Shown: positions 1 to 64,000 of the stretch, one piece after another
How the letters are laid out: every line of letters starts with the position of its first letter
Position numbering within the stretch: position 1 is the stretch's first letter
Source of the DNA: Chryseosolibacter histidinae
Lineage (GTDB): Bacteria > Bacteroidota > Bacteroidia > Cytophagales > Cyclobacteriaceae
Assembly (NCBI RefSeq): GCF_018598225.1
Contig: NZ_JAHESF010000005.1
Location: 62,001 to 126,000 of the forward strand
Length of the DNA stretch: 64,000 nucleotides
Direction of reading: 5' to 3'
Program-made: the position numbers and the translations under genes
Notes under the pieces: generated by a model
The model's input: the letters and a program-made list of their open reading frames with translations, nothing else
Told to the model about the DNA's origin: nothing
The model's database searches: none

Positions 1-191
1 AAAGAAAGATCAACCTGAGCATCAAGTGGCTTATCGAATATTCAAGGATGCGTGGTGAAAAGACCATGATGGATAAACTGGCGGCTGAGATCATCGCAGC
101 CTCAAAAGGTGAAGGTGCTGCTATCAAGAAGAAAGACGATACACACAGAATGGCCGAAGCCAACAAGGCATTCTCACATTTCAGATTCTAA
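1..191 (+). CDS. rpsG: 30S ribosomal protein S7, C-terminal fragment
   Basis: The open frame from base 3 to the TAA at 189-191 encodes the last 62 residues of S7, a primary 16S rRNA-binding protein of the 30S head. Visible are the stretch [16 protein letters not shown] and the ending [14 protein letters not shown], both typical of bacterial S7. The gene is cut by the window edge, so its start is not visible. fusA follows 14 bases later, the usual str-operon order. The identity rests on sequence recognition plus this context. Confidence 0.95.
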
Positions 192-205
192 TAAAGCATT
201 AAGTA

Positions 206-2326
206 ATGGCAAGAGATTTAAGATTCACCAGGAATATAGGTATTGCGGCCCACATCGATGCCGGTAAGACTACTACCACTGAACGTATTCTTTACTACGC
301 TGGTGTAAACCACAAGATCGGTGAAGTGCACGAAGGCGCTGCAACCATGGACTGGATGGAGCAGGAACAGGAGAGGGGTATTACCATTACTTCTGCCGCT
401 ACCACTGTACACTGGAAATACCGCAATAACGACTATCATATCAACATCATCGATACACCCGGTCACGTGGATTTCACTGTTGAAGTGAACCGCTCACTGC
501 GTGTGTTGGACGGGCTGGTGTTCCTTTTCAGCTCTGTTGACGGTGTTGAACCTCAATCTGAGACCAACTGGCGTCTTGCCGACAACTATAAAGTTGCCCG
601 CATCGGTTTCGTGAACAAGATGGACCGTGCCGGTGCAGACTTCCTCGACGTTTGTAAACAAGTGAGAGAGAAGCTGGGAAGCAAAGCAGTTGCCCTGCAG
701 CTGCCCATCGGTGCTGAAGATAATTTCAAAGGCGTTGTTGACCTCGTTAACAACCGTGGCATTATCTGGAACGAGCACGATAAAGGTATGACCTACGAGG
801 TTGTGCCGATCCCTGAAGAAATGAAGGCTGACGTTGCTGAATACAGGGAGAAACTCCTGGAAGCAGTAGCTGATTACGACGAAACTTTGATGGAGAAATT
901 CTTCGATGATCCGAACTCCATCTCTGAAAAAGAAATATTGACGGCCCTTCGCAAGGCTACCATCGATATGAAGATCGTGCCGATGGTTTGCGGTTCATCT
1001 TTCAAAAACAAAGGTGTGCAAACCATGCTCGACTACGTGATGGAGCTGTTGCCTTCTCCTATGGACAAGGACAACATCATCGGTACCGATCCTGACACCG
1101 ATGCAGAAGTGACCATCAGACCTGATGAAAAAGAGCCATTTGCAGCTTTGGCTTTCAAGATCGCTACCGACCCGTTCGTAGGCCGTCTTTGCTTCATCCG
1201 CGCTTATTCAGGCGTGCTTGAATCAGGTTCTTACATCTACAATACCCGTTCAGAAAATAAAGAACGTATCTCCCGTGTGTTCCAGATGCACGCCAACAAG
1301 CAGAACCAGATCGAAAGACTGTCTGCCGGTGACATCGGTGCCGTGGTAGGTTTTAAAGACATTAAAACAGGTGATACCCTTTGCGACGAAAAACGCAAAG
1401 TGGTGCTGGAATCAATGATATTCCCTGAGCCTGTGATCGGTTATGCCATCGAGCCCAAGAAACAAGCTGATGCCGATAAGCTCGGTATGGCTATCGGTAA
1501 GCTCGTGGAAGAAGATCCCACGCTGCGTGTTAACACAGACCAGGAAACAGGCCAGACCATCCTCCGTGGTATGGGCGAGCTTCACCTGGAGATCATCATC
1601 GATCGCCTGAGACGCGAATTCAAAGTAGAGATCAACCAGGGTGCACCCCAGGTGGCTTACAAAGAAGCGCTTACCAAGTCGGTTGAGCACAAAGAGGTTT
1701 ACAAGAAGCAGACCGGTGGTCGCGGTAAGTTTGCCGATATTGTGTTCGAGCTTTCACCTCGTGGTCCCGAAGAAAATGGCATCGTAAAAGACGGACTGGA
1801 ATTCGTGAACGATATCGTAGGTGGTGTGATCCCCCGCGAATTCATCCCCGCGATCCAGAAAGGTTTCGAATCAGCGATGGTAAACGGTCCGCTGGCTGGC
1901 TACCCTATCGATTCAATGAAAGTAAGGCTGTTCCATGGTTCTTACCACGATGTTGACTCTGATGCGTTGTCATTCGAATTGGCAGCCCGCATCGGCTTCA
2001 AAGAAGCTGCTAAGAAAGCTGCTCCTCAGTTGCTCGAGCCTATCATGTCGGTTGAAGTAATGTCACCCGATGAATATACAGGTTCAGTAACAGGTGACCT
2101 GAACAGAAGAAGGGGTTCATTGAAAGGTATGGACACCAGGGCAGGTGCTCAGATCATCAAGGCTGATGTGCCGCTGGCCGAGCTGTTCGGTTACGTGACT
2201 GACCTGCGTACCATTACTTCAGGACGTGCTTCTGCATCACTTACCTTCTCTCACTACGCTCCGGTTCCTAAGAACTTGGCTGATAAAGTGATCGAAGACG
2301 TGAAAGGTGCAGCAGTTGCCAAATAA
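206..2326 (+). CDS. fusA: Elongation factor G
   Basis: Translocation GTPase that moves tRNAs and mRNA through the ribosome in the cytoplasm. The 706-residue length is normal for EF-G. The GTPase motifs are visible: the P-loop [11 protein letters not shown] near residue 15, the G3 motif DTPGH, and the G4 motif NKMD. Domain IV-V hallmarks such as GELHLEI and [11 protein letters not shown] are intact. The gene sits between rpsG and rpsJ as in most Bacteroidota str operons and begins 14 bases after rpsG stops, so they are probably cotranscribed. No internal disruption is seen. Confidence 0.99.
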
Positions 2327-2338
2327 GACCTGAATTAA

Positions 2339-2382
2339 AGGATTTATAGGATTAACAGGATTTTTAACATAGAATAGGATTT
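2339..2382 (+). repeat. AGGATT-word repeat in the fusA-rpsJ spacer
   Basis: The word AGGATT recurs about four times (AGGATTTAT, AGGATTAAC, AGGATTTTT, AGGATTTAG) in the 80-base spacer between fusA and rpsJ. No ORF or promoter is evident. It resembles the short-word arrays found in other spacers of this window. Confidence 0.55.
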
Positions 2383-2406
2383 AGACGATCTCCTAACCAA
2401 GACAAC

Positions 2407-2712
2407 ATGAACCAGAAAATCAGAATAAAACTTAAATCTTACGACCACAACCTGGTTGATAAATCTTCTGAGAAGATTGTAAGAGCTGTAAAGGCAACAG
2501 GTGCCGTTGTGAGCGGTCCCATTCCGCTTCCTACTGAAAAGGAGAAATTCACTGTACTCCGTTCGCCCCACGTGAACAAGAAGTCACGTGAGCAATTCCA
2601 GCTCTGCACTTACAAGCGTCTTGTAGACATCTACAGCAACAGCGCTAAAACCGTAGATGCACTTATGAAGCTTGAGCTTCCCAGTGGTGTGGATGTTGAG
2701 ATCAAAGTGTAG
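2407..2712 (+). CDS. rpsJ: 30S ribosomal protein S10
   Basis: Component of the 30S head that also takes part in NusB/NusG antitermination complexes in other bacteria. The 101-residue protein has the typical start ([14 protein letters not shown]) and the [20 protein letters not shown] motif. In most bacteria rplC follows directly. Here the gene ends 27 bases before a strong intrinsic terminator and the next ribosomal gene lies 14 kb away, so rpsJ closes the str operon instead of opening the S10 operon. Confidence 0.98.
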
Positions 2713-2738
2713 TTAGAGAGATATCAAAAAAATAAAAG

Positions 2739-2772
2739 AAGCCGCTTGTTATCAAGTGGCTTTTTTGTTTTT
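2739..2772 (+). terminator. Intrinsic terminator after rpsJ
   Basis: A 10-bp stem (AAGCCGCTTG pairing with CAAGTGGCTT, one G-T pair) with loop TTAT is followed by TTTTTTGTTTTT. It lies 27 bases after the rpsJ stop on the same strand. It would separate str-operon transcription from the minus-strand island that follows. Confidence 0.9.
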
Positions 2773-2790
2773 AACCGGAAAATCCAATGA

Positions 2791-3126
2791 TCAGGCTTGC
2801 GCGGCAACCGGGGCCTGGTTCACGGCTGAGATGATCTCACCGGTAACATTCTTTCCGCCCCGCAGGTTGTGATAAAGACTTCCGATGCTGTAGATCGGAC
2901 CCCAGGGAATACCCCACCAGCCGAAGACAAGTGTTATCAGGGTGAAGGGCAGTCCTTTCAATACCCCGCTCTCGCCCGCGCGCACAAAATATATGTCAGA
3001 CGATCTTCTGAAAGTCATGACAATAATGGAGAAGGTGAATTGATAGATCACAAATTTGGCTCCATGTGCCAGCTCGCGGTTGATCTGTTCGGTGGTTAGA
3101 CCTTCGGTGTTTTTGATAGGTGTCAT
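2791..3126 (-). CDS. Hypothetical small membrane protein
   Basis: A 111-residue protein of a family I do not recognise by name. It has two likely hydrophobic segments, near residues 25-40 (FVIYQFTFSIIVMTF) and 60-85, the second containing the aromatic-rich GWWGIPWGPIY. It ends in a small alanine-rich tail. It is transcribed away from the ribosomal genes and converges on the rpsJ terminator. It stands apart from the downstream MocA-like gene by a repeat-rich spacer. A membrane location is inferred from composition only. Confidence 0.6.
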   Translation of the reverse strand: MTPIKNTEGLTTEQINRELAHGAKFVIYQFTFSIIVMTFRRSSDIYFVRAGESGVLKGLPFTLITLVFGWWGIPWGPIYSIGSLYHNLRGGKNVTGEIISAVNQAPVAAQA

Positions 3127-3274
3127 AAAGGAATTTTTTTTACTTACCCGAATTTACCTTTTACAGGCAGCGAAGCGGCTTTATTCCGGCAGGCCCGATA
3201 CACGTGTAAGAAAAGCGCGATTTTTGAAAGTTGCGAGCCGCTAGCCGTAAACTTCTGGGAAAATCCCCATCCTG

Positions 3275-3306
3275 TCTCGTAGCTCGTAGCTTAAGGCTCG
3301 CAGCTT
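3275..3306. repeat. CGTAGCT/CGCAGCT word array
   Basis: The words CTCGTAG, CTCGTAGCTT and CTCGCAGCTT follow one another here, and GCGAGCCGCTAGC lies about 40 bases upstream in reverse sense. Similar words (AGCTGCAAG) occur at 23302-23331. No coding function is seen in 3127-3310. Confidence 0.5.
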
Positions 3307-3310
3307 ATGA

Positions 3311-3904
3311 TCACTTTGATCGCTTAAAACGCTCATAGTCTTCAGGTGTGTCCAGGTCGATCTCGCCTTGGGGAAAAGGCTGCAGTGTAACATCCCCTGA
3401 ATTTTGCTGGATCACCTTTTTGGCGCCCTGTTCGTCTTTGAGCTTCATCAGCTTCCCGAAATATACCTTGTGAAAAAATACCGGTACACCCGAAGTGGCA
3501 GCGTACCCGGAGGCAACGATGGGTTTGGAAGTTTCTGTGTGTTTTGTGACCAGTTGCCGAATATGATCAGCAGTAAGCAGTGGCTGATCGCAGACGAGCA
3601 CCACAATGCCTTCCAGGGAAGGATTTAGATCAAGCAATGCGCGCAACCCCGTTTTAATGGAGCTACCCATTCCTGTCTCCCACCGTTCGTTGAAAACGAT
3701 CTCTACTTTCAGATCGCGGATAAGGTCGCGGTGTGCTTTTTCATTCGCACCCAACACCACAACGATCTTCTGTGCTCCTGAAAGGATGGCAGCGTTAACG
3801 GATCTTAAAAGCAAAGGTTCTCCCTTTACCGGGAGCAGTTGCTTGGATTGCCCCATGCGGGTAGAGGCGCCAGCAGCGAGCATGACAATCCCAAACTCTT
3901 TCAT
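3311..3904 (-). CDS. Nucleotidyltransferase family protein, MocA-like
   Basis: A 197-residue NTP-transferase with the N-terminal signature VMLAAGASTRMGQSKQL, which binds the nucleotide, and the metal-binding stretch LVCDQPLLT. The family includes MocA (molybdopterin cytidylyltransferase) and MobA. The start at 3904 is preferred because a longer reading would run into the upstream gene and adds 45 residues without family resemblance. It is last in a minus-strand run with XdhC, a cytochrome c and a molybdenum hydroxylase, so CTP-dependent maturation of Moco to MCD for IorB is the likely role. This is inference from context; the family has other nucleotide-sugar members. Confidence 0.8.
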   Translation of the reverse strand: MKEFGIVMLAAGASTRMGQSKQLLPVKGEPLLLRSVNAAILSGAQKIVVVLGANEKAHRDLIRDLKVEIVFNERWETGMGSSIKTGLRALLDLNPSLEGIVVLVCDQPLLTADHIRQLVTKHTETSKPIVASGYAATSGVPVFFHKVYFGKLMKLKDEQGAKKVIQQNSGDVTLQPFPQGEIDLDTPEDYERFKRSK

Positions 3905-3917
3905 GATGTCGGGTGAG

Positions 3918-4409
3918 TTAGAGAGACGATGCAGCCAGAAAATCCTTTTCGGAGACCGATCCACCTTCGGAGGAGTCGGTGTCGACCAGTATTTTCCAGA
4001 CTCCATTCTCTTTTCGGAGCACCACATGGAATCGGCCATAGAAACTGCGGGCTATTCCATCGGGGCTGATATTGGTGGTCTTGTAGATGCCTACTTCAAC
4101 GGCCTTGTCTTTGCCGGCAATACGTTCGGCGAACCTGAGCTCCAGCGTACGTTTGGCGCCGGATGATTTTGCACGCTGATCTCCACGCTCCATCTGCTGA
4201 TTGTATTCATCCCAGCTCAGTACTGATTTTCCATCGCGGGGCGAACGCACTACGTCTTTTGAATGAACAGCCATAAAACCTTTTGTGTCGTGATCGTTGA
4301 ACGATTGGATAAAAGGTTTCCATACCTGGTCATTGATCTCCTGTTGTGAAGTCTGTGCGAACACGTTGATCACGCAACAGGTCATAAAAAAGACGAAGAT
4401 ATTTTTCAT
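3918..4409 (-). CDS. Secreted SnoaL/NTF2-like (DUF4440-type) protein
   Basis: A 163-residue protein with a clear signal peptide (MKNIFVFFMTCCVINVFAQ). It then shows a pattern typical of NTF2-like folds: an early helix ending FIQSFNDHDTKGFMAVHSKDV, and a late strand region FHVVLRKENGVWKILVDTDS. No catalytic residues can be assigned. It lies 5 bases after xdhC and 13 bases before the MocA-like gene, so it is probably cotranscribed with them. The exported location matches the exported enzyme, but the link to Mo chemistry is contextual only. Confidence 0.7.
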   Translation of the reverse strand: MKNIFVFFMTCCVINVFAQTSQQEINDQVWKPFIQSFNDHDTKGFMAVHSKDVVRSPRDGKSVLSWDEYNQQMERGDQRAKSSGAKRTLELRFAERIAGKDKAVEVGIYKTTNISPDGIARSFYGRFHVVLRKENGVWKILVDTDSSEGGSVSEKDFLAASSL

Positions 4410-4414
4410 ACCAG

Positions 4415-5599
4415 TTACCGGTTGGCGGATTTGGACTCGTGAGGTGATGCGAGATACACCTGTTTGAAGACCTGGTCGCTCTTCTGATCACGCTGGTGGA
4501 TAGGAGCATTCCTGTATTTCAAAAAACCTCCGGAGCGGTTGGCGAACTTGCCCTGGATCTCGGCGATGATGCTCACAGCGATCTCGTCAGGGGCTTCGGC
4601 ACCAATATCCAGGCCGATGGGTGAGTGAATTCGATGCAGGTCGTGATGTGTCAATGTTATTCCTTGCGTGCCGAACTCTTCGGTCATCTTGTCGAATCTT
4701 TTCCGCGGACCCAGGATCCCAATGTACGGTGTGGGAGAGCCCAGTAATTTTTTCAACACATCAAGATCATACTCGTAGTTGTGAGACATGAGCACACAAG
4801 CGGTGTATGGCGTGATGTCGAAGTCGCGGTCTATGAAGTCCCGCTGGCATAACGATAGCTTGTCGGCGGTAGGAAAGAACACGGGGGCGATATGCGCCAC
4901 ACACTCATCGGTGACCATCACCTGCCATCCCAGCGATTTCGCCAGCTGGCTCACGGGGCGCGCATCAAAACCTCCCCCGAAAATGATCAGTGACACGGCG
5001 GGTTGTATGAGCTCGATAAAAACCTCGAAGCGTTTATCGCCTACCACATATTCTTTCGCTTCTGACCTTTGTGTTTCAAAGACCTTCAGCAGGTCGGAGG
5101 TGACGAGCTCATTCAATCCGGCTTCTGAGAATGTCGCGCGTTTCTCCTTGTCTGCGGTGATCAGCAGCTTTTCTCCCGTCAGGTGAGGAGAGGAGAATAC
5201 GGTTGCCAGGGCGAGTGGTTCTTTGATGTGAAGCAGGTTTTCGAAAAGACGAACCGCGTTGCTTTCATCCGCGGGATCGGCAGGCTCGATCAGCACATCG
5301 ATCACACCGTTGCATCCCAGGCCGATGCCCAGGTTCTGATTACTTTCTTCACGCGTATCGTACGTAACCGTCAATGGTTTTTTATCCTGCATTACCTGGC
5401 GGGCTTTTCGCAGGGCATCTCCTTCCAGGCAGCCGCCACTGATAGAGCCTATCCACTTTCCGTCGTCAGTGATCAGCATGCGGGCACCGGGACTGCGGTA
5501 AGACGATCCTCTTACTTTTACAACGGTAGCCAGCGCAGCTTTCCGAAGTGGGAATTCCACATTTTTAAAGGCCTCGACAATTGCTCTCTGCTCCTTCAT
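4415..5599 (-). CDS. XdhC/CoxI family molybdenum hydroxylase maturation protein
   Basis: A 394-residue protein. The N-terminal XdhC_CoxI domain carries SYRSPGARMLI and GSISGGCLEGD. The C-terminal Rossmann-like domain has IIFGGGFDARPV followed by a conserved LGPRKR-type motif near residue 300. In the family, XdhC binds and protects the cofactor, promotes its sulfuration and helps insert it into xanthine dehydrogenase-type enzymes. It sits between a cytochrome c and the NTF2-like gene, downstream of iorA/iorB on the same strand, which fits maturation of that enzyme. Confidence 0.9.
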   Translation of the reverse strand: MKEQRAIVEAFKNVEFPLRKAALATVVKVRGSSYRSPGARMLITDDGKWIGSISGGCLEGDALRKARQVMQDKKPLTVTYDTREESNQNLGIGLGCNGVIDVLIEPADPADESNAVRLFENLLHIKEPLALATVFSSPHLTGEKLLITADKEKRATFSEAGLNELVTSDLLKVFETQRSEAKEYVVGDKRFEVFIELIQPAVSLIIFGGGFDARPVSQLAKSLGWQVMVTDECVAHIAPVFFPTADKLSLCQRDFIDRDFDITPYTACVLMSHNYEYDLDVLKKLLGSPTPYIGILGPRKRFDKMTEEFGTQGITLTHHDLHRIHSPIGLDIGAEAPDEIAVSIIAEIQGKFANRSGGFLKYRNAPIHQRDQKSDQVFKQVYLASPHESKSANR

Positions 5600-5643
5600 G
5601 TCAGTGAATTAAGCGCTCATTAAATTAGAAAAAAATCGGCAAT

Positions 5644-6054
5644 TTATTTCCCCCGGGCAGCCGCTGCTTCTTCAGGTGTGATCGCGGCTCCTTTGTTTCC
5701 CCACGAGTTCCTGATGTAGTTGAGTACGTCGCTCACTTCCTGGTTGGTGAGATCAAAAGCCGCCATCTCGCCGTTATAAGTTTTTCCGTTCACTTTGATC
5801 TCGCCGGTGATACCGTGCAACACCTGCTGAATGGAACGTTTCTTGTCGGCCATCAGGTAATCAGATTTTGCCAGCGGCGGATAGAGGTCTGCAATGCCTT
5901 CGCCCTCAGATTGGTGGCAGGCAAGACATTGCGCGACGTAGATCTCCTGGCCACGGGCAATGCTGGCCTTGAGGTCGAATTTGGGTTTTTGCTGAAAGGC
6001 GAAGAAGCTGATGGTGGAAATGATCAGGGCCGAAAAAAGAATAAGTTTCTTCAT
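5644..6054 (-). CDS. Periplasmic class I cytochrome c
   Basis: A 136-residue protein with a signal peptide (about residues 1-20) and one haem-binding CLACHQ motif (Cys43, Cys46, His47). Downstream PPLAKSDYL and a late Met (GEMAAF) are compatible with a methionine axial ligand. It ends NYIRNSWGN, a common ending in small cytochromes c. It lies 45 bases upstream of xdhC and behind a hairpin that follows iorB. The inferred role is electron acceptor for the molybdenum hydroxylase. Confidence 0.88.
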   Translation of the reverse strand: MKKLILFSALIISTISFFAFQQKPKFDLKASIARGQEIYVAQCLACHQSEGEGIADLYPPLAKSDYLMADKKRSIQQVLHGITGEIKVNGKTYNGEMAAFDLTNQEVSDVLNYIRNSWGNKGAAITPEEAAAARGK

Positions 6055-6082
6055 GAGTTAAGAAAAGTGATTTTGATTTATT

Positions 6083-6120
6083 TAAAAAGTGTGAAGCAAT
6101 CTTCTGAAAGATTGCTTCAC
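6083..6120 (-). terminator. Hairpin terminator downstream of iorB
   Basis: A perfect 13-bp stem (GTGAAGCAATCTT at 6091-6103 pairing with 6108-6120) has a 4-base loop. On the minus strand it is followed by ACTTTTTA. It lies 24 bases after the iorB stop and about 30 bases before the cytochrome start, so it should reduce read-through from the enzyme genes into the accessory genes. Confidence 0.85.
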
Positions 6121-6143
6121 TTCTTTATTGTTGTACGTGTTCT

Positions 6144-8303
6144 TTATACTTCATCAAGATTGAAGGGCAGTTTCCGGATGCGCTTGCCGGTGAGATCGAA
6201 GATGGCATTGGTCAACGCCGGTGTAAAAGGAGGTAATCCCGGTTCACCTACGCCGCCGGCCTTTTCTTCATTGTCCATGATATGAACTTCGATGTCGCCG
6301 ATGTCTGTGATGCGTGGCATTTTGTACGTATCGAAGTTTTTCTCCACGGCTTTTCCATCTTTGAAGTTGGTGGCATGTTTCGTTGCTGCACCCAATGCCA
6401 TGATGATGCTTCCTTCCACCTGCGCGCGAATGATGTCGGGGTTCACATACCAGCCGCAATCCATCACGGCCCACACCTTATCGATCTTGAGCTTGCCATC
6501 AGGCTTTTTGGAAACCTTCACCACTTCACCAACAATGCTGGAGAAACACTCTGTGATGGCTACACCATAACCTGAATTTTTACCGCGGCTCTTCCATCCG
6601 CTCACTTCTTCGAGCTTGGTTACAAGCGCGTGATAGCGGTCGTCCCACAAATGTTCCTTGCGGAATTCCAGCGGATCTTTTTCACCCAGCACGGCGAGCT
6701 CATCGATGAAGCTTTCGAAAGCAAAAGCATTGGTAGAAGAGTAAACCGAACGCCACCACATCACGGGTATCGGTGAGTCGAGCGGATAATCTCCGAAGCT
6801 GTAATTGGGAATACTTTCCAGGTATGTTTCGAGGAAGCCTTCCGTAACGCTGTCGTTGTAGCTGGTCTTGTCAGAACCTGGCCATTGATGGTTCATGTTC
6901 TGGCCGGCCATTTTGGTTTCATAGCCGCGGATGCGTTTTTGATCGTTGAGCGCACCTTTGCACTGGTACACCATACCGGGCCTGAACGGTCCTTGTGTGG
7001 TATCGTCTTCGCGTGTCCATACCACCTGCACCGGCGCTTTGATCTCTTTCGAGATCACGGCAGCTTCGTGCGGATAATCGGTAAATGCTTTGCGACCGAA
7101 TCCTCCGCCAAGGAAGGTCATGTTCACCGTTACATTTTCTTTAGGGATGTTCAGTTGTTTGCTCAGGTCATCCTGGATCCAGTCAGGTCCTTGTATCGGC
7201 CCCCAGATCTCGCATTTGTTTTCTGTTACATGGGCGATGCAGTTCACAGGTTCCATACAGCTGTGCGACTCGTAGGGTGTCTCATAAACAGCTTCCAGTT
7301 TCTTGGTGGCTTTTTCGTACACCGCGTCGAAGCTACCCTTGGTCTTGAATGAGATCGGCTCTCCTTTGAGAAGCTCGTTCATTTTAGTGTACAGTTGATC
7401 GGTGCTGTGGTGTTCAAAGCCAGAATCATCCCACTCAACCTTCAGCACTTTTCTGCCCTGCATGGCGGCCCAGAGGTTGTCAGCAACTACCGCAACGCCT
7501 TCACGCTTGGTTGTAAATACATTCATCTGCACTTTGATCACGTGCTTCACGCCAGGTACCGTCTTCGTGGCTGAGTCGTCGAAGCTTTTTACTTTGCCGA
7601 GGAACCGCGGATTGCGTTCAACCACAGCATAGAGCATGCCCGGCAGTTTTTTATCGAGGCCAAAGACCGCTTTGCCATTCACCTTCAGGGGGGTATCCTG
7701 GCGTGGCAGCGGCTTGCGAAGAATCTTGTAATCTTTCGGGTCTTTCAGCTCCACTTCTTTCGGAGGCTCGAGCTTCGATGCTTCTGCTACAAGGTCGCCA
7801 TAACCGAGCTTTTTGCCTGTGGGCCTGTGGATCACCTGCCCGTTCTCGGCGTAACAATCTGAAAGCGCAGCACCCCATCGCTTCGCAGCCGCCTGCTTCA
7901 GCATTTCACGCGCAGAGGCACTCAGCTTGAGAAGCTTTTTGTAGGTTCCCCGCACAGTGGAGCTTCCGCCGGTTATCTGGCTTCCATATTTTGCGCTGTT
8001 GCCAACACCGAAAATGATATTCACATTGTCGAGGTTTACTTCAAGCTCTTCGGCAATGATCTGCGGAACAGCCTGGAATGAGCCCTGGCCCATTTCAGAA
8101 CGGTGGTTGACAATGGTAACTTTTCCGGAAGAGTCGATGGTGATCCATGCATTCAGCTCGATGCCCAGGTCGCCGGCGGCTTCGGTTTTTAAGATCTCGG
8201 CTTCTTTACCTTTCGCAGGGAAATAAAAACCCAGTGACAAAGCCGCGCCAGTCATACCGGAGAGCCTGATGAAATTTCTCCTGCTTATATTGTTAGCGAT
8301 CAT
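6144..8303 (-). CDS. iorB: Molybdopterin-binding hydroxylase large subunit, isoquinoline 1-oxidoreductase beta type
   Basis: A 719-residue xanthine-dehydrogenase-family subunit that binds the Mo cofactor and hydroxylates a heteroaromatic or aldehyde substrate. A twin-arginine signal is visible (NISRRNFIRLSGMTGAALSL), predicting export in folded form with cofactor. MCD-domain motifs include LGGGFGRKAF and ARTED-like WTREDDTTQGPFRP. The catalytic glutamate is in GGVGEPGLPPFTPAL near the C-terminus. It follows the iron-sulfur subunit IorA. The substrate cannot be read from sequence; the symbol marks the family, not a proven isoquinoline activity. Confidence 0.9.
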   Translation of the reverse strand: MIANNISRRNFIRLSGMTGAALSLGFYFPAKGKEAEILKTEAAGDLGIELNAWITIDSSGKVTIVNHRSEMGQGSFQAVPQIIAEELEVNLDNVNIIFGVGNSAKYGSQITGGSSTVRGTYKKLLKLSASAREMLKQAAAKRWGAALSDCYAENGQVIHRPTGKKLGYGDLVAEASKLEPPKEVELKDPKDYKILRKPLPRQDTPLKVNGKAVFGLDKKLPGMLYAVVERNPRFLGKVKSFDDSATKTVPGVKHVIKVQMNVFTTKREGVAVVADNLWAAMQGRKVLKVEWDDSGFEHHSTDQLYTKMNELLKGEPISFKTKGSFDAVYEKATKKLEAVYETPYESHSCMEPVNCIAHVTENKCEIWGPIQGPDWIQDDLSKQLNIPKENVTVNMTFLGGGFGRKAFTDYPHEAAVISKEIKAPVQVVWTREDDTTQGPFRPGMVYQCKGALNDQKRIRGYETKMAGQNMNHQWPGSDKTSYNDSVTEGFLETYLESIPNYSFGDYPLDSPIPVMWWRSVYSSTNAFAFESFIDELAVLGEKDPLEFRKEHLWDDRYHALVTKLEEVSGWKSRGKNSGYGVAITECFSSIVGEVVKVSKKPDGKLKIDKVWAVMDCGWYVNPDIIRAQVEGSIIMALGAATKHATNFKDGKAVEKNFDTYKMPRITDIGDIEVHIMDNEEKAGGVGEPGLPPFTPALTNAIFDLTGKRIRKLPFNLDEV

Positions 8304-8310
8304 AAAATTA

Positions 8311-8400
8311 GATTTGAGATGTGAGACATGAGATATGAGACCCGGGACTGGAGATTTGAGAAAGACGTTGTCTCAAATCTCACATCTCCTATCCCATATC
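8311..8400. repeat. Inverted GAGATGTGAGA-word repeat between iorA and iorB
   Basis: The left arm reiterates GAGATGTGAGAC and ATGAGATATGAGAC. The right arm carries the complement (GTCTCAAATCTCACATCTC). The arms flank a GC-rich centre (8341-8360) and could form a long imperfect hairpin in the iorA-iorB transcript. Confidence 0.75.
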
Positions 8401-8409
8401 TATTTTTAT

Positions 8410-8889
8410 CTATTTAACACTTGCTTTCTGAGCCATTAGCTGTGCTGCGGATTTGATGGCCTTTCTGATGCGCGGATAAGTTCCGCACCGGCAGATGTGG
8501 CCCTGCATGGCACTGTCGATATCTTTGTCAGTAGGGTTGGGGTTGCGTTTCAGCAGCGCCGTGGCAGCCATGATCTGTCCTGACTGACAATAGCCGCACT
8601 GCGGAACCTGCTCGGCGATCCACGCCTGTTGAACGGGATGTGAATTGTCGTCCGACAACCCTTCTATGGTAACAATGTTCTTGTTGGCCGCTACCGAAAC
8701 GGGAACGGAGCATGAGCGAACCGGATTGCCCTCCAGGTGTACCGTACATGCGCCGCATTGCGCAATGCCGCAGCCATATTTGGTGCCGGTGAGTCCAACT
8801 ATATCGCGAATAGCCCAAAGCAGTGGCATCTTCGGATCCGCGTCTACAGTATAACTTTTACTGTTGATTTTAAGCGTTATAGAAGCCAT
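8410..8889 (-). CDS. iorA: [2Fe-2S]-binding subunit of molybdenum hydroxylase
   Basis: A 159-residue electron-transfer subunit with two [2Fe-2S] sites. The plant-ferredoxin-type site uses Cys40, Cys45, Cys48 and Cys60 ([13 protein letters not shown]). The second, helical site uses Cys98, Cys101, Cys133 and Cys135 (QCGYCQSGQ and [11 protein letters not shown]). It has no signal peptide and presumably rides with the Tat-exported large subunit encoded just downstream. This is a complete and typical member, and the first gene of the minus-strand set. Confidence 0.93.
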
Positions 8890-9148
8890 GAGATAATGAA
8901 TTTGTAACTATGAAAGTTACTAAATACTTCCGATTCAGCTTGGCGTTCGGACGTTATAGCGGGTGTGAAATTGCTGAAATGCGGCGATTCTTTCACCAAT
9001 GGCATCACGCAGGGTATAAAAAGCCGTTTTATCCCCACAAAAATTGTCCGGTCTGGTTTTCTAACAGCTGATCGTTGAAATTATACGGTTGAGAAAGATG
9101 TAATTTCGGCCCTGCTTCGATCGTTCGATCTTTGATTCAAAAAAAGAA

Positions 9149-9574
9149 ATGAAAACAAAGTACGTGTTTTTTGGGATCGTTTGCCTGCTGGCTGCTTCCA
9201 GGGCTATAGCCCAGTCGACACTTGAAGTTACAGTCAAAAATATCAGGGAAGCGAAAGGTTCTGTCCGCATAGCCCTGTTTACAAATGAGCAGGATTTTTT
9301 AAAAAAGGCTGCCCATGCGAAAGTGGTGGACGCAACAGGGAAGGAGATCAAGGTTGTATTCGAAGGTCTCACGCCCGGTGTATATGGCGTGAGCGTTTTT
9401 CATGATGCGAACGGCAACGGGACGCTTGACAAGAACCTGATGGGAATGCCAACAGAGGGTTTTGCTTTCGGTAACAATGCTATGGGGATGTTCGGGCCGC
9501 CGTCTTTTGAAAAAGCCCAGGTAACGGTCGGGCCTGGCGCGAGCAGCCATGTTATCGATCTCAAGTATATGTGA
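9149..9574 (+). CDS. Secreted DUF2141 domain protein
   Basis: A 141-residue protein with a signal peptide ending near AIAQ (residue 22). The DUF2141 features VTVKNIREAKGSVRIALF, GVYGVSVFHDANGNGTLDKN and a glycine-rich turn (GMPTEGFAFGNNA) are visible. The family is widespread in Bacteroidota and its function is not established. It is transcribed divergently from iorA (260-base gap) and its stop directly abuts the stop of the convergent cytochrome gene. A periplasmic or outer-membrane location is inferred. Confidence 0.88.
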   Translation: MKTKYVFFGIVCLLAASRAIAQSTLEVTVKNIREAKGSVRIALFTNEQDFLKKAAHAKVVDATGKEIKVVFEGLTPGVYGVSVFHDANGNGTLDKNLMGMPTEGFAFGNNAMGMFGPPSFEKAQVTVGPGASSHVIDLKYM

Positions 9575-10159
9575 TCATTCAGAAGGCGGGCATGCATTCA
9601 GGATCATGCTCGCCTCTTTTACTTCAACAATGCCGCGCTGATGCGACCAGGTGTTATAAATGTATGTGGCAATTTCGGCGATCTCCAGGTCGGTAAGCGC
9701 AGGGATGCCGGGCATGGGCTGGTGAAAGTTCACATTGTTCACGGTGAGCTCGCCCTTCTTACCATTTCGCATCAGGCAGATCACATCGTTAAAATGATTG
9801 TCCATGTAATCTGAAACATTCAATGGCGGGTAGACACGTCCCAGTCCCGCGCCATCTTTCTGATGACAGTTGCTGCAATACTTCTGATACAGCTGCTCCC
9901 CCTGATTATAGTACTGCGTGAACTTCGGAGACGAATCCACCGGCTTATTATTCTCCGCCCTTCCCCCGCATGCAAATGCCATCAAACAGAAAACTATTAC
10001 TAGACTCGATAACGCAACCCCTCCTGACTCCTGACTTCTGACTTCCTTGCCCGCCGTAGCCTTGGCAAAGGTGGGTGGCTCCTTCTCCTTCTCCTTACTC
10101 CTTACTCCTTGCTCCTTACTCCCTTTATTTCCCTGCATACTCATCCTTGAGTTTTGCAA
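9575..10159 (-). CDS. Cytochrome c lipoprotein with repeat-derived N-terminus
   Basis: A single-haem cytochrome c with CSNCHQ (Cys95, Cys98, His99 in the longest reading), PPLNVSDYM, a Met near PMPGIP, and the ending ATYIYNTW. A hydrophobic stretch ending LMAFAC (Cys64) looks like a lipoprotein signal. The first 50 or so residues are encoded by intergenic-type repeats (SKEQGVRSKEKEKEPP, TFAKATAGK). No ATG, GTG or TTG lies in frame between the repeats and the signal sequence, so translation must start at 10138 or upstream. The longest reading overlaps the sco gene end by 35 bases. It probably accepts electrons in the same chain as its neighbours. Confidence 0.82.
   Translation of the reverse strand: MQNSRMSMQGNKGSKEQGVRSKEKEKEPPTFAKATAGKEVRSQESGGVALSSLVIVFCLMAFACGGRAENNKPVDSSPKFTQYYNQGEQLYQKYCSNCHQKDGAGLGRVYPPLNVSDYMDNHFNDVICLMRNGKKGELTVNNVNFHQPMPGIPALTDLEIAEIATYIYNTWSHQRGIVEVKEASMILNACPPSE
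10018..10135. repeat. CTCCTGACT/CTCCTTACT word arrays with hairpin core
   Basis: CTCCTGACT-type words (10020-10045) and CTCCTTACT-type words (10078-10125) flank a GC-rich core at 10045-10071, where CCTTGCC pairs with GGCAAAGG. The whole repeat is in frame and translated as the N-terminus of the cytochrome gene. Confidence 0.7.
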
Positions 10160-10790
10160 TATCTCCCAGCAACCGGTTCACATCTTCCTCCTTCGTTCCA
10201 TCATACTTTCCCCTGATCCGTTGTTCCTTGTCGATCAGTAAAAAAGCACCGCTGTGAATGAAGCCATCGGGCTCTGCCTTGTCTTCCATCGCTGTGGCGA
10301 AGTAGCTTCGCTGGGCGATGTTGTAGATGGAGTCTTTTTCACCAGTTACAAAGTGCCACTTGTTACTTTTTACGCCCAGGCGGTCTGCAAAGTCGTGAAG
10401 TAGCCCAACGGTGTCGTATTCCGGATCTATGGTATGCGAGAGGATGAGCACATCGGGATCATTTTCCGTGGCCTCGTAAACACGGAGCATCTGCGTTTTC
10501 ATGATGGGGCAGATGGTGCGGCAGGAGGTGAAGAAAAAGTCGGCAACGTAGATCTTGTTCCTGAAGGTTTCGTTCGTCACCTCCGCGCTATCCTGATCTA
10601 CGAACCGGAAGTTTGCAATTTTGTGATACACCGTATCAGTACCTACCACTTCGCGCTCTCCGAAGATGGGAAGCCGTGCTTCTTTTTTTTCGGTGCAGGA
10701 AGAGATCAGCAGGCACAACGTGAGTGCCGCCAGGATCTGAGCCTTATAGCTATTGGAGCCTGAATATGAGATCTGAAATCTATTTGTCAT
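10125..10790 (-). CDS. SCO1/SenC family copper chaperone lipoprotein
   Basis: A 221-residue thioredoxin-fold protein. The lipoprotein signal ends LLISSC (Cys32). The copper-binding set is intact: FFFTSCRTICP gives Cys90 and Cys94, and DGFIHSG gives His179. SCO proteins deliver copper to or reduce the CuA site of cytochrome oxidase. The start at 10790 gives an ATGA overlap with the upstream HemJ-like gene; longer readings would run back through that gene. It lies next to a cytochrome c lipoprotein gene, so respiratory-chain assembly is the likely job. Confidence 0.93.
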   Translation of the reverse strand: MTNRFQISYSGSNSYKAQILAALTLCLLISSCTEKKEARLPIFGEREVVGTDTVYHKIANFRFVDQDSAEVTNETFRNKIYVADFFFTSCRTICPIMKTQMLRVYEATENDPDVLILSHTIDPEYDTVGLLHDFADRLGVKSNKWHFVTGEKDSIYNIAQRSYFATAMEDKAEPDGFIHSGAFLLIDKEQRIRGKYDGTKEEDVNRLLGDIAKLKDEYAGK

Positions 10791-11317
10791 TTTCTGTATC
10801 GCTTGTAAAGTTTGATGCCTGCGAGAATTGAAAAAGTTACAGCGAGCAGGCCGGCCAGTCCCCATACCATGCTCAGTGCATTTTTCAGTACAATGATAAA
10901 AACAATGCTGATGAGAAATAAGGTCGCTACCTCGTTCCACATCCTTAATTTTTGTGACGAGTACCTGACCATGTCTTTTTTCAGGAGGTTGAAGATGTGC
11001 TGCAGCGAGAAGTGGTAAAGATAAAGCAGGAACACCAGGGTAAGTTTGATGTGCATGAACCCCTGCTGCAGAAAACCCGGCTGACTGACGATGAGGCTTG
11101 TGCCCATGGCCAGGGTAATAATGGCAGACGGCCATGTGATACCAAACCAGAGGCGAGAGGCCATCATTTTGAACTGCTTCAGCAGGATCGATCTTTCAGG
11201 CTCCGGTTTTTCATGGGCTTCGGTCATATAGATGAGGAGCCGGGGCATATAGAACAATCCTGCAAACCATGTCACAATGAAAATGATATGGACAGCCTTG
11301 AGGTAAAGAAAAGTCAT
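10787..11317 (-). CDS. HemJ/CopD-like integral membrane protein
   Basis: A 176-residue protein with four or five hydrophobic helices. The start YLKAVHIIFIVTWFAGLFYM with PRLLIYMTEAH matches the HemJ (UPF0093) pattern, including the early conserved His. A later MHIKLTLVFLLYLYH also fits. HemJ oxidises protoporphyrinogen IX in haem synthesis. Many Bacteroidota members are simply labelled CopD family, so copper handling is the alternative. It overlaps the sco gene by 4 bases and is translationally coupled to it. Confidence 0.75.
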   Translation of the reverse strand: MTFLYLKAVHIIFIVTWFAGLFYMPRLLIYMTEAHEKPEPERSILLKQFKMMASRLWFGITWPSAIITLAMGTSLIVSQPGFLQQGFMHIKLTLVFLLYLYHFSLQHIFNLLKKDMVRYSSQKLRMWNEVATLFLISIVFIIVLKNALSMVWGLAGLLAVTFSILAGIKLYKRYRK

Positions 11318-11366
11318 GGCGCAAAAATCAGCACTGGGTGTTCAACGGCCAACAGTTTGGGCAGGT

Positions 11367-12179
11367 TTAATTCAGCGTGATCTTGTCGCCAACGGAGATC
11401 TCGGTATGGTCAAGCGCCACAACGTTCTGCCCGAAATAGATCTTGTTATCCCTTTTCCGGTATTTAGACAGGGTGAGGAGAGGTTCAACGCCCTTTTCTG
11501 CGGTATCCTGATTTACGGTGGTGAGCACACACCGGTCGCAGGGTTTTACACCGGCAAACCTGTTTCCTCCGATGGTGAATTTTTTCCAGGTATCTTCCTC
11601 GAACGGCGCTCCGCCGGTGAATACGAGGTTGGGCCGGAAACGGTTCATCGGCAGCGGTTCATTCAGCCTGGCGTTGAGGTCATCGAGCGAGCTCTGTCCG
11701 ATGATGAGAAAAGGATAGGCATCGGCAAGGCCTACGTGTTCATTGTTGATGCTATACTTTGGATTTACCGGCCTGGGATTTTTTTCGGGGAAGCTTACCA
11801 GCCTGCAGCGCATGCCGAGCTGCGTTGTGAACCAGTCGCTGACCTTGTCAGAAACTTCTGTTACGGTCACTTCATCGTCCCACACTTTGGATCGGAACTG
11901 TTCTCCCAATGGAGGTGTGCTCAGGCTGAGACTGACGGAGGCATGATCATTAACAGGATTGAGCTTGGTGATCGTAAGGGTATCGCCGTTGATGGCAGGT
12001 CTGAAAAGTGCCATTTTCGGATAGACGCGCTGGGTCATAAAAGCGCCGTGCTCATCCGTTAACATCCAGCGGCGGTCGTGCAGTAATCCCTTTTCCATTA
12101 CCCTGGCCGAGGTAACAGATATTCCGCCCAATGACTTAACAGGATAGATCCAGATCTCGCTTAAGCGCAGTTCGCTCAT
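11367..12179 (-). CDS. MOSC domain protein with beta-barrel N-domain
   Basis: A 270-residue protein of the YcbX/mARC type. The N-terminal barrel starts LSEIWIYPVKSLGGISV and contains RRWMLTDEHGAFMTQR. The MOSC domain contains NRFRPNLVFTGG, the cofactor-ligand Cys region GVKPCDRCVLTTV, and the ending GQNVVALDHTEISVGD. Family members carry a sulfurated Mo cofactor and reduce N-hydroxylated compounds. The YcbX C-terminal ferredoxin domain is absent. The start at 12179 is used because the 28 extra upstream residues come from an intergenic repeat. It is a second Mo-cofactor protein in this island. Confidence 0.88.
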   Translation of the reverse strand: MSELRLSEIWIYPVKSLGGISVTSARVMEKGLLHDRRWMLTDEHGAFMTQRVYPKMALFRPAINGDTLTITKLNPVNDHASVSLSLSTPPLGEQFRSKVWDDEVTVTEVSDKVSDWFTTQLGMRCRLVSFPEKNPRPVNPKYSINNEHVGLADAYPFLIIGQSSLDDLNARLNEPLPMNRFRPNLVFTGGAPFEEDTWKKFTIGGNRFAGVKPCDRCVLTTVNQDTAEKGVEPLLTLSKYRKRDNKIYFGQNVVALDHTEISVGDKITLN

Positions 12180-12215
12180 GAAAAGGTGCTTTTGAAGCGT
12201 GAAGATAAGAAAAAA

Positions 12216-12369
12216 GTCCACAGACCACGGTCGACAGACCACGGCTGAACGGTGTGAAGTCACCTGATCGCACTTCGTATCCCGATGCTATCGCAAGCAA
12301 TGTGCAAGGGCTGTGATACGCCGATCCGAAACTGCACGGCTGTGGACTGTCGACTGTGGACCGTGGACT
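12216..12369. repeat. 154-bp element with GTCCACAG/CTGTGGAC inverted ends, copy 1
   Basis: The left end begins GTCCACAGACCACGGTCGAC and the right end reads TGTGGACTGTCGACTGTGG followed by ACCGTGGAC, forming terminal inverted repeats. The interior contains GATCGCACTTCGTATCCCG, found inverted in copy 3 (51049-51068). It lies between the MOSC and phosphorylase genes. No ORF is inside. Confidence 0.8.
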
Positions 12370-12380
12370 CTTCTATCCAC

Positions 12381-14087
12381 TTAAGCCTGTACGCCGGCCA
12401 GCGCGGCCTGCTTGCTGTTCACGGTCTCCTCAAAAGGGAAATGATAAAGTTTCTGGTAGTATTCGTCTGCCATACGTCCGGCGTCGAAGAAGGGGAGTAC
12501 ATCCCTCATGCTGGACTTGACGATCTCGAGCCATTGATCCGGTTTTTCGTAATAAGCCGGAATGATCTCGTTCTCCAGCAGATTCAGAAGATTCTGTGCT
12601 TCGATCTTGTCTTTTTCTTCGTTCGGAAGCGCGTCATTCGCTGTTTCGATCAGGAAGCTGTTCTTGCCGTGTTTGGCGAATTCCGGAACCCATCCGTCGG
12701 GGATCGATAAATTGATGGAGCCGTTCATCGCCGCGGTCATGCCAGAGGTGCCTGAAGCTTCATGGTAAAGTTTCGGGTTGTTCAGCCACAGGTCTGAGCC
12801 TTTTTTCAGGTGGCCCGAGAGCCACAGCTCGTAACCCGTTACAACCGTACAGTTGCGCAGGTCTTTGGTTTTCCAGTAGATCTCGTTGAAGATGTTGATA
12901 GCACCGAAATCTTCCGGGTATGGTTTGCCCGCCCAGATCATCTGAACAGGATATTTTTTGTTATTGGCGATCTTGAGGAACCTGTTGAAATCCGACATGA
13001 TCAGGTTAGCGCGTTTGTAGCCGGCAAACCTCCTGGCCCATACTATGGTGAGCACGTTCTCATCGAAGAGTTTTCCGGTCTGGTTCGCCACCACCCTGAA
13101 CAGTTTATGTTTCAGTTCTTTTTTGCGTTTTACCAGCGCCTTGTTATCATCTTTTTCGAGCGCAGCATCCAGCTCTTCATCGCGCCAGTAGGTTCTGTTC
13201 TGGGCGTTGGTGATGGCCGTGATCTCGCAGATGCCTTTGTAACCATTCCACATCTTTCTCGATACCTCGCCATGAAGCTGAGATACGCCATTGGCACGTT
13301 TGGCCATGCGCAACGCCGTCAGCGTATAGTTCAGCACACCGTTCTCGGGTGCAACATATTCCTGCACCTGTTGTGTGGTAAGGCCATTGAAGAAGCTCAT
13401 GTTGTTGAGCAGGGGTACGCTGTGCTCTTCATTGCCCGCCTTTTCAGGGGTATGGGTGGTAAACACCACGCGTTTCTTCACTTCGTTGATATCCCTGTAT
13501 TTGTCGAGCAGGTAGAAGCAAAGTGGAAGGGCATGGCCTTCGTTCATGTGGTAGATCTCTGTTTCCCTTTCCAGGATGTCGAGCAGTTTGGCTCCGCCTG
13601 CGCCCAGCAAGATGGATTGGGCAACACGTGTGGTTTCGTTGGGATCGTATAAGCGGTGACTGATCGTCTGCGCCAGGTAATCGTTTTCCGGTATATCAGT
13701 GGTGAGCAGGAACAACGGAACCGTGTTGAATACCTCAGGTCTCAATAAATAGGCTTTCACATATACCCGTGCCCCGTGTATCGTGATAGGGAAAAGGATC
13801 TTTGTGTCTGTAAGAAAGTGATAGTCCTTATCGCGGAAGCTAACCCTTAAGGTTTGGTCCTGGTTTCTCTCCTGGTCGTAATACCCCTTCTTCCAGAGGA
13901 TACCGATGCCGATAAGATTTTGCTTCAATTCGTAAGCACCGCGCAAGTGCGAGCCTGCAAGGAAACCGAGGCCTCCGCTGTATATCTTGAGGGGCTGGTC
14001 TACAGCGAACTCCATGGAGAAGTACGCAACAGGTTTGGAGTACCTGTTGTCGAATTTATAGGGGAAAAGATCTGATACATTGAACAT
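12381..14087 (-). CDS. Short alpha-glucan phosphorylase family protein (GT35-like)
   Basis: A 568-residue protein related to the short alpha-glucan phosphorylases. It shows the N-terminal YFSMEFAVDQPLKIYSGGLG, the HMNEGHALPL motif, VVFTTHTPEKAGNEEH, RRFAGYKRANL and the late EASGTSGMTAAMNG. In canonical enzymes the last motif reads GNMK or GMK and its lysine holds pyridoxal phosphate; here it is threonine. Either this branch works without that lysine or it is not a standard phosphorylase. The start at 14087 is preferred (MFNVSDLFPYKF) over an extension to 14132. The role in glycogen or maltodextrin use is inferred from family. Confidence 0.85.
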   Translation of the reverse strand: MFNVSDLFPYKFDNRYSKPVAYFSMEFAVDQPLKIYSGGLGFLAGSHLRGAYELKQNLIGIGILWKKGYYDQERNQDQTLRVSFRDKDYHFLTDTKILFPITIHGARVYVKAYLLRPEVFNTVPLFLLTTDIPENDYLAQTISHRLYDPNETTRVAQSILLGAGGAKLLDILERETEIYHMNEGHALPLCFYLLDKYRDINEVKKRVVFTTHTPEKAGNEEHSVPLLNNMSFFNGLTTQQVQEYVAPENGVLNYTLTALRMAKRANGVSQLHGEVSRKMWNGYKGICEITAITNAQNRTYWRDEELDAALEKDDNKALVKRKKELKHKLFRVVANQTGKLFDENVLTIVWARRFAGYKRANLIMSDFNRFLKIANNKKYPVQMIWAGKPYPEDFGAINIFNEIYWKTKDLRNCTVVTGYELWLSGHLKKGSDLWLNNPKLYHEASGTSGMTAAMNGSINLSIPDGWVPEFAKHGKNSFLIETANDALPNEEKDKIEAQNLLNLLENEIIPAYYEKPDQWLEIVKSSMRDVLPFFDAGRMADEYYQKLYHFPFEETVNSKQAALAGVQA

Positions 14088-14460
14088 GGCCGGTAAATAC
14101 TTTGGGTTAAGGCTGCAAACTAACAAATGCATGCCAAACGATTTTATGAAAAACCCTCAAAACTTACCCGGGTAGATACGCAAACGATTGATTGACAGTG
14201 AACGCAGCCTAGGGATATCGGCAGGCTGCGCAGATCACTCACCATATACTGTTCCAATACCGGAAGAAAGGCACGATGCAGGCCTGGAGAATATAGAAAA
14301 ATATAAGAGCGTTTCTATAAAGTCTGTGTAAGGTATCTGTAAGGACTGGGTAGACTGAGTAAAGTCATGCATAAGATCTCACACAAAATGAAGAAGTGAT
14401 CTATGTGTTAGTAGCGGTTGACATGGATAACACAAAAAATACATCGCTGTGGCTGATGTT
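14088..14460. other. Spacer without recognised gene
   Basis: A 373-base gap between the phosphorylase start and the end of the ABC ATPase gene, both on the minus strand. It should hold the phosphorylase promoter, but no good consensus was found. A 7-bp inverted repeat TGTGTTA/TAACACA lies at 14404-14434. No ORF, tRNA or obvious terminator was seen. Confidence 0.5.
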
Positions 14461-15453
14461 TTAAATAGAGATCCCGTGGATCAGCTCAGCCAGTGAGCGG
14501 ACGTTATGCAATGTGCCATCCTGCTTAACCTGCCATTGAACTGTACCTCCTTCGAAGGTTATCGATATTGAAATGGAAGCATTTTCATCGGTCACCAAAA
14601 AACCATTGCGTTCCAGCGCGTTTTTGGTCCACAGGTGTTCGGGGCCTTCGCCTTGTAACTGAACGTTGATTCCCTTATGGGCTTGATGCTGAACTTTGCC
14701 CGTCTTCAGGTCAAATCCCTTGAATTGAAAAATAGCATCGAAGGCGCCATTGAGAACAAGGTCTTCGGGCATGCCGGTGAGCATATTTTTATCGCGGCCT
14801 GTAAGCCAGATCCAGTCCGCCATTTGAAGCGCGAGGTCGAGCTCATGCGTAGCCACAAGAATTGCTTTGTTCGTAGTTTGCGCCAGCTGCTTCAGCAGTC
14901 TCATGATCTCCACGCGGTTGTTAAGATCGAGGTGCGCGGTGGGTTCATCCAGAAGAATAATAGGAGTGTCCTGCGCCAGCGCCCGGGCTATCATCACCAT
15001 CTGCAGCTGGCCGTCGCTCAGCTGGTTTAATTTATGGCTGGTAAGGTGACGGATATGTACCTGTGCGATCGCCCGGTCGATAATGTCAAGGTCCGATTGG
15101 CTTAAGCGGATGTTCCAGTCGAGGTAGGGATAACGGCCGAATGCCACTACTTCTTCTACGGTCATATTCACTGCTGTTATCCGGTCCGTTAGCACAACGG
15201 AGATCTGGCGGGAGGTGTCTATGGTTCCGGCTTTGATGATGATGTTTCCCGATAAGGGTTTCTGCAGTCCGGCCAGTGTTCGGATCAGTGATGATTTGCC
15301 CGCACCGTTAGGTCCCATGAAGCAGACAAGCTGACCGGGAAATAATTCGAGACTCAAGTTATCAAACAACCGGTTTTCCTTTTGATTACTCCGGTATCCT
15401 ATACAGAGTCCTGAAGTTGATAAGTGTGATGTTTTACCGCTTTGCATATTCAT
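14461..15453 (-). CDS. FecE/BtuD-type ABC transporter ATPase with C-terminal extension
   Basis: The 330-residue ATPase of an iron-siderophore, haem or cobalamin importer. Walker A GPNGAGKS is at residues 47-54, the signature LSDGQ at 145-149, Walker B IILLDE at 165-170, and the switch histidine in VATHELDLALQ. The usual family length is about 260, so roughly 75 C-terminal residues are extra; they look like a small alpha/beta domain (HLWTKNALERNGFLV). It overlaps the permease gene by one base (TGATG), so coupling is expected. No binding-protein gene is adjacent. Confidence 0.9.
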   Translation of the reverse strand: MNMQSGKTSHLSTSGLCIGYRSNQKENRLFDNLSLELFPGQLVCFMGPNGAGKSSLIRTLAGLQKPLSGNIIIKAGTIDTSRQISVVLTDRITAVNMTVEEVVAFGRYPYLDWNIRLSQSDLDIIDRAIAQVHIRHLTSHKLNQLSDGQLQMVMIARALAQDTPIILLDEPTAHLDLNNRVEIMRLLKQLAQTTNKAILVATHELDLALQMADWIWLTGRDKNMLTGMPEDLVLNGAFDAIFQFKGFDLKTGKVQHQAHKGINVQLQGEGPEHLWTKNALERNGFLVTDENASISISITFEGGTVQWQVKQDGTLHNVRSLAELIHGISI

Positions 15454-16472
15454 CAGGATCGAACCACCTTATTTCTCAAAATCACCCAGATCACCACCGG
15501 CGCACCGATCAGCGCGGTGATCGCATTGATGGGCAACACATTGATGCTTCCGGGAAGTTGCGCCAGAATATCGCAGCCCAGCAGCAACGCCGCTCCTCCG
15601 ATCAGTACAGCCGGTATCAGCACCTTGTGGTTATGACTTTGGATCAGCAGCTTCACCAGGTGTGGAACCGCAAGGCCCACAAAAGCTATCGGCCCGCAAA
15701 ACGCTGTAACACCCCCCGTTAATATCGATGCGGAGAGAATGGCATAAAACCTTGACCGCTGCAGATCAACACCCAGGCTTTGTGCATAGTTGTTTCCCAG
15801 CAGCCATGCATTCAACGATTTGATATTAAAGAACGAGATCGCGGCGCCGGCGATTAGAATGACACTCAGTACCCGGATCTCATTCCAGTCCAGTCCGCCA
15901 AGGCTTCCGAAGGTCCATAAAACATAGACCTGCAGCTCTTCAGCCTTGCTCAGGTATTGCAGTACGCTGACGATGGACGCGGTGCCGGCGCCGACCATCA
16001 GTCCTACGATCAGTAGCGACACATTATCCTGTAAACGTTGGGATATGGCGAGCATAATAATGAATACCAGGGAACAGCCGATGCTGGCCGCGATCGCCAC
16101 CGTCCAGGGGCTTTGGATCACGAACAACGTTACCCCGGCGGCATTGCTCATAAATACAAGCGATACCATCAGGCTCGCCCCGGAGCTTAGGCCCAGCACA
16201 TCAGGCCCTGCCAGGGGATTGCGGAAAAGTGTCTGCATTTGCAACCCCCCGAGGGCCAGGGCGCTGCCACCTAAGATACAGGTGATGGCCTTGGTCATCC
16301 TGAAATCCCAGATAATCTCCGCCCAAACGGGGTCGCTGGCGGGTTTGCCAGTCAGGATCTTAAATATTTCTCCTACGGGGATCTGAACGCTCCCCAACGA
16401 AAGATTTAATAAAAAAAGCACCACCAGCAGCATCAGCAGCACAGCCCACCGGATCGACGTTTTTGAATGCAT
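15453..16472 (-). CDS. FecCD/BtuC family ABC transporter permease
   Basis: A 339-residue inner-membrane permease with about ten hydrophobic helices. Family hallmarks are GGSALALGGLQMQTLFRNPLA near residue 55, GLSSGASLMVSL, ALGVDLQ-like QSLGVDLQRSRF, and GPIAFVGLAVPHLVKLL. The family imports iron chelates, haem or vitamin B12. It is translationally coupled to the ATPase. The substrate cannot be told from sequence. The gene lies 300 bases upstream of, and divergent from, rplC. Confidence 0.92.
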   Translation of the reverse strand: MHSKTSIRWAVLLMLLVVLFLLNLSLGSVQIPVGEIFKILTGKPASDPVWAEIIWDFRMTKAITCILGGSALALGGLQMQTLFRNPLAGPDVLGLSSGASLMVSLVFMSNAAGVTLFVIQSPWTVAIAASIGCSLVFIIMLAISQRLQDNVSLLIVGLMVGAGTASIVSVLQYLSKAEELQVYVLWTFGSLGGLDWNEIRVLSVILIAGAAISFFNIKSLNAWLLGNNYAQSLGVDLQRSRFYAILSASILTGGVTAFCGPIAFVGLAVPHLVKLLIQSHNHKVLIPAVLIGGAALLLGCDILAQLPGSINVLPINAITALIGAPVVIWVILRNKVVRS

Positions 16473-16638
16473 TTAGTTGATTTTCAGGCCGCAATGATAC
16501 ACATTTTAGGCATTAGGCATGGGGCGTACGCCATTAGTTTCTGCATTCCCAATGCCCAATTTCTGAATACCCGAAGCTCATTGGGCGGGATCTGAGCGTA
16601 AGAATGTGGTGGAAATGTGGAAAATTTTGAAACCCACA

Positions 16639-16669
16639 TTTGTTAAGTAACCTTCGTTTCCTATCTTTG
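16639..16669 (+). promoter_or_regulatory. Consensus Bacteroidota promoter for rplC
   Basis: TTTG at 16639-16642, exactly 19 bases, then TATCTTTG at 16662-16669: a full match to TTTG-N19-TAnnTTTG. It stands 105 bases before rplC and provides independent transcription of the S10/spc genes. Confidence 0.92.
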
Positions 16670-16676
16670 CAGTCCT

Positions 16677-16742
16677 TTTTGCGCAGAAGGCCAAAATTCT
16701 CTACATACAATGTGTTTAGAACAGCAGCTAGAAAGCGCAAAA
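16677..16742 (+). promoter_or_regulatory. Structured 5' leader hairpin of the rplC transcript
   Basis: TTTTGCGC (16677-16684) pairs perfectly with GCGCAAAA (16735-16742), enclosing 50 bases with an inner ACAT-ACA-ATGT hairpin. It begins close to the predicted transcript start and ends 32 bases before the rplC ATG. A ribosomal-protein autoregulatory leader is possible but unproven. Confidence 0.5.
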
Positions 16743-16774
16743 TCCTGAAAAACAAGCATTAATAGGTTTCAACC

Positions 16775-17407
16775 ATGCCTGGCATTATAGGAAGAAAAAT
16801 CGGAATGACTAGCGTATTCGGCCCAGATGGCCAGAATATCGCATGCACAGTGATCGAGGCAGGTCCCTGCGTAGTCACTCAAGTGAAAAACGAGCAAACT
16901 GACGGTTATCGTGCAGTGCAGCTTGCATTTGGTGAGAAGAAAGAGAAAAATACCTCCAAAGCTGCCTTGGGTCACTTCAAAAAAGCAAGCACCACTCCCA
17001 AAAGAAATATTGTTGAGTTCCGCGACTTCAGCACTGAGTTTGAAGCCATCGCCGAGCTGGGCAAAGAAGTTCGTGTGGAGAGCATCTTCGTTGAAGGTGA
17101 CTTCATCGACGCCATTGGCACCTCCAAAGGTCGCGGCTTCCAGGGTGTTGTAAAACGCCACGGCTTCAGCGGTGTTGGCGGCCAAACCCACGGTCAGCAC
17201 AACAGGCTGCGTGCACCCGGTTCTATGGGTAACGCATCATTCGCTTCACGTGTAATCAAAGGCAAACGCCTTGCCGGTCGTATGGGTAATGACCGTGTGA
17301 AGCTCACCAACCTTCAGGTGGTGAAGATCCTTCCTGAGCAGAACCTGATCGTCATCAGCGGCTCAGTTCCCGGAGCAAAGAATTCAACTGTAATCCTTCA
17401 GAAGTAA
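16775..17407 (+). CDS. rplC: 50S ribosomal protein L3
   Basis: A 210-residue early-assembly protein of the 50S subunit that reaches the peptidyl transferase region. Recognised by [13 protein letters not shown] at the start, [13 protein letters not shown], and [20 protein letters not shown]. First gene of the transcription unit that starts at 16639. Its stop overlaps the rplD start by one base (TAATG), so the two are coupled. Confidence 0.98.
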
Positions 17408-18039
17408 TGGAAGTAGCAGTCATAAAATATAGCGGTGAGAAAACCAGCAAGAAAGTAAACCTTTCTGATGAAGTGTTTGGCATCGAGCCAAACGACCACG
17501 CCATCTACCTCGACGTGAAGAGCTTTTTAGCCAACCAACGCCAGGGTACGCACAAGTCAAAGCAGCGTAACGAGATCGCGGGTTCTTCTAAAAAGATCAA
17601 GAAGCAAAAAGGAACAGGTGGTGCCCGTGCGGGTAACATCAAGAATCCCCAGTTCAAAGGTGGTGGACGGATCTTCGGTCCCACACCCCGTGACTACTCC
17701 TTCAAGCTGAACAAGAAAGTAAAAGATCTGGCACGCAAGTCTGCCTTATCATACAAAGCAAAAGACAACTCGATCTCGGTTCTCGAAGATTTCAACTTCG
17801 AATCAGCCAAGACCAAGCAGTACGCAAGCCTGTTAACAGCCCTCAAGCTGGACGACAAGAAGACACTCCTCATTCTGCCTGAAAAGAACAAGAACATCGT
17901 TCTCTCCGGAAGGAACATCCAGAACACAAAAATTACTACAGCCGATCAGATCAATACCTACGACCTGATGCACGCTGACAATGTGATCTTTGTTGAGAGC
18001 TCTATTAGCAAGGTTGAAAACTTATTAAATAAAGAATAA
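17407..18039 (+). CDS. rplD: 50S ribosomal protein L4
   Basis: A 210-residue exit-tunnel protein. Typical features are QGTHKSKQRNEI, KQKGTGGARAGNIKNPQFKG, and GPTPRDYSFKLNKKV. In E. coli L4 represses its operon through the leader of the S10 transcript; whether that happens here, where rpsJ is elsewhere, is open. It overlaps rplW by one base. Confidence 0.98.
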   Translation: MEVAVIKYSGEKTSKKVNLSDEVFGIEPNDHAIYLDVKSFLANQRQGTHKSKQRNEIAGSSKKIKKQKGTGGARAGNIKNPQFKGGGRIFGPTPRDYSFKLNKKVKDLARKSALSYKAKDNSISVLEDFNFESAKTKQYASLLTALKLDDKKTLLILPEKNKNIVLSGRNIQNTKITTADQINTYDLMHADNVIFVESSISKVENLLNKE

Positions 18040-18326
18040 TGAGTATCCTGAAGAAGCCATTGGTTACGGAGAAGGTCTCTTCCCTGAATGAGAAAGGCAA
18101 ATACGGTTTTATCGTTGATGCCGCAGCCAACAAGGTTGAGATCAAGAAGGCCGTTGAGAAACAATACGGTGTTAACGTGGAGAAAGTGAACACGATGAAT
18201 GTGATGGGCAAACTGAAAACCCGTTACACGAAAGCCGGTGTACTGGCAGGCCGTAAACCTAACTATAAGAAAGCCATCGTAACGCTGGCTGAAGGCGAAG
18301 TAATTGATTTTTATAGCAACGTATAA
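18039..18326 (+). CDS. rplW: 50S ribosomal protein L23
   Basis: A 95-residue protein at the tunnel exit, docking site for trigger factor and SRP. Recognised by ILKKPLVTEKVSSLNEKGKY, ANKVEIKKAVEKQYGVNV and the KPNYKKAIVTL ending. Usual length and place between rplD and rplB. Confidence 0.97.
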   Translation: MSILKKPLVTEKVSSLNEKGKYGFIVDAAANKVEIKKAVEKQYGVNVEKVNTMNVMGKLKTRYTKAGVLAGRKPNYKKAIVTLAEGEVIDFYSNV

Positions 18327-18336
18327 TTATTGAACA

Positions 18337-19161
18337 ATGGCGTTGAAGAAATTAAAACCGGTAACCGCAGGAACCAGACATAGAATGGCTCCTTCATTCG
18401 ATGACATTACGGCAAGCAAGCCTGAAAAGTCATTGGTGACAACGGTGAAGAAAACCGGAGGAAGAAACAGCAAAGGAAGGATGACCATGCGCTACATCGG
18501 TGGTGGTCACAAGCAAAAGCTGAGAGAGATCGATTTTAAACGTAACAAGTTCGGCGTTCCCGCTACGGTGAAGTCGATCGAGTACGATCCCACCCGCTCA
18601 GCCCGCATCGCCCTTCTTTACTACGCTGACGGTTCCAAGACCTATATCATTGCGCCCCAGGGCCTCCAGGTAGGACAGCAGGTTGTTTCCGGTGCTGACG
18701 TAGCACCTGAAGTAGGCAACGCGCTTCCCCTGGCGAAGATCCCGTTGGGTACAATTGTTCATAACGTTGAAATGAAACCTGGCAAAGGTGGCGCCATCGC
18801 CCGCTCTGCCGGAGCGTTTGTTCAGCTGCTGGCGCGCGAAGGCGGCTTCGCAACCTTGAAGATGCCTTCAGGCGAAATGCGCAACGTGCTGGACGTATGC
18901 ATCGCAACCATCGGTGCTGCATCGAACCCCGACCACATGAACGAAAGTGTGGGTAAGGCAGGACGCAGCCGTTGGAGAGGTATCCGCCCCCGCACACGTG
19001 CTGTTGCCATGAACCCTGTTGATCACCCGATGGGTGGTGGTGAAGGTCGTGCATCAGGTGGTCACCCGAGATCACGCAAAGGCCTGTACGCTAAAGGCAA
19101 GAAGACCCGTCACCCGAAGAAGTATTCAGATAACTTAATCATATCTAGGAGGAAAAAATAA
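18337..19161 (+). CDS. rplB: 50S ribosomal protein L2
   Basis: A 274-residue protein needed for subunit joining and peptidyl transfer. It carries [31 protein letters not shown], and [20 protein letters not shown], with the functionally important late histidine. The final codons for SRRKK contain a perfect AGGAGG ahead of rpsS. Confidence 0.98.
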
Positions 19162-19163
19162 CA

Positions 19164-19439
19164 ATGGGACGTTCAGTTAAGAAAGGACCGTATGCTGACT
19201 TCCGCCTCTTGAAGAAAGTAGAGACTGCGGAAAAGTCTGGTAAAAAATCTGTGATCAAAACGTGGTCCAGGAGATCAACAGTTACACCTGAGATGATCAG
19301 CCACACGTTCGCAGTTCACAATGGAAATAAATTCATCCCTGTTTACGTAACGGAAAACATGGTTGGCCACAAGCTCGGAGAGTTTGCCCCCACCAGAACA
19401 TTCCGCGGTCACTCAGGTAACAAGAAAGAAAACGCTTAG
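19164..19439 (+). CDS. rpsS: 30S ribosomal protein S19
   Basis: A 91-residue head protein that works with S13 near the A and P sites. It starts [12 protein letters not shown] and has [16 protein letters not shown] and [15 protein letters not shown]. An AGGAGG at 19147-19152 lies 11 bases before the start, unusual for this phylum but forced in part by the rplB codons. Confidence 0.98.
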
Positions 19440-19444
19440 TAATC

Positions 19445-19918
19445 ATGGCAGAAGCTACAGCGAAAAAGACCAAAAGGTCTGTCGTTAAAAGAGAAAAACG
19501 CGATGCACGCAAAGAGGCCGCAAAAACTGGCCCCGTTGTCGCAAAACTGGTTAATGTACCTACATCACCTCGCAAAATGAGGCTGGTGGCTGATCTGATC
19601 AGAGGCGAGCGTGTTAACAAGGCGCTGAATATTTTAAAGTATGAGCCCAAGGTTGGTTCGCCGAAGCTTGAGAAGCTCCTGCTGTCAGCCATTGCAAACT
19701 GGGGAAACAAGAACCAGGATGCCAAGCTCGAAGAAGCTGATCTTTATGTAAAAGAGATCTTCGTTGACGGTGGCCGTCAGCTGAAAAGGCTCAGACCCGC
19801 TCCGCAAGGAAGGGCGCACCGCATCAGGAAACGTTCTAACCACGTAACACTGATCATCGACAGCCTGAAGAAAATAGGCGCAGAAGTAGTAACAGAAGAA
19901 AAAGAAACTAAGGAATAA
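19445..19918 (+). CDS. rplV: 50S ribosomal protein L22, with N-terminal extension
   Basis: The core L22 fold is recognised by [22 protein letters not shown] and [21 protein letters not shown], the latter forming the tunnel loop. At 157 residues it is longer than the usual 110. About 35 basic residues precede the core ([18 protein letters not shown]) and an acidic tail EEKETKE follows. Extensions like this occur in other Bacteroidota. The start fits the 5-base gap after rpsS. Confidence 0.97.
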
Positions 19919-19922
19919 TATA

Positions 19923-20759
19923 ATGGGACAAAAGATTAATCCTGTAGGATTCAGATTAGGCGTTGTGCGTGGTTGGGATTCCAACTGGTACGGTGGAAAA
20001 ACCTTCTCTGATAAACTTGTAGAAGATCAGAAGATCAGAGAGTACGTTCAGGCCCGTATCCCGAAAGGTGGTATCGCAAAAGTGGTCATCGAAAGAACAC
20101 TCAAGCGTATCACGCTCACCATTCACACAGCACGTCCCGGAGTTGTGATTGGTAAAGGCGGAAACGAAGTCGACAAGATCAAGGAAGAGCTGAAGAAGAT
20201 CACCGGTAAAGATGTTCAGATCAACATCTTTGAAATTAAACGTCCGGAGCTGGATGCGAAGCTGGTGGGTGAATCCATTGCCCAGCAGATCGAAGCCAGG
20301 ATCTCGTACAAGCGCGCCATGAAGCAGGCGATTGCCTCTGCCATGCGTGTTGGTGCGGAAGGTATCAAAGTGAAAACATCAGGCCGTCTGGCAGGTGCCG
20401 ATATGGCCAGAACAGAACAATATAAAGAAGGCCGGATCCCGTTGCATACCCTGCGTGCTGATATCGATTATGCGATCTCAGAAGCGCAGACCGTATACGG
20501 AAAGATCGGTATCAAAGTGTGGATCTTCAAAGGTGAGATCTACGGCAAGCGTGACCTTTCTCCTAACGTTGGCCTCGTGAGCAATGCTCCCCAGGGTCAG
20601 GGTGGCCAGGGTGGCGGTGGTCCTCGTGGCGGTGGCGACAGAGGTGACCGCAGAAGAGGCGGCGGCGGTGGTGGAAGAGGCCGTGGTGAAGGTGGCGGCG
20701 GAAGGCGCGATGGCGGAAGAGGCCGTGGTGATAACCGTGGCGGTCAAAGAAACGGATAA
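19923..20759 (+). CDS. rpsC: 30S ribosomal protein S3 with RGG-rich tail
   Basis: A 278-residue S3 of the mRNA entry tunnel. The KH domain ([17 protein letters not shown]) and the C-terminal domain ([13 protein letters not shown]) are intact. From about residue 224 (20592-20756) the protein becomes a 55-residue tail of almost only Gly, Arg, Asp and Gln with several RGG/RGR units, as in RNA-binding tails. Typical bacterial S3 ends near residue 220-235. The tail stays in frame and is followed by a stop, so it is part of the protein. Confidence 0.97.
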
Positions 20760-20792
20760 TTAGTTAGAGCGAACGAATAAAGTCAGGTAACA

Positions 20793-21215
20793 ATGTTACA
20801 GCCGAAACGAACCAAATTTAGAAAAATGCAAAAAGGCCGTGTGAAAGGCATGGCTACCCGCGGACATTCCATTGCTTTCGGATCTTTTGGATTGAAAGCC
20901 CTGGAAGGTGGCTGGATCACGGCACGTCAGCTTGAAGCTGCCCGTATCGCTGTGACCCGCGCCATGAAACGCGAAGGTCAAGTGTGGATCCGCATTTTCC
21001 CTGATAAACCGATTACCAGAAAACCTGCCGAAGTAAGGATGGGTAAAGGTAAAGGAGCTCCCGAATACTGGGTGGCCGTGATCAAGCCCGGCACCATCCT
21101 GTTCGAGGCCGGTGGTGTGAACCTGGCGATGGCGAAAGAAGCGCTGATGCTGGCAGAAGGTAAACTGCCGATCAAAACGAAATTCACAGTTAGAAGAGAC
21201 TACGTAGAATCATAA
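20793..21215 (+). CDS. rplP: 50S ribosomal protein L16
   Basis: A 140-residue protein of the A-site side of the 50S subunit. Recognised by [38 protein letters not shown], and [18 protein letters not shown]. Normal length and order between rpsC and rpmC. Confidence 0.98.
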
Positions 21216-21221
21216 AAAGTC

Positions 21222-21416
21222 ATGAAGAATTCTGAAATCAAGGCGCTGAGCGTAGCCGAACTGAAAGAAAAGATCTCCAGCGAAAGAGAAGCGCTGCGCA
21301 AGATCCAGTTTGCACACAAGATCTCTTCGATCGAGAATCCGATGAGGATCAATCAGACCCGCAAGCTGATCGCTAAACTCAATACTGAACTCAGGGCTAA
21401 AGAACTTCAAAAATAA
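21222..21416 (+). CDS. rpmC: 50S ribosomal protein L29
   Basis: A 64-residue two-helix protein near the tunnel exit. It shows [19 protein letters not shown] and the late [15 protein letters not shown] motif. It starts 6 bases after rplP and ends 5 bases before rpsQ. Confidence 0.96.
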
Positions 21417-21421
21417 TTCCT

Positions 21422-21676
21422 ATGGAAAGGAACGAACGCAAAGAAAGAATCGGGAAAGTTGTCAGCAACAAAATGCAGAAGACCATCACGGTTGCTGTTG
21501 ACCGGAAGGTAAAACACCCGATCTACGGAAAATTCGTGAACAGAACCACTAAGTTCAAAGCTCACGATGAACAGAACACTGCTGGCATCGGCGATACCGT
21601 GCGCATCATGGAAACCCGCCCGCTGAGCAAAGACAAGCGCTGGAGACTAGTAGAGATCGTAGAGAAAGCGAAGTAA
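21422..21676 (+). CDS. rpsQ: 30S ribosomal protein S17
   Basis: An 84-residue primary 16S rRNA-binding OB-fold protein. It has [40 protein letters not shown] and [17 protein letters not shown]. Normal length and place. Confidence 0.98.
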
Positions 21677-21739
21677 TACCGGCGCAGCCTGAGTGAACGC
21701 AGAATTTGAGAAGTTAAAAGATATTAAGTTAAACGCGAT

Positions 21740-22108
21740 ATGATACGTACTGAAACCAGACTTACCGTAGCCGACAACAGTGGTGCAAAGGAAGTGCTTT
21801 GTATGCACGTGCTCGGCGGCACCCGCAGGGGTTCTGCTTCTGTTGGTGACAAGATCGTTGTAACCGTGAAGTCTGCTTTGCCTTCAAGCCAGGTGAAGAA
21901 AGGAACCGTTTCCAAGGCTGTAGTGGTAAGAACCACCAAAGAAGTAAGAAGAAAAGACGGATCATACATCCGTTTCGAAGATAATGCTGCCGTTCTGCTG
22001 AACGCTCAGGATGAACCCCGCGGAACCCGTATTTTCGGCCCCGTGGCACGTGAGCTCAGGGAAAAGCAGTTCATGAAAATTGTTTCACTGGCACCCGAAG
22101 TCATTTAA
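21740..22108 (+). CDS. rplN: 50S ribosomal protein L14
   Basis: A 122-residue subunit-interface protein. It has [32 protein letters not shown] and [21 protein letters not shown] 63-base gap from rpsQ holds no recognised signal. Confidence 0.98.
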
Positions 22109-22111
22109 GCC

Positions 22112-22468
22112 ATGGAGAGAAAACATAACAAGCAACCCAAGTTGCACATCAAAAAGGGTGACACCGTGAAGGTGATCGCCGGAGATGATAAGAGCACGGC
22201 TCAGCGCGAAAGAACAGGAAAGGTCCTCGAGGTCTTCCCTGAGAAGAACCGCGCTATTGTTGAAGGTATCAACATGGTTACAAAACATGAGAAACCTTCG
22301 GCCGGAAAACCTGAAGGTGGCATCAAGAAGGTAGAAGCTCCTGTGCATATCAGCAACCTGATGCTGATCGACCCCGCAAGTGGTAAACCTACACGTGTCG
22401 GAAGGAAACTCGACGACAAAGGAAAGCTTCAGCGTTATTCAAAGAAAACCGGAGAATTTATTAAGTAA
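22112..22468 (+). CDS. rplX: 50S ribosomal protein L24
   Basis: A 118-residue assembly-initiator protein of the 50S subunit. The KOW motif region ([18 protein letters not shown] and [18 protein letters not shown]) and the [18 protein letters not shown] segment are clear. Its stop overlaps the rplE start by one base. Confidence 0.97.
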
Positions 22469-23025
22469 TGGCAACTCCAAGATTAAAGGACAAGTACACG
22501 AAAGACATTGTCCCTGCTTTAAAGCAGAAATTTGGTTATAAATCCGTGATGCAGGTTCCCAAGATCGAAAAGATCTGCATCAACAAGGGTATGGGTGTGG
22601 CTGTAACAGACAAAAAGCTGATCGATGTAGCGATCGAAGAGATCACCAACATCACGGGTCAGAAAGCTGTTTCAACAAAATCCAAAAAAGCGATCTCTAA
22701 CTTCAAGTTAAGGGAGAATATGCCCATCGGTGTTCGTGTCACCCTTCGCGGCAACAAGATGTACGAGTTCCTTGACAGGCTCATGAACATCGCTCTTCCC
22801 CGTGTACGTGACTTCCGTGGCGTAAGTGCCAAAGGATTTGACGGCCGTGGCAACTACACCCTGGGTGTAAAAGAGCAGATCATCTTCCCTGAGATCTCGA
22901 TTGAAAAAGTAAACAAGATCAGCGGTATGGACATCACGTTTGTTACCACTGCTCAAACTGACGAAGAAAGCTATGAGCTCCTGAAGGAATTCGGGATGCC
23001 ATTCGCGAATAAAAATCAAAACTAA
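22468..23025 (+). CDS. rplE: 50S ribosomal protein L5
   Basis: A 185-residue 5S rRNA-binding protein. It contains [32 protein letters not shown], and [20 protein letters not shown]. Normal length. It is coupled to rplX and followed 2 bases later by rpsN. Confidence 0.98.
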
Positions 23026-23027
23026 GC

Positions 23028-23297
23028 ATGGCTAAATTATCTGTAATCGCTAGGCAGGCAAAAAGGGAAAAGCTGGTAGCTGCCAAGGCGGCTAAAAGAA
23101 AAGCATTGAAAGCAGCCGGAGACTATCTGGCGCTGGACAAGCTTCCGCGCAACGCTTCTCCGGTTCGTCTGAAGAACAGGTGCAAGCTCACCGGCCGTCC
23201 GAGAGGGTATCTGAGGAAGTTCGGCGTTTGCCGTAACGTATTCCGCCAGATGGCTTCTGATGGCAAGATCCCTGGCTTGACGAAAGCCAGCTGGTAA
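23028..23297 (+). CDS. rpsN: 30S ribosomal protein S14
   Basis: An 89-residue S14 of the longer, zinc-independent form: only two cysteines are near the [20 protein letters not shown] segment, without the CxxC pairs of the short zinc form. It has [12 protein letters not shown] at the start and GLTKASW at the end. It is the last gene before a repeat-containing spacer and a new promoter. Confidence 0.97.
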
Positions 23298-23301
23298 AAC
23301 A

Positions 23302-23331
23302 AGCTGCAAGTGGTTAGCCACGAGCTGCAAG
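23302..23331. repeat. AGCTGCAAG direct repeat after rpsN
   Basis: AGCTGCAAG occurs at 23302-23310 and 23323-23331, and similar words follow to about 23375. The 309-base rpsN-rpsH spacer (23298-23606) has a small open frame with no family resemblance. The remaining content is the promoter and hairpin described separately. Confidence 0.5.
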
Positions 23332-23522
23332 CCTTTGAAGATCAACAGGCTGTAGCCGAAGCGAAAGCCTGCAGTTACACTGGACAAGTAGGAATAAGCC
23401 GGAGCCAGGCAGTGGATCCCGCCCGAAAGTCAAGCCTAAAACGGCAAATCTTATTGGTTGCTGAGTATCAAGGTCGGAAAATGTGCCAAAACGCATTAAA
23501 AAACGCCGAAACCAGATAACAG

Positions 23523-23553
23523 TTTGAATAATTGAAATTGTTCGATATCTTTG
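23523..23553 (+). promoter_or_regulatory. Consensus Bacteroidota promoter for rpsH
   Basis: TTTG at 23523-23526, 19 bases, then TATCTTTG at 23546-23553: a perfect consensus. It lies 54 bases before the rpsH start and gives the second half of the spc operon its own transcription. Confidence 0.9.
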
Positions 23554-23588
23554 CAGCCCGGTTTTAAAAAAACACGGGCTTGCTTTTT
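23553..23588 (+). terminator. Hairpin with T-run overlapping the rpsH promoter
   Basis: GCAGCCCG (23553-23560) pairs with CGGGCTTGC (23575-23583) with one bulge, followed by TTTTT. It could end read-through transcripts from rpsN. Transcripts from the rpsH promoter would begin inside the 5' arm and so might escape it. Confidence 0.5.
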
Positions 23589-23606
23589 AATAAAAGGAAA
23601 GAGAAA

Positions 23607-24005
23607 ATGACAGATCCTATAGCAGACTACTTAACCCGGTTACGGAATGCCATCAAGGCCAACCACCGCGTGGTGGAGATCCCTGCTTCCAACCTCAAAA
23701 AAGAGATAACCAAAGTGTTATTCGATAAAGGTTATATCCTCAATTACAAGTTCGAGGATACGCAGAACCACCAGGGCAATATCAAAATTGCTTTGAAGTA
23801 CAATCCTGAAACAAGAGAATCAGCCATCACCAAACTGGAGCGTATCAGCACACCGGGTTTGAGGCAGTATGTTAACGCTGCCGCCATGCCCCGCGTAATG
23901 AACGGTCTTGGTGTAGCGATCCTGTCAACTTCCAAAGGTGTGATCACCGACAAGGAAGCCCGCAACATGAATGTTGGCGGAGAAGTTTTGTGTTACGTCT
24001 ATTAA
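23607..24005 (+). CDS. rpsH: 30S ribosomal protein S8
   Basis: A 132-residue 16S rRNA-binding protein; in E. coli it also represses the spc operon. The start at 23607 is chosen because [15 protein letters not shown] is the family start, and the preceding nine codons fall in the leader hairpin and T-run. It has [36 protein letters not shown] and the ending GGEVLCYVY. It opens a transcription unit with its own promoter. Confidence 0.97.
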
Positions 24006-24017
24006 TCCAGAAGAGAC

Positions 24018-24575
24018 ATGTCACGCATAGGCAAAAAGATTATAACACTTCCCGCGGGGATCACCTTCAACTTCTCAAAAGAGAACCATAAGGTATCCGT
24101 TAAGGGACCAAAAGGTGAACTCCACCAGGCGATCGATCCCGATTTTACCATCAAGCAGGAGAACGGTACCCTGCTGGTTGAGAGACCTACCGATCAGAAG
24201 CGTCATAAGTCCATGCACGGCCTTTACCGCGCATTGATCGCCAACATGATCGAAGGTGTATCGAAAGGATATAAAACACAGATGGAACTTGTCGGTGTGG
24301 GCTACAAAGCCAACGCCCAATCCAATGTGCTGGAATTGAGCCTTGGTTACTCACACAACGTGTTCCTGGCCGTTCCTTCTGAGATCAAAGTACAGGCTTT
24401 CCAGGAAAAAGGTGGAAACCCTACCATCGTGCTCGAAGGTATCGACAAGCAATTGATCGGACAGGTTGCTGCCAAGATCAAGTCGCTCCGTAAAGTTGAG
24501 CCTTACAAAGGTAAAGGTATCCGCTTCACAGGTGAGTATGTACGCAGAAAAGCTGGTAAGGCTGCTGCTAAATAA
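24018..24575 (+). CDS. rplF: 50S ribosomal protein L6
   Basis: A 185-residue 23S rRNA-binding protein. It has MSRIGKKIITLPAGITF, VSVKGPKGELHQ, MELVGVGYKANAQ, and EPYKGKGIRFTGEYVRRKAGK. Normal length and place after rpsH. Confidence 0.98.
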   Translation: MSRIGKKIITLPAGITFNFSKENHKVSVKGPKGELHQAIDPDFTIKQENGTLLVERPTDQKRHKSMHGLYRALIANMIEGVSKGYKTQMELVGVGYKANAQSNVLELSLGYSHNVFLAVPSEIKVQAFQEKGGNPTIVLEGIDKQLIGQVAAKIKSLRKVEPYKGKGIRFTGEYVRRKAGKAAAK

Positions 24576-24610
24576 TTAAGAACTTAAAGCATCATAGCGA
24601 AACAACAACT

Positions 24611-24958
24611 ATGGCAGGCAAGAATAGAGAAAGACGTGAGAGGATAAAGCTGGGCATCCGTAAGAAAGTGAACGGAACAACGTCAAGGCCCAGGTTATCT
24701 GTGTTCAAAAGCAATACCGGTATCTACGCCCAGATCATCGACGATATCAAAGGCGTAACCGTGGCTTCTGCTTCAACAGTGGAGCTCGGAAAGAAAGCGG
24801 TGAACATCGAGAACTCGAAGAACGTAGGCAAGAAGATCGCCGAAAAGGCAATCGCTTCCGGTGTTCAGGAGATCGTTTTCGATCGCAACGGGTATCTTTA
24901 TCACGGCAACATCAAGGCATTTGCTGAAGGTGCCAGAGAAGGTGGTTTAAAATTCTAA
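24611..24958 (+). CDS. rplR: 50S ribosomal protein L18
   Basis: A 115-residue 5S rRNA-binding protein. It has RERIKLGIRKKVNGT, RPRLSVFKSNTGIYAQIIDD and FDRNGYLYHGNIKAFAEGAR. Normal place between rplF and rpsE. Confidence 0.98.
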   Translation: MAGKNRERRERIKLGIRKKVNGTTSRPRLSVFKSNTGIYAQIIDDIKGVTVASASTVELGKKAVNIENSKNVGKKIAEKAIASGVQEIVFDRNGYLYHGNIKAFAEGAREGGLKF

Positions 24959-25021
24959 AGAAATACGGCCTTCGCTGCGGTTCGCTGCAGAAAGGAGATA
25001 ATAACACAAGAAATTAAAAGT

Positions 25022-25540
25022 ATGTCTGTAAGCAATATTAGCACAGTAAAAGCCAGCGAGATCGACCTGAAAGAAAAAGTCGTAGCCATCGAGCGTGTAG
25101 CCAAGGTGGTGAAAGGTGGTCGCAGATTCAGCTTCGCAGCCATTGTTGTGGTAGGTGATGGAAATGGTGTTGTGGGTTATGGCCTCGGAAAGGCGAACGA
25201 AGTAACCGATGCCATCACAAAAGGTATCGACGATGCGAAGAAGCACCTGGTGAAAGTTCCGATCATCAAAGGAACTGTGCCGCACGAATCTTTAGGTAAA
25301 TTCGGCGGTGGCTTTGTACTGCTGAAGCCTGCTTCCCCTGGTACAGGTGTTATCGCCGGTGGTGCGATGCGCGCCGTGCTGGAAAGTGCCGGTGTTCACA
25401 ATGTATTGGCAAAGTCTAAAGGTTCTTCCAACCCGCACAACGTGGTGAAAGCTACCTTCAAAGCGCTGACCAGCATGCGTGATGCCTACAGCATCGCTAG
25501 AAACAGAGGAATTGCATTGTCCAAAGTATTTAACGGCTAA
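25022..25540 (+). CDS. rpsE: 30S ribosomal protein S5
   Basis: A 172-residue accuracy-related protein. It has [38 protein letters not shown], and [19 protein letters not shown]. Usual length. The 63-base gap before it contains a short TTCGCTGC direct repeat. Confidence 0.98.
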
Positions 25541-25545
25541 GAGAC

Positions 25546-25725
25546 ATGGCGAAAGTACAGATCACACAGAAAAGAAGCACGATCAAGAGGCCTCAGACCC
25601 AGATCAAAACGATCCAATCATTGGGTTTAGGAAAGATCAATAAGACCGTTGAAGTGGAGCTGACGCCCCAGATCGCCGGTATGATCAGAAAAGTAAATCA
25701 TTTGATCACAGTTAAAGAACTCTAA
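25546..25725 (+). CDS. rpmD: 50S ribosomal protein L30
   Basis: A 59-residue protein starting [20 protein letters not shown], with [13 protein letters not shown] and the ending [13 protein letters not shown]. This matches L30, a small ferredoxin-like-fold 50S protein, in its normal place between rpsE and rplO. The ATG lies 5 bases after the rpsE stop and the stop 1 base before rplO. Confidence 0.96.
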
Positions 25726-25726
25726 G

Positions 25727-26173
25727 ATGAAATTGCACACGCTAACACCTGCTAAAGGTTCGGTAAAGACAAATAAAAGGCTTGGTCGTGGACAGGGTTC
25801 CGGAGGTTCAACTGCCGGACGTGGTCATAAAGGTGCGCAGTCAAGATCAGGTTATCACAGCAAGCCTGGCTTCGAAGGTGGTCAGATGCCACTGCAGCGC
25901 CGCGTGCCGAAATTTGGTTTTAAGAACAACAAGAAAGTATATTACAAAGCAGTAAACCTCGATCTGCTCGAGGACCTGGCTGGAAAGAACACGGGCGGAA
26001 ATATCAGCCTGCAGTTTTTGATTGAGAACGGTATCGTTGGCAAAAGCGATAAAGTGAAGGTATTGGGAAGGGGAGAGCTTAAATCAAAAATCAGCGTTGA
26101 GGCCCACAAGTTTTCAGCAACTGCTGCACAGGCAATTGAAAAAGTTGGTGGCACCGCTACAACAGTGAAATAA
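25727..26173 (+). CDS. rplO: 50S ribosomal protein L15
   Basis: A 148-residue protein with the basic N-terminal glycine-rich stretch (RLGRGQGSGGSTAGRGHKGA), FEGGQMPLQRRVPKFGF, and the C-terminal KVLGRGELKSKISVEAHKFS. Its stop overlaps the secY start by one base, so the two are coupled. Confidence 0.98.
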   Translation: MKLHTLTPAKGSVKTNKRLGRGQGSGGSTAGRGHKGAQSRSGYHSKPGFEGGQMPLQRRVPKFGFKNNKKVYYKAVNLDLLEDLAGKNTGGNISLQFLIENGIVGKSDKVKVLGRGELKSKISVEAHKFSATAAQAIEKVGGTATTVK

Positions 26174-27495
26174 TGAAACGTTTCTTTCAAACCATAAGGA
26201 ACATCTTTTCGATCGAAGATCTTCGTGTCAGGATCCTGAACACCATCGGGTTCCTGATCATCTTCAGATTGGGATCATTCATCGTTATCCCGGGTATCAA
26301 TCCTGATCATCCGAGTCTTGCCGACGCGGGAGATACAGACGGTATCCTCGGATTGTTGAATACTTTCCTGGGCGGATCGTTCAGCCGCGCATCCATCTTT
26401 GCACTGGGTATCATGCCGTATATCTCGGCGTCGATCATCGTGCAGCTGCTGACCTTTGCCGTACCCTATTTCCAGAAACTTCAGAAAGAAGGTGATTCCG
26501 GACGCAAGCGTCTCAATCAGTTTACCCGTGTGCTGACCATCTTTATCACAGGATTCCAGAGCTATGCTTACATCCGTGGTACGATAGACCAGGGTGCCAT
26601 TATCGATCCGGGCTTCTTCTTCTACTTCTCTGCCATCACCATCCTGGTGGCCGGAACCATGTTCTGTATGTGGCTGGGAGAGCGCATCACCGATAAAGGT
26701 ATCGGAAACGGTATTTCAGTGCTGATCATGATCGGCATTGTATCAAGGCTCCCCGCCGCGCTTTCAAACGAAGCGGTAAGCCGCGGAATGAACGGCGCTT
26801 TGTTGTTCATCATTGAATTGATCGTGCTGTTTGCCATCGTGATGGGCGTGATCATGCTCACACAGGCTACCCGCCGGATCCCGATCCAGTATGCCAAGCA
26901 GGTGATCGGTAACAAGCTGTACGGTGGAAAACGCGATTTCATTCCCCTGAAGCTGAACTCAGCCGGTGTTATGCCCATCATCTTCGCGCAGGCGTTGATG
27001 TTCATCCCGGTGCTGCTGGTAGGTATGTGGAGAGACACAGAATGGGGTACTTATATCGGCACAACCTTCTCGGATCCTTACTCATGGCAGTACAGCCTGG
27101 TGTTTGGAACGCTGATCCTGATCTTCACGTTCTTTTACACGGCGATCACGATCAACTCTAACGACATTGCCGATAACCTGAAAAGGAACGGTGGTTTTGT
27201 TCCCGGTGTAAAACCCGGCAAGCAGACAGCCGAATTTATCGATACAGTTTTATCAAGAATTACTTTGCCTGGTGCTTTGTTCCTCGCGGTGATCGCCATC
27301 CTTCCTGCCTTTGCAGTGAAGCTGGGCATCAGCCAGAACTTCGCACAGTTCTACGGTGGTACTTCATTGCTGATCATGGTGGGGGTTATCCTCGACACCC
27401 TGCAGCAGATCGAAAGCTACCTGCTGATGAGACACTATGAAGGTATGATGAAGTCAGGCAGGGTAAAAGGACGTTCTCAATTTGCTGCGGCTTAA
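26173..27495 (+). CDS. secY: Preprotein translocase subunit SecY
   Basis: The 440-residue pore subunit of the Sec channel with ten membrane helices. It has FLIIFRLGSFIVIPGI at the start, FALGIMPYISASIIVQLL near the plug, and KSGRVKGRSQ at the end. It starts on the last base of rplO. Standard spc-operon location. Confidence 0.98.
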   Translation: MKRFFQTIRNIFSIEDLRVRILNTIGFLIIFRLGSFIVIPGINPDHPSLADAGDTDGILGLLNTFLGGSFSRASIFALGIMPYISASIIVQLLTFAVPYFQKLQKEGDSGRKRLNQFTRVLTIFITGFQSYAYIRGTIDQGAIIDPGFFFYFSAITILVAGTMFCMWLGERITDKGIGNGISVLIMIGIVSRLPAALSNEAVSRGMNGALLFIIELIVLFAIVMGVIMLTQATRRIPIQYAKQVIGNKLYGGKRDFIPLKLNSAGVMPIIFAQALMFIPVLLVGMWRDTEWGTYIGTTFSDPYSWQYSLVFGTLILIFTFFYTAITINSNDIADNLKRNGGFVPGVKPGKQTAEFIDTVLSRITLPGALFLAVIAILPAFAVKLGISQNFAQFYGGTSLLIMVGVILDTLQQIESYLLMRHYEGMMKSGRVKGRSQFAAA

Positions 27496-27502
27496 ACGCT
27501 GA

Positions 27503-28315
27503 ATGGTCAACTTAAAGACTGAAGAGGAACTGGTTATTATTCGTGAGAGCTCCCAATTACTGGGAAAAGCACACGGTGAAATAGCCAGGCTCGTCAAGCC
27601 CGGTGTAAAAACCATGGCGCTCGATAAGTTGGCGGAGGAATACATCCGGGATCATGGCGGAATTCCTTCCTTTAAGAACTACAGGGGTTTCCCTGCTTCA
27701 CTGTGCATCTCGGTAAACGAGATCGTAGTGCATGGCTTCCCCGGAAGTTACGAGATCAAGGAAGGTGACATTATTTCGATTGATTGCGGGGTTCAGTACA
27801 AAGGCTACCACAGTGACTCAGCTTACACTTACCCACTGGAGGGTGTAAAGCCGGAAACACTGCTGCTCCTGGAAAGAACTTACGATTCGCTGTATCTGGG
27901 CATCGCCCAGGCAAAAGCGGGTAACAGGATCGGCGATGTAGCCCACGCCATTCAGAGTTACGTTGAAAGTTTCGGATATGGCGTGGTGCGCGAGCTGGTA
28001 GGCCATGGTGTTGGAAAGAAGCTTCACGAAGATCCCGAGGTCCCTAACTACGGAAAGCGGGGTAAAGGCGTGAAGATCGTGGCGGGAATGGTGTTCGCCA
28101 TCGAGCCCATGATCAACCAGGGAACAAAAAGTGTGGTGCAGGAGCGTGATGGCTGGACGATCCGTACGGCAGATAAGAAACCCTCGGCGCATTTTGAGCA
28201 CATGGTTGCGATACATGCAGACAGGACTGAAGTTTTGACAACGCATCAATATATAGAAGAAAATTACAGCTATAAGTGGCGAAGCAAAGGTCAATTGAGC
28301 AAGATGGTACCATAA
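27503..28315 (+). CDS. map: Methionine aminopeptidase, type I
   Basis: A 270-residue metalloenzyme that removes the initiator Met from new proteins. The metal ligands are visible in [20 protein letters not shown] (two Asp), [12 protein letters not shown] (His) and [10 protein letters not shown] (Glu), with a later Glu after EVLTTHQ. It starts [10 protein letters not shown] 8 bases after secY. Its 3' end overlaps the next gene, infA, by 40 bases in another frame. Confidence 0.97.
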
Positions 28316-28494
28316 GCGAAGCATTGTCTAACGCAATGTTTCGGGTACAACTGGAAAACGGACATGAGGTATTGGCCCACATTTCGGGCAAAATGCGCAT
28401 GAACTACATCCGCATATTGCCTGGCGACAGGGTAAGACTCGAAATGTCGCCTTACGATTTGACAAAGGGCAGGATTGTGTTCAGATACAAGTAG
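28276..28494 (+). CDS. infA: Translation initiation factor IF-1
   Basis: A 72-residue OB-fold factor that blocks the A site during initiation. It starts at a GTG (28276); no ATG gives the full N-terminus [16 protein letters not shown]. It continues with [20 protein letters not shown] and [13 protein letters not shown]. The first 40 bases lie within the end of map in a different frame, suggesting tight translational coupling. Confidence 0.96.
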
Positions 28495-28508
28495 ATATAT
28501 AAACGAAA

Positions 28509-28625
28509 ATGAAAGTTAAAGCATCCATAAAGAAGCGCAGCGCTGACTGTAAGATCATCAGACGCAAGGGCAAGTTGTATGTGATTAACAAAAAGAATCC
28601 AAGGTATAAACAAAGACAAGGTTAA
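28509..28625 (+). CDS. rpmJ: 50S ribosomal protein L36
   Basis: A 38-residue protein starting [16 protein letters not shown] and ending NPRYKQRQG. Only one of the zinc-ligand cysteines (Cys14) is present, so this is the zinc-free form. Normal place between infA and rpsM. Confidence 0.95.
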
Positions 28626-28631
28626 CAGACT

Positions 28632-29012
28632 ATGGCACGTATTGCTGGTGTAGATATTCCTGACAATAAGCGAGGCGAAATCGGCCTTACTTACATTTTT
28701 GGTATTGGCCGCAGGTCAGCCCAAAAGATCCTTACAGAAGCCAATGTGAATTTGGATAAGAAGGTGAAGGAGTGGAATGACGAAGAGTCAAACGCGATCA
28801 GGGCTATCATTGCCGAGAAATTCAGAATTGAGGGTGTGCTCAAGTCTGAGATCCAGCTCAGCATCAAACGCCTCATGGATATCGGATGCTATCGCGGACT
28901 GCGTCACCGTAAAGGTCTGCCCGTTCGTGGCCAGACTACCAAGAACAACGCGCGTACCCGCAAAGGAAAACGTAAGACGGTAGCCAACAAGAAGAAGGCA
29001 ACTAAAGGTTAA
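28632..29012 (+). CDS. rpsM: 30S ribosomal protein S13
   Basis: A 126-residue head protein that contacts the P-site tRNA. It has [34 protein letters not shown], and [20 protein letters not shown]. It starts 6 bases after rpmJ and opens the alpha-operon group. Confidence 0.98.
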
Positions 29013-29040
29013 TTGAACTAAAAAATAAACTTTTCAATAA

Positions 29041-29439
29041 ATGGCAACTGCTGAAAAGAGAAAAGATAAAGCAAAAAAGAGGGTGGTGAATGTTGAGGCT
29101 GTAGGAGAAGCCCACATCAAGGCTACTTTCAACAACATCATTATCGCAATGACCAACACAACCGGCCAGGTTATCTCTTGGGCATCTGCTGGTAAGATGG
29201 GCTTCAAAGGATCGAAGAAGAACACCCCCTATGCAGCACAGATGGCCGCGCAGGATTGCGCTACCAAAGCTTATGAGCAGGGCTTGAGAAAAGTTGAGGT
29301 CTTTGTGAAAGGTCCCGGCGCAGGTCGCGAATCAGCGATCCGTACCATCCAGGGAGCAGGCATCGAGATCACCGCTATCCGCGATGTGACGCCGCTGCCC
29401 CACAACGGCTGCAGACCTCCTAAAAGAAGAAGAGTTTAA
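29041..29439 (+). CDS. rpsK: 30S ribosomal protein S11
   Basis: A 132-residue platform protein near the E site. It has [34 protein letters not shown], and [17 protein letters not shown] at the end. Normal length. Confidence 0.98.
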
Positions 29440-29441
29440 TC

Positions 29442-29505
29442 ATTGACGATTTACGATGGACGATCTGCGATTCAACAATTGCAGATCGTCAATCTGAAAT
29501 CCAAA
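29442..29505. repeat. GACGAT-word inverted repeat inside the alpha operon
   Basis: Left words GACGATTTAC, GATGGACGATCTGCGATT face right words TGCAGATCGTCAATC. ATCTGC and GCAGAT can pair around CGATTCAACAATT. It lies in the 79-base rpsK-rpsD spacer and would be transcribed in the operon mRNA. Confidence 0.65.
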
Positions 29506-29518
29506 ATTTTAAATACAC

Positions 29519-30124
29519 ATGGCAAGATATACAGGCCCTAAGGTCAGAATTTCAAGAAGATTTAACGAGCCTATCTTAGGCGAGAACAAGGCGTTGGCAA
29601 AGAAGAACTACGCTCCCGGTCAGCACGGCCGTGGCAAAAAGCGTAAACAGTCTGAATATGCCACACAGCTTGCTGAAAAGCAGAAAGCCAAGTACATCTA
29701 CGGTCTGCTCGAGCGTCAGTTTGCAAAATTGTTCAGCGAAGCATCCCGCAAGAAAGGTGTTACCGGTGAAACCCTGCTCCAGCTTCTCGAAGCACGTCTG
29801 GATAACACCGTTTACCGCCTGGGTATTGCCCCCACCCGCAGGGCTGCACGCCAGCTCGTGATCCACAAACACATTCAGGTGAACGGCGAGATCGTTAACA
29901 TTCCCTCATTCACCCTGAGACCTGGCGACCTGGTGGGTGTGCGTGAGCGTTCAAAATCACTCGAAGCCATCAACAACAGCCTGTCTATCCAAGGGGCAAA
30001 AAAATACAATTGGTTGGAATGGGATAACAACGAGATGGTAGGCAAGATCGTAAATCTTCCTCCCCGTCAGGACATCCCGGAAAACATCAACGAGCAGCTG
30101 ATCGTTGAATTGTATTCTAAGTAA
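29519..30124 (+). CDS. rpsD: 30S ribosomal protein S4
   Basis: A 201-residue primary 16S rRNA-binding protein. It has [37 protein letters not shown], and [20 protein letters not shown] with the S4 RNA-binding domain. In E. coli S4 represses the alpha operon. The N-terminal zinc cysteines of some S4 proteins are absent. Confidence 0.98.
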
Positions 30125-30147
30125 TTTAACTGTTAATCAACATTACT

Positions 30148-31137
30148 ATGTCAATATTAGCATTTCAAATGCCAGAGAAGGTTGTGATGGAAAAGTCTGA
30201 TGATTTTCACGGACTCTTCACATTCAAACCTCTGGAAAAAGGATACGGAGTTACGATCGGTAATGCACTGAGAAGAATTCTGTTGTCCTCCCTGGAAGGT
30301 TATGCGATCACCGGTATCAAGATCCCCGGTGTACTCCATGAGTTTTCTACCATTGAGGGTGTTGTTGAAGATGTAGCGGAGATTATCCTCAACCTGAAAA
30401 TGGTGAGACTCAGGAAACTTGCTGAAACGTTTGACAGCAAGATCACAGTAAGCATCAAGAAGCAGAAGCAGTTCAAAGCTGGTGACATCACCAAGTTCAC
30501 TTCCGCTTTCGAAGTGCTCAATCCCGATCACGTGATCTGCAACCTGGATGAATCTGCGCATTTTGAAATCGAACTGACCATCGAGAAAGGCAGGGGCTAT
30601 TTACCTGCTGAGGAAAATAAACCGACAGAACAGGTATTCGGATTCATTCCGATCGACGCCATTTTCACACCTGTGAAGAATGTGAAATACAGCGTTGAGA
30701 ATACCCGCGTTGAGCAGAAGACTGACTATGAGAAACTCGTGGTTGACATCGAGACCGACGGTTCGATCCACCCCGAGAAAGCACTGGAAGGCGCTGCCCA
30801 CATCCTCATCCAGCACTTCAGGCTGTTCTCCGACAAGTCTATCGAGCTCGAAACCGGCAAAGATGCTGAGATCGAGCAGGTAGACGAAGAGATGCTTCAC
30901 ATGCGCAAGCTGCTGAAGACACCCCTTCACGACCTCGACCTGTCTGTACGCGCATACAACTGCCTTAAAGCAGCCGATGTTAAAACCCTCGGAGATCTGG
31001 TTCAGCTCGAGATCTCGGATATGATGAAGTTCAGGAACTTTGGTAAGAAGTCACTGGCCGAATTGGAACAACTGGTAGCGGAGAAGAACCTTACTTTCGG
31101 TATGGATCTTTCCAAATATAAACTTGAAGAAGACTAG
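30148..31137 (+). CDS. rpoA: RNA polymerase alpha subunit
   Basis: A 329-residue subunit. The N-terminal assembly domain ([35 protein letters not shown]) and the C-terminal DNA-contact domain ([32 protein letters not shown]) are both complete. It sits between rpsD and rplQ as usual. Confidence 0.99.
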
Positions 31138-31142
31138 AAAAC

Positions 31143-31712
31143 ATGAGACACGGTAAGAAAGTAAATCACCTAGGAAGGAAAACAGCCCACAGACAAGCGC
31201 TGTTGTCTAACCTTGCATCTTCGCTCATTTTAAATAAGAGGATCACCACTACGGTTGCCAAGGCGAAGGCCCTGAGGAAGTATGTTGAGCCCCTCATCAC
31301 CAAATCAAAAGAAGATACAACGCACTCCAGAAGGACTGTGTTCTCATACCTCCAGAACAAAGAATCTGTACAGACCCTGTTTGGCGAAATTGCCGGCAAG
31401 GTGGCTGACAGACCCGGTGGATACACCCGCATCATCAAGCTGGCCGATACCCGCTTGGGTGATAATGCTGAAGTGTGCCTCATCGAGCTGGTAGACTTCA
31501 ACACCCTCTACACCAAAGAAGCTGCGGTGAAGAAAGGCAGAACCCGCAGAAGCCGCGGTAAAGGCAAAGAAGGTGTAGCTGACGCTGAAGTAGTACAGGA
31601 TGCACCGGCAGCAGAAGCTAAGGCCGAAAAGAAAACCAAGAAGGCTTCTTCGAAAGAAGAACCGAAAGCTGAAAAGAAAACGACTTCAAAGTCTAAAAAG
31701 ACAAAAGAATAG
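31143..31712 (+). CDS. rplQ: 50S ribosomal protein L17 with Lys/Ala/Glu tail
   Basis: The L17 core has [38 protein letters not shown], and [20 protein letters not shown]. The core is normally about 120 residues; here about 60 low-complexity residues rich in Lys, Ala, Glu and Ser follow ([18 protein letters not shown]). Such tails occur in other Bacteroidota L17 proteins. It is the last ribosomal gene before a strong terminator. Confidence 0.97.
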
Positions 31713-31732
31713 TGTTTCACAAAAGCATATCG

Positions 31733-31768
31733 AAAAAGGGATTGGATCTAAATTCAATCCCTTTTTTT
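31733..31768 (+). terminator. Intrinsic terminator after rplQ
   Basis: A perfect 12-bp stem, AAAAAGGGATTG pairing with CAATCCCTTTTT, loop GATCTAAATT, continuing as TTTTTTT. It lies 20 bases after the rplQ stop and closes the long ribosomal unit. Confidence 0.93.
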
Positions 31769-31845
31769 GTGCTCAATCGTTACCGGAAATTTGCGCCGAA
31801 AACGCTGGCATTAGTTGAAATTCATATCTTATTTTGGTGAATCTT

Positions 31846-32946
31846 ATGCAGAAAAAAGCTTATCTACTCCTGGAAGACGGACTGCTGGTGGAAGGCACTC
31901 CGATCGGTAAAATTGGCACATCCGGCGGCGAGATCTGTTTCAATACAGGTATGACGGGGTATCAGGAAATCTATACCGATCCTTCATACTACGGCCAGAT
32001 CATCGTCAACACAACCGCCCACATCGGTAACTATGGAACGCTGGATAACGAACAGGAATCGGGCAGCACCAAAATAGCCGGTATCGTGGTGAATGATTTT
32101 GCGGAAGAGTTCAGCCGCAAAGAGGCCAAAGAGAGCCTTCAGCAATACCTCGAAAAGAACAATGTTGTAGGCATTGCCGATGTGGACACCCGCATGCTGG
32201 TTCGCTACATCCGCAGCAGAGGTGCCATGAATGCCCTGATCTCATCAGAGCTCACACCCGACCAGATGAAAGCAGAGCTGAAGAAAGTTCCTTCGATGGA
32301 CGGCCTCGAGCTTTCGTCTATCGTGAGCACCAAGGAACCTTACTTCATCGGCGAGCCCGACGCAAAATTCAAGGTGGCGGCGCTCGACCTCGGCATTAAG
32401 AACAACATCCTGAAAAACCTTGCCGCGCGTGGCTGCTACATTAAAGTGTTCCCTGCCAAAACTCCCATGAAAGAAATGGCAGCCTGGAAACCCGACGGAT
32501 ACTTTATCTCGAACGGCCCTGGCGATCCCGCGGTGATGGACTACGCTATTGAAACCGTGAAAGGTGTTGTGAACAGCGATACACCGGTGTTCGGCATCTG
32601 CCTTGGACACCAATTGCTTGCGCTGTCATGTGGGCTGTCAACCTACAAGATGCACCACGGCCATCGCGGGCTCAACCACCCGGTGAAGAACCTGATCAGT
32701 GGCAAGGGCGAAATGACGTCGCAGAACCATGGCTTCGCGGTAAGCGACAAAGACCTCGATAAGAATAAAAATGTGGAAGTCACCCACGTTCACCTGAATG
32801 ACAATACCATCATGGGCATCAGGCTGAAGAACAAGAAAGCATTTTCGGTGCAATACCACCCTGAGGCTTCACCGGGGCCACATGATTCCAACTACCTCTT
32901 CGATCAGTTTGTGTCGATGATGTCTGAAGAAAAACAAAAGGCATGA
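31846..32946 (+). CDS. carA: Carbamoyl-phosphate synthase small subunit
   Basis: A 366-residue glutaminase subunit that feeds ammonia to CarB for arginine and pyrimidine synthesis. The N-terminal CPSase domain (GEICFNTGMTGYQEIYTDPS) is followed by the class I amidotransferase domain. The nucleophile Cys lies in FGICLGHQLLALS and the His-Glu pair in QYHPEASPGPHDS. The ATG at 31846 is preferred over an upstream TTG at 31834. No carB is nearby. The rplQ-carA-eno order is common in this phylum. Confidence 0.97.
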   Translation: MQKKAYLLLEDGLLVEGTPIGKIGTSGGEICFNTGMTGYQEIYTDPSYYGQIIVNTTAHIGNYGTLDNEQESGSTKIAGIVVNDFAEEFSRKEAKESLQQYLEKNNVVGIADVDTRMLVRYIRSRGAMNALISSELTPDQMKAELKKVPSMDGLELSSIVSTKEPYFIGEPDAKFKVAALDLGIKNNILKNLAARGCYIKVFPAKTPMKEMAAWKPDGYFISNGPGDPAVMDYAIETVKGVVNSDTPVFGICLGHQLLALSCGLSTYKMHHGHRGLNHPVKNLISGKGEMTSQNHGFAVSDKDLDKNKNVEVTHVHLNDNTIMGIRLKNKKAFSVQYHPEASPGPHDSNYLFDQFVSMMSEEKQKA

Positions 32947-32980
32947 TGCCGAGCAATTCAAAACCAAATCCAATATCTAA

Positions 32981-34270
<1,290 letters not shown>

Positions 34271-34290
34271 GCGACACACAGTAATATCAA

Positions 34291-34324
34291 AAAAAAGCCG
34301 GGCCATTGGTCCGGCTTTTTTTTT
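34291..34324 (+). terminator. Intrinsic terminator after eno
   Basis: An AAAAAGCCGG stem pairs with CCGGCTTTTT, with an inner CC/GG pairing and an ATT loop, followed by a T-run to 34324. It lies 20 bases after the eno stop. Confidence 0.9.
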
Positions 34325-34327
34325 GTC

Positions 34328-34379
34328 GTCGTCAGACCACTGGCCTAAGAGCAGGCCAGCCGCGCAGTGGTCCGACGAC
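34328..34379. repeat. 52-bp near-perfect palindrome downstream of eno
   Basis: GTCGTCAGACCACTG (34328-34342) pairs with CAGTGGTCCGACGAC (34365-34379) with one mismatch, and GGCC pairs with GGCC inside. It follows directly after the eno terminator. No T-run follows it, so it is not a simple terminator. Confidence 0.8.
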
Positions 34380-34460
34380 TATACCAGTCTGATCGTAGAC
34401 TGAAATCAGGAACAACCACACCCGGTTAAGATATTAATATCAACACCGCATTTCCAACCC

Positions 34461-34491
34461 TTTACTCATCGCCTCATAACCACTACCTTTA
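34461..34491 (+). promoter_or_regulatory. Promoter of the helicase gene
   Basis: TTTA at 34461-34464, 19 bases, then TACCTTTA at 34484-34491, each one base off consensus. Transcription would start near 34497, so an upstream TTG start at 34492 is unlikely and the ATG at 34513 is supported. Confidence 0.65.
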
Positions 34492-34512
34492 TTGAGCAAC
34501 ATAAACGTGCCC

Positions 34513-36663
34513 ATGGAATCGAATCCTGTTTTTGATACGGCGGTTGACTTTGTAAACAATACGGCATGTCACATATTCCTGACAGGCAAGGCAGGTACCG
34601 GTAAGACCACATTTCTGAAATACATCAAAGAGCACACTGCTAAAAGATCGGTGGTGGTGGCACCTACTGGCGTGGCGGCCATCAATGCCGGCGGGGTAAC
34701 GATGCATTCGTTCTTTCAATTGCCATTCGGACCTTATGTGCCGGTTACGCGAACAACCCATGCCGAGGGCGTTACAGACAGGCAGGAGCTTTTCAGGAAC
34801 ATCCGTTTCAGTGAAGAGAAACGTGAGCTTCTGCGCGACCTCGAGCTGCTGATCATCGACGAGGTAAGCATGGTGCGCTGCGATACCCTTGATGCCATTG
34901 ACGCCATTCTGCGGCATTTCAGGAAAAGGCCCAATGACGTGTTCGGTGGTGTTCAGGTGCTTTACATCGGGGATCTCTTCCAGTTGCCGCCCGTGATACC
35001 GCAGAGCGAATGGGCTGTGCTGAAAACATATTATACAAGCGAGTTCTTTTTTCATGCAAAAGCCATCGAGCAGGCGCAGCCCATATACATAGCGTTGAAA
35101 AAGATCTACCGCCAGAACGAGCAGCATTTCATAGACATTCTCAACCGTGTCAGAAACGACGAAGCTACTGCGCGCGATCTTGAAGTGCTGAACGCGCGTT
35201 ATGGTGCAACACCTGTTGCCGGCAAAAATTACATCACGCTTACATCGCATAACCACAAGGCAGACAAGATCAATCAACAGGAGCTGGCCAAGCTGCCCGG
35301 AAGACTGTATGAATTTCAGGGCACCGTCGAGGGTGATTTTCCTGAAAAGGCATTGCCTACCGATATGACCCTGCAGCTGAAAAAAGGCGCACAGGTGATG
35401 TTTATCCGGAACGACACCAGCGAAGACCGCAGATATTTCAACGGAAAGATCGTCACGGTGAAAGAAGTTAATGAGGAGTCGATCACGGTGATCCTGAATG
35501 AAGGAGAGGAGCTGCAGCTGGAGAAAGAGACCTGGGATAACATCCGTTACTCCTATAACCAGGTCGATGACAAGATCGATGAGGAGAAGCTCGGAGCATT
35601 TTCACAATACCCGGTGCGCCTCGCCTGGGCAGTGACCATCCACAAAAGTCAGGGGCTCACGTTCGAGCACGCCATCATCGACGCCGGAGAATCGTTTGCG
35701 CCGGGCCAGGTATACGTTGCCCTGAGCCGCTGCACATCGCTTGACGGCATGGTGCTGCATTCAAAGATCGAGCGCCACGCTATTTCAACGCACAAGGAAG
35801 TGCTTGCCTTCTCTGGCAGGGAACACGCCGCGGAAGAACTGCAGGAAACACTTCAGCGGGAGCGGCACATTTTTCTGAACCAGCGGCTGATCGAAACTTT
35901 TGATCTTCAGAAGCTGATCGAGATCGCTGAAAAGCACGTCACCTTTACACAAGGAAAAAAACTGCCCGACGTGGCCGGCGCCCTGGCCTGTGCGCGCAAG
36001 GTGCTGGATAGCATTCGTGAGCAACAAGCGGTGGCTTTGAAATTCAGGTCGCAGCTCGGGGCGTTGCTGGAAGAGAATGACCACAACAAGCTGAAGGAAA
36101 GAGTCTCCAAGGCCATCGACTATTTTTCGAAAGCACTGACCGACGGAGCGCTGCAGCCCCTCGAAGCACACATTGAATCGCTGAAGGGCGCCGCCAAAGT
36201 GAAAAAATACCTTCGCCAGGTGAGGCAGGTGAAGCTTGCTGTAAGCAGAAAGATCAACAGCATTCAGAGCGCCAGTCACGGCGAGACCATATTCAATACT
36301 GCGCCCAGGCTTTCTGTTGTGGAAGCTGAAGAGGCCCTCCGTCAGAAAGATCCGAAGCGTGAGAAAGGCGCCAGCCTCAGGGATACGCTCGACCTGTTTA
36401 AAACAGGCATTACCTTGCCGGAGATCGCTCAGAAACGCGGTCTTGCATTGGGGACCATTGAAAGCCACATTGCCTCGCTGGTGGGCTCGGGAGAAATCAG
36501 TATCGGCGAGGTGATCAGTGAAAGCAAGCTTGCTCGCATCATGACAGTACTCACCGAAATGCCAGGCTCATCGCTCACGCCGGTAAAGGCAAAACTCGGC
36601 GATGGATTTTCGTTCGGCGAAATAAGGGCTGTGATGAATCACCTGGAGCTCAACCAGAAATGA
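34513..36663 (+). CDS. Pif1/RecD-like helicase with C-terminal HTH domain
   Basis: A 716-residue SF1B helicase. Walker A GKAGTGKTT is at residues 25-33, Walker B LLIIDEVSM, then IGDLFQLPPV and the late motifs VTIHKSQGLTFEHAI and GQVYVALSRC. The C-terminus has a helix-turn-helix-like domain (GITLPEIAQKRGLALGTIES), similar to that at the end of some RecQ-type proteins. It likely unwinds DNA with 5'-3' polarity, by family. The ATG at 34513 is chosen from the promoter position. It is monocistronic, between eno and the SusC operon. Confidence 0.88.
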   Translation: MESNPVFDTAVDFVNNTACHIFLTGKAGTGKTTFLKYIKEHTAKRSVVVAPTGVAAINAGGVTMHSFFQLPFGPYVPVTRTTHAEGVTDRQELFRNIRFSEEKRELLRDLELLIIDEVSMVRCDTLDAIDAILRHFRKRPNDVFGGVQVLYIGDLFQLPPVIPQSEWAVLKTYYTSEFFFHAKAIEQAQPIYIALKKIYRQNEQHFIDILNRVRNDEATARDLEVLNARYGATPVAGKNYITLTSHNHKADKINQQELAKLPGRLYEFQGTVEGDFPEKALPTDMTLQLKKGAQVMFIRNDTSEDRRYFNGKIVTVKEVNEESITVILNEGEELQLEKETWDNIRYSYNQVDDKIDEEKLGAFSQYPVRLAWAVTIHKSQGLTFEHAIIDAGESFAPGQVYVALSRCTSLDGMVLHSKIERHAISTHKEVLAFSGREHAAEELQETLQRERHIFLNQRLIETFDLQKLIEIAEKHVTFTQGKKLPDVAGALACARKVLDSIREQQAVALKFRSQLGALLEENDHNKLKERVSKAIDYFSKALTDGALQPLEAHIESLKGAAKVKKYLRQVRQVKLAVSRKINSIQSASHGETIFNTAPRLSVVEAEEALRQKDPKREKGASLRDTLDLFKTGITLPEIAQKRGLALGTIESHIASLVGSGEISIGEVISESKLARIMTVLTEMPGSSLTPVKAKLGDGFSFGEIRAVMNHLELNQK

Positions 36664-37283
36664 GCAAAAAGCAGCAAGGATCTACAAATGGCAGTAAGCG
36701 TGATCCACAGAATTTAGTTGGGTTCTTTGATTAAAAGCATTTTTAAAATACTGTATGGTCAGCCGTTCACGGATTATTCTTTGATCATTGGTCCGTTTTT
36801 TCATAGGTTTAGCTTTGACTTTTCAGGAGCCAAATTTTTTTTGTAATGCTTGAGATTGTAAGGCTGTCCGGTAAACCGGGTGCGTGCACGATGCGTGTAA
36901 TTTTTATAGTCGGGCTGTTCTTTCTGGTTTCGGCATCAGAACAGATCACATACTAAGACCCTGCGCCAGATCAACATGATATTGGTGGTTTTTACCCGGT
37001 CGCAAAAGCATTGGTTGAAAATATATGCCTGCGGTATACTCTTATCAAGCCGCTCAATTGTCTATAGTATCAAGGACCGGTGTGGCCAGACCCGAACGTG
37101 TTGAAAAACCGGTTTCTCCCAAAAACCGATTCATATCCCGAAACTAAACCTAAAACCTATGACTATAACTTTACATAAGAACCTGACACATCAAGTTGTT
37201 GTCCACCAAGGGTGAGCAGCTTCATTGCCTGTACCCGACAGGCTATTTAAATTCCGCTTTCAACTTAAACCAAAACTAACTCT
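36664..37283. other. Long spacer and leader before the susC-like gene
   Basis: A 620-base gap. It holds the candidate promoter at 36780-36811 and a possible 470-base leader. An 18-codon ORF (37159-37215, starting MTITLHKNLT) is preceded by an A-rich context (AAACCTAAAACCT) like that before real starts here. No tRNA or longer ORF was recognised. Confidence 0.5.
36780..36811 (+). promoter_or_regulatory. Candidate promoter of the SusC operon
   Basis: TTTG at 36780-36783, 20 bases, then TAGGTTTA at 36804-36811 (one mismatch). It would give a leader of about 470 bases. Confidence 0.4.
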
Positions 37284-40200
37284 ATGAATTTTTCTTTACC
37301 TCCCCAGACAGGGCGGTGGTCACGTGTGGTTTTGCAGACCAGTGAAGGGCCCACAAAAGGTGTTTCGATGCACCGGCTCTTCCACGCAGGCTTCCTCTCC
37401 GTTCTTTTTCTCTTTGCAGGCATCGGTTCGCTGCAAGCGCAGCAGATCAACGTAACCGGAAGGGTTACATCCGTTGACGACCACGGTGCTTTACCCGGTG
37501 TGAGCGTTTTTGTCAAAGGTACACAAACCGGTACCGTGACCGACGCTGACGGACGTTACACCATCAGCGTTCCTTCACCATCATCCGTACTGGTTATTTC
37601 TTTCATCGGTTATAAAACAACCGAAGTTCCGGTAGATGGAAGAAGCACAGTAGACGTGAGCATCGAATCGGATATCACACAGCTCGGTGAAGTTGTGGTG
37701 ACAGCCTTCGGTATCGCCCAGGAAAAGAAAGCGCTGGTATCGGCTACGCAAGAAGTTGCTGGTAAAGATCTCGCGTTGTCAAAAGAAACCAACCTGGTGG
37801 ATGCGCTCAACGCTAAAGTTGCTGGTGTCAATATCACCCGGCAGGGTGGATCTGCAGGTGCAGCCTCCAGCATCGTGATTCGCGGATTCTCGTCAGTGAA
37901 TGGTGAGAACCAGCCGCTGTTCGTGGTTGACGGTGTGCCGATCAACAATGCTTACAGAACAACCGCTCGCGGTTCCAGCGTAGATGCTCCTAACCGTGCC
38001 ATCGATATCAATCCAAATGACATCGAAACCATCAACGTTCTGAAAGGTCCTGCAGCCACTGCTTTGTATGGTATCCAGGCGGGTAGCGGCGTGGTGATCA
38101 TCACTACGAAAAAAGGAAAGCGTTCAGATGACAAAAATGTATCTGTTAACTTCTCTTCCAATTATTCAATGGATAAGATCATGCGTAACTTCCCCGCCAA
38201 CATGCGTTTTGGCCAGGGCGATGGCAGCGTATACAATACAACCACTTTTTCTCACTTCGGTCCCCCGATCACAACGCTGCGTTATGACGGCACAGACCTG
38301 AACCCGGCAGATCCAAGGGGCAGGATCGTAGATATGAATGACCCCACAGCCATTGCAGACGCCAGGGTTATTCCGGTGAACAACCAGGACAAATTCTATC
38401 AGATCGGTAAGACCTGGGATAACAACCTCAGCCTGTCAGGAGGAAACAAGAACAGCACGTTCTATTTGTCATTGGGTAACTATTCGCAGGACGGTATCAT
38501 TCCCAATAACGAATATGATAGAACTAGCCTTAAGGTGACGGCAGAAACGTCGCTTCATGATAAATTCAAGATCGCCGGTTCAGCTACGTACGTTTATAGC
38601 ACCAGTACCCGTTTCGGAAGAGGAGACAATCTCTCTGACGTTATCCAGGGAACTGTAAGAACGCCTCCTACTTTTGATAACTCCGCTGGTTATGTGTATC
38701 CACTCACAGGTGCACAACGCCAGTTCAGAGCTCAGCCTGACAACCCGTTCTGGACCATTAATTTCAACCCGTATAAAGATGAAGTTAACCGTATCATCGG
38801 TTATGTGCAGGCCACCTATGACCCTACATCATGGCTGAACATTATGTACAGGGTGGGAACGGACGTTGCCAGCGACAAGCGCAATCAGCAATGGGCAAAA
38901 GGAAGTACGGGTGGTGATGGTACACCCGGAGGCCGTGTGCTGCAGGATGTGTACAATGACAGGCAGATCAACTCAGACCTGATCGCTACCGCGACCAAGA
39001 CGTTTGGAGACTTCAACGTTTCTCTCCTGGTTGGCCACAATTATTTCACCAGGTCAAATGGTCGTCAGTATATCGATGGAAGGAATTTACTGGTGCCTGG
39101 ACTTTATAACATCGGTAATACCCAGGAAAGCCTGGTGCAGATTCAAAACCTCGAAACGAAAAAAACAGCAGCTGTCCTTTCCCGCTTATCGGTTGATTAC
39201 AAGAACATGCTGTTTTTGGAGATGACCGGAAGGAATGAATGGACTTCGACGCTTCGCAGTCCTAACAACTCGTTCTTCTACGGATCTGGCGGACTTGGCT
39301 TTGTGTTTACAGAGGCATTCAACATGGATGACGGTGTTTTATCGTTCGGAAAGCTGAGAGGCGCGTATGCCGAAGCCGGCCGTGATGCAGCTCCGTATTC
39401 CGACCAAACGTTCTATAGCAGCAGGTCAGTGGTTTCGGGTGCATGGAGTACATTGTCACTAAGGTTCCCGTTGGCCGGTTCAGGCATCGGCTCGGTTGAT
39501 CTTTCGAATACTGCAGGTAATCCGGCGCTCAGACCGGAGCGTACTAAAACTATGGAGTTCGGAACTGAATTGAAATTTCTCAACAACAGGATTGGATTGG
39601 ATGTCACTTATTACAGAAAGCTTGACGTAGACCAGATCATTCTCATTACAACTCCCGGAAGTACTGGCTTTACGAACAAAAGGATCAACGCCGGTGAAAT
39701 TGAGAACAAAGGATGGGAAGTGGTGCTCAATGCAACGCCCGTTCAACAAAACAAATTCTCATGGGATATCACCGCCAACTTTACGCGTAACAGGAACATG
39801 GTGCTCGAGCTGCCTGTTGACAGGATCGCGCTTGCCGGTTTCGGAAACCTGCGGCCTCTTGTAAAAAAGGGTGAGCCGTTCAGCGTGTTTTATGGAACTG
39901 CCTTCCTGCGTGATGATAAAGGCAACCTGATCATCGACGCCAATGGCTATCCGCAAAGAAGCCCGATCACTGCTGACAATCCTTCTGGCGACCTGAAGAT
40001 CGGTGACCCGAACCCCGATTGGCTGATGGGTGTTCGTAATACATTCTCTTATAGCAACCTGAGCCTGACCTTCCTTTGGGACTTCAGAAAAGGTGGGGAT
40101 GTGGCCAACATCACCAGCAACTGGCAACGGGCTACAGGTGTGCCGGATTTCACCTATGACCGCAACCACATGGTTGTATTCAATGGCGTAACAGCAGACG

Positions 40201-40532
40201 GATCGCCGAATACAAAACAAGTGTTGATCAACGAAGCATATTACATCGGCATTGGTAACAGGGATATAGCTGAGCGCTTTGTGGAAGATGGCTCCTGGAT
40301 CAGACTGCGCGATGTTAGCCTGTCGTACGGCCTGCCTTCATCTGTGGTCAGCAAGATGAAAATGAAACGCCTCAACGTGAGCCTGTACGGACGAAACATA
40401 CTGTTGTTTACCGGTTACAGCAACATCGATCCGGAGACCAACTTCTCAGGACCTAACTCCTCAATCGGTGTGGATGCTTTCGGTACCCCGACATCGCGTA
40501 GCTACGGCGTTAGCCTGAATGCAACTTTCTAA
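37284..40532 (+). CDS. SusC/RagA family TonB-linked outer membrane protein
   Basis: A 1082-residue outer-membrane transporter. A signal peptide (HAGFLSVLFLFAGIGSLQAQ, about residues 33-52) follows a 28-residue hydrophilic lead. Next come the carboxypeptidase-like domain (VTGRVTSVDDHGALPGVSVF), the TonB/plug region (GEVVVTAFGIAQEKKAL), the SusC signature PLFVVDGVPI, and a beta-barrel ending in Phe. It pairs with the SusD-like gene 26 bases downstream and imports a ligand captured by SusD. No glycoside hydrolase or peptidase is in the operon, so the substrate is unknown. Confidence 0.96.
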   Translation: MNFSLPPQTGRWSRVVLQTSEGPTKGVSMHRLFHAGFLSVLFLFAGIGSLQAQQINVTGRVTSVDDHGALPGVSVFVKGTQTGTVTDADGRYTISVPSPSSVLVISFIGYKTTEVPVDGRSTVDVSIESDITQLGEVVVTAFGIAQEKKALVSATQEVAGKDLALSKETNLVDALNAKVAGVNITRQGGSAGAASSIVIRGFSSVNGENQPLFVVDGVPINNAYRTTARGSSVDAPNRAIDINPNDIETINVLKGPAATALYGIQAGSGVVIITTKKGKRSDDKNVSVNFSSNYSMDKIMRNFPANMRFGQGDGSVYNTTTFSHFGPPITTLRYDGTDLNPADPRGRIVDMNDPTAIADARVIPVNNQDKFYQIGKTWDNNLSLSGGNKNSTFYLSLGNYSQDGIIPNNEYDRTSLKVTAETSLHDKFKIAGSATYVYSTSTRFGRGDNLSDVIQGTVRTPPTFDNSAGYVYPLTGAQRQFRAQPDNPFWTINFNPYKDEVNRIIGYVQATYDPTSWLNIMYRVGTDVASDKRNQQWAKGSTGGDGTPGGRVLQDVYNDRQINSDLIATATKTFGDFNVSLLVGHNYFTRSNGRQYIDGRNLLVPGLYNIGNTQESLVQIQNLETKKTAAVLSRLSVDYKNMLFLEMTGRNEWTSTLRSPNNSFFYGSGGLGFVFTEAFNMDDGVLSFGKLRGAYAEAGRDAAPYSDQTFYSSRSVVSGAWSTLSLRFPLAGSGIGSVDLSNTAGNPALRPERTKTMEFGTELKFLNNRIGLDVTYYRKLDVDQIILITTPGSTGFTNKRINAGEIENKGWEVVLNATPVQQNKFSWDITANFTRNRNMVLELPVDRIALAGFGNLRPLVKKGEPFSVFYGTAFLRDDKGNLIIDANGYPQRSPITADNPSGDLKIGDPNPDWLMGVRNTFSYSNLSLTFLWDFRKGGDVANITSNWQRATGVPDFTYDRNHMVVFNGVTADGSPNTKQVLINEAYYIGIGNRDIAERFVEDGSWIRLRDVSLSYGLPSSVVSKMKMKRLNVSLYGRNILLFTGYSNIDPETNFSGPNSSIGVDAFGTPTSRSYGVSLNATF

Positions 40533-40558
40533 TGACTGCTCTTTAAAACATTACAGAT

Positions 40559-42055
40559 ATGAAGTTTATAAAAGATAGATTTTTAATAGCGGCAGCGGGA
40601 TTACTCATGGTATGTTTGCCGTCATGCGATCTTGAAGAGGCAAATATCAATCCCAACAATACTACAGATGCTGCAGTACCTGTGTTGCTGGCGTCTACGC
40701 AAGCCAACCTGGTTTGGGCGATCAATGACTTCGCAGCCCAGAGTACCAGCACGCTCGTGCAGCAGTTGGCCGGAACACTGAACGTGCAGCTCAATGTCAC
40801 CACCTACAAATACCTGCCTACGAATTTTCAGACCACCTGGAATGATCATTTCTATGCAGGAACTATGAAAGATCTCAAGACCATTATCGATAAGTCTACA
40901 GAGAACCAGGCCTACCTTCACTACAGGGGAGTGGCTAAGATTCAGATGGCGATGGCGCTGGGGTACATTGTAGATCTCTGGGGCGATGCACCTTATACAA
41001 CGGCACTGGATCTTGAAGGAAACCCGAAACCAACATATGATCGTGGCGCAGACCTGTATGCAGAAATGTTCAAGCTGTTTGACGAAGGTGTGGCTGATCT
41101 GAACAGCCCGAGCGCACTCTCTCCTTCGACCAATGACCGTTTCTTTCCTGCTGCAACCGAAGCGCTGTGGCGTACCACATCGATACCGCGCTGGATCAAA
41201 ACGGTGAACGCGCTCAAAGCAAGGTATCAGAACCACCTGAGCAAGATCGATGCGCAAGGTTCTGCACAAAAAGCCCTTGACGCTATCGCTGCCGGTACAT
41301 TTACCAGCAATGCTGACGAACTCAAGGTATCTTTTGGATCAACTTCCGATACTGCAGGCCCTTGGTACCAATTCCTCCAGGGATCATTCGGTCTTAATAA
41401 CATCGCCATCAGCCAGGAATTCATCACCATGCTGAACGATCGCGTAAGTCCCGGAGTTGATGATCCGAGGTTAAGGTTTTACGCGACTGACAATGTTGGT
41501 TCGCCGGATGCCGACGGCAATTATATCGGAACACCTTATGGTGCCACCATTCCGACTGGTGCTGCGAAGTTCGGGCCATATATAAATACGCCGGGCGCGC
41601 CAACCAATATCATTACGTATGCAGAAGTAAAGTTCATTGAAGCAGAAGCTAACTTCCGGCTGGGCAAGTTCACAGAAGCTGCGGCGGCGTTAAATGCAGC
41701 TGTCAAGGCATCTATACTACGTGTTACAGGCGCAGCAGACGCTGCCTATGAAGCGAAGTATGCCAGCGAAACCGCGGCAACCATTCAGGTAGATGGGCTT
41801 CAAAAGATCTTCACAGAAAAATATATCGCCCTGTTCCTCGAAACGGAAGCATGGACCGACTGGCGCAGAAGCATTCCTGCCGGTGCTGCCGGAACAACCA
41901 ACGGAATCCCGGCCATTAAGGTACTGCCTGCCGGCGATACCGGTACAAACGGTGTATTCCCGAGAAGATTTTTGTACCCGACATCGGAGATCGATAACAA
42001 CGTGGAGAACATCACTTCCACATCGATGACAGAAAGGGTTTTTTGGGATCTTTAA
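40559..42055 (+). CDS. SusD/RagB family nutrient-binding lipoprotein
   Basis: A 498-residue surface lipoprotein with signal and lipobox ending MVCLPSC (Cys23). The N-terminal segment EEANINPNNTTDA and helical repeats (AMALGYIVDLWGDAPYTTAL, ITYAEVKFIEAEANFRLGKF) match the SusD-like family lacking a known substrate. The C-terminal RRFLYPTSEIDNN is typical. It caps the SusC transporter. Cotranscribed with its neighbours. Confidence 0.95.
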   Translation: MKFIKDRFLIAAAGLLMVCLPSCDLEEANINPNNTTDAAVPVLLASTQANLVWAINDFAAQSTSTLVQQLAGTLNVQLNVTTYKYLPTNFQTTWNDHFYAGTMKDLKTIIDKSTENQAYLHYRGVAKIQMAMALGYIVDLWGDAPYTTALDLEGNPKPTYDRGADLYAEMFKLFDEGVADLNSPSALSPSTNDRFFPAATEALWRTTSIPRWIKTVNALKARYQNHLSKIDAQGSAQKALDAIAAGTFTSNADELKVSFGSTSDTAGPWYQFLQGSFGLNNIAISQEFITMLNDRVSPGVDDPRLRFYATDNVGSPDADGNYIGTPYGATIPTGAAKFGPYINTPGAPTNIITYAEVKFIEAEANFRLGKFTEAAAALNAAVKASILRVTGAADAAYEAKYASETAATIQVDGLQKIFTEKYIALFLETEAWTDWRRSIPAGAAGTTNGIPAIKVLPAGDTGTNGVFPRRFLYPTSEIDNNVENITSTSMTERVFWDL

Positions 42056-42067
42056 TACTTTTGACTT

Positions 42068-42487
42068 ATGAAAACATTCAGAAAAAATATATTGCTCAAT
42101 GCCCTCGTCGTGCTGATTGGCCTTACTTCGTGCTTCGATGAGAAAGAGGAAGACTACAAGATCATCGGCGCAGTAGGCACAGTGTCTGTAATGACCGTTA
42201 CTAAATCGACGCCAACCGTAGGTGAGCAGATCACAGTAAACATCCGGTACTTCTCAGAGAATGTAGCCGTGAAGCAGTTACGGCTTACGCAAACGATCGG
42301 TTCGGATGTTACGGTAGTGGCTACGAAGGATGTTACTGGTTTCGATATCAATAACTCCTATGTGGATACGTTTACCTACACCGTTCCCGCGGCTCCGCTA
42401 AATACGGTGATCAAGCTGACCACAGAGATCGAGACCGTTAACAATCTTACGAACAGCGCCAAATTTGTGAACATCACAGTGAAGTGA
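42068..42487 (+). CDS. Small lipoprotein of the SusCD operon
   Basis: A 139-residue lipoprotein with the lipobox LIGLTSC (Cys22) followed by an acidic stretch FDEKEEDYK. The mature part is beta-rich (TPTVGEQITVNIRYFSENVA) and looks like an immunoglobulin-like or SusE-type binding domain. I do not recognise a named family. It starts 12 bases after the SusD stop and ends ahead of a terminator, so it is the third operon gene, probably an accessory ligand-binding lipoprotein. Confidence 0.75.
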   Translation: MKTFRKNILLNALVVLIGLTSCFDEKEEDYKIIGAVGTVSVMTVTKSTPTVGEQITVNIRYFSENVAVKQLRLTQTIGSDVTVVATKDVTGFDINNSYVDTFTYTVPAAPLNTVIKLTTEIETVNNLTNSAKFVNITVK

Positions 42488-42517
42488 TAAGGAGCTGAAC
42501 GAGAGATACTCCATTTT

Positions 42518-42551
42518 AAAAAGCCGTCCCCGAATCGAGGACGGCTTTTTT
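42518..42551 (+). terminator. Intrinsic terminator of the SusCD operon
   Basis: AAAAGCCGTCC pairs with GGACGGCTTTT around an 8-base loop and is followed by a T-run. It lies 30 bases after the lipoprotein stop. A second short GC hairpin (AGCCCC-GAA-GGGGCT, about 42572-42587) follows. Confidence 0.9.
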
Positions 42552-42900
42552 CATCACAGACCGAGCCTAAAAAGCCCCGAAGGGGCTTAATGTGGATAAG
42601 GGAAGAGGCTGCCTCTTAAGCAACCTCTTGAATACCCACTCCAAACCAAAATCTTATTAATATCTACCAGACAGACGGGCTAAAAAGGCCTGCAAAAGCC
42701 CCTTTTTTCAAATATCCTGGTAACCTGAAATGCTAAGTGTTTTTGCAATATTTACCCAAGAACTGCATCTTTAAACGGCAAATTCCGGCATTTTGATTCG
42801 GTGATTTGACTGAATTTGCAATTTTTTGCTGCATTTTGTTTTAGTTCGGTTAATTTTTTTTCCGATGGATAAGATTTCTGATTATAGGGTTTTAATTCCT

Positions 42901-43650
42901 ATGCTCAAGGAAGAACGACATGACTTTATTCTGAACGAGGTAAAAGTCAGGAACCGCGTCCTCTTGACTGACCTGGCTGTGAAGCTTAACATCTCCGAAG
43001 ACACCGTCAGGCGTGATCTCAAATACCTTGACGAGCAGGGCAAGATCAAGAAGGTTCACGGTGGCGCGATCTCCACTTCTTACCACCTCTATACTTATAA
43101 GGAACAGGAGATCTATGCCCACGAGAACAAATCCGTTATTGCGCAGAAAGCCCATGCGCTGTTGAGAGAAGGGCAGGTGATCCTCATCAGCGGGGGCACT
43201 ACAAACCTTGAGTTCGCCAGGCTTTTTCCGAAAAACATTAAGGCCACCATCTTCACCCCGAGCCTGCCCGTGGCCATGCAGTTGCTGGAGCACCCCAACG
43301 TGCAGACCATCTTTATCGGGGGGCGTCTCTCTCACGAAGCCCAGATCGCGCTGGGAGGCGAGACCATTCAAACCATCTCACAGGTGCGGGCCGACCTCTG
43401 CTTTCTCGGTACCGGACAGCTCGATCCTGTGCATGGCCTCACAGAATTCGATTGGGAAGTAGTGCAGCTGAAGAAAGCCATGATCCTCGCTTCCAAAAAG
43501 ATCGTGTCACTCACCATCTCTGAAAAGATCAACTCCATCCAGGTGTATAAGGTCTGCGATGCCCGCGCCATCCATACGCTCATTACCGAGCTCAACCCCG
43601 GCGATCCGTTCCTCGATCCCTTCAAACAACTGGGACTGGAAATTTTATGA
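42901..43650 (+). CDS. DeoR/GlpR family transcriptional regulator
   Basis: A 249-residue regulator. The N-terminal winged HTH is MLKEERHDFILNEV followed by LAVKLNISEDTVRRDLKYL and KKVHGGAIS. The C-terminal DeoR sugar-phosphate sensor domain contains LISGGTTNLEFARLFP and IFIGGRLSHEAQIALGG. The start at 42901 aligns with the family; ATG 42865 would add 12 residues. It lies 410 bases after the SusCD operon on the same strand, so control of that operon by a phosphorylated sugar is a reasonable guess without direct evidence. Confidence 0.92.
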   Translation: MLKEERHDFILNEVKVRNRVLLTDLAVKLNISEDTVRRDLKYLDEQGKIKKVHGGAISTSYHLYTYKEQEIYAHENKSVIAQKAHALLREGQVILISGGTTNLEFARLFPKNIKATIFTPSLPVAMQLLEHPNVQTIFIGGRLSHEAQIALGGETIQTISQVRADLCFLGTGQLDPVHGLTEFDWEVVQLKKAMILASKKIVSLTISEKINSIQVYKVCDARAIHTLITELNPGDPFLDPFKQLGLEIL

Positions 43651-43772
43651 CGCATAAAACATCCTGTGTGTATCAACGTTAATGTGATTGGTAGCTGAAA
43701 TCTCGGCAGGGGCACAGCTTTAGTAGGTGATAAAATTAAAATCCGTATCTTAGTCCATCATTTTTTAAGCTT

Positions 43773-44063
43773 ATGTTCAAGAAACTACCGAAGATCTTCC
43801 GCAATTTTTACGTAGTAACCCTGGTCATTTTTTTGCTGTGGATGCTGGTGCTCGATTCCAATAACCTGATCGCCAGGTTCCAGCTCGGCGCCAAGCTCAG
43901 CTCACTGGAAGATGAGAAGGAATATTACGAAGCCAAGATCAAAGAAGTGCAAAAAGATCACGACGAGCTTTTTGGCGACCGAGAATCGATCGAAAAATTC
44001 GCCCGTGAGAAATACCTCATGAAAAAAGAGTCAGAAGACATTTTCATCATTGAAGAAAAATAA
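43773..44063 (+). CDS. FtsB/DivIC family cell-division protein
   Basis: A 96-residue septum-formation initiator. One membrane helix (VVTLVIFLLWMLVLDSNNLI, about residues 14-33) is followed by a coiled coil (KLSSLEDEKEYYEAKIKEVQ) and the family ending SIEKFAREKYLMKKESEDIF. It works in the divisome with FtsL-type partners. In many genomes it directly follows eno; here 9.5 kb intervene. It lies 9 bases upstream of the next gene. Confidence 0.9.
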   Translation: MFKKLPKIFRNFYVVTLVIFLLWMLVLDSNNLIARFQLGAKLSSLEDEKEYYEAKIKEVQKDHDELFGDRESIEKFAREKYLMKKESEDIFIIEEK

Positions 44064-44072
44064 GAACCGGCC

Positions 44073-44612
44073 ATGAAAAAGTTGCTGCCCCTGTTATTGT
44101 TGACCTGTTGCTGGATCAGTGCCTTTTCGCAACGTGACGTGGATGAACGCACCAGCTGGTCTATAAAAGACCGTGGTTACCTGGGTCTGGGTTTCGGCGG
44201 CCTCGGCTTCGGCACCAACAGCCAGTACGGAAATTATTTCTCCATCGGCCTTTCTCCGCAGGCAGGCTACATGCTCACCAAAAATCTTTCTTCTGGCCTC
44301 GCGTTCGAATATCAGTACACAAGCTATTCAGACCTGAAGCTCAAGAACCACATGTATGGATGGTATCCCTTCGTGCGATACAACATCAGGGATTTCTTCC
44401 TGCAGGCAGATTACGACTGGTATAGCCTCGATAACGTTTTCACCCCCGAAACAGACCGGGTGACTTTTGACCGGTTCTTTGTAGGAGTGGGTTACGCTTC
44501 AAGAGGCGGAGGCAGAAGCGCTGTAAATTTCCTGGCTCAGTATGACCTGCTCTATACCAATACAAGCCCCTTCAACTCACCACTCTCCATCCGCATTTTC
44601 ATGACATTCTGA
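44073..44612 (+). CDS. Outer-membrane beta-barrel-like protein
   Basis: A 179-residue protein with signal peptide (MKKLLPLLLLTCCWISAFSQ). It shows alternating beta segments rich in Tyr, Gly and Phe (YLGLGFGGLGFGTNSQYG, ISIGLSPQAGYM-like stretches) and ends in Phe (SIRIFMTF), as expected for an outer-membrane barrel of about eight strands. I do not recognise a named family. It is likely cotranscribed with the FtsB-like gene. Confidence 0.75.
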   Translation: MKKLLPLLLLTCCWISAFSQRDVDERTSWSIKDRGYLGLGFGGLGFGTNSQYGNYFSIGLSPQAGYMLTKNLSSGLAFEYQYTSYSDLKLKNHMYGWYPFVRYNIRDFFLQADYDWYSLDNVFTPETDRVTFDRFFVGVGYASRGGGRSAVNFLAQYDLLYTNTSPFNSPLSIRIFMTF

Positions 44613-44615
44613 TAA

Positions 44616-44725
44616 CTGGTAGTCGGCCATCGGTATTTGGTAATCGGTTTTAAGAAGTCTACCGACTGCCATGACTCAGGGATTCCGTACTTCGTACCCT
44701 CGTATTTCGTACCTACTGTGACCGG
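44616..44725. repeat. GGTAGTCGG and CGTACTTCGTACC word repeats
   Basis: GGTAGTCGG and GGTAATCGG face CTACCGACT, and CGTACTTCGTACC is followed by CGTATTTCGTACC. It fills the gap between two convergent genes. The TACTTCGTA word also occurs in the ~150-bp elements. Confidence 0.65.
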
Positions 44726-45805
44726 TTACGAAAACTGAACGTTGTACTTTGAAGCAACTCCAACCAGGTCTTCCACTACTTTATCGATCAGCGGAATTCC
44801 ATTCTTGGTCCGCGCTTCGCTCATCTCACGTTCGGGGTCGCCGGGTATCAGCACACGCGGTTCACCGTCAATGGTTTTCGCAGACCTGAACCTGCCGATC
44901 CAGTTATCCATGTGATCTTTGAACTCGTTGGCAGGCCTGAATGCATCTACGCGCAGTGCTCCGAAGAAATGGCCGATGCCATCGCCCACAGGGTCTGCCG
45001 GAGGCGAAAGGAAGCTCACGAACGGAGGCACCCACGGACCATAATTTGCGCCTGAAAGCACTGCCGAAAAAATATCTACCCAGGCACCGAGGCAATAACC
45101 TTTGTGGCTTCCGTGCTCACGGTCGCTGCCCAGTGGTATCAGTGCGCCGCCATCTTTCAGCTCATGCGCATTGGTGGAAGGTTCACCGTTCTTCTTCTGG
45201 ATCCATCCCACGGGAGCGTCAAGGTTTTTGCGTTGTAGTATTTCGAGCTTGCCATTGGCTGCGGTGGTGGTGGCAAAGTCGGCCACAAAGGCGGGTTGCT
45301 TTCCTGCCGGAATGGCTACCGCGATAGGGTTTGTGCCCAGCAGCCTTTCCACTGCAAAAGTGGGTGCCACCAGCGGGCTGGCGTTGGTCATGGCCATGCC
45401 GATCATATCGTGTTGCAAAGCCTTCATGGCGTGGTACCCCGCAATGCCGAAGTGATTCGAGTTCTTCACCGCCACCCAGCCTGTACCTGCGTTCTTCGCT
45501 TTCGCGATGGCTATTTCCATCGCCTTGGGAGCCACCACCAGGCCCAGCCCGCCATCGCCGTCGACCACCGCGGTGCTGGGTGTTTCATGCACTACCCTGA
45601 TCACGGGGTTGGCGTTGATCCGCTTCGCTTCCCAGAGGCGTAAATATCCCGAAAGGCGGGCTATGCCATGAGAGTCGATACCGCGAAGGTCTGCGCTCAG
45701 CAAAACCTCGGTGGCCAGCTCCGCCTGATCAGCAGGGCAGCCCATGCGGTTAAAAACTTCTTTCGTAAATTTCTGCAGCGACGCGAGCGAATAAACCTTA
45801 TCCAT
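44726..45805 (-). CDS. Ldh family NAD(P)-dependent oxidoreductase
   Basis: A 359-residue member of the malate/L-lactate/ureidoglycolate/2,3-diketogulonate dehydrogenase family, which has its own NAD fold, not Rossmann. It shows SADLRGIDSHGIARLSGYL with the catalytic His, VAVKNSNHFGIAGYHAM, LLGTNPIAVAIP and GSHKGYCLGAWVDIFSAVL. The substrate cannot be read from sequence. It is alone on the minus strand and convergent with the outer-membrane protein gene. Confidence 0.92.
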   Translation of the reverse strand: MDKVYSLASLQKFTKEVFNRMGCPADQAELATEVLLSADLRGIDSHGIARLSGYLRLWEAKRINANPVIRVVHETPSTAVVDGDGGLGLVVAPKAMEIAIAKAKNAGTGWVAVKNSNHFGIAGYHAMKALQHDMIGMAMTNASPLVAPTFAVERLLGTNPIAVAIPAGKQPAFVADFATTTAANGKLEILQRKNLDAPVGWIQKKNGEPSTNAHELKDGGALIPLGSDREHGSHKGYCLGAWVDIFSAVLSGANYGPWVPPFVSFLSPPADPVGDGIGHFFGALRVDAFRPANEFKDHMDNWIGRFRSAKTIDGEPRVLIPGDPEREMSEARTKNGIPLIDKVVEDLVGVASKYNVQFS

Positions 45806-45891
45806 ACAGTTTCGTAAGATCGCAAAAGTACGTCATTGTGTTTAATACCCAAGAAGGCCGTTACTGAAATAATCAAACGGCAACAGGATAT

Positions 45892-45972
45892 AGAATTTAA
45901 AATACAGCATTTAGGAGTTAGAATGGAGCCCCTTGATTTCACTCGAATTCTAAATGCTAAATTCTAAATTCT
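45892..45972. repeat. GAATTTA/TAAATTC inverted word repeat
   Basis: The left arm (GAATTTAAAATACAGCATTT, GGAGTTAGAAT) is complemented by the right arm (ATTCTAAATGCTAAATTC). It lies between divergent genes, before the DUF4139 gene. Confidence 0.7.
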
Positions 45973-46020
45973 TTCCTGTATGGAATTTCAGCACTGCATA
46001 CATCTATAGTAAAATTGAAA

Positions 46021-47646
46021 ATGATCATGAAAAAGATTGGTTCGTTTATTGTTGCCTCCCTGCTCATCACCCTGGTGTTTGCCCAGGAACAAAAGAATGT
46101 AGACTCGAAGATCACACACGTCACCGTGTTCCTGAACCGCGCCCAGGTAACACGTGAAGCAAAAACACGCATCGACGCGGGAAAAACAGACCTTGTATTA
46201 AAAGGCCTCACCTCAGATCTCGACCAGCAAAGTATACAGGTTGCGGGCAAAGGAAACTTCACCATCCTTGGCATCGCGCACCGGCAGAACTACCTGAACG
46301 AATTCAATACACCGGCACCGCTCAAAGCATTAAGAGACTCGCTCGATTACACGCAGCGTCAGCTGGCGTTGGAAAATAGCCGCAAAGAGATCCTGAACAA
46401 AGAAGAACAGATGTTGCTGAGCAACCAGAAGATAGGCGGCGCCAATCAGAACCTTACAGTAGCAGAGCTGAAAGCGATGGCTGACTTTTACAGGAGCCGT
46501 TTAGGTGAGATCGTTACCACCCGCATGAAGCAGGATCTGCAGATCAGGAAGCTCAATGAAAAGATGGTCAAGCTGCAGCAGCAGATCAATGAGCAGAACG
46601 ACCTGTACGGAAGAAATACCAGCGAGATCGTGGTAACCGTTTCTGCCAACGATGCGGCTACTGCCGACCTCACCGTCAATTATGTCGTTGCCAACGCAGG
46701 CTGGTATGCCGTGTATGACCTCCGGGCCATCAATACCAAAAGCCCCGTGCAGCTGAGCTATAAAGCCAACGTGTTCCAGGGTACCGGCGAAGAATGGAAG
46801 AACGTACGCCTGAAGCTCTCTACGGCAAACCCCAACCTCGGCGGACTGAAGCCCGAGCTCGCAGCCTGGTATCTCAACTTCTATCAGCCGAGATATGCCG
46901 CACGCGAATATAAGTCCAGGGCTGCAGGAGCGGTTCAGAGCGCTCCGGCTCCTGAAATGATGAAAGAAGAAGTAGCCATGGATTCCGCCAGTCCCGCAGA
47001 AAGTGTTGCAGACTTCGTGAGCACCATTCAAACTTCGCTGAACACGGAATTCGACATCGCGTTGCCTTACACCGTGAACTCGTCCAATAAGCCCACCCTG
47101 GTCGACATCCGCAACCACGAGATGAAGGCAGACTACACGTATTCCGTGGCGCCCAAGCTCGATGCCGATGCCTTTCTGCTGGCGCGGGCTACAGGCTGGG
47201 AAGATTTCAGCCTGCTTCCGGGCGAAGCCAATGTTTTTTTCGAAGGCACGTTCGTCGGCAAAAGTTACATCGATCCCAACAACATCAAAGACACCCTCTC
47301 CGTATCGTTAGGCCGCGACAAACGTATTGTGGTGAAACGTGAGAAGCTGAAAGACTTCAGCTCGAAGAAGCTCATCGGCTCAAACCAGCGTGAGAACTAC
47401 GCATACGAGATCTCCGTGCGGAATACAAAAACCGAACCCGTAAAGCTCATCATAGAAGACCAGATTCCCGTTTCACAGAACAGCCAGATAGAAGTGATCG
47501 TAGGAGATCTTGCTGGCGCCAGGTACAATCAAAACACCGGCAAGCTCGTATGGGAGATCGCATTGCAACCCAACGAATCGAAGAAGATCGTTTACAAATT
47601 CGAAGTGAAATATCCGAAAGATAAGATCATCGCAGGATTGGAGTAG
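46021..47646 (+). CDS. DUF4139 (MuiA-like) secreted protein
   Basis: A 541-residue protein with signal peptide ending LLITLVFAQ. An N-terminal DUF4140-type strand region (ITHVTVFLNRAQVTREAKT) is followed by a coiled-coil stretch around residues 95-185. The DUF4139 domain includes YDLRAINTKSPVQLSYKANV, TGEEWKNVRLKLSTANPNL and ENYAYEISVRNTKTEPV. Family members are called mucoidy inhibitor A, but the biochemical role is not established. ATG 46027 is an alternative start. No clear partner gene is adjacent. Confidence 0.9.
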   Translation: MIMKKIGSFIVASLLITLVFAQEQKNVDSKITHVTVFLNRAQVTREAKTRIDAGKTDLVLKGLTSDLDQQSIQVAGKGNFTILGIAHRQNYLNEFNTPAPLKALRDSLDYTQRQLALENSRKEILNKEEQMLLSNQKIGGANQNLTVAELKAMADFYRSRLGEIVTTRMKQDLQIRKLNEKMVKLQQQINEQNDLYGRNTSEIVVTVSANDAATADLTVNYVVANAGWYAVYDLRAINTKSPVQLSYKANVFQGTGEEWKNVRLKLSTANPNLGGLKPELAAWYLNFYQPRYAAREYKSRAAGAVQSAPAPEMMKEEVAMDSASPAESVADFVSTIQTSLNTEFDIALPYTVNSSNKPTLVDIRNHEMKADYTYSVAPKLDADAFLLARATGWEDFSLLPGEANVFFEGTFVGKSYIDPNNIKDTLSVSLGRDKRIVVKREKLKDFSSKKLIGSNQRENYAYEISVRNTKTEPVKLIIEDQIPVSQNSQIEVIVGDLAGARYNQNTGKLVWEIALQPNESKKIVYKFEVKYPKDKIIAGLE

Positions 47647-47652
47647 AGAAGA

Positions 47653-47805
47653 GTCCACCGTCCACAGTCGACGGCCCACGGCCGGGTAGTTGTCAGGCAG
47701 TGTCAGTGTTGCATCCGGACTTGTGGCCCGACGACTGCTGTCGAGGCGAGAATGTGATCCTTATACGAATCGTCTGTGGTCTGTGGACCGTGGACTGTCG
47801 ACTGT
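47653..47805. repeat. 153-bp element with GTCCAC/GTGGAC inverted ends, copy 2
   Basis: The left end is GTCCACCGTCCACAGTCGAC and the right end CTGTGGACCGTGGACTGTCG. It shares CCACGGCCGGGTAGT with copy 3. It lies just upstream of lnt. Confidence 0.8.
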
Positions 47806-47843
47806 TTTTCAGTATATTGAGTACAGTTACTCAAACCCTCCGC

Positions 47844-49487
47844 ATGTCATCAAAAAAGCCCCATTTCTCATTGCTCGTATTGTCAATGAGCGCAGCCCTT
47901 TTTCTGAGCCTGGCCTGGCCTCCGCTGCCATTTGTGTTTCTTTTATTTTTCGCAATGGTGCCGTTGCTCCTCATCGAGCTTGTAACAGAACGGTTCAGGT
48001 TGCCCGCATGGACCTGCTTTTTATACATCTACCTGGCACTGGTGACCTGGCATGTCTCAACCACCTACTGGATCTACAAGACAACGGTCACCGGTGGCGT
48101 GCTGATCCATCTCATCAATCCGTTATTGCTGACCATTCCATGGCTGTTTTTCAGGTGGGTCAAACGAAGGGTGGGACCCGTAACAGGTTATGTAGGTCTT
48201 GTCTCCGCCTGGCTTGCCCTGGAGTATTTTCATCATTCGTGGCAATTCGCCTTTCCGTTTATGACGTTGGGAAATGGCCTATCGCGGTACCCGCAATTGG
48301 TGCAGTTCTATGAGTACACAGGAGTGTTAGGCGGCTCGTTGTGGATCCTGATTGTGAACATCAGTGTCTTTATCGTCATTAAAAAAGCTTTCGTTGGTCA
48401 GGAAGTATTGTTCTCGCGCATTCCCGCGAGATCATGGCTGGTCCCGCTGGCGTGTATGGTTATTCCTGCATCGGGTTCATTGCTGTTGTTCTATTCCTAT
48501 GAAGAGAAAGGTGTACCGGTTGAAGTTGTGGCCATTCATCCGAACACAGATTGTTATGATGTAAAGTATGCGTCAGACCCCGGTGACCTGGTGAAACGAT
48601 ACCTGGCGTTGACCTTTCGGGAGATTACGCCCAATACCGACTACGTTATATGGCCGGAGACCGCCATTACCGATGCAGGATGGCTGGAAAACCTGCGCCA
48701 GGATCGACTGATCAAAAGAATTAAAGACACGCTCGCTGTCTATCCTAAAAGCAAACTGATCACCGGCGCCATTCTTTACGAGCGGTACAACGAAAGGCCG
48801 GCGCCCGAAGCGCTTCCCCATGTTCAATACTCATCTGCTTCTAAAGTATGGTATTATACCTACAATGCCGCGCTTCAGCTGGGCGGCGGCAATACTATTC
48901 CTGTGCGTACAAAAAAACAGCTTGTGCCTGTGGAGGAGACCATTCCCTACGTCAGGGAGTTTTCTGTGCTGAGGAACGTGGTCAGCTCCCTGGGCGGCTT
49001 TTCGTTTTCCACACGCAAGGTGAACAACAATGTCTTCACATCTGCCAATGGGAATATCGGCGTTACACCCATGATCTGTTATGAGACCCTCTTCGGAACG
49101 TCTGCCGCAGAATATGTTAACAAAGGATCGGATCTTTTATTCATTCTGCTCAATGAAGGATGGTATAAAGACCGCACAGGCGCCGCGCAATTTATGCATT
49201 ATGCCTGCCTGCGGGCGATAGAGAACAGGCGAAGCATTGCACGATCTTCCAATGATGGCGTCTCCTGTTTCATCAATCAACGCGGTGAGTTGCTGCAAAC
49301 GGTCAGCGAATATAAGCCAACAGCCATCAAACAGACATTAAGGGCTAATTCGCGGAAAACGTTATACACGTATTTCGGCGATTACATTGGCGTTGTGGCA
49401 ATCTTTTCAACGGCCATCATACTGGTAATTGCCTTATGGTACCGCGTTCGGGGTAAAAAACCGGAGACGCTACTGGGAAAACAGTAA
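47844..49487 (+). CDS. lnt: Apolipoprotein N-acyltransferase
   Basis: A 547-residue inner-membrane enzyme that N-acylates lipoproteins. Six or so N-terminal membrane helices are followed by a nitrilase-like domain with the catalytic triad residues: Glu in VIWPETAITDAG, Lys in KKQLVPVEETIPY, and Cys in MICYETLFGTSAAEYV. A C-terminal membrane helix follows. The start at 47844 (MSSKKPHFSLL) is chosen because the upstream 48 codons run through a non-coding repeat element. The window encodes several lipoproteins that are potential substrates. Confidence 0.93.
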   Translation: MSSKKPHFSLLVLSMSAALFLSLAWPPLPFVFLLFFAMVPLLLIELVTERFRLPAWTCFLYIYLALVTWHVSTTYWIYKTTVTGGVLIHLINPLLLTIPWLFFRWVKRRVGPVTGYVGLVSAWLALEYFHHSWQFAFPFMTLGNGLSRYPQLVQFYEYTGVLGGSLWILIVNISVFIVIKKAFVGQEVLFSRIPARSWLVPLACMVIPASGSLLLFYSYEEKGVPVEVVAIHPNTDCYDVKYASDPGDLVKRYLALTFREITPNTDYVIWPETAITDAGWLENLRQDRLIKRIKDTLAVYPKSKLITGAILYERYNERPAPEALPHVQYSSASKVWYYTYNAALQLGGGNTIPVRTKKQLVPVEETIPYVREFSVLRNVVSSLGGFSFSTRKVNNNVFTSANGNIGVTPMICYETLFGTSAAEYVNKGSDLLFILLNEGWYKDRTGAAQFMHYACLRAIENRRSIARSSNDGVSCFINQRGELLQTVSEYKPTAIKQTLRANSRKTLYTYFGDYIGVVAIFSTAIILVIALWYRVRGKKPETLLGKQ

Positions 49488-49769
49488 AAAAACATTATTT
49501 TAGTATCGCTGTAGGGTCATTGGGCAGGTAGATCTCTCGTTACAACGCCTAATACAGTTTACATGAAAATCCTCTCACACAGTCTCCGTGCTGTTTTGCC
49601 CTTCCTTCATGGCAGTCGATCAGGCTTTATAATCCCCATTCTTCGTTCAATACCGGTTGTTATCATTACGATTGCTCACTCACGGGTAGTCCCATCCTCC
49701 TTTTTTCAAGCATCATTTCAAATCCAACTATAAATTTTTACTTGTATGGTTAATTAAACTAAAACACCT

Positions 49770-50345
49770 ATGAAAAAACTTTCTCCTCTTCTCATGTTGC
49801 TCTTGCTGCTCACGGTGGCCCACCAGGCCAGCGCGTGTTATGGAACCCAGATCTCCGGCCCGTCAACGGTTTACATTAACGCGAATTCACCATTTACAAT
49901 AGGAGGTTTCAGCATCAGTGTCGATCCTACACTTTCACAGGTACGTGGCCCTTACCTGTACACAAGATGGCATACTTCGTATAATGGCACCGTTTATACA
50001 GGTGATGCTGTCTCCATTTATTTTTTCAGGAACCTGGCTCCATTTACCCACAATGAAACCGTTTTTGCAAACTCATATTTTACCGATGGGTCCATATGGG
50101 AGAATAACACGCAGGTGCAGGTCGTTGTGTTCAATCCACCTCTGATGCCCAGTGCTGCTGCGGGTGCCGGACCTGAACAAAGTGCAATAACCATTCTGGA
50201 CGATAGAGGAAAAGTGCTCAGGGCAGCACACGGCCTTCCGGCAGATAGCCCCGTGATCACAGAAGGTTTGACGCCCGGCCTCTACATCATGGAAACCCGC
50301 GATAAGGGGTCGGTCTCGCGAAAGAAGATCTTTATAACACACTAG
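49770..50345 (+). CDS. Secreted 191-residue protein, tandem paralogue A
   Basis: A protein of unknown family. The signal peptide ends AHQASA near residue 22. The body has a beta-rich domain with GGFSISVDPTLSQ and YTGDAVSIYFFRNLAPFTH. The C-terminus (ITILDDRGKVLRA ... EGLTPGLYIMET ... KKIFITH) resembles a type IX secretion sorting domain. It is about half identical to the next gene by eye, including the whole N-terminus. Upstream is a 280-base gap without recognised features. Surface or extracellular location is inferred from the tail. Confidence 0.7.
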   Translation: MKKLSPLLMLLLLLTVAHQASACYGTQISGPSTVYINANSPFTIGGFSISVDPTLSQVRGPYLYTRWHTSYNGTVYTGDAVSIYFFRNLAPFTHNETVFANSYFTDGSIWENNTQVQVVVFNPPLMPSAAAGAGPEQSAITILDDRGKVLRAAHGLPADSPVITEGLTPGLYIMETRDKGSVSRKKIFITH

Positions 50346-50399
50346 TGTCAGATCGTAATTCTGGTAAAGCCTACTGGATATAATTAAACAAAACCTCTT

Positions 50400-50975
50400 A
50401 TGAAAAAACTTTCTTACCTCCTTATGTCGCTCTTGCTGATGGCGGTAGCGCATCAGGCCAGCGCTTGTTATGCCGCAAAGATCAACGGTCCATCACAGGT
50501 ACTGATATATTCTTATGCACCTTATGCTATCGGGTCCTTCAGTATCGACATTGACCCCTCATTCATCAACGGCCACGGTGGTTATTTATACACAACCTGG
50601 ACTACTACCATTCAACCGTACACTTATACAGGCGATGCTGTCTCCATTTATTTTTATAAAAACCTGGCCCCCTTTACTCATCTGGAAGGAGTTACTGCAA
50701 CTTTACACTTTGCCGATGGGTTCACCTGGGAAGTCAGCGTTACGGTAGAAGTTGTGGTGCTCACCAATCCGGCTCCGCCTGGTGGTTTCGCTTCCAGTGG
50801 ATCCGGACAAAACATGGTCACCATTATGGATGATAAAGGAAAGGTGCTGAAACAGGTGAAAGATGTATCGGTCACCGATCCTGCTGTTACGGAGGGCCTT
50901 TCACCCGGTCTATACTTCATCGAAAACAAAAAAGGAAAGTCAGTGGATCGAAAGAAGATCGTTATAAAACAATAG
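50400..50975 (+). CDS. Secreted 191-residue protein, tandem paralogue B
   Basis: Same length and layout as its upstream neighbour: signal peptide (MKKLSYLLMSLLLMAVAHQA), conserved YTGDAVSIYFYKNLAPFTH, and the tail VTIMDDKGKVLKQVK then TEGLSPGLYFIENKKG and KKIVIKQ. The 54-base spacer repeats the upstream context before its ATG (AATTAAACAAAACC). It arose by tandem duplication. The centre (residues 105-140) has diverged most. The function is unknown and no named domain is recognised apart from the tail. Confidence 0.7.
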   Translation: MKKLSYLLMSLLLMAVAHQASACYAAKINGPSQVLIYSYAPYAIGSFSIDIDPSFINGHGGYLYTTWTTTIQPYTYTGDAVSIYFYKNLAPFTHLEGVTATLHFADGFTWEVSVTVEVVVLTNPAPPGGFASSGSGQNMVTIMDDKGKVLKQVKDVSVTDPAVTEGLSPGLYFIENKKGKSVDRKKIVIKQ

Positions 50976-51115
50976 TCGACAGTCGACGGTCCACAGTCCA
51001 CGGCCGGGTAGTGTTAAGTTCTGAGCATTTGCCTACTGCCAACTATCTGGATACGAAGTACGATAGTTGATATCACACTGCGCTGCTGTGGACTGTCGTC
51101 CGTGGACCGTGGACT
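50974..51115. repeat. 142-bp element with GTCGAC/GTGGAC inverted ends, copy 3
   Basis: The left end is AGTCGACAGTCGACGGTCCA and the right end CTGTGGACTGTCGTCCGTGG. The interior has GGATACGAAGTACGAT, related inverted to copy 1, and CCACGGCCGGGTAGT, shared with copy 2. It begins at the stop codon of paralogue B and lies in the 304-base gap before the TonB receptor. Confidence 0.8.
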
Positions 51116-51279
51116 CTTTCTCCTGAATTGGGACGCTCCGGTCCGGGCGGCTTACAATTCTCCCAAATTATGCAGATATTTGCTTTGGCTTTATTTATGA
51201 TACCCTGCAAACCTCCTGGTTATTAGCCAGTTGATTTTCAGAACGAAGTAATGCTAAACCCCTTAATGCTATAGTTGGT

Positions 51280-53274
51280 ATGATAAAACTCGTTGCGAGG
51301 ACGGTCGCCATTGCCTTGATTTTCCCACTGACCGCCTTCTCTCAGGACCTGGACTCATTGCTGAAGATGAGCGCTTTTACAGAAGAAAGCGAGCTCCAGA
51401 AAGTACTCAATCAGAACCTTACCGTTTCGTCATCAAAAGCCCTTACAACAAGAGAGACGCCGGGCATTATCAGCCTTGTTACGGCAGAAGAGATCCGGAA
51501 CATGGGAGCGCGTGACCTCACCGACATCCTGAGGCTGATCCCGGGCTTTGACATCGCGCAGGATCTGCAGTTTGTGATGGGCATCGGTCTTCGCGGCAAC
51601 TGGGCCAACGAAGGCAAGGTGCTGGTGATGCTGGATGGACAGCCGTTCAACGACCTGTTGTACCAGACCGTGGCGGTGGGCAACCGCTTCCCTGTTGATG
51701 CCATCGAACGCATCGAGATCATCCGCGGACCCGGCTCTGCGATCTATGGTGGCTCGGCAGAGTACGGTGTGATCAACATCGTTACCAAAGCTGCCGAAAG
51801 CCTCAATGGTGTTGCTGTTTATGGAACAGGTGGTTTTCATTCCGATGCTGTTGGCCGTACCAATGCCGGTGTAATGCTCGCGCAAAAATCTGCGGACCTC
51901 TCATGGGACCTTTCCTTTTTCAAAGGCAAAGGTATTGTGAGCGATAATAAGGCCTATCAGGATCTCTTCCAGGATACCGTACCCCAGAACCTGATAAAAA
52001 CTACTTCCGCTGACCCCATGAACATCAACGTTGGCCTGCGGTACAAAGGCTTTTCGCTCCGCACCATGTACGATCAGTTCGAAACTTCGGATCCGTTCCT
52101 CTTCATTTCATTCAAGAATTTTTATACCGATCTCCGTTACCACTGGAAGGCCTCCCCGAAGCTTACCATCATCCCCCAGGTGAAATATTACAACCAGGTG
52201 CCCTGGACCTGGGGCGCAACGCTCGACAGAGAAAAATTCTTCAACATCAGGGCCACGCGCCTGCTCTCGCAGCTTGAAGCAGTGTACGATATTTCCCGCA
52301 AGATCAATGTGAATTTCGGAGCCTTGTATTTTACGGACGAAGGCACCGACATGCTCACCGGTGATTCATTCAGGGGCGCGAAGACCTTTCAGCTCAACAA
52401 CTTTGCTTTCTTTGCCCAGGGCCTGCTCAAGCACCGCCTCGTGAATGCCACGCTGGGCTTCCGGTACGAGAAGAATAACTACTACGGTGCCGCTTTTGTG
52501 CCGCGTATGGCGCTGACGAAAAAGATCGAGAACTTCCATTTCAAGGTATTGTATAGCCAGGCCTTCCGCGCGCCGTCGATCCAGAACATCAATCTCGCGA
52601 AGACCGGAAGCGTGAGCCCTGAAAAATCGAATGTGTTCGAGTTTGAGCTCGGTTATCAGTTCACGCCCGAAATGCTGCTGGCCGTGAATGCCTTCAGCCT
52701 CACCACACGCGACATTCTCACCTATGGCTCGGAGGGAACAGGCGGAGAAGATTTTACCGAGTGGTATGAGAACGCCACCAAGACCGGTACACGCGGCGTT
52801 GAGTTCATCTACAGCATCCGCAGAAAATCGTGGTATGCCAACATCTCTTACTCGTTCAGTCATGCCATTAAAGGTGACGAAACCGTGGCAACCTACACGG
52901 TGCCTCAAACCACCACGCAGTATGCCGGTATGCTGGCAAACAAGATCGCCATCAACTCCGCATTTTATCTTACGCCCCGGTTCAGCGTCAATCCAAGCTT
53001 CATCTACGGTGGCAAGCGGTATGCTTACGTAACCGCGGATGATAACGATGAACCTGTGGCCACCAGCCTCGACCCGTACCTGCTGGCAAATGTTTTCTTC
53101 AATGTCAATAACCTCTTCACAGAGGGCTTCACAGCTGGCGTAGGTGCCTTTGACATCCTGAACGAGCAACCTTCCCTGCCACAGGCATACAATGGCGGAT
53201 ATGCACCCATCCCGGGCCGCAGCCTCGAATTCGTAGTGAAGTTGTCCTATCAGTTGAACTTCAAAAAGCAGTAA
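51280..53274 (+). CDS. TonB-dependent receptor
   Basis: A 664-residue outer-membrane receptor without the SusC N-terminal domain. The signal peptide ends LTAFSQ. The plug domain shows TPGIISLVTAEEIRNMGARD, LRLIPGFDI, KVLVMLDGQPFNDLLY and IEIIRGPGSAIYGGSAEYGV. The barrel includes a SQAFRAPSIQNIN segment as in siderophore and vitamin B12 receptors. A YfiR-family gene starts 6 bases after its stop, so they form an operon. The ligand is unknown. Confidence 0.94.
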   Translation: MIKLVARTVAIALIFPLTAFSQDLDSLLKMSAFTEESELQKVLNQNLTVSSSKALTTRETPGIISLVTAEEIRNMGARDLTDILRLIPGFDIAQDLQFVMGIGLRGNWANEGKVLVMLDGQPFNDLLYQTVAVGNRFPVDAIERIEIIRGPGSAIYGGSAEYGVINIVTKAAESLNGVAVYGTGGFHSDAVGRTNAGVMLAQKSADLSWDLSFFKGKGIVSDNKAYQDLFQDTVPQNLIKTTSADPMNINVGLRYKGFSLRTMYDQFETSDPFLFISFKNFYTDLRYHWKASPKLTIIPQVKYYNQVPWTWGATLDREKFFNIRATRLLSQLEAVYDISRKINVNFGALYFTDEGTDMLTGDSFRGAKTFQLNNFAFFAQGLLKHRLVNATLGFRYEKNNYYGAAFVPRMALTKKIENFHFKVLYSQAFRAPSIQNINLAKTGSVSPEKSNVFEFELGYQFTPEMLLAVNAFSLTTRDILTYGSEGTGGEDFTEWYENATKTGTRGVEFIYSIRRKSWYANISYSFSHAIKGDETVATYTVPQTTTQYAGMLANKIAINSAFYLTPRFSVNPSFIYGGKRYAYVTADDNDEPVATSLDPYLLANVFFNVNNLFTEGFTAGVGAFDILNEQPSLPQAYNGGYAPIPGRSLEFVVKLSYQLNFKKQ

Positions 53275-53280
53275 CACCCC

Positions 53281-53787
53281 ATGAAAAAAATATCGGCTTT
53301 AATCCTCCTTACAACCCTCGCCTGCAGCGTCAGGGCGCAGACCACCAATTACCAGGTGCACTCGCTGTTTGTGTTGAATATCGCCAAGTATTCAACGTGG
53401 CCATCCAGTGCCGGTGAGTTTCACATCGTTGTTTTCGGAAAATCGAAAATGTACGAAGAGCTCATGAAGCAGGTCTCCGGCAAACATATCAACGGGCAGA
53501 TCATCAAGGTAACGCAAACAGACGATGCCGGTGAAATAGGCGCAGCCCAGATCGTTTTTCTTGCCGATGGAAAAAGCAGCAACCTCTCGGATATTGTGAA
53601 GGCAACCGATGGAAAATCTACCATGGTGATCGCCGAACGCGAGGGCCTGTTCAGGAAAGGCGCGGGCTTCAGCTTTGTACTGATGGAGAACAACACCTTG
53701 CGTTATGATATCAACAACGTTGAGCTCGAAAAACGGAACATCAAGGTGTCGAAGAACCTCGCCAGCCTGGCCAACTCAATAATCTGA
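53281..53787 (+). CDS. YfiR-family (DUF4154) periplasmic protein 1
   Basis: A 168-residue protein with signal peptide ending VRAQ. The DUF4154 pattern is visible: VHSLFVLNIAKYSTWP, HIVVFGKSKMYEEL, a central QIVFLADG, then TMVIAEREGLFRKGAGFSFV and the ending LEKRNIKVSKNLASLAN. In Pseudomonas, YfiR is a periplasmic repressor of a membrane diguanylate cyclase. Here it is the second gene of a TonB-receptor operon. It overlaps the convergent ppx gene by 12 bases. It is the most divergent of the three copies in this window. Confidence 0.87.
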   Translation: MKKISALILLTTLACSVRAQTTNYQVHSLFVLNIAKYSTWPSSAGEFHIVVFGKSKMYEELMKQVSGKHINGQIIKVTQTDDAGEIGAAQIVFLADGKSSNLSDIVKATDGKSTMVIAEREGLFRKGAGFSFVLMENNTLRYDINNVELEKRNIKVSKNLASLANSII

Positions 53788-54732
53788 TGTGCGGGCTTTC
53801 AGCTGGTCGGTGAGGTAGGCCAGCACACCTTCTTTCAGCGAGTAGGTAGATACCCTGATGCGCGCGAAGTGGTGGCTCTCCAGCAGGAATTTCACGAGGC
53901 AGCACGCTACCACGATCATATCCACGCGCATTTCGATCATGCCGGGGATCAGCATGCGCTGTTCCCGGTTCTTCAGCAACAGGTCCTTATGGATCTCATA
54001 GAAGCCTTCGATCGAGAGGGGCGTCTCAACCTCTTCGGGCGACTTCTCGATATGATGGGTGATGCAGAAAATATCGCTGAGGGTATCGAACGTGCCCGAT
54101 GAACCAACCAGAATAGAAGGATTGAATTTCTGAAGCGCCTGGAACAACGGTTCCAGCGATTTGTGAAAATAGGCTTCTAGCTCCGAAACTTCAGCGGGGT
54201 GAATGGGATCGTGTTTCTGGAACATCTCCAGCAGCCGCTGCGCACCGATCTCGAAGCTTTGTTTCCAGAATACCTGGTCATGGTCGGCGATGATGAACTC
54301 TACGCTGCCCCCGCCGATATCGATGATCAGGTTCTTGTCATGGCCCAGTCCCAGCGCCGCCCTTACGCCCAGGTAAATGTAATGCGCTTCCTGGTCGCCG
54401 GGGATGATGGAGATCCCGATGCCGGTGATCGACCTGATCTTGTCTACGATCTCCTGGCCGTTCCTGGCATTGCGCAGCGCACTGGTGCCGAAGGCATACG
54501 TGTTCTTAACGTCAACCCCATGCCCATCGAGGATATTTTTAAAGCTCTGCATGGCCAGCAGGGCCCGTTGCAGACCACTTTCAGTGATCACCCCGTTATT
54601 GATGCCGCCCATCCCGATCTTCACTGCCAGCCTGTCGCGAAGAATGATATTATAGCCATTCCCGCTCCCTTCGGCGATCAGCAAATGGAAGGTATTTGTA
54701 CCAAGGTCAATAATGGCGATCCTGTTTTGCAT
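53776..54732 (-). CDS. Ppx/GppA family phosphatase
   Basis: A 318-residue actin-fold phosphatase for polyphosphate or pppGpp. Phosphate-1 IDLGTNTFHLLIAE is at residues 9-22, then AFGTSALRNARNG and the phosphate-2 motif IIDIGGGSVEFIIADH, with the Glu-bearing PGDQEAHYIYLGV. Length matches the short Ppx form without the C-terminal HD domain. It is convergent and overlapping with the YfiR gene. Confidence 0.9.
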   Translation of the reverse strand: MQNRIAIIDLGTNTFHLLIAEGSGNGYNIILRDRLAVKIGMGGINNGVITESGLQRALLAMQSFKNILDGHGVDVKNTYAFGTSALRNARNGQEIVDKIRSITGIGISIIPGDQEAHYIYLGVRAALGLGHDKNLIIDIGGGSVEFIIADHDQVFWKQSFEIGAQRLLEMFQKHDPIHPAEVSELEAYFHKSLEPLFQALQKFNPSILVGSSGTFDTLSDIFCITHHIEKSPEEVETPLSIEGFYEIHKDLLLKNREQRMLIPGMIEMRVDMIVVACCLVKFLLESHHFARIRVSTYSLKEGVLAYLTDQLKARTSDY

Positions 54733-54740
54733 TTCGCAGT

Positions 54741-54820
54741 TTTAAAAGTTTGAAGTTGAAAGTTTAAGGTTTAAAGTTACCCTCGACGAACTTTAAACTT
54801 TAAACTTTGAACCTGAAACC
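54741..54820. repeat. AACTTTAAACTT-word inverted repeat, left of the carboxylase gene
   Basis: AAGTTTGAAGTTGAAAGTTT and GGTTTAAAGTT face ACTTTAAACTTTAAACTTTG. The same word recurs at 56495-56580, so the gene between is bracketed. Confidence 0.8.
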
Positions 54821-54900
54821 TCCCCTAAAGCCGTGCGAATTTAATACTATATTTCGACCGCCTTTTACTTATTTTTGGCACCATTCATATACCCTTTATC

Positions 54901-56472
54901 ATGGCCAAACGCAATATCACAGACCCCGTACTTCTGGAAAAATTCAACGAGCTCGAGCGCAAGAACCTGGAGGCGCTGCAGGGAGGAGGAGAAAAACGGA
55001 TCGAACAGCAGCACGCCAAAGGAAAGCTGACGGCCCGCGAACGTATTCACCTGCTGGTGGATGAAGGCTCTTTCGAAGAGCTGGGAAAATTTGTGATGCA
55101 CCGCAGCAAAGACTTCGGCCTTGATAAGGAATACTATCTGGGCGATGGTGTGATCACTGGCTACGGCACCATCAACGGCAGGCTGGTGTATGTCTTTTCG
55201 CAAGACTTCACCGTCTTTGGTGGATCGCTGTCTGAGACCCACGCCGAAAAGATCGTCAAGATCATGGACCTCGCCATGAAGAACGGTGCCCCCATCATCG
55301 GGCTCAACGACTCCGGTGGTGCCCGCATTCAGGAAGGGGTGGTTTCGCTGGGTGGTTATGCCGATATCTTTTATCGCAACACCCTCGCCTCGGGTGTGAT
55401 CCCCCAGATCTCGGCCATTATGGGCCCCTGTGCCGGTGGTGCCGTTTACTCCCCCGCCATCACAGACTTTATCTTTATGGTAGAGAACACTTCCTTTATG
55501 TTTGTGACCGGGCCCAACGTGGTAAAAACCGTAACGCATGAGAACGTCACAGCCGAAGAGCTTGGCGGCGCTATCGCGCACAGCTCCAAAAGTGGTGTCA
55601 CACATTTTGCCTGCGCCAACGAAGCGGAGTGTATCGCCCAGATCAAGACCATTCTCAGCTACATGCCGCAGAATTGTGAAGACGAAGCGCCCCGCATGCC
55701 CTATACACCTGCCGATGAACGGAGGCCCGCGCTCAACTCGGTGATCCCTGCTAATCCCAATCAGCCTTACGATATGCGTGAGGTGATCAACGGTGTGGTG
55801 GATGAAGGCAGCTTTTTTGAAGTGCATAAAAATTTCGCCGAGAACATCGTGGTCGGTTTTGCACGCATCGCAGGCCGCAGCATCGGCGTGGTGGGGAACC
55901 AGCCTGCGTCACTGGCCGGTGTGCTCGATATCCACTCCAGCATCAAGGGCGCCAGGTTTGTGAGGTTCTGCGACTGCTTCAACATTCCGCTGCTGGTGTT
56001 TGAAGATGTGCCTGGTTTTTTGCCGGGCACAGACCAGGAGTGGAATGCCATCATCACCAACGGCGCCAAGCTGCTCTTTGCGTTCTCGGAGGCCACCGTG
56101 CCGCGGGTTACTGTCATCACCCGCAAAGCTTATGGCGGCGCATACGATGTGATGAACTCCAAACACATCGGCGCAGACATGAACTATGCCTGGCCCACGG
56201 CCGAGATCGCGGTGATGGGTGCAAAGGGAGCGGCGGAGATCATCTTTAAAAAGGAGATCTCTGAATCGGCTGACCCGCAGGCCAAGCTGAATGAAAAAGT
56301 GGATGAATACACCCGCAAGTTCGCCAATCCCTACAGGGCTGCGCACCGCGGTTATATCGACGAGGTGATCTACCCCGACCAGACCCGCGAAAAGCTGATC
56401 AGGGCTTTCCAGATGCTGGAGAACAAAGTGGCGAAGCTGCCGAAAAAGAAACACGGCAACATTCCGCTGTAA
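54901..56472 (+). CDS. Acyl-CoA carboxylase beta subunit (propionyl-CoA type)
   Basis: A 523-residue carboxyltransferase subunit that moves CO2 from carboxybiotin to an acyl-CoA. It shows [20 protein letters not shown] at the start, the acyl-CoA site [36 protein letters not shown], and the carboxybiotin side [16 protein letters not shown] with [19 protein letters not shown]. This is closest to propionyl-CoA carboxylase and methylmalonyl-CoA decarboxylase alpha. No biotin carboxylase or biotin carrier gene is adjacent. A TATTTTTG at 54870-54877 could be its promoter -7 element, without a good -33. Confidence 0.93.
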
Positions 56473-56494
56473 TATCATCGGCTGCTTGCCATCT

Positions 56495-56580
56495 CAACTT
56501 TAAAACTGAAATTTGATCCAGCTTAACTTCAAACTTTAAACTTCAAACTTTAAACCTTAAACTTTAAACTTTAAACCTTC
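56495..56580. repeat. AACTTTAAACTT-word repeat, right of the carboxylase gene
   Basis: At least seven copies of ACTTTAAAC-like words lie between the carboxylase stop and the M42 peptidase start. The same word forms the repeat at 54741-54820. Confidence 0.8.
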
Positions 56581-56586
56581 CCTCTG

Positions 56587-57657
56587 ATGGATAAAAAAAG
56601 CAAGGAATTCCTGTTTGAGTATCTCAACAATGCCTCGCCAACCGGCTTCGAATCATCCGGTCAGCAGATCTGGCTCGACTATGTTAAACCTTATGTCAGC
56701 GAACACATCGTTGACGTCTACGGAAGCGTGGTGGGTGTGATCAACCCCAAGGCCAATTACAAAGTGGTGATCGAAGCGCATGCCGACGAAATCTCGTGGT
56801 TTGTGAACTACATCACAGAAGAAGGATACATCTATGTGCGCCGCAATGGTGGGTCAGATCACCAGATCGCACCTTCCAAAAGAGTGAATATCTTCACTGA
56901 AAACGGTATCGTAAAGGGTGTGTTCGGCTGGCCTGCCATCCACGTGCGGGATGCCGCCAAAGAAGAGCCCCCTACCTTGAAGAATATTTTCATCGATGTG
57001 GGCGCTGAGTCTAAAAAAGAAGTGGAAGCCATGGGCATCCATGTAGGGTGTGTGATCACTTTTGAAGATGAGCTCATGGAAATGAACAAGCGGTGGCTGG
57101 TGGGCCGTGCGCTGGATAACAGAATGGGTGGTTATATGATCGCCGAAGTGGCCAGAAGGCTCAGCGAAAACAAGAAAAAACTTCCTTTTTGCCTCTATGT
57201 AGTAAACGCTGTGCAGGAAGAGATCGGGCTTCGCGGAGCCGAAATGATTTCGCGCCGCTTAAAACCGGATTTGGCCATTTGTACAGACGTGACGCACGAT
57301 ACACAATCGCCCATGTACAACAAGAAGGAAAGTGGCAACCTGAAATGTGGTAATGGCCCTGTGGTTTGTTATGGTCCGGCCGTGCAGAACAATGTGTTAA
57401 AAATGGTGATAGACACGGCGCAGAAGCGTAAAATTCCCTTCCAGCGGCAGGCAGTGTCACGTTCTACGGGCACAGACACCGATTCTTTTGCCTATTCTGC
57501 AGAAGGGGTCGCTTCGGCACTCATATCATTGCCACTTAAATACATGCACACCACCGTTGAAATGGTACATAAAGATGACGTCGAAAACGTTATAAATCTG
57601 ATCTACGAGTTCCTTTTACAGCTTAAACCGGGTCACGATTTCAGGTATATTAAATAA
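56587..57657 (+). CDS. M42 family metallopeptidase
   Basis: A 356-residue cytoplasmic aminopeptidase forming large shells in the family. Metal and catalytic sites are visible: EAHADEISWFVNYI (His-Asp), VGRALDNRMGGYMIAEV (Asp), VVNAVQEEIGLRGAEM (catalytic Glu-Glu), ICTDVTHDT (Asp) and YMHTTVEMVHKDDV (His). It starts 6 bases after the AACTTTAAACTT array. The family also includes proteins once called endoglucanases, but peptidase activity is the better call. Confidence 0.93.
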   Translation: MDKKSKEFLFEYLNNASPTGFESSGQQIWLDYVKPYVSEHIVDVYGSVVGVINPKANYKVVIEAHADEISWFVNYITEEGYIYVRRNGGSDHQIAPSKRVNIFTENGIVKGVFGWPAIHVRDAAKEEPPTLKNIFIDVGAESKKEVEAMGIHVGCVITFEDELMEMNKRWLVGRALDNRMGGYMIAEVARRLSENKKKLPFCLYVVNAVQEEIGLRGAEMISRRLKPDLAICTDVTHDTQSPMYNKKESGNLKCGNGPVVCYGPAVQNNVLKMVIDTAQKRKIPFQRQAVSRSTGTDTDSFAYSAEGVASALISLPLKYMHTTVEMVHKDDVENVINLIYEFLLQLKPGHDFRYIK

Positions 57658-57703
57658 TAATGGATTTAAACCTTACATCGCTAAGGTTGTTGCCCTTATA
57701 GGT

Positions 57704-57735
57704 TTTCAGGCTAGCGGCCGGGAGACCTATTTTTG
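57704..57735 (+). promoter_or_regulatory. Promoter of the second YfiR gene
   Basis: TTTC at 57704-57707, 20 bases, then TATTTTTG at 57728-57735, a full -7 match. It gives a leader of about 35 bases before the ATG at 57777. Confidence 0.6.
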
Positions 57736-57776
57736 TATCAACAAAGACAAACAACACCCAAGAATTTTCTTTAGTT

Positions 57777-58289
57777 ATGAAAAAATTTAAAGCTCTTTTG
57801 ATCGCCGCGGTACTTGTGTCAGGAAGCGCGATCGCCCAGGACAGACCCATCCATGAAGTGTACTCGATGATGGTTTTCAATTTTACGAAATACGTTCAGT
57901 GGCCTGATCACACTGCCGCCGGAGAGTTCGTGATCGGCGTTGTTGGCAATGCAGATGTATATGCTACTTTGAATACGTGGTATGGCGGCAAACCCCGCGG
58001 TTCTAAAACGTATGTGATCAAGAAATTCAATTCTTCTGATGAAATAACAGATTGTCACGTGGTGTTCATCGACAAGTCGAAAAGCGGCGAGTTCGATGCC
58101 ATCAACAACAAAGTGAAAGGTAAAGGAACGCTGGTGATCACCGACAAGAATGGTCTTGGTGAAAAAGGAAGCGGCATCAATTTCAAGACAATTGACAATA
58201 AACTGAAGTTCGAGCTGAACCAGAAAGCACTTGAGGCTTCTAACCTCAAGGTTTCAGGCGCACTCTCTTCAATGGCAATATTGATTTAA
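57777..58289 (+). CDS. YfiR-family (DUF4154) periplasmic protein 2
   Basis: A 170-residue protein with signal peptide ending GSAIAQ. The core has RPIHEVYSMMVFNFTKYVQW, EFVIGVVGNADVYATLN, TDCHVVFIDKSKSGEFDAIN, TLVITDKNGLGEKGSGINFK and the ending SNLKVSGALSSMAILI. It is more similar to copy 3 than to copy 1. It has its own promoter and a terminator follows, so it is probably monocistronic. Partners are unknown. Confidence 0.87.
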   Translation: MKKFKALLIAAVLVSGSAIAQDRPIHEVYSMMVFNFTKYVQWPDHTAAGEFVIGVVGNADVYATLNTWYGGKPRGSKTYVIKKFNSSDEITDCHVVFIDKSKSGEFDAINNKVKGKGTLVITDKNGLGEKGSGINFKTIDNKLKFELNQKALEASNLKVSGALSSMAILI

Positions 58290-58304
58290 TGGGTTGTTTG
58301 GAAG

Positions 58305-58347
58305 CCCCGGCCCCGAGAAATCGGGGTGGGGTTTTTTCCTTTTTTTA
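58305..58347 (+). terminator. Intrinsic terminator after YfiR gene 2
   Basis: CCCCGGCCCCGA pairs with TCGGGGTGGGG (one bulge) around GAAA, followed by TTTTTTCC and a further T-run. It lies 15 bases after the stop. Confidence 0.9.
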
Positions 58348-58387
58348 TCGTAGAGATTGGCATACGTAGTAACTGTATATAATATCT

Positions 58388-58897
58388 ATGAAGAAGACTG
58401 TCATTTTGTTGGCGATGACCGTACTGGCCATCGGGGTAAGGGCGCAGGAAAGACCTACTCATGAGATACATGCAGCGATGCTGTATAATTTTATTAAGTA
58501 CGTCCAGTGGCCCAACGAGGCCGAAGCAGGCGACTTCGTGGTAGGGGTGATCGGTGACGAAAAGGTCTTCAACACCCTCAAACAATGGTATGACGGCAAG
58601 CCCAAAGGCAGCAAAAAATACGTGATCAGGATGCTTGGCGCCCCTACAGAAGCAGGCGATTGCCAGGTGGTTTACGTAGGAAAATCAAAGAACAAGGATT
58701 TCGAAAGTATAAAAACAAGTACAACGGGGAAATCAGTATTGACCATTACTGATGGAAATGGATTAGGGCAGAAAGGAAGTTGTATCAATTTTAAAGTAGT
58801 TGACGGTAAATTAAAATTTGAATTAAACCAGGCCACGGTTAACTCATCTAACCTCAAAGTTTCCGGGCAGCTCAGCAGCATGGCGATCATGATCTGA
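58388..58897 (+). CDS. YfiR-family (DUF4154) periplasmic protein 3
   Basis: A 169-residue tandem paralogue of the preceding gene. The signal peptide ends IGVRAQ. It has RPTHEIHAAMLYNFIKYVQW, DFVVGVIGDEKVFNTLKQWY, LTITDGNGLGQKGSCINFK and SNLKVSGQLSSMAIMI. The PAS histidine kinase starts 81 bases downstream on the same strand with no terminator seen between, so the two may be cotranscribed. This is the best contextual hint of an output for the group. Confidence 0.87.
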   Translation: MKKTVILLAMTVLAIGVRAQERPTHEIHAAMLYNFIKYVQWPNEAEAGDFVVGVIGDEKVFNTLKQWYDGKPKGSKKYVIRMLGAPTEAGDCQVVYVGKSKNKDFESIKTSTTGKSVLTITDGNGLGQKGSCINFKVVDGKLKFELNQATVNSSNLKVSGQLSSMAIMI

Positions 58898-58978
58898 TCG
58901 CCGCCTCGCGAAGTGGATTTTTTCTGCTAATCACCTCGGTCTCAGGGGTAATTATATTTAAACAGTTGGATTGTGTGT

Positions 58979-60046
58979 ATGAAGGAGAATGACGGGATGT
59001 TTAAAGAACTGGTTGAAAACTCAGACGATATTTTGATTGTAACAGACGAGGATTTCAAGATCCGCTACATCTCATCGTCTGTAACACGGGCATTTGGCAT
59101 CGAGCCCATGAAGCTCCTCGGCCAGAATATTTTCAATTTTATCAACGCTGAAAAAACTGGTAACTGGAAACGGTGCCTGAAAGATCCGGCGCAAGTGTCG
59201 TTCCATGACGAGATCTCGCTGAACGCCGGCAACGACAAAAGAAATTATTTCGATGTTGAGGTCTCCAATTTCCTCAACAAAGCGAGCATTCATGGACTGG
59301 TGCTCAAGCTTCATGATATCTCCAGCAAAAAGCTCAAGGAAGAAGCGCTCATCCGCTCCAATCAGCAGCTCGATCAGGTGATCTACAAAACTACACATGA
59401 TCTCAAAGCGCCGCTCATGTCTGCGATGGGTCTCGTGAACATCGCCGAGAAAGCTGCACCTTCTGAAAAAGATAAATATCTCCGGCTGATCAGGAAGAGC
59501 CTCGTCAGGCTCGATTCGTTCATTGAAGAAATGAATGATTTTTTCAGGAACGAAAAGCTTGCGCTTCAACGGGAGAAGATTAATATTGCGACGTTATTGA
59601 ACGACGAACTCGGAGACCTCAGATCCCTCTATGAGCCATCTAAAATTGATGTCCAGTTCGAAATTCACGGAAACAGTGAATTTTATTCTGATGGTATACG
59701 TTTAAGAACTGTAGTAGCGAACTTATTGTCTAACGCTATTAAGTACTACGATCCGGATAAAATTGAACCATTCGTAAAGATTTCTGTTTACATAAACGAA
59801 GAAATTTGCGAAATTCGCTTTGAAGATAATGGAATAGGAATCGAGCCACAGTACCAGGAGAAGATCTTCGACCTCTTCTTCAGAGCTACAGACCACGCTC
59901 AGGGAACAGGATTAGGATTGTTCATTGTCAAAGACACGATAGAAAAATTGAAAGGAGTGATTGTTGTCAATTCAACAGTGGGTCAAGGTTCAACCTTCAC
60001 GATCCAGCTCCCCAATCAGATACACCAGCCGATCGAGGTTGGATAA
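58979..60046 (+). CDS. Soluble PAS-domain sensor histidine kinase
   Basis: A 355-residue protein without membrane segments. The PAS domain (about residues 6-115) begins MFKELVENSDDILIVTDEDF. The H-box is in TTHDLKAPLMSAMG (His140). The HATPase domain has the N-box VVANLLSNAIKYYDPDKI, G1 FEDNGIGIEP and G2 GTGLGLFIVKDTIEKL. No response regulator is adjacent. ATG 58979 is preferred over the GTG two codons earlier. It should autophosphorylate in the cytoplasm; the signal and the partner are unknown. Confidence 0.92.
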   Translation: MKENDGMFKELVENSDDILIVTDEDFKIRYISSSVTRAFGIEPMKLLGQNIFNFINAEKTGNWKRCLKDPAQVSFHDEISLNAGNDKRNYFDVEVSNFLNKASIHGLVLKLHDISSKKLKEEALIRSNQQLDQVIYKTTHDLKAPLMSAMGLVNIAEKAAPSEKDKYLRLIRKSLVRLDSFIEEMNDFFRNEKLALQREKINIATLLNDELGDLRSLYEPSKIDVQFEIHGNSEFYSDGIRLRTVVANLLSNAIKYYDPDKIEPFVKISVYINEEICEIRFEDNGIGIEPQYQEKIFDLFFRATDHAQGTGLGLFIVKDTIEKLKGVIVVNSTVGQGSTFTIQLPNQIHQPIEVG

Positions 60047-60139
60047 GATATACGCGCAGGGCCACAGAGTTTTTATAGAGAGGGTCTTTTCTCTGTGTGC
60101 TCTGTGCGTTGTTTTTAAGCACTACCTTAATTCCGGAAA

Positions 60140-60919
60140 ATGCCAGACCGGTCGTTTTTCGATCAGCTCGGAAATAAACTCACACTTCCCCGTCCGCCGC
60201 AACGGATCGTCTCACTCGTTCCTTCACAAACCGAATTGCTGCACCACCTCGGCCTCCACCAGCAGGTAGTTGGCATCACCAAATTCTGCGTCCATCCACA
60301 CGAGTGGCTTAAAACCAAACAGATCATCGGTGGCACAAAACAATTTCACTTCGATGCCATTGAAGCGCTTCAGCCCGATCTCATCATCGGCAACAAGGAA
60401 GAGAATTATAAAGACGGCATTGAAAAGTTGCAGCAGCAATATCCTGTGTGGATGAGCGACATCACTTCCCTGAACGATGCCATTACCATGATCCGCTCCA
60501 TCGGCGAGCTCACTTCTTCAGAAACGCGGGCGGCAGCGATCATCAGCAGCATTACCAGCGCATTTGCAACACTGAAGAAACACGACTCAAAAAGGGTGCT
60601 TTACCTGATCTGGCGAAAACCATGGATGGCCGCCGGGTCACAAACGTTTATCAATACCATGCTTGAAATGCTTGGCCTCGTAAACTGCCTGGCCGGCAAG
60701 CCGCGTTATCCCGAGATCACCAGCGATGAGATCGCCACGTTAAGACCTGACGTGATCCTGCTTTCCTCCGAACCTTATCCCTTCCAGGAAAAACATTACA
60801 ACGAGATCCAACAGCTCGCACCCACCGCCCGCATCATGCTGGTTGATGGCGAAATGTTCTCCTGGTACGGAAGCCGGTTGATGTATGCTCCTGAGTATTT
60901 GAATAAGCTGGAATTCTGA
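60140..60919 (+). CDS. Helical-backbone metal receptor without signal peptide
   Basis: A 259-residue protein with the BtuF/FecB-type two-lobe pattern: RIVSLVPSQTELLHHLGLHQ, VVGITKFCVHPHEWLKTKQI, EALQPDLIIGNKEEN, and a C-lobe with EITSDEIATLRPDVILLSSE. Such proteins normally deliver B12 or iron chelates to BtuC/FecCD permeases from the periplasm. This one starts MPDRSFFDQLGNKL with no hydrophobic signal or lipobox, suggesting a cytoplasmic protein. The FecCD/FecE pair at 14461-16472 lacks a binding protein but is 44 kb away. Confidence 0.85.
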   Translation: MPDRSFFDQLGNKLTLPRPPQRIVSLVPSQTELLHHLGLHQQVVGITKFCVHPHEWLKTKQIIGGTKQFHFDAIEALQPDLIIGNKEENYKDGIEKLQQQYPVWMSDITSLNDAITMIRSIGELTSSETRAAAIISSITSAFATLKKHDSKRVLYLIWRKPWMAAGSQTFINTMLEMLGLVNCLAGKPRYPEITSDEIATLRPDVILLSSEPYPFQEKHYNEIQQLAPTARIMLVDGEMFSWYGSRLMYAPEYLNKLEF

Positions 60920-60925
60920 AATGAG

Positions 60926-61200
60926 AGTTCACGCAAGCGTGAGAAATACCGGTTCACGCAAAGTGCGCAAAGTGCGCCAAGATTTTTTTAACCGCAGTGA
61001 ACGCTGAGAAAAGCGCAAAGACCGCGGAGGTTTCTTTAGGCAAACCTTTGAAAGAGCGTCAGCGAACCCTTTGCGTTCTTCGGCACTATAAAATAACAGG
61101 TGAACGATGTTCTATTTACGCGCACTGCGAGACTTGCGTGCATTCCTCTGCGTTTTCTTTGCGTTCTTTGCGTTTTGCATTAAAGTGCCTCGCGTGAAAT
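60926..61200. repeat. GCGCAAAG/CTTTGCG word-repeat region
   Basis: The left half carries TTCACGCAAAGTGCGCAAAG and AAGCGCAAAG. The right half carries CTTTGCGTTCTTCGG, TTCTTTGCGTTCTTTGCG, largely complementary. It fills the 288-base gap between convergent genes. Small open frames here show no family resemblance. Confidence 0.7.
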
Positions 61201-61207
61201 GCATTTA

Positions 61208-62431
61208 TTAACGCACCTCTATTTGAAACCCGAAGCTCCTCACATCGTCCCAAAACCTCGGATACGACTTCCTCACCACACTCGGGTTCTCGATCTCCAC
61301 ATTCATCAGTGTTGCCAGTGGTGCGAAGGCCATGGCCATGCGGTGATCTTTGTAGGTTTGGAAACTTGCCGACGAGGGAAGCTTTGTTGAAGGCAACAAG
61401 GTCCAGTGTGTGGAGTCGTCTTCACGCAGGTCGGCGCCGATCTTTCGCAGCTCGTTTTGAAGCGCGGCGATGCGATCAGTTTCTTTGATGCGAAGACTTT
61501 CGAGTCCTGTGAAATTTCCTTTGATACCTTTTGCGGCACAGATCACGGCAACGGTTTGCGCCAGGTCAGGGCAGTGTGTGAAATCCCAGCTGATCTCTTT
61601 TGCACCGGATGCTTTCGTGAGCCTGAGCTCTCCGTTCACGAGCTCGGCCTTCACACCCAGGGCCGTCATGTCTGCGATGGCACGGTCACCCTGCAACGAC
61701 TGAAGTGACAATCGTGGAAGGACCACGTCGGCTTCCTTGGCAAGCGCTACGAATGAGAACCAGTAGCTCGCGCCAGACCAGTCTGACTCAACAGTGAATT
61801 CTGCCGCGCGATAAGTTTGTGGCTTGATGGAGATCGTGTTGCCTGCAAATTCTGCCGTGGTGCCGAAATGCCTCATCAGTGACGCGGTCATTTCAATGTA
61901 GGGCCTGCTCCCGATCTTTCCTTCAAGTGTAAGGGTGAGTCCCTGTGGTAGCACTGGCGCCACCATCATCAACGCTGAAATGAACTGACTGCTCACATCT
62001 CCGCGGATGCTGATCGCGTTTGTCTTTTGAGAAGAGAAGCCATTGATCCTGATCGGCGGATAACCATCTTTCTCCAGGTACGCGATGTCAACTCCTAACG
62101 AACGTAAGGCGTTGACGAGGATGCCGATCGGGCGTTCCTTCATACGCGCGGTGCCGGTAAGGATCTTTTTCTGATTGGTGATAGAAAAGTAAGCAGTGAG
62201 AAAACGCATGGTAGTGCCCGCATCCTCTACATCGATCTCTGTTTCAGGAGAGTTTACGAGCCGCAACATTAGCTGCGTATCGTTGGCATCGGAAAGATTG
62301 TGCAATGCTGACTCGCTTTTTGCCAGCGCCTTCATGATGAGCACGCGGTTGGCGATACTTTTTGACGCAGGCAGGGCGGAGGCGGTGCCGCGCAGAGATG
62401 ATTTTTGTGTGATGGATAACGTTGAGTTCAA
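61208..62431 (-). CDS. aroA: 3-phosphoshikimate 1-carboxyvinyltransferase
   Basis: A 407-residue EPSP synthase of the shikimate pathway. It has TASALPASKSIANRVLIMKA, the PEP/substrate segment DAGTTMRFLTAYFS, ISIRGDVSSQFISALMMVAP, and KETDRIAALQNELRKIGAD, with KDHRMAMAFAPLA near the end. It is about 20 residues shorter than the E. coli enzyme. aroB lies upstream on the same strand with one small opposite gene between. Confidence 0.96.
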   Translation of the reverse strand: MNSTLSITQKSSLRGTASALPASKSIANRVLIMKALAKSESALHNLSDANDTQLMLRLVNSPETEIDVEDAGTTMRFLTAYFSITNQKKILTGTARMKERPIGILVNALRSLGVDIAYLEKDGYPPIRINGFSSQKTNAISIRGDVSSQFISALMMVAPVLPQGLTLTLEGKIGSRPYIEMTASLMRHFGTTAEFAGNTISIKPQTYRAAEFTVESDWSGASYWFSFVALAKEADVVLPRLSLQSLQGDRAIADMTALGVKAELVNGELRLTKASGAKEISWDFTHCPDLAQTVAVICAAKGIKGNFTGLESLRIKETDRIAALQNELRKIGADLREDDSTHWTLLPSTKLPSSASFQTYKDHRMAMAFAPLATLMNVEIENPSVVRKSYPRFWDDVRSFGFQIEVR

Positions 62432-62526
62432 AGCAAAAAGTTTATGCCGGGCAAATTACACGATCGAAAAGATTTTTTTAAAACGTGATGTAACATTTCC
62501 GTCGAAAAACAAGTTATTTGTACTAT

Positions 62527-62724
62527 ATGAGTACAACCAGCAAAATAGCAATTGGAGTAGGCTTGGCGTCTGGTGCTTTATTGGCAGCCTGGTTACTAAC
62601 AGGCACTCGTAAGGAAAAGACCAAAAAGTTGATCACAAAAGGAACAGCACGCCTGAAGCAAACTCTCAAAACGGAACCGCGTGAACAGCGTGTCTTTGAC
62701 GATTCAGAGGTACACTACGTTTAG
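62527..62724 (+). CDS. Small YtxH-like membrane protein
   Basis: A 65-residue protein with one N-terminal hydrophobic segment (IAIGVGLASGALLAAWLLTG) and a basic then acidic tail (GTRKEKTKKLITKGTARLKQ). The layout matches YtxH-like stress-related small membrane proteins, but the sequence is too short for certainty. The start at 62527 is chosen over a TTG at 62518. It is divergent from aroA and overlaps the aroB stop by 4 bases on the opposite strand. Confidence 0.65.
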   Translation: MSTTSKIAIGVGLASGALLAAWLLTGTRKEKTKKLITKGTARLKQTLKTEPREQRVFDDSEVHYV

Positions 62725-63755
62725 GCCGAACGGTAAAATGAAAGAGCACTTTTTACCTCTTCTGCACTAATTTCACAATCCCAACGGGCTTTTCCCACAC
62801 CTTCGAGAAGCACGCAGAGAATCCTATTCCCTTTATTTTTCTTGTCTTGCAACGCCAGCTGAATGATGGTGTCGTCATCCTTCACGTGAAGCGTAACCTT
62901 TCCAAACACCTGGAGAATGTAACGCGTAATCTCATCCAGTGATGTTTGCGATAACAGTCCGCGTTTATGAGCAATGTATGCTTCCGCGATAAGCCCCACA
63001 GCGATCGCTTCCCCGTGCAAAACCTTGTTGCCCGAGTTCAGCAGATGACTCTCTACAGCATGACCGATGGTATGGCCTGCGTTCAGGATCTTCCGGAGCC
63101 CTTTTTCTTTGGGATCTTCTGTTACCACATATGATTTGAAATCGACCGAATGCCGGGTCAGCTTTTCCCAATCCTGTTGCTCGAAGGCCCGTGACCTCAC
63201 CTCGTTCCACATAGCCTCATCCGAGATCAGCGTATGTTTGATGATCTCCGCAAAACCTGACCGGAGCTCGGCTTTGGGCAGCGTCTTTAAAAACCCGCTG
63301 TGCAGCAGGGTGAAGACGGGTAACTGGAAAACGCCGATGTGGTTCTTGAAATGGTTGAAATCGATGCCCAGCTTTCCGCCGATGCTGGAATCCACCTGCG
63401 ATAATAACGTGGTCGAGATCAGAATAAAGTCAATGCCGCGTTTATAGGTGGCAGCGCAAAAACCGCCCATATCTCCCAGCACACCACCCCCGATCACCAC
63501 CATGGCCGAATGCCTGTCGAGCGCCTGGTCTGTCATGGCCTGCCAGATGTAGGCCGAGGTCTCCAGGTTCTTGTGCTCTTCGCCGCTTTTGACCGTGATC
63601 ACCTCATGGGCGGGCAATGCCGGCGCCAGCAACGGATAGCAGTGGCGGAAGGTGTTCTCGTCCGTAAGCACGGCTAGTTTGCTGTATTTTTTCGCGTCCA
63701 GGAAGCTTTTCAGGTCTGCCGCCGGGGCTGACGAAAAAAGAATGTTATCGGGCAT
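62721..63755 (-). CDS. aroB: 3-dehydroquinate synthase
   Basis: A 344-residue NAD- and metal-dependent enzyme, second step of the shikimate pathway. It has VKSGEEHKNLETSAYIWQAM, the NAD-binding VIGGGVLGDMGGFCAATYKR, STTLLSQVDSSIGGKLGIDF and the metal-ligand stretch ILNAGHTIGHAVESHLLNSG. It is divergent from the proline dehydrogenase family gene and upstream of aroA on the same strand. Confidence 0.97.
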   Translation of the reverse strand: MPDNILFSSAPAADLKSFLDAKKYSKLAVLTDENTFRHCYPLLAPALPAHEVITVKSGEEHKNLETSAYIWQAMTDQALDRHSAMVVIGGGVLGDMGGFCAATYKRGIDFILISTTLLSQVDSSIGGKLGIDFNHFKNHIGVFQLPVFTLLHSGFLKTLPKAELRSGFAEIIKHTLISDEAMWNEVRSRAFEQQDWEKLTRHSVDFKSYVVTEDPKEKGLRKILNAGHTIGHAVESHLLNSGNKVLHGEAIAVGLIAEAYIAHKRGLLSQTSLDEITRYILQVFGKVTLHVKDDDTIIQLALQDKKNKGNRILCVLLEGVGKARWDCEISAEEVKSALSFYRSA

Positions 63756-63831
63756 CCGTTTATCAAATAATAGGTTTGAAAGTTATCAAAAAACAACGCC
63801 TGTTTGCAATCTGGCGTAATTCTGGAAACGA

Positions 63832-63865
63832 TTTCGCGGCCGAATAATTGCAATTTTTATATTTG
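63832..63865 (+). promoter_or_regulatory. Promoter of the terminal proline dehydrogenase gene
   Basis: A perfect -7 element TATATTTG at 63858-63865 has a weaker TTTC 22 bases upstream. It predicts a leader of only about 10 bases before the ATG at 63881. Confidence 0.6.
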
Positions 63866-63880
63866 CGCACCTTTTGCATT

Positions 63881-64000
63881 ATGGAACCCGAGCCGAAAAT
63901 CTCTTTTGAAGACACCGCGATAGCATTCTCTTACAAATCGAACGCTGAGCTGCGAAAAGCCAACTTCATCTTCTCAACCGTTAACCATCCCTGGATCTCA
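63881..64000 (+). CDS. Proline dehydrogenase family protein, N-terminal fragment
   Basis: The first 40 residues of a gene cut by the window end. The stretch ISFEDTAIAFSYKSNAELRK and then IFSTVNHPWIS matches the start of Bacteroidota proline dehydrogenases as I know them. Its position next to aroB agrees with an arrangement common in the phylum. The enzyme would oxidise proline to pyrroline-5-carboxylate with FAD. The call rests on a short segment. Confidence 0.7.
   Translation, partial: MEPEPKISFEDTAIAFSYKSNAELRKANFIFSTVNHPWIS

Follow-up and report, generated by a model that had tools for sequence, protein, structure and literature searches.

The tandem proteins YfiR2 and YfiR3, encoded in a 64,000-nucleotide stretch of Chryseosolibacter histidinae DNA (hereafter the window), may gate a HAMP-GAF-PAS membrane sensor encoded at an unlinked site, with the soluble histidine kinase encoded behind them as its candidate partner in trans and without any role for c-di-GMP, a reading to which we give an even chance of being right. 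YfiR itself is familiar mainly as an inhibitor of a diguanylate cyclase.

Gene units and YfiR-family proteins of the window

Pfam assigned all three YfiR-like proteins, which the first-pass annotation had placed within 6 kb, to DUF4154 (PF13689) with scores of 98.8, 119.3 and 125.4 bits against a curated cut-off of 24.9, and their genes span 5.6 kb (Table 1); the source genome encodes eight DUF4154/YfiR proteins in total. The annotated pairing of one YfiR with a TonB receptor was confirmed, YfiR1 starting 6 bp behind the receptor gene. The other two indeed stand in tandem ahead of a histidine kinase, with gaps of 98 bp between YfiR2 and YfiR3 and of 75 bp between YfiR3 and the kinase, and with the qualification that a terminator-like hairpin lies between the two YfiR genes; yfiR2, yfiR3 and the kinase gene look like a single transcription unit. 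The idea that receptor, YfiRs and kinase make up one system had to be abandoned, as the genes form two separate units, receptor-YfiR1 and YfiR2-YfiR3-kinase, and the parts of the supposed system stand apart at most loci and in the YfiR tree. No GGDEF protein had been noticed, and a search of the whole source genome, which scored positive in 8 of 14 control genomes, returned 0 matches. No YfiB Pal/OmpA-like outer-membrane lipoprotein turned up in the Pfam scan of ten window genes.

Table 1. Features of the window and the unlinked sensor of the source genome
Feature	Position	Strand	Unit	Evidence or remark
TonB-dependent receptor, 664 aa	51280..53274	+	1	Pfam Plug, E 2.6e-19
YfiR1 (DUF4154), 168 aa	53281..53787	+	1	Pfam, E 3.9e-28
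M42 aminopeptidase	56587..57657	+		Pfam; frequent upstream neighbour of YfiR
Terminator-like hairpin after M42 gene	57699-57729	+		Overlaps TAnnTTTG box
TAnnTTTG promoter-like box before yfiR2	57728-57735	+		
YfiR2 (DUF4154), 170 aa	57777..58289	+		Pfam, E 1.8e-34
Intrinsic-terminator-like hairpin with T-tract	58306-58331 (hairpin), 58332-58337 (T-tract)	+		yfiR2/yfiR3 gap
YfiR3 (DUF4154), 169 aa	58388..58897	+		Pfam, E 2.4e-36
Soluble PAS-HisKA-HATPase histidine kinase, 357 aa	58973..60046	+		Pfam PAS, HisKA, HATPase_c
Two-TM HAMP-GAF-PAS sensor	G000:C89:207475-209445			Source genome, beside another YfiR

Both YfiR2 and YfiR3 bear Sec-type N-termini, the signal-like start of YfiR2 being judged by eye from the translation. 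The predicted structure of YfiR3, the one of the three window YfiRs on which the fold comparison rests, had a mean pLDDT of 90.2 and returned P. aeruginosa YfiR as best structural match (E 3.5e-9, TM 0.66/0.74), followed by the next solved folds (Rhodothermus substrate-binding protein, 3lkv/3lft). In NCBIfam, the best window YfiR scored below the cut-offs of both sequest_YfiR (107.9 against 125) and YfiR_like_TOL0243 (45.9 against 85). The stability of P. aeruginosa YfiR is described as needing the Cys145-Cys152 disulfide (PMC4655355), and YfiR3 has no cysteine at the aligned positions. The mature forms of YfiR3, YfiR2 and YfiR1 contain 2, 1 and 0 cysteines respectively, so that YfiR1 and YfiR2 cannot form such a pair. 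The YfiN-docking patch of P. aeruginosa YfiR is reported to include F162, E163 and I169 (PMC3375315). A profile alignment with this protein, covering 74 of the 103 YfiR sequences that the window and named loci offered, hand-picked for spread, showed F retained in 59, E in 66 and I or V in 53 of the 74 rows at these columns.

The M42 locus and the soluble PAS kinase

An M42 gene was found upstream of YfiR at 50 of the 62 mapped loci. The YfiR2-YfiR3-kinase arrangement was kept at 25 of these 50 loci, in genera including Ohtaekwangia, Chryseolinea, Pseudochryseolinea, Parachryseolinea, Dawidia and Chryseotalea, so that a lack of co-conservation beyond close strains, which would have spoken against the first-pass idea, does not apply. 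At 25 of the 50 the kinase is missing and the YfiRs stay, one locus (L169) being scored as kinase-less though its sequence stops 208 bases past YfiR3.

Intergenic gaps shorter than 20 bases were dropped except before the kinase, which retained 46 of 50 M42-YfiR gaps and 45 of 46 YfiR-YfiR gaps. The former carried a hairpin in 25 cases, against 0.7 in shuffles, and the TAnnTTTG box in 37, against 4.2; the latter carried a hairpin in 24, against 1.7, and before the kinase a terminator-like hairpin occurred at just 2 of 25 loci. As a constant neighbour, the M42 peptidase was considered as an operon member and rejected, since hairpin and promoter-like box set its gene apart from yfiR2 at many loci. 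The M42 gene is probably transcribed apart from yfiR2, and its steady position may be mere gene order.

The kinase was present at 25 of 41 loci with two or more YfiRs versus none of the 9 with a single one (Fisher p 0.0016), and on independent pairs, 3 of them on starred branches, the link was not significant. A joint loss of the kinase and the second YfiR, suggested by the raw count, was set aside with just these 3 pairs at hand. The M42 tree and the pair analysis left out L180 and L181, and the trees were quick ones carrying SH-aLRT support alone.

The kinase had been annotated as free of membrane segments, and a simple hydropathy scan detected none at any of the 25 kinase-bearing loci, window included; a transmembrane sensor domain is usual, not obligatory, in histidine kinases. 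Alignment of 24 kinases, again including that of the window, returned 37 conserved positions out of 239 in the kinase part and 1 out of 118 in the PAS part. Residues H142, N250, N254, D285, G287, G289, G311, G313 and G315 were conserved in at least 96% of the 24 sequences, and we take the conserved kinase residues to be the phospho-acceptor His, the N box and the G boxes. The kinase frame at locus L132 is short (237 aa). Relocation of the kinase in the genomes lacking it at the locus was considered and discarded, as 22 such genomes yielded no orthologue away from the locus among the up to 82 candidates scored in each.

A candidate membrane partner encoded elsewhere

The membrane partner of YfiR2 and YfiR3 is probably encoded elsewhere in the genome, and the candidate is the two-TM sensor listed in Table 1. 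No recognised catalytic domain and no match to an MCP signalling domain were found in this protein, and CHASE8 matched neither it nor its orthologue at L273. Its periplasmic domain is probably all-helical; since the model of the sensor was built from two sequences and had a mean pLDDT of 61, just this all-helical appearance was taken from it.

The N-terminal 215 residues of the sensor were matched in 26 of the 60 family genomes, which represent 60 genera. All 26 fell among the 29 genomes with DUF4154 and none among the 31 without it (Fisher p 5e-14, uncorrected for relatedness), and by coordinates sensor and YfiR adjoin in 21 of the 26. The sensor N-terminal part was unmatched in three DUF4154-positive genomes (G066, G089 and G109); a two-TM GAF protein adjoins YfiR in G089. 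GGDEF was matched in 3 of the 60 genomes and gave no match in 27 of the 29 with DUF4154, the remaining two giving partial matches.

On the same strand, the 164 stand-alone YfiR genes have 196 immediate neighbours, of which 43 encode two-TM sensors, compared with 7 of 865 background genes lying three or more genes from a YfiR and counted on either strand. These neighbour counts take in loci of near relatives, same-genus L260-L264 included, and the locus set leaves out the order/family hits G008:C1:273112, G024:C33:268976, G033:C402 and G063:C224. Neither sensor nor receptor was recognised close to 76 of the 164 YfiRs, an upper bound because the purpose-built HMMs for sensor, receptor and kinase domains miss divergent members. 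In eight proteins DUF4154 is fused to an output of the kinase or SpoIIE type, and the five scanned with Pfam showed a TM segment between DUF4154 and the output.

The sole YfiR of G019, G123, G133 and G139 is the M42-linked one, and the sensor is retained in all four, the identity reaching 63-64% across some 640 residues in the first three and 66% over 535 in G139. At these orphan-sensor loci (L273, L274, L275 and L277) the genes on either side are still in place and the YfiR next to the sensor is gone; the loci cluster closely in the M42 tree and may therefore represent one evolutionary event. The suggestion that a missing transmembrane partner lies elsewhere thus gained support from the co-occurrence of sensor and DUF4154 and from these orphaned sensors. 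An exception is G131, which has one YfiR, M42-linked, gave no match to the sensor or to CHASE8, and counts against the sensor-gating reading. So does G127, whose YfiRs are just two M42-linked ones and whose sensor is a distant paralogue only (40% over 519 residues), standing behind another secreted-looking protein. In the source genome an intact sensor-YfiR pair is present, and YfiR2 and YfiR3 are therefore not strictly required there.

Proposed mechanism, alternatives and known systems

According to the sensor-gating reading, a periplasmic condition would alter the binding of YfiR2 and YfiR3 to the sensor, whose signal would cross the membrane via HAMP to the GAF/PAS part. Because it has no recognised catalytic domain, the sensor would have to act through a partner protein, and the soluble PAS kinase of the yfiR operon, where present, would be the most economical candidate; c-di-GMP would play no part. 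Physical gating of the sensor by the YfiRs is what the genomic associations suggest, control would be inhibitory if P. aeruginosa YfiR is a guide, and the putative link from sensor to soluble kinase is the weakest step. An extended version seems rather unlikely to us, namely a three-tier relay free of c-di-GMP in which the paired YfiRs gate the enzyme-less sensor, the latter controls the kinase in trans in a chemoreceptor-like split, and incomplete termination at the hairpin fixes how much of the first YfiR is made relative to the second YfiR and the kinase.

With a probability somewhat short of even, the kinase is mechanistically unlinked to the YfiRs, its PAS domain sensing a cytoplasmic signal and the protein being merely co-transcribed or regulating the operon. 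This agrees with the persistence of YfiRs at the M42 loci that lack the kinase and with the 10 changes of state needed on the M42 tree. However, no orthologue turned up elsewhere among the candidates scored in the kinase-less genomes, genomes of the Ohtaekwangia type, whose flanking genes differ, still have the kinase behind YfiR at the M42 locus, and it was not seen with a single YfiR (0 of 9). An unlinked kinase would not conflict with what the main explanation says about YfiR and the sensor. It is unlikely that YfiR2 and YfiR3 act on another unlinked membrane partner, such as the CHASE8-HAMP-kinase at L009 or an unrecognised protein: the source genome does hold this one CHASE8 kinase, with another YfiR and a TonB receptor in its vicinity, and the lone YfiR of G131 has neither known partner, but of 19 genomes searched for CHASE8, 15 gave no match, all four orphan-sensor genomes included.

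Less probable again is a simple ligand-binding or scavenging role with no signalling function, to which the substrate-binding-protein folds next to YfiR in the structural search and the YfiRs with neither sensor nor receptor close by would lend themselves; the DUF4154 fusions to kinase and phosphatase outputs, the link of YfiR to sensors in neighbourhood and co-occurrence, and the retained docking-site residues argue against it. The first-pass annotation had also proposed a task tied to ligand uptake, and it is now very improbable that the adjoining receptor senses its ligand with the help of all three YfiRs and the kinase. Receptors are common next to stand-alone YfiRs (32 of the 196 neighbours versus 4 of the 865 background genes), and a receptor-YfiR1 pair lies a few genes upstream at 7 of the 62 mapped loci. 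Yet YfiR2 and YfiR3 also occur without the pair, and 19 of the 25 kinase-bearing loci, some shortened by contig ends or flanks, have no recognised receptor. In the YfiR tree, moreover, YfiR1 lies in a different starred set from YfiR2 and YfiR3; its set has 6 rows, and 5 of these are linked to a receptor. Receptor-YfiR1 is a separate unit; the receptor gave 25 NCBIfam hits, every one under its cut-off.

Going by their model names, the NCBIfam families TOL_0243/TOL_0244 stand for a YfiR-like protein and a TonB receptor whose locus numbers are consecutive, which resembles unit 1, although the window proteins fall under the curated cut-offs. In the chemoreceptor/CheA system the membrane sensor, itself without a catalytic domain, directs a soluble kinase in trans. 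The split proposed here would be analogous, but our sensor has no MCP domain match and a PAS-HisKA kinase takes the place of CheA.

Compared with P. aeruginosa YfiBNR as described in the cited texts (PMC3375315, PMC4655355), a periplasmic YfiR-fold regulator, largely kept YfiN-docking residues and a HAMP domain in the membrane partner are shared. In contrast, the source genome has no GGDEF match, the Cys145-Cys152 pair is lacking, the likely partner carries GAF/PAS with no catalytic domain and a periplasmic domain not matched by CHASE8, and tandem YfiRs accompany a soluble kinase. Divergent YfiN-YfiR modules are reported to carry kinase, HPT or GGDEF-EAL outputs, Thauera sp. MZ1T to combine a single hybrid-kinase YfiN with two homologues of YfiR, and some YfiN-YfiR homologues to occur alone (PMC3375315). 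YfiR is joined to non-GGDEF outputs in those modules too, but, as the same source describes them, the kinase replaces GGDEF within the membrane YfiN, whereas here it is separate and soluble and the sensor has no kinase domain. We found no description of the YfiR2-YfiR3-kinase arrangement in the literature searched, most subscription journals lying outside it.

The modularity of YfiR with kinase outputs is thus known already from the cited account (PMC3375315). What emerges here is that YfiR is common (29 of 60 family genomes) where GGDEF is rare, and that it tracks one membrane sensor. If the link is true, proteins still labelled DUF4154 would have a defined partner, YfiR would be able to serve unlinked partners, and signalling by a sensor without a catalytic domain would become testable, with the species that hold a single YfiR and a single sensor but lack the kinase at the locus as the minimal case.

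Two units around three YfiR-family genes

The gene content described in the first-pass annotation, namely three YfiR-family proteins, a TonB receptor and a soluble PAS kinase, was confirmed. In Pfam analysis YfiR1, YfiR2 and YfiR3 all scored far above the DUF4154 cut-off, and the kinase showed no transmembrane (TM) segment in a hydropathy scan. The YfiR3 model showed a mean pLDDT of 90.2 and a structure search returned P. aeruginosa YfiR chains as its closest solved structures.

Features of the window region and the own-genome sensor
Feature	Position	Remark
TonB-dependent receptor	51280-53274	
YfiR1	53281-53787	starts 6 bp after the TonB-dependent receptor
PPX, carboxylase and M42 peptidase genes	between YfiR1 and YfiR2	carboxylase named by eye
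YfiR2	57777-58289	
YfiR3	58388-58897	
Soluble PAS-HisKA-HATPase kinase	58973-60046	
BtuF-like metal-receptor protein	60140-60919	no evident signal peptide by eye
Own-genome sensor	G000:C89 (L010)	657 aa; 8 bp from its own YfiR

Genome contigs were scanned with YfiR3, yielding 61 loci, or 62 mapped loci including the window. The M42 aminopeptidase gene was followed by a YfiR at 50 of the 62. These 50 carried a kinase with two YfiRs at 24 loci and with three at one, while the kinase-less loci had two YfiRs (12), three (4) or one (9); L169, counted as kinase-less, stops 208 bases 3' of YfiR3. The receptor-YfiR1 pair occurred upstream at 7 of the 62 (the window locus L000, L136, L137, L139, L141, L153 and L158), and L150 showed YfiR1 and no recognised receptor. 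At L132-L135, the locus of Ohtaekwangia koreensis and three that resemble it, M42, YfiR2, YfiR3 and kinase were kept together even though the flanking genes recognised elsewhere were missing on both sides. A quick tree built from 170 YfiR domains placed all 23 M42-linked YfiRs in a single starred set of 30 rows, whose other members were 6 unlinked YfiRs and 1 sensor-linked; YfiR1 belonged to a separate starred set of 6 rows. Receptor-YfiR1 and YfiR2-YfiR3-kinase are two units, and the earlier proposal of one system including the receptor was not borne out, given the few loci with the pair and the different tree set of YfiR1.

At L191 and L192, only the final 35-50 YfiR residues were matched in the stretch separating M42 from the BtuF-like gene, and the ORFs there contained no recognisable YfiR; these are possibly decayed copies. 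The BtuF-like gene was often found downstream of the YfiR unit at the mapped loci. Elsewhere in the window, 49770-50345 and 50400-50975 encode a tandem pair of secreted proteins, each 191 aa long and similar to one another on visual inspection; both carry T9SS-type C-terminal sorting signals, of which one scores above and the other below the NCBIfam cut-off. Short runs of GTGGAC/GTCGAC-type heptamer repeats lie at 12342-12369 and 47783-47803, with a similar short run near 51098.

Transcription marks and the soluble kinase

Hairpins and boxes were counted against shuffles aiming to keep dinucleotides. Terminator-like hairpins were enriched in the M42-YfiR gaps (25/46 vs 0.7 in shuffles) and YfiR-YfiR gaps (24/45 vs 1.7), and rare before the kinase (2/25 vs 0.2). 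The TAnnTTTG box, of the Bacteroidota -7 type, occurred in 37 of 46 M42-YfiR gaps (4.2 in shuffles), with background values in YfiR-YfiR gaps (7/45 vs 5.8) and before the kinase (1/25 vs 1.4). This pattern is consistent with a predicted transcription unit composed of yfiR2, a partial terminator, yfiR3 and the kinase gene.

The kinase retains the usual catalytic residues, and across 24 sequences 37 of 239 positions were conserved in the kinase part and 1 of 118 in the PAS part. In the 22 genomes searched that have no kinase at the locus, no orthologue turned up at another site among up to 82 candidates scored per genome, the best matches reaching 3e-62 and 36% identity; in three control genomes the orthologue gave 2e-103 to 8e-141 and 59-64% identity.

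YfiR neighbours, fusions and known modules

The neighbour survey drew on the own genome, two genomes of the same genus, the family sample and an order sample in which 32 of 59 genomes have DUF4154. With four hits left out, it mapped 8 fusions and 164 YfiR genes standing alone. Two-TM sensor proteins made up 43 of the 196 immediate same-strand neighbours and TonB receptors 32; among 865 genes at a distance of three or more, the figures were 7 and 4. Of the 164 YfiRs, 49 had a two-TM sensor within two same-strand genes, 34 a receptor and 76 neither. Among chosen neighbours, Pfam recognised HAMP-GAF(-PAS) sensors, a HAMP-SpoIIE phosphatase and two-TM kinases, with a CHASE8-HAMP-kinase near an own-genome YfiR (L009). 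The YfiR-sensor pair often adjoins a gene reading as peptide chain release factor 1 (355-361 aa; L212, L292 and several others), on the basis of a GGQ motif in L212, a match of L292 to L212 and length alone at the remaining loci.

Five fusions were scanned by Pfam, returning DUF4154-HisKA/HATPase (L098, L101) and DUF4154-SpoIIE (L099, L100, L102); three more (L257-L259) came from purpose-built domain HMMs. Fusion outputs were of kinase or SpoIIE-type phosphatase kind throughout, and a loose docking-like motif was present in 2 of the 8 fusions vs 22 of 23 M42-linked YfiRs.

In the own genome, eight DUF4154 genes and no GGDEF match were found, which would fit a system working without c-di-GMP. 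In the family sample (60 genomes, 60 genera), DUF4154 was found in 29 and GGDEF was matched in 3, two of which (G066 and G076, both partial matches) carry DUF4154; the other 27 of the 29 DUF4154 genomes gave no GGDEF match. The class of YfiR modules with non-GGDEF outputs is already known, since PMC3375315 (Malone et al. 2012) treats YfiR-YfiN as modular, the output being a kinase, HPT or GGDEF-EAL; it also describes a Thauera hybrid-kinase YfiN with two YfiRs and notes members occurring alone. A literature search found neither a family-wide YfiR-sensor link without GGDEF, nor a sensor without an enzyme, DUF4154-SpoIIE fusions or a YfiR2-YfiR3-soluble kinase operon.

The unlinked sensor and its candidate partner

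The own-genome sensor, a two-TM protein, showed GAF and PAS domains by Pfam; its HAMP, missed at E 0.001, was matched by a purpose-built HMM and by Pfam in orthologues, e.g., L273. The periplasmic part of the L186 orthologue (54% identical) was predicted as all-helical in a low-confidence model. The C-terminal end is a coiled-coil-like stretch by eye, often with a PAS domain, and the motif EELxATQEE is common to 26 of 33 GAF sensors.

The first-pass annotation had left two options, a membrane partner encoded elsewhere or another task for the YfiRs, and the former is supported by co-occurrence. The N-terminal 215 residues of the sensor were matched in 26 of the 60 family genomes, all with DUF4154, and were absent from all 31 DUF4154-negative ones (Fisher p 5e-14, uncorrected for relatedness). 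Three DUF4154 genomes gave no match (G066, G089, G109); G089 is probably a divergent case, because a two-TM GAF protein adjoins its YfiR (L233). Matches were weak (24-32% identity) in G070, G074, G095 and G119, and the sensor was not beside a YfiR in G070, G072, G074, G082 and G085.

Orphan sensors also argue for a partner elsewhere. DUF4154 was searched in 23 genomes via named loci, and five had a single YfiR (G123, G125, G131, G133, G139; G125 has the same coordinates as G019 and was treated as the same assembly), in every case M42-linked at a kinase-less locus (L146, L149, L167, L171, L185). Four of the five retain the sensor (63-64% identity over ~640 residues; G139, 66% over 535), which in these genomes and in G126, with two YfiRs, has no adjacent YfiR; some or all of the own-genome sensor flanking genes were matched at L273-L277. 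The own genome and 14 further relatives (L279-L292) have a YfiR directly beside the sensor. The orphan-sensor genomes gave no CHASE8 match. Against a partner elsewhere stands G131, where neither sensor nor CHASE8 was matched in an assembly of unstated completeness. So does G127, whose two YfiRs are both M42-linked and which has only a more distant sensor paralogue (L278:6081-8181; 40% over 519 residues); in the place where others have YfiR, the paralogue is preceded by a secreted-looking protein of 166 aa, unmatched in Pfam, which by eye resembles a small phosphate-binding-type protein. The five orphan-sensor loci may reflect one evolutionary event, since in the M42 tree they share a starred set of 9 rows with four kinase-bearing loci.

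The sensor gave no match to an enzyme domain and so needs a partner, for which the soluble PAS kinase of the YfiR operon would be a natural candidate.
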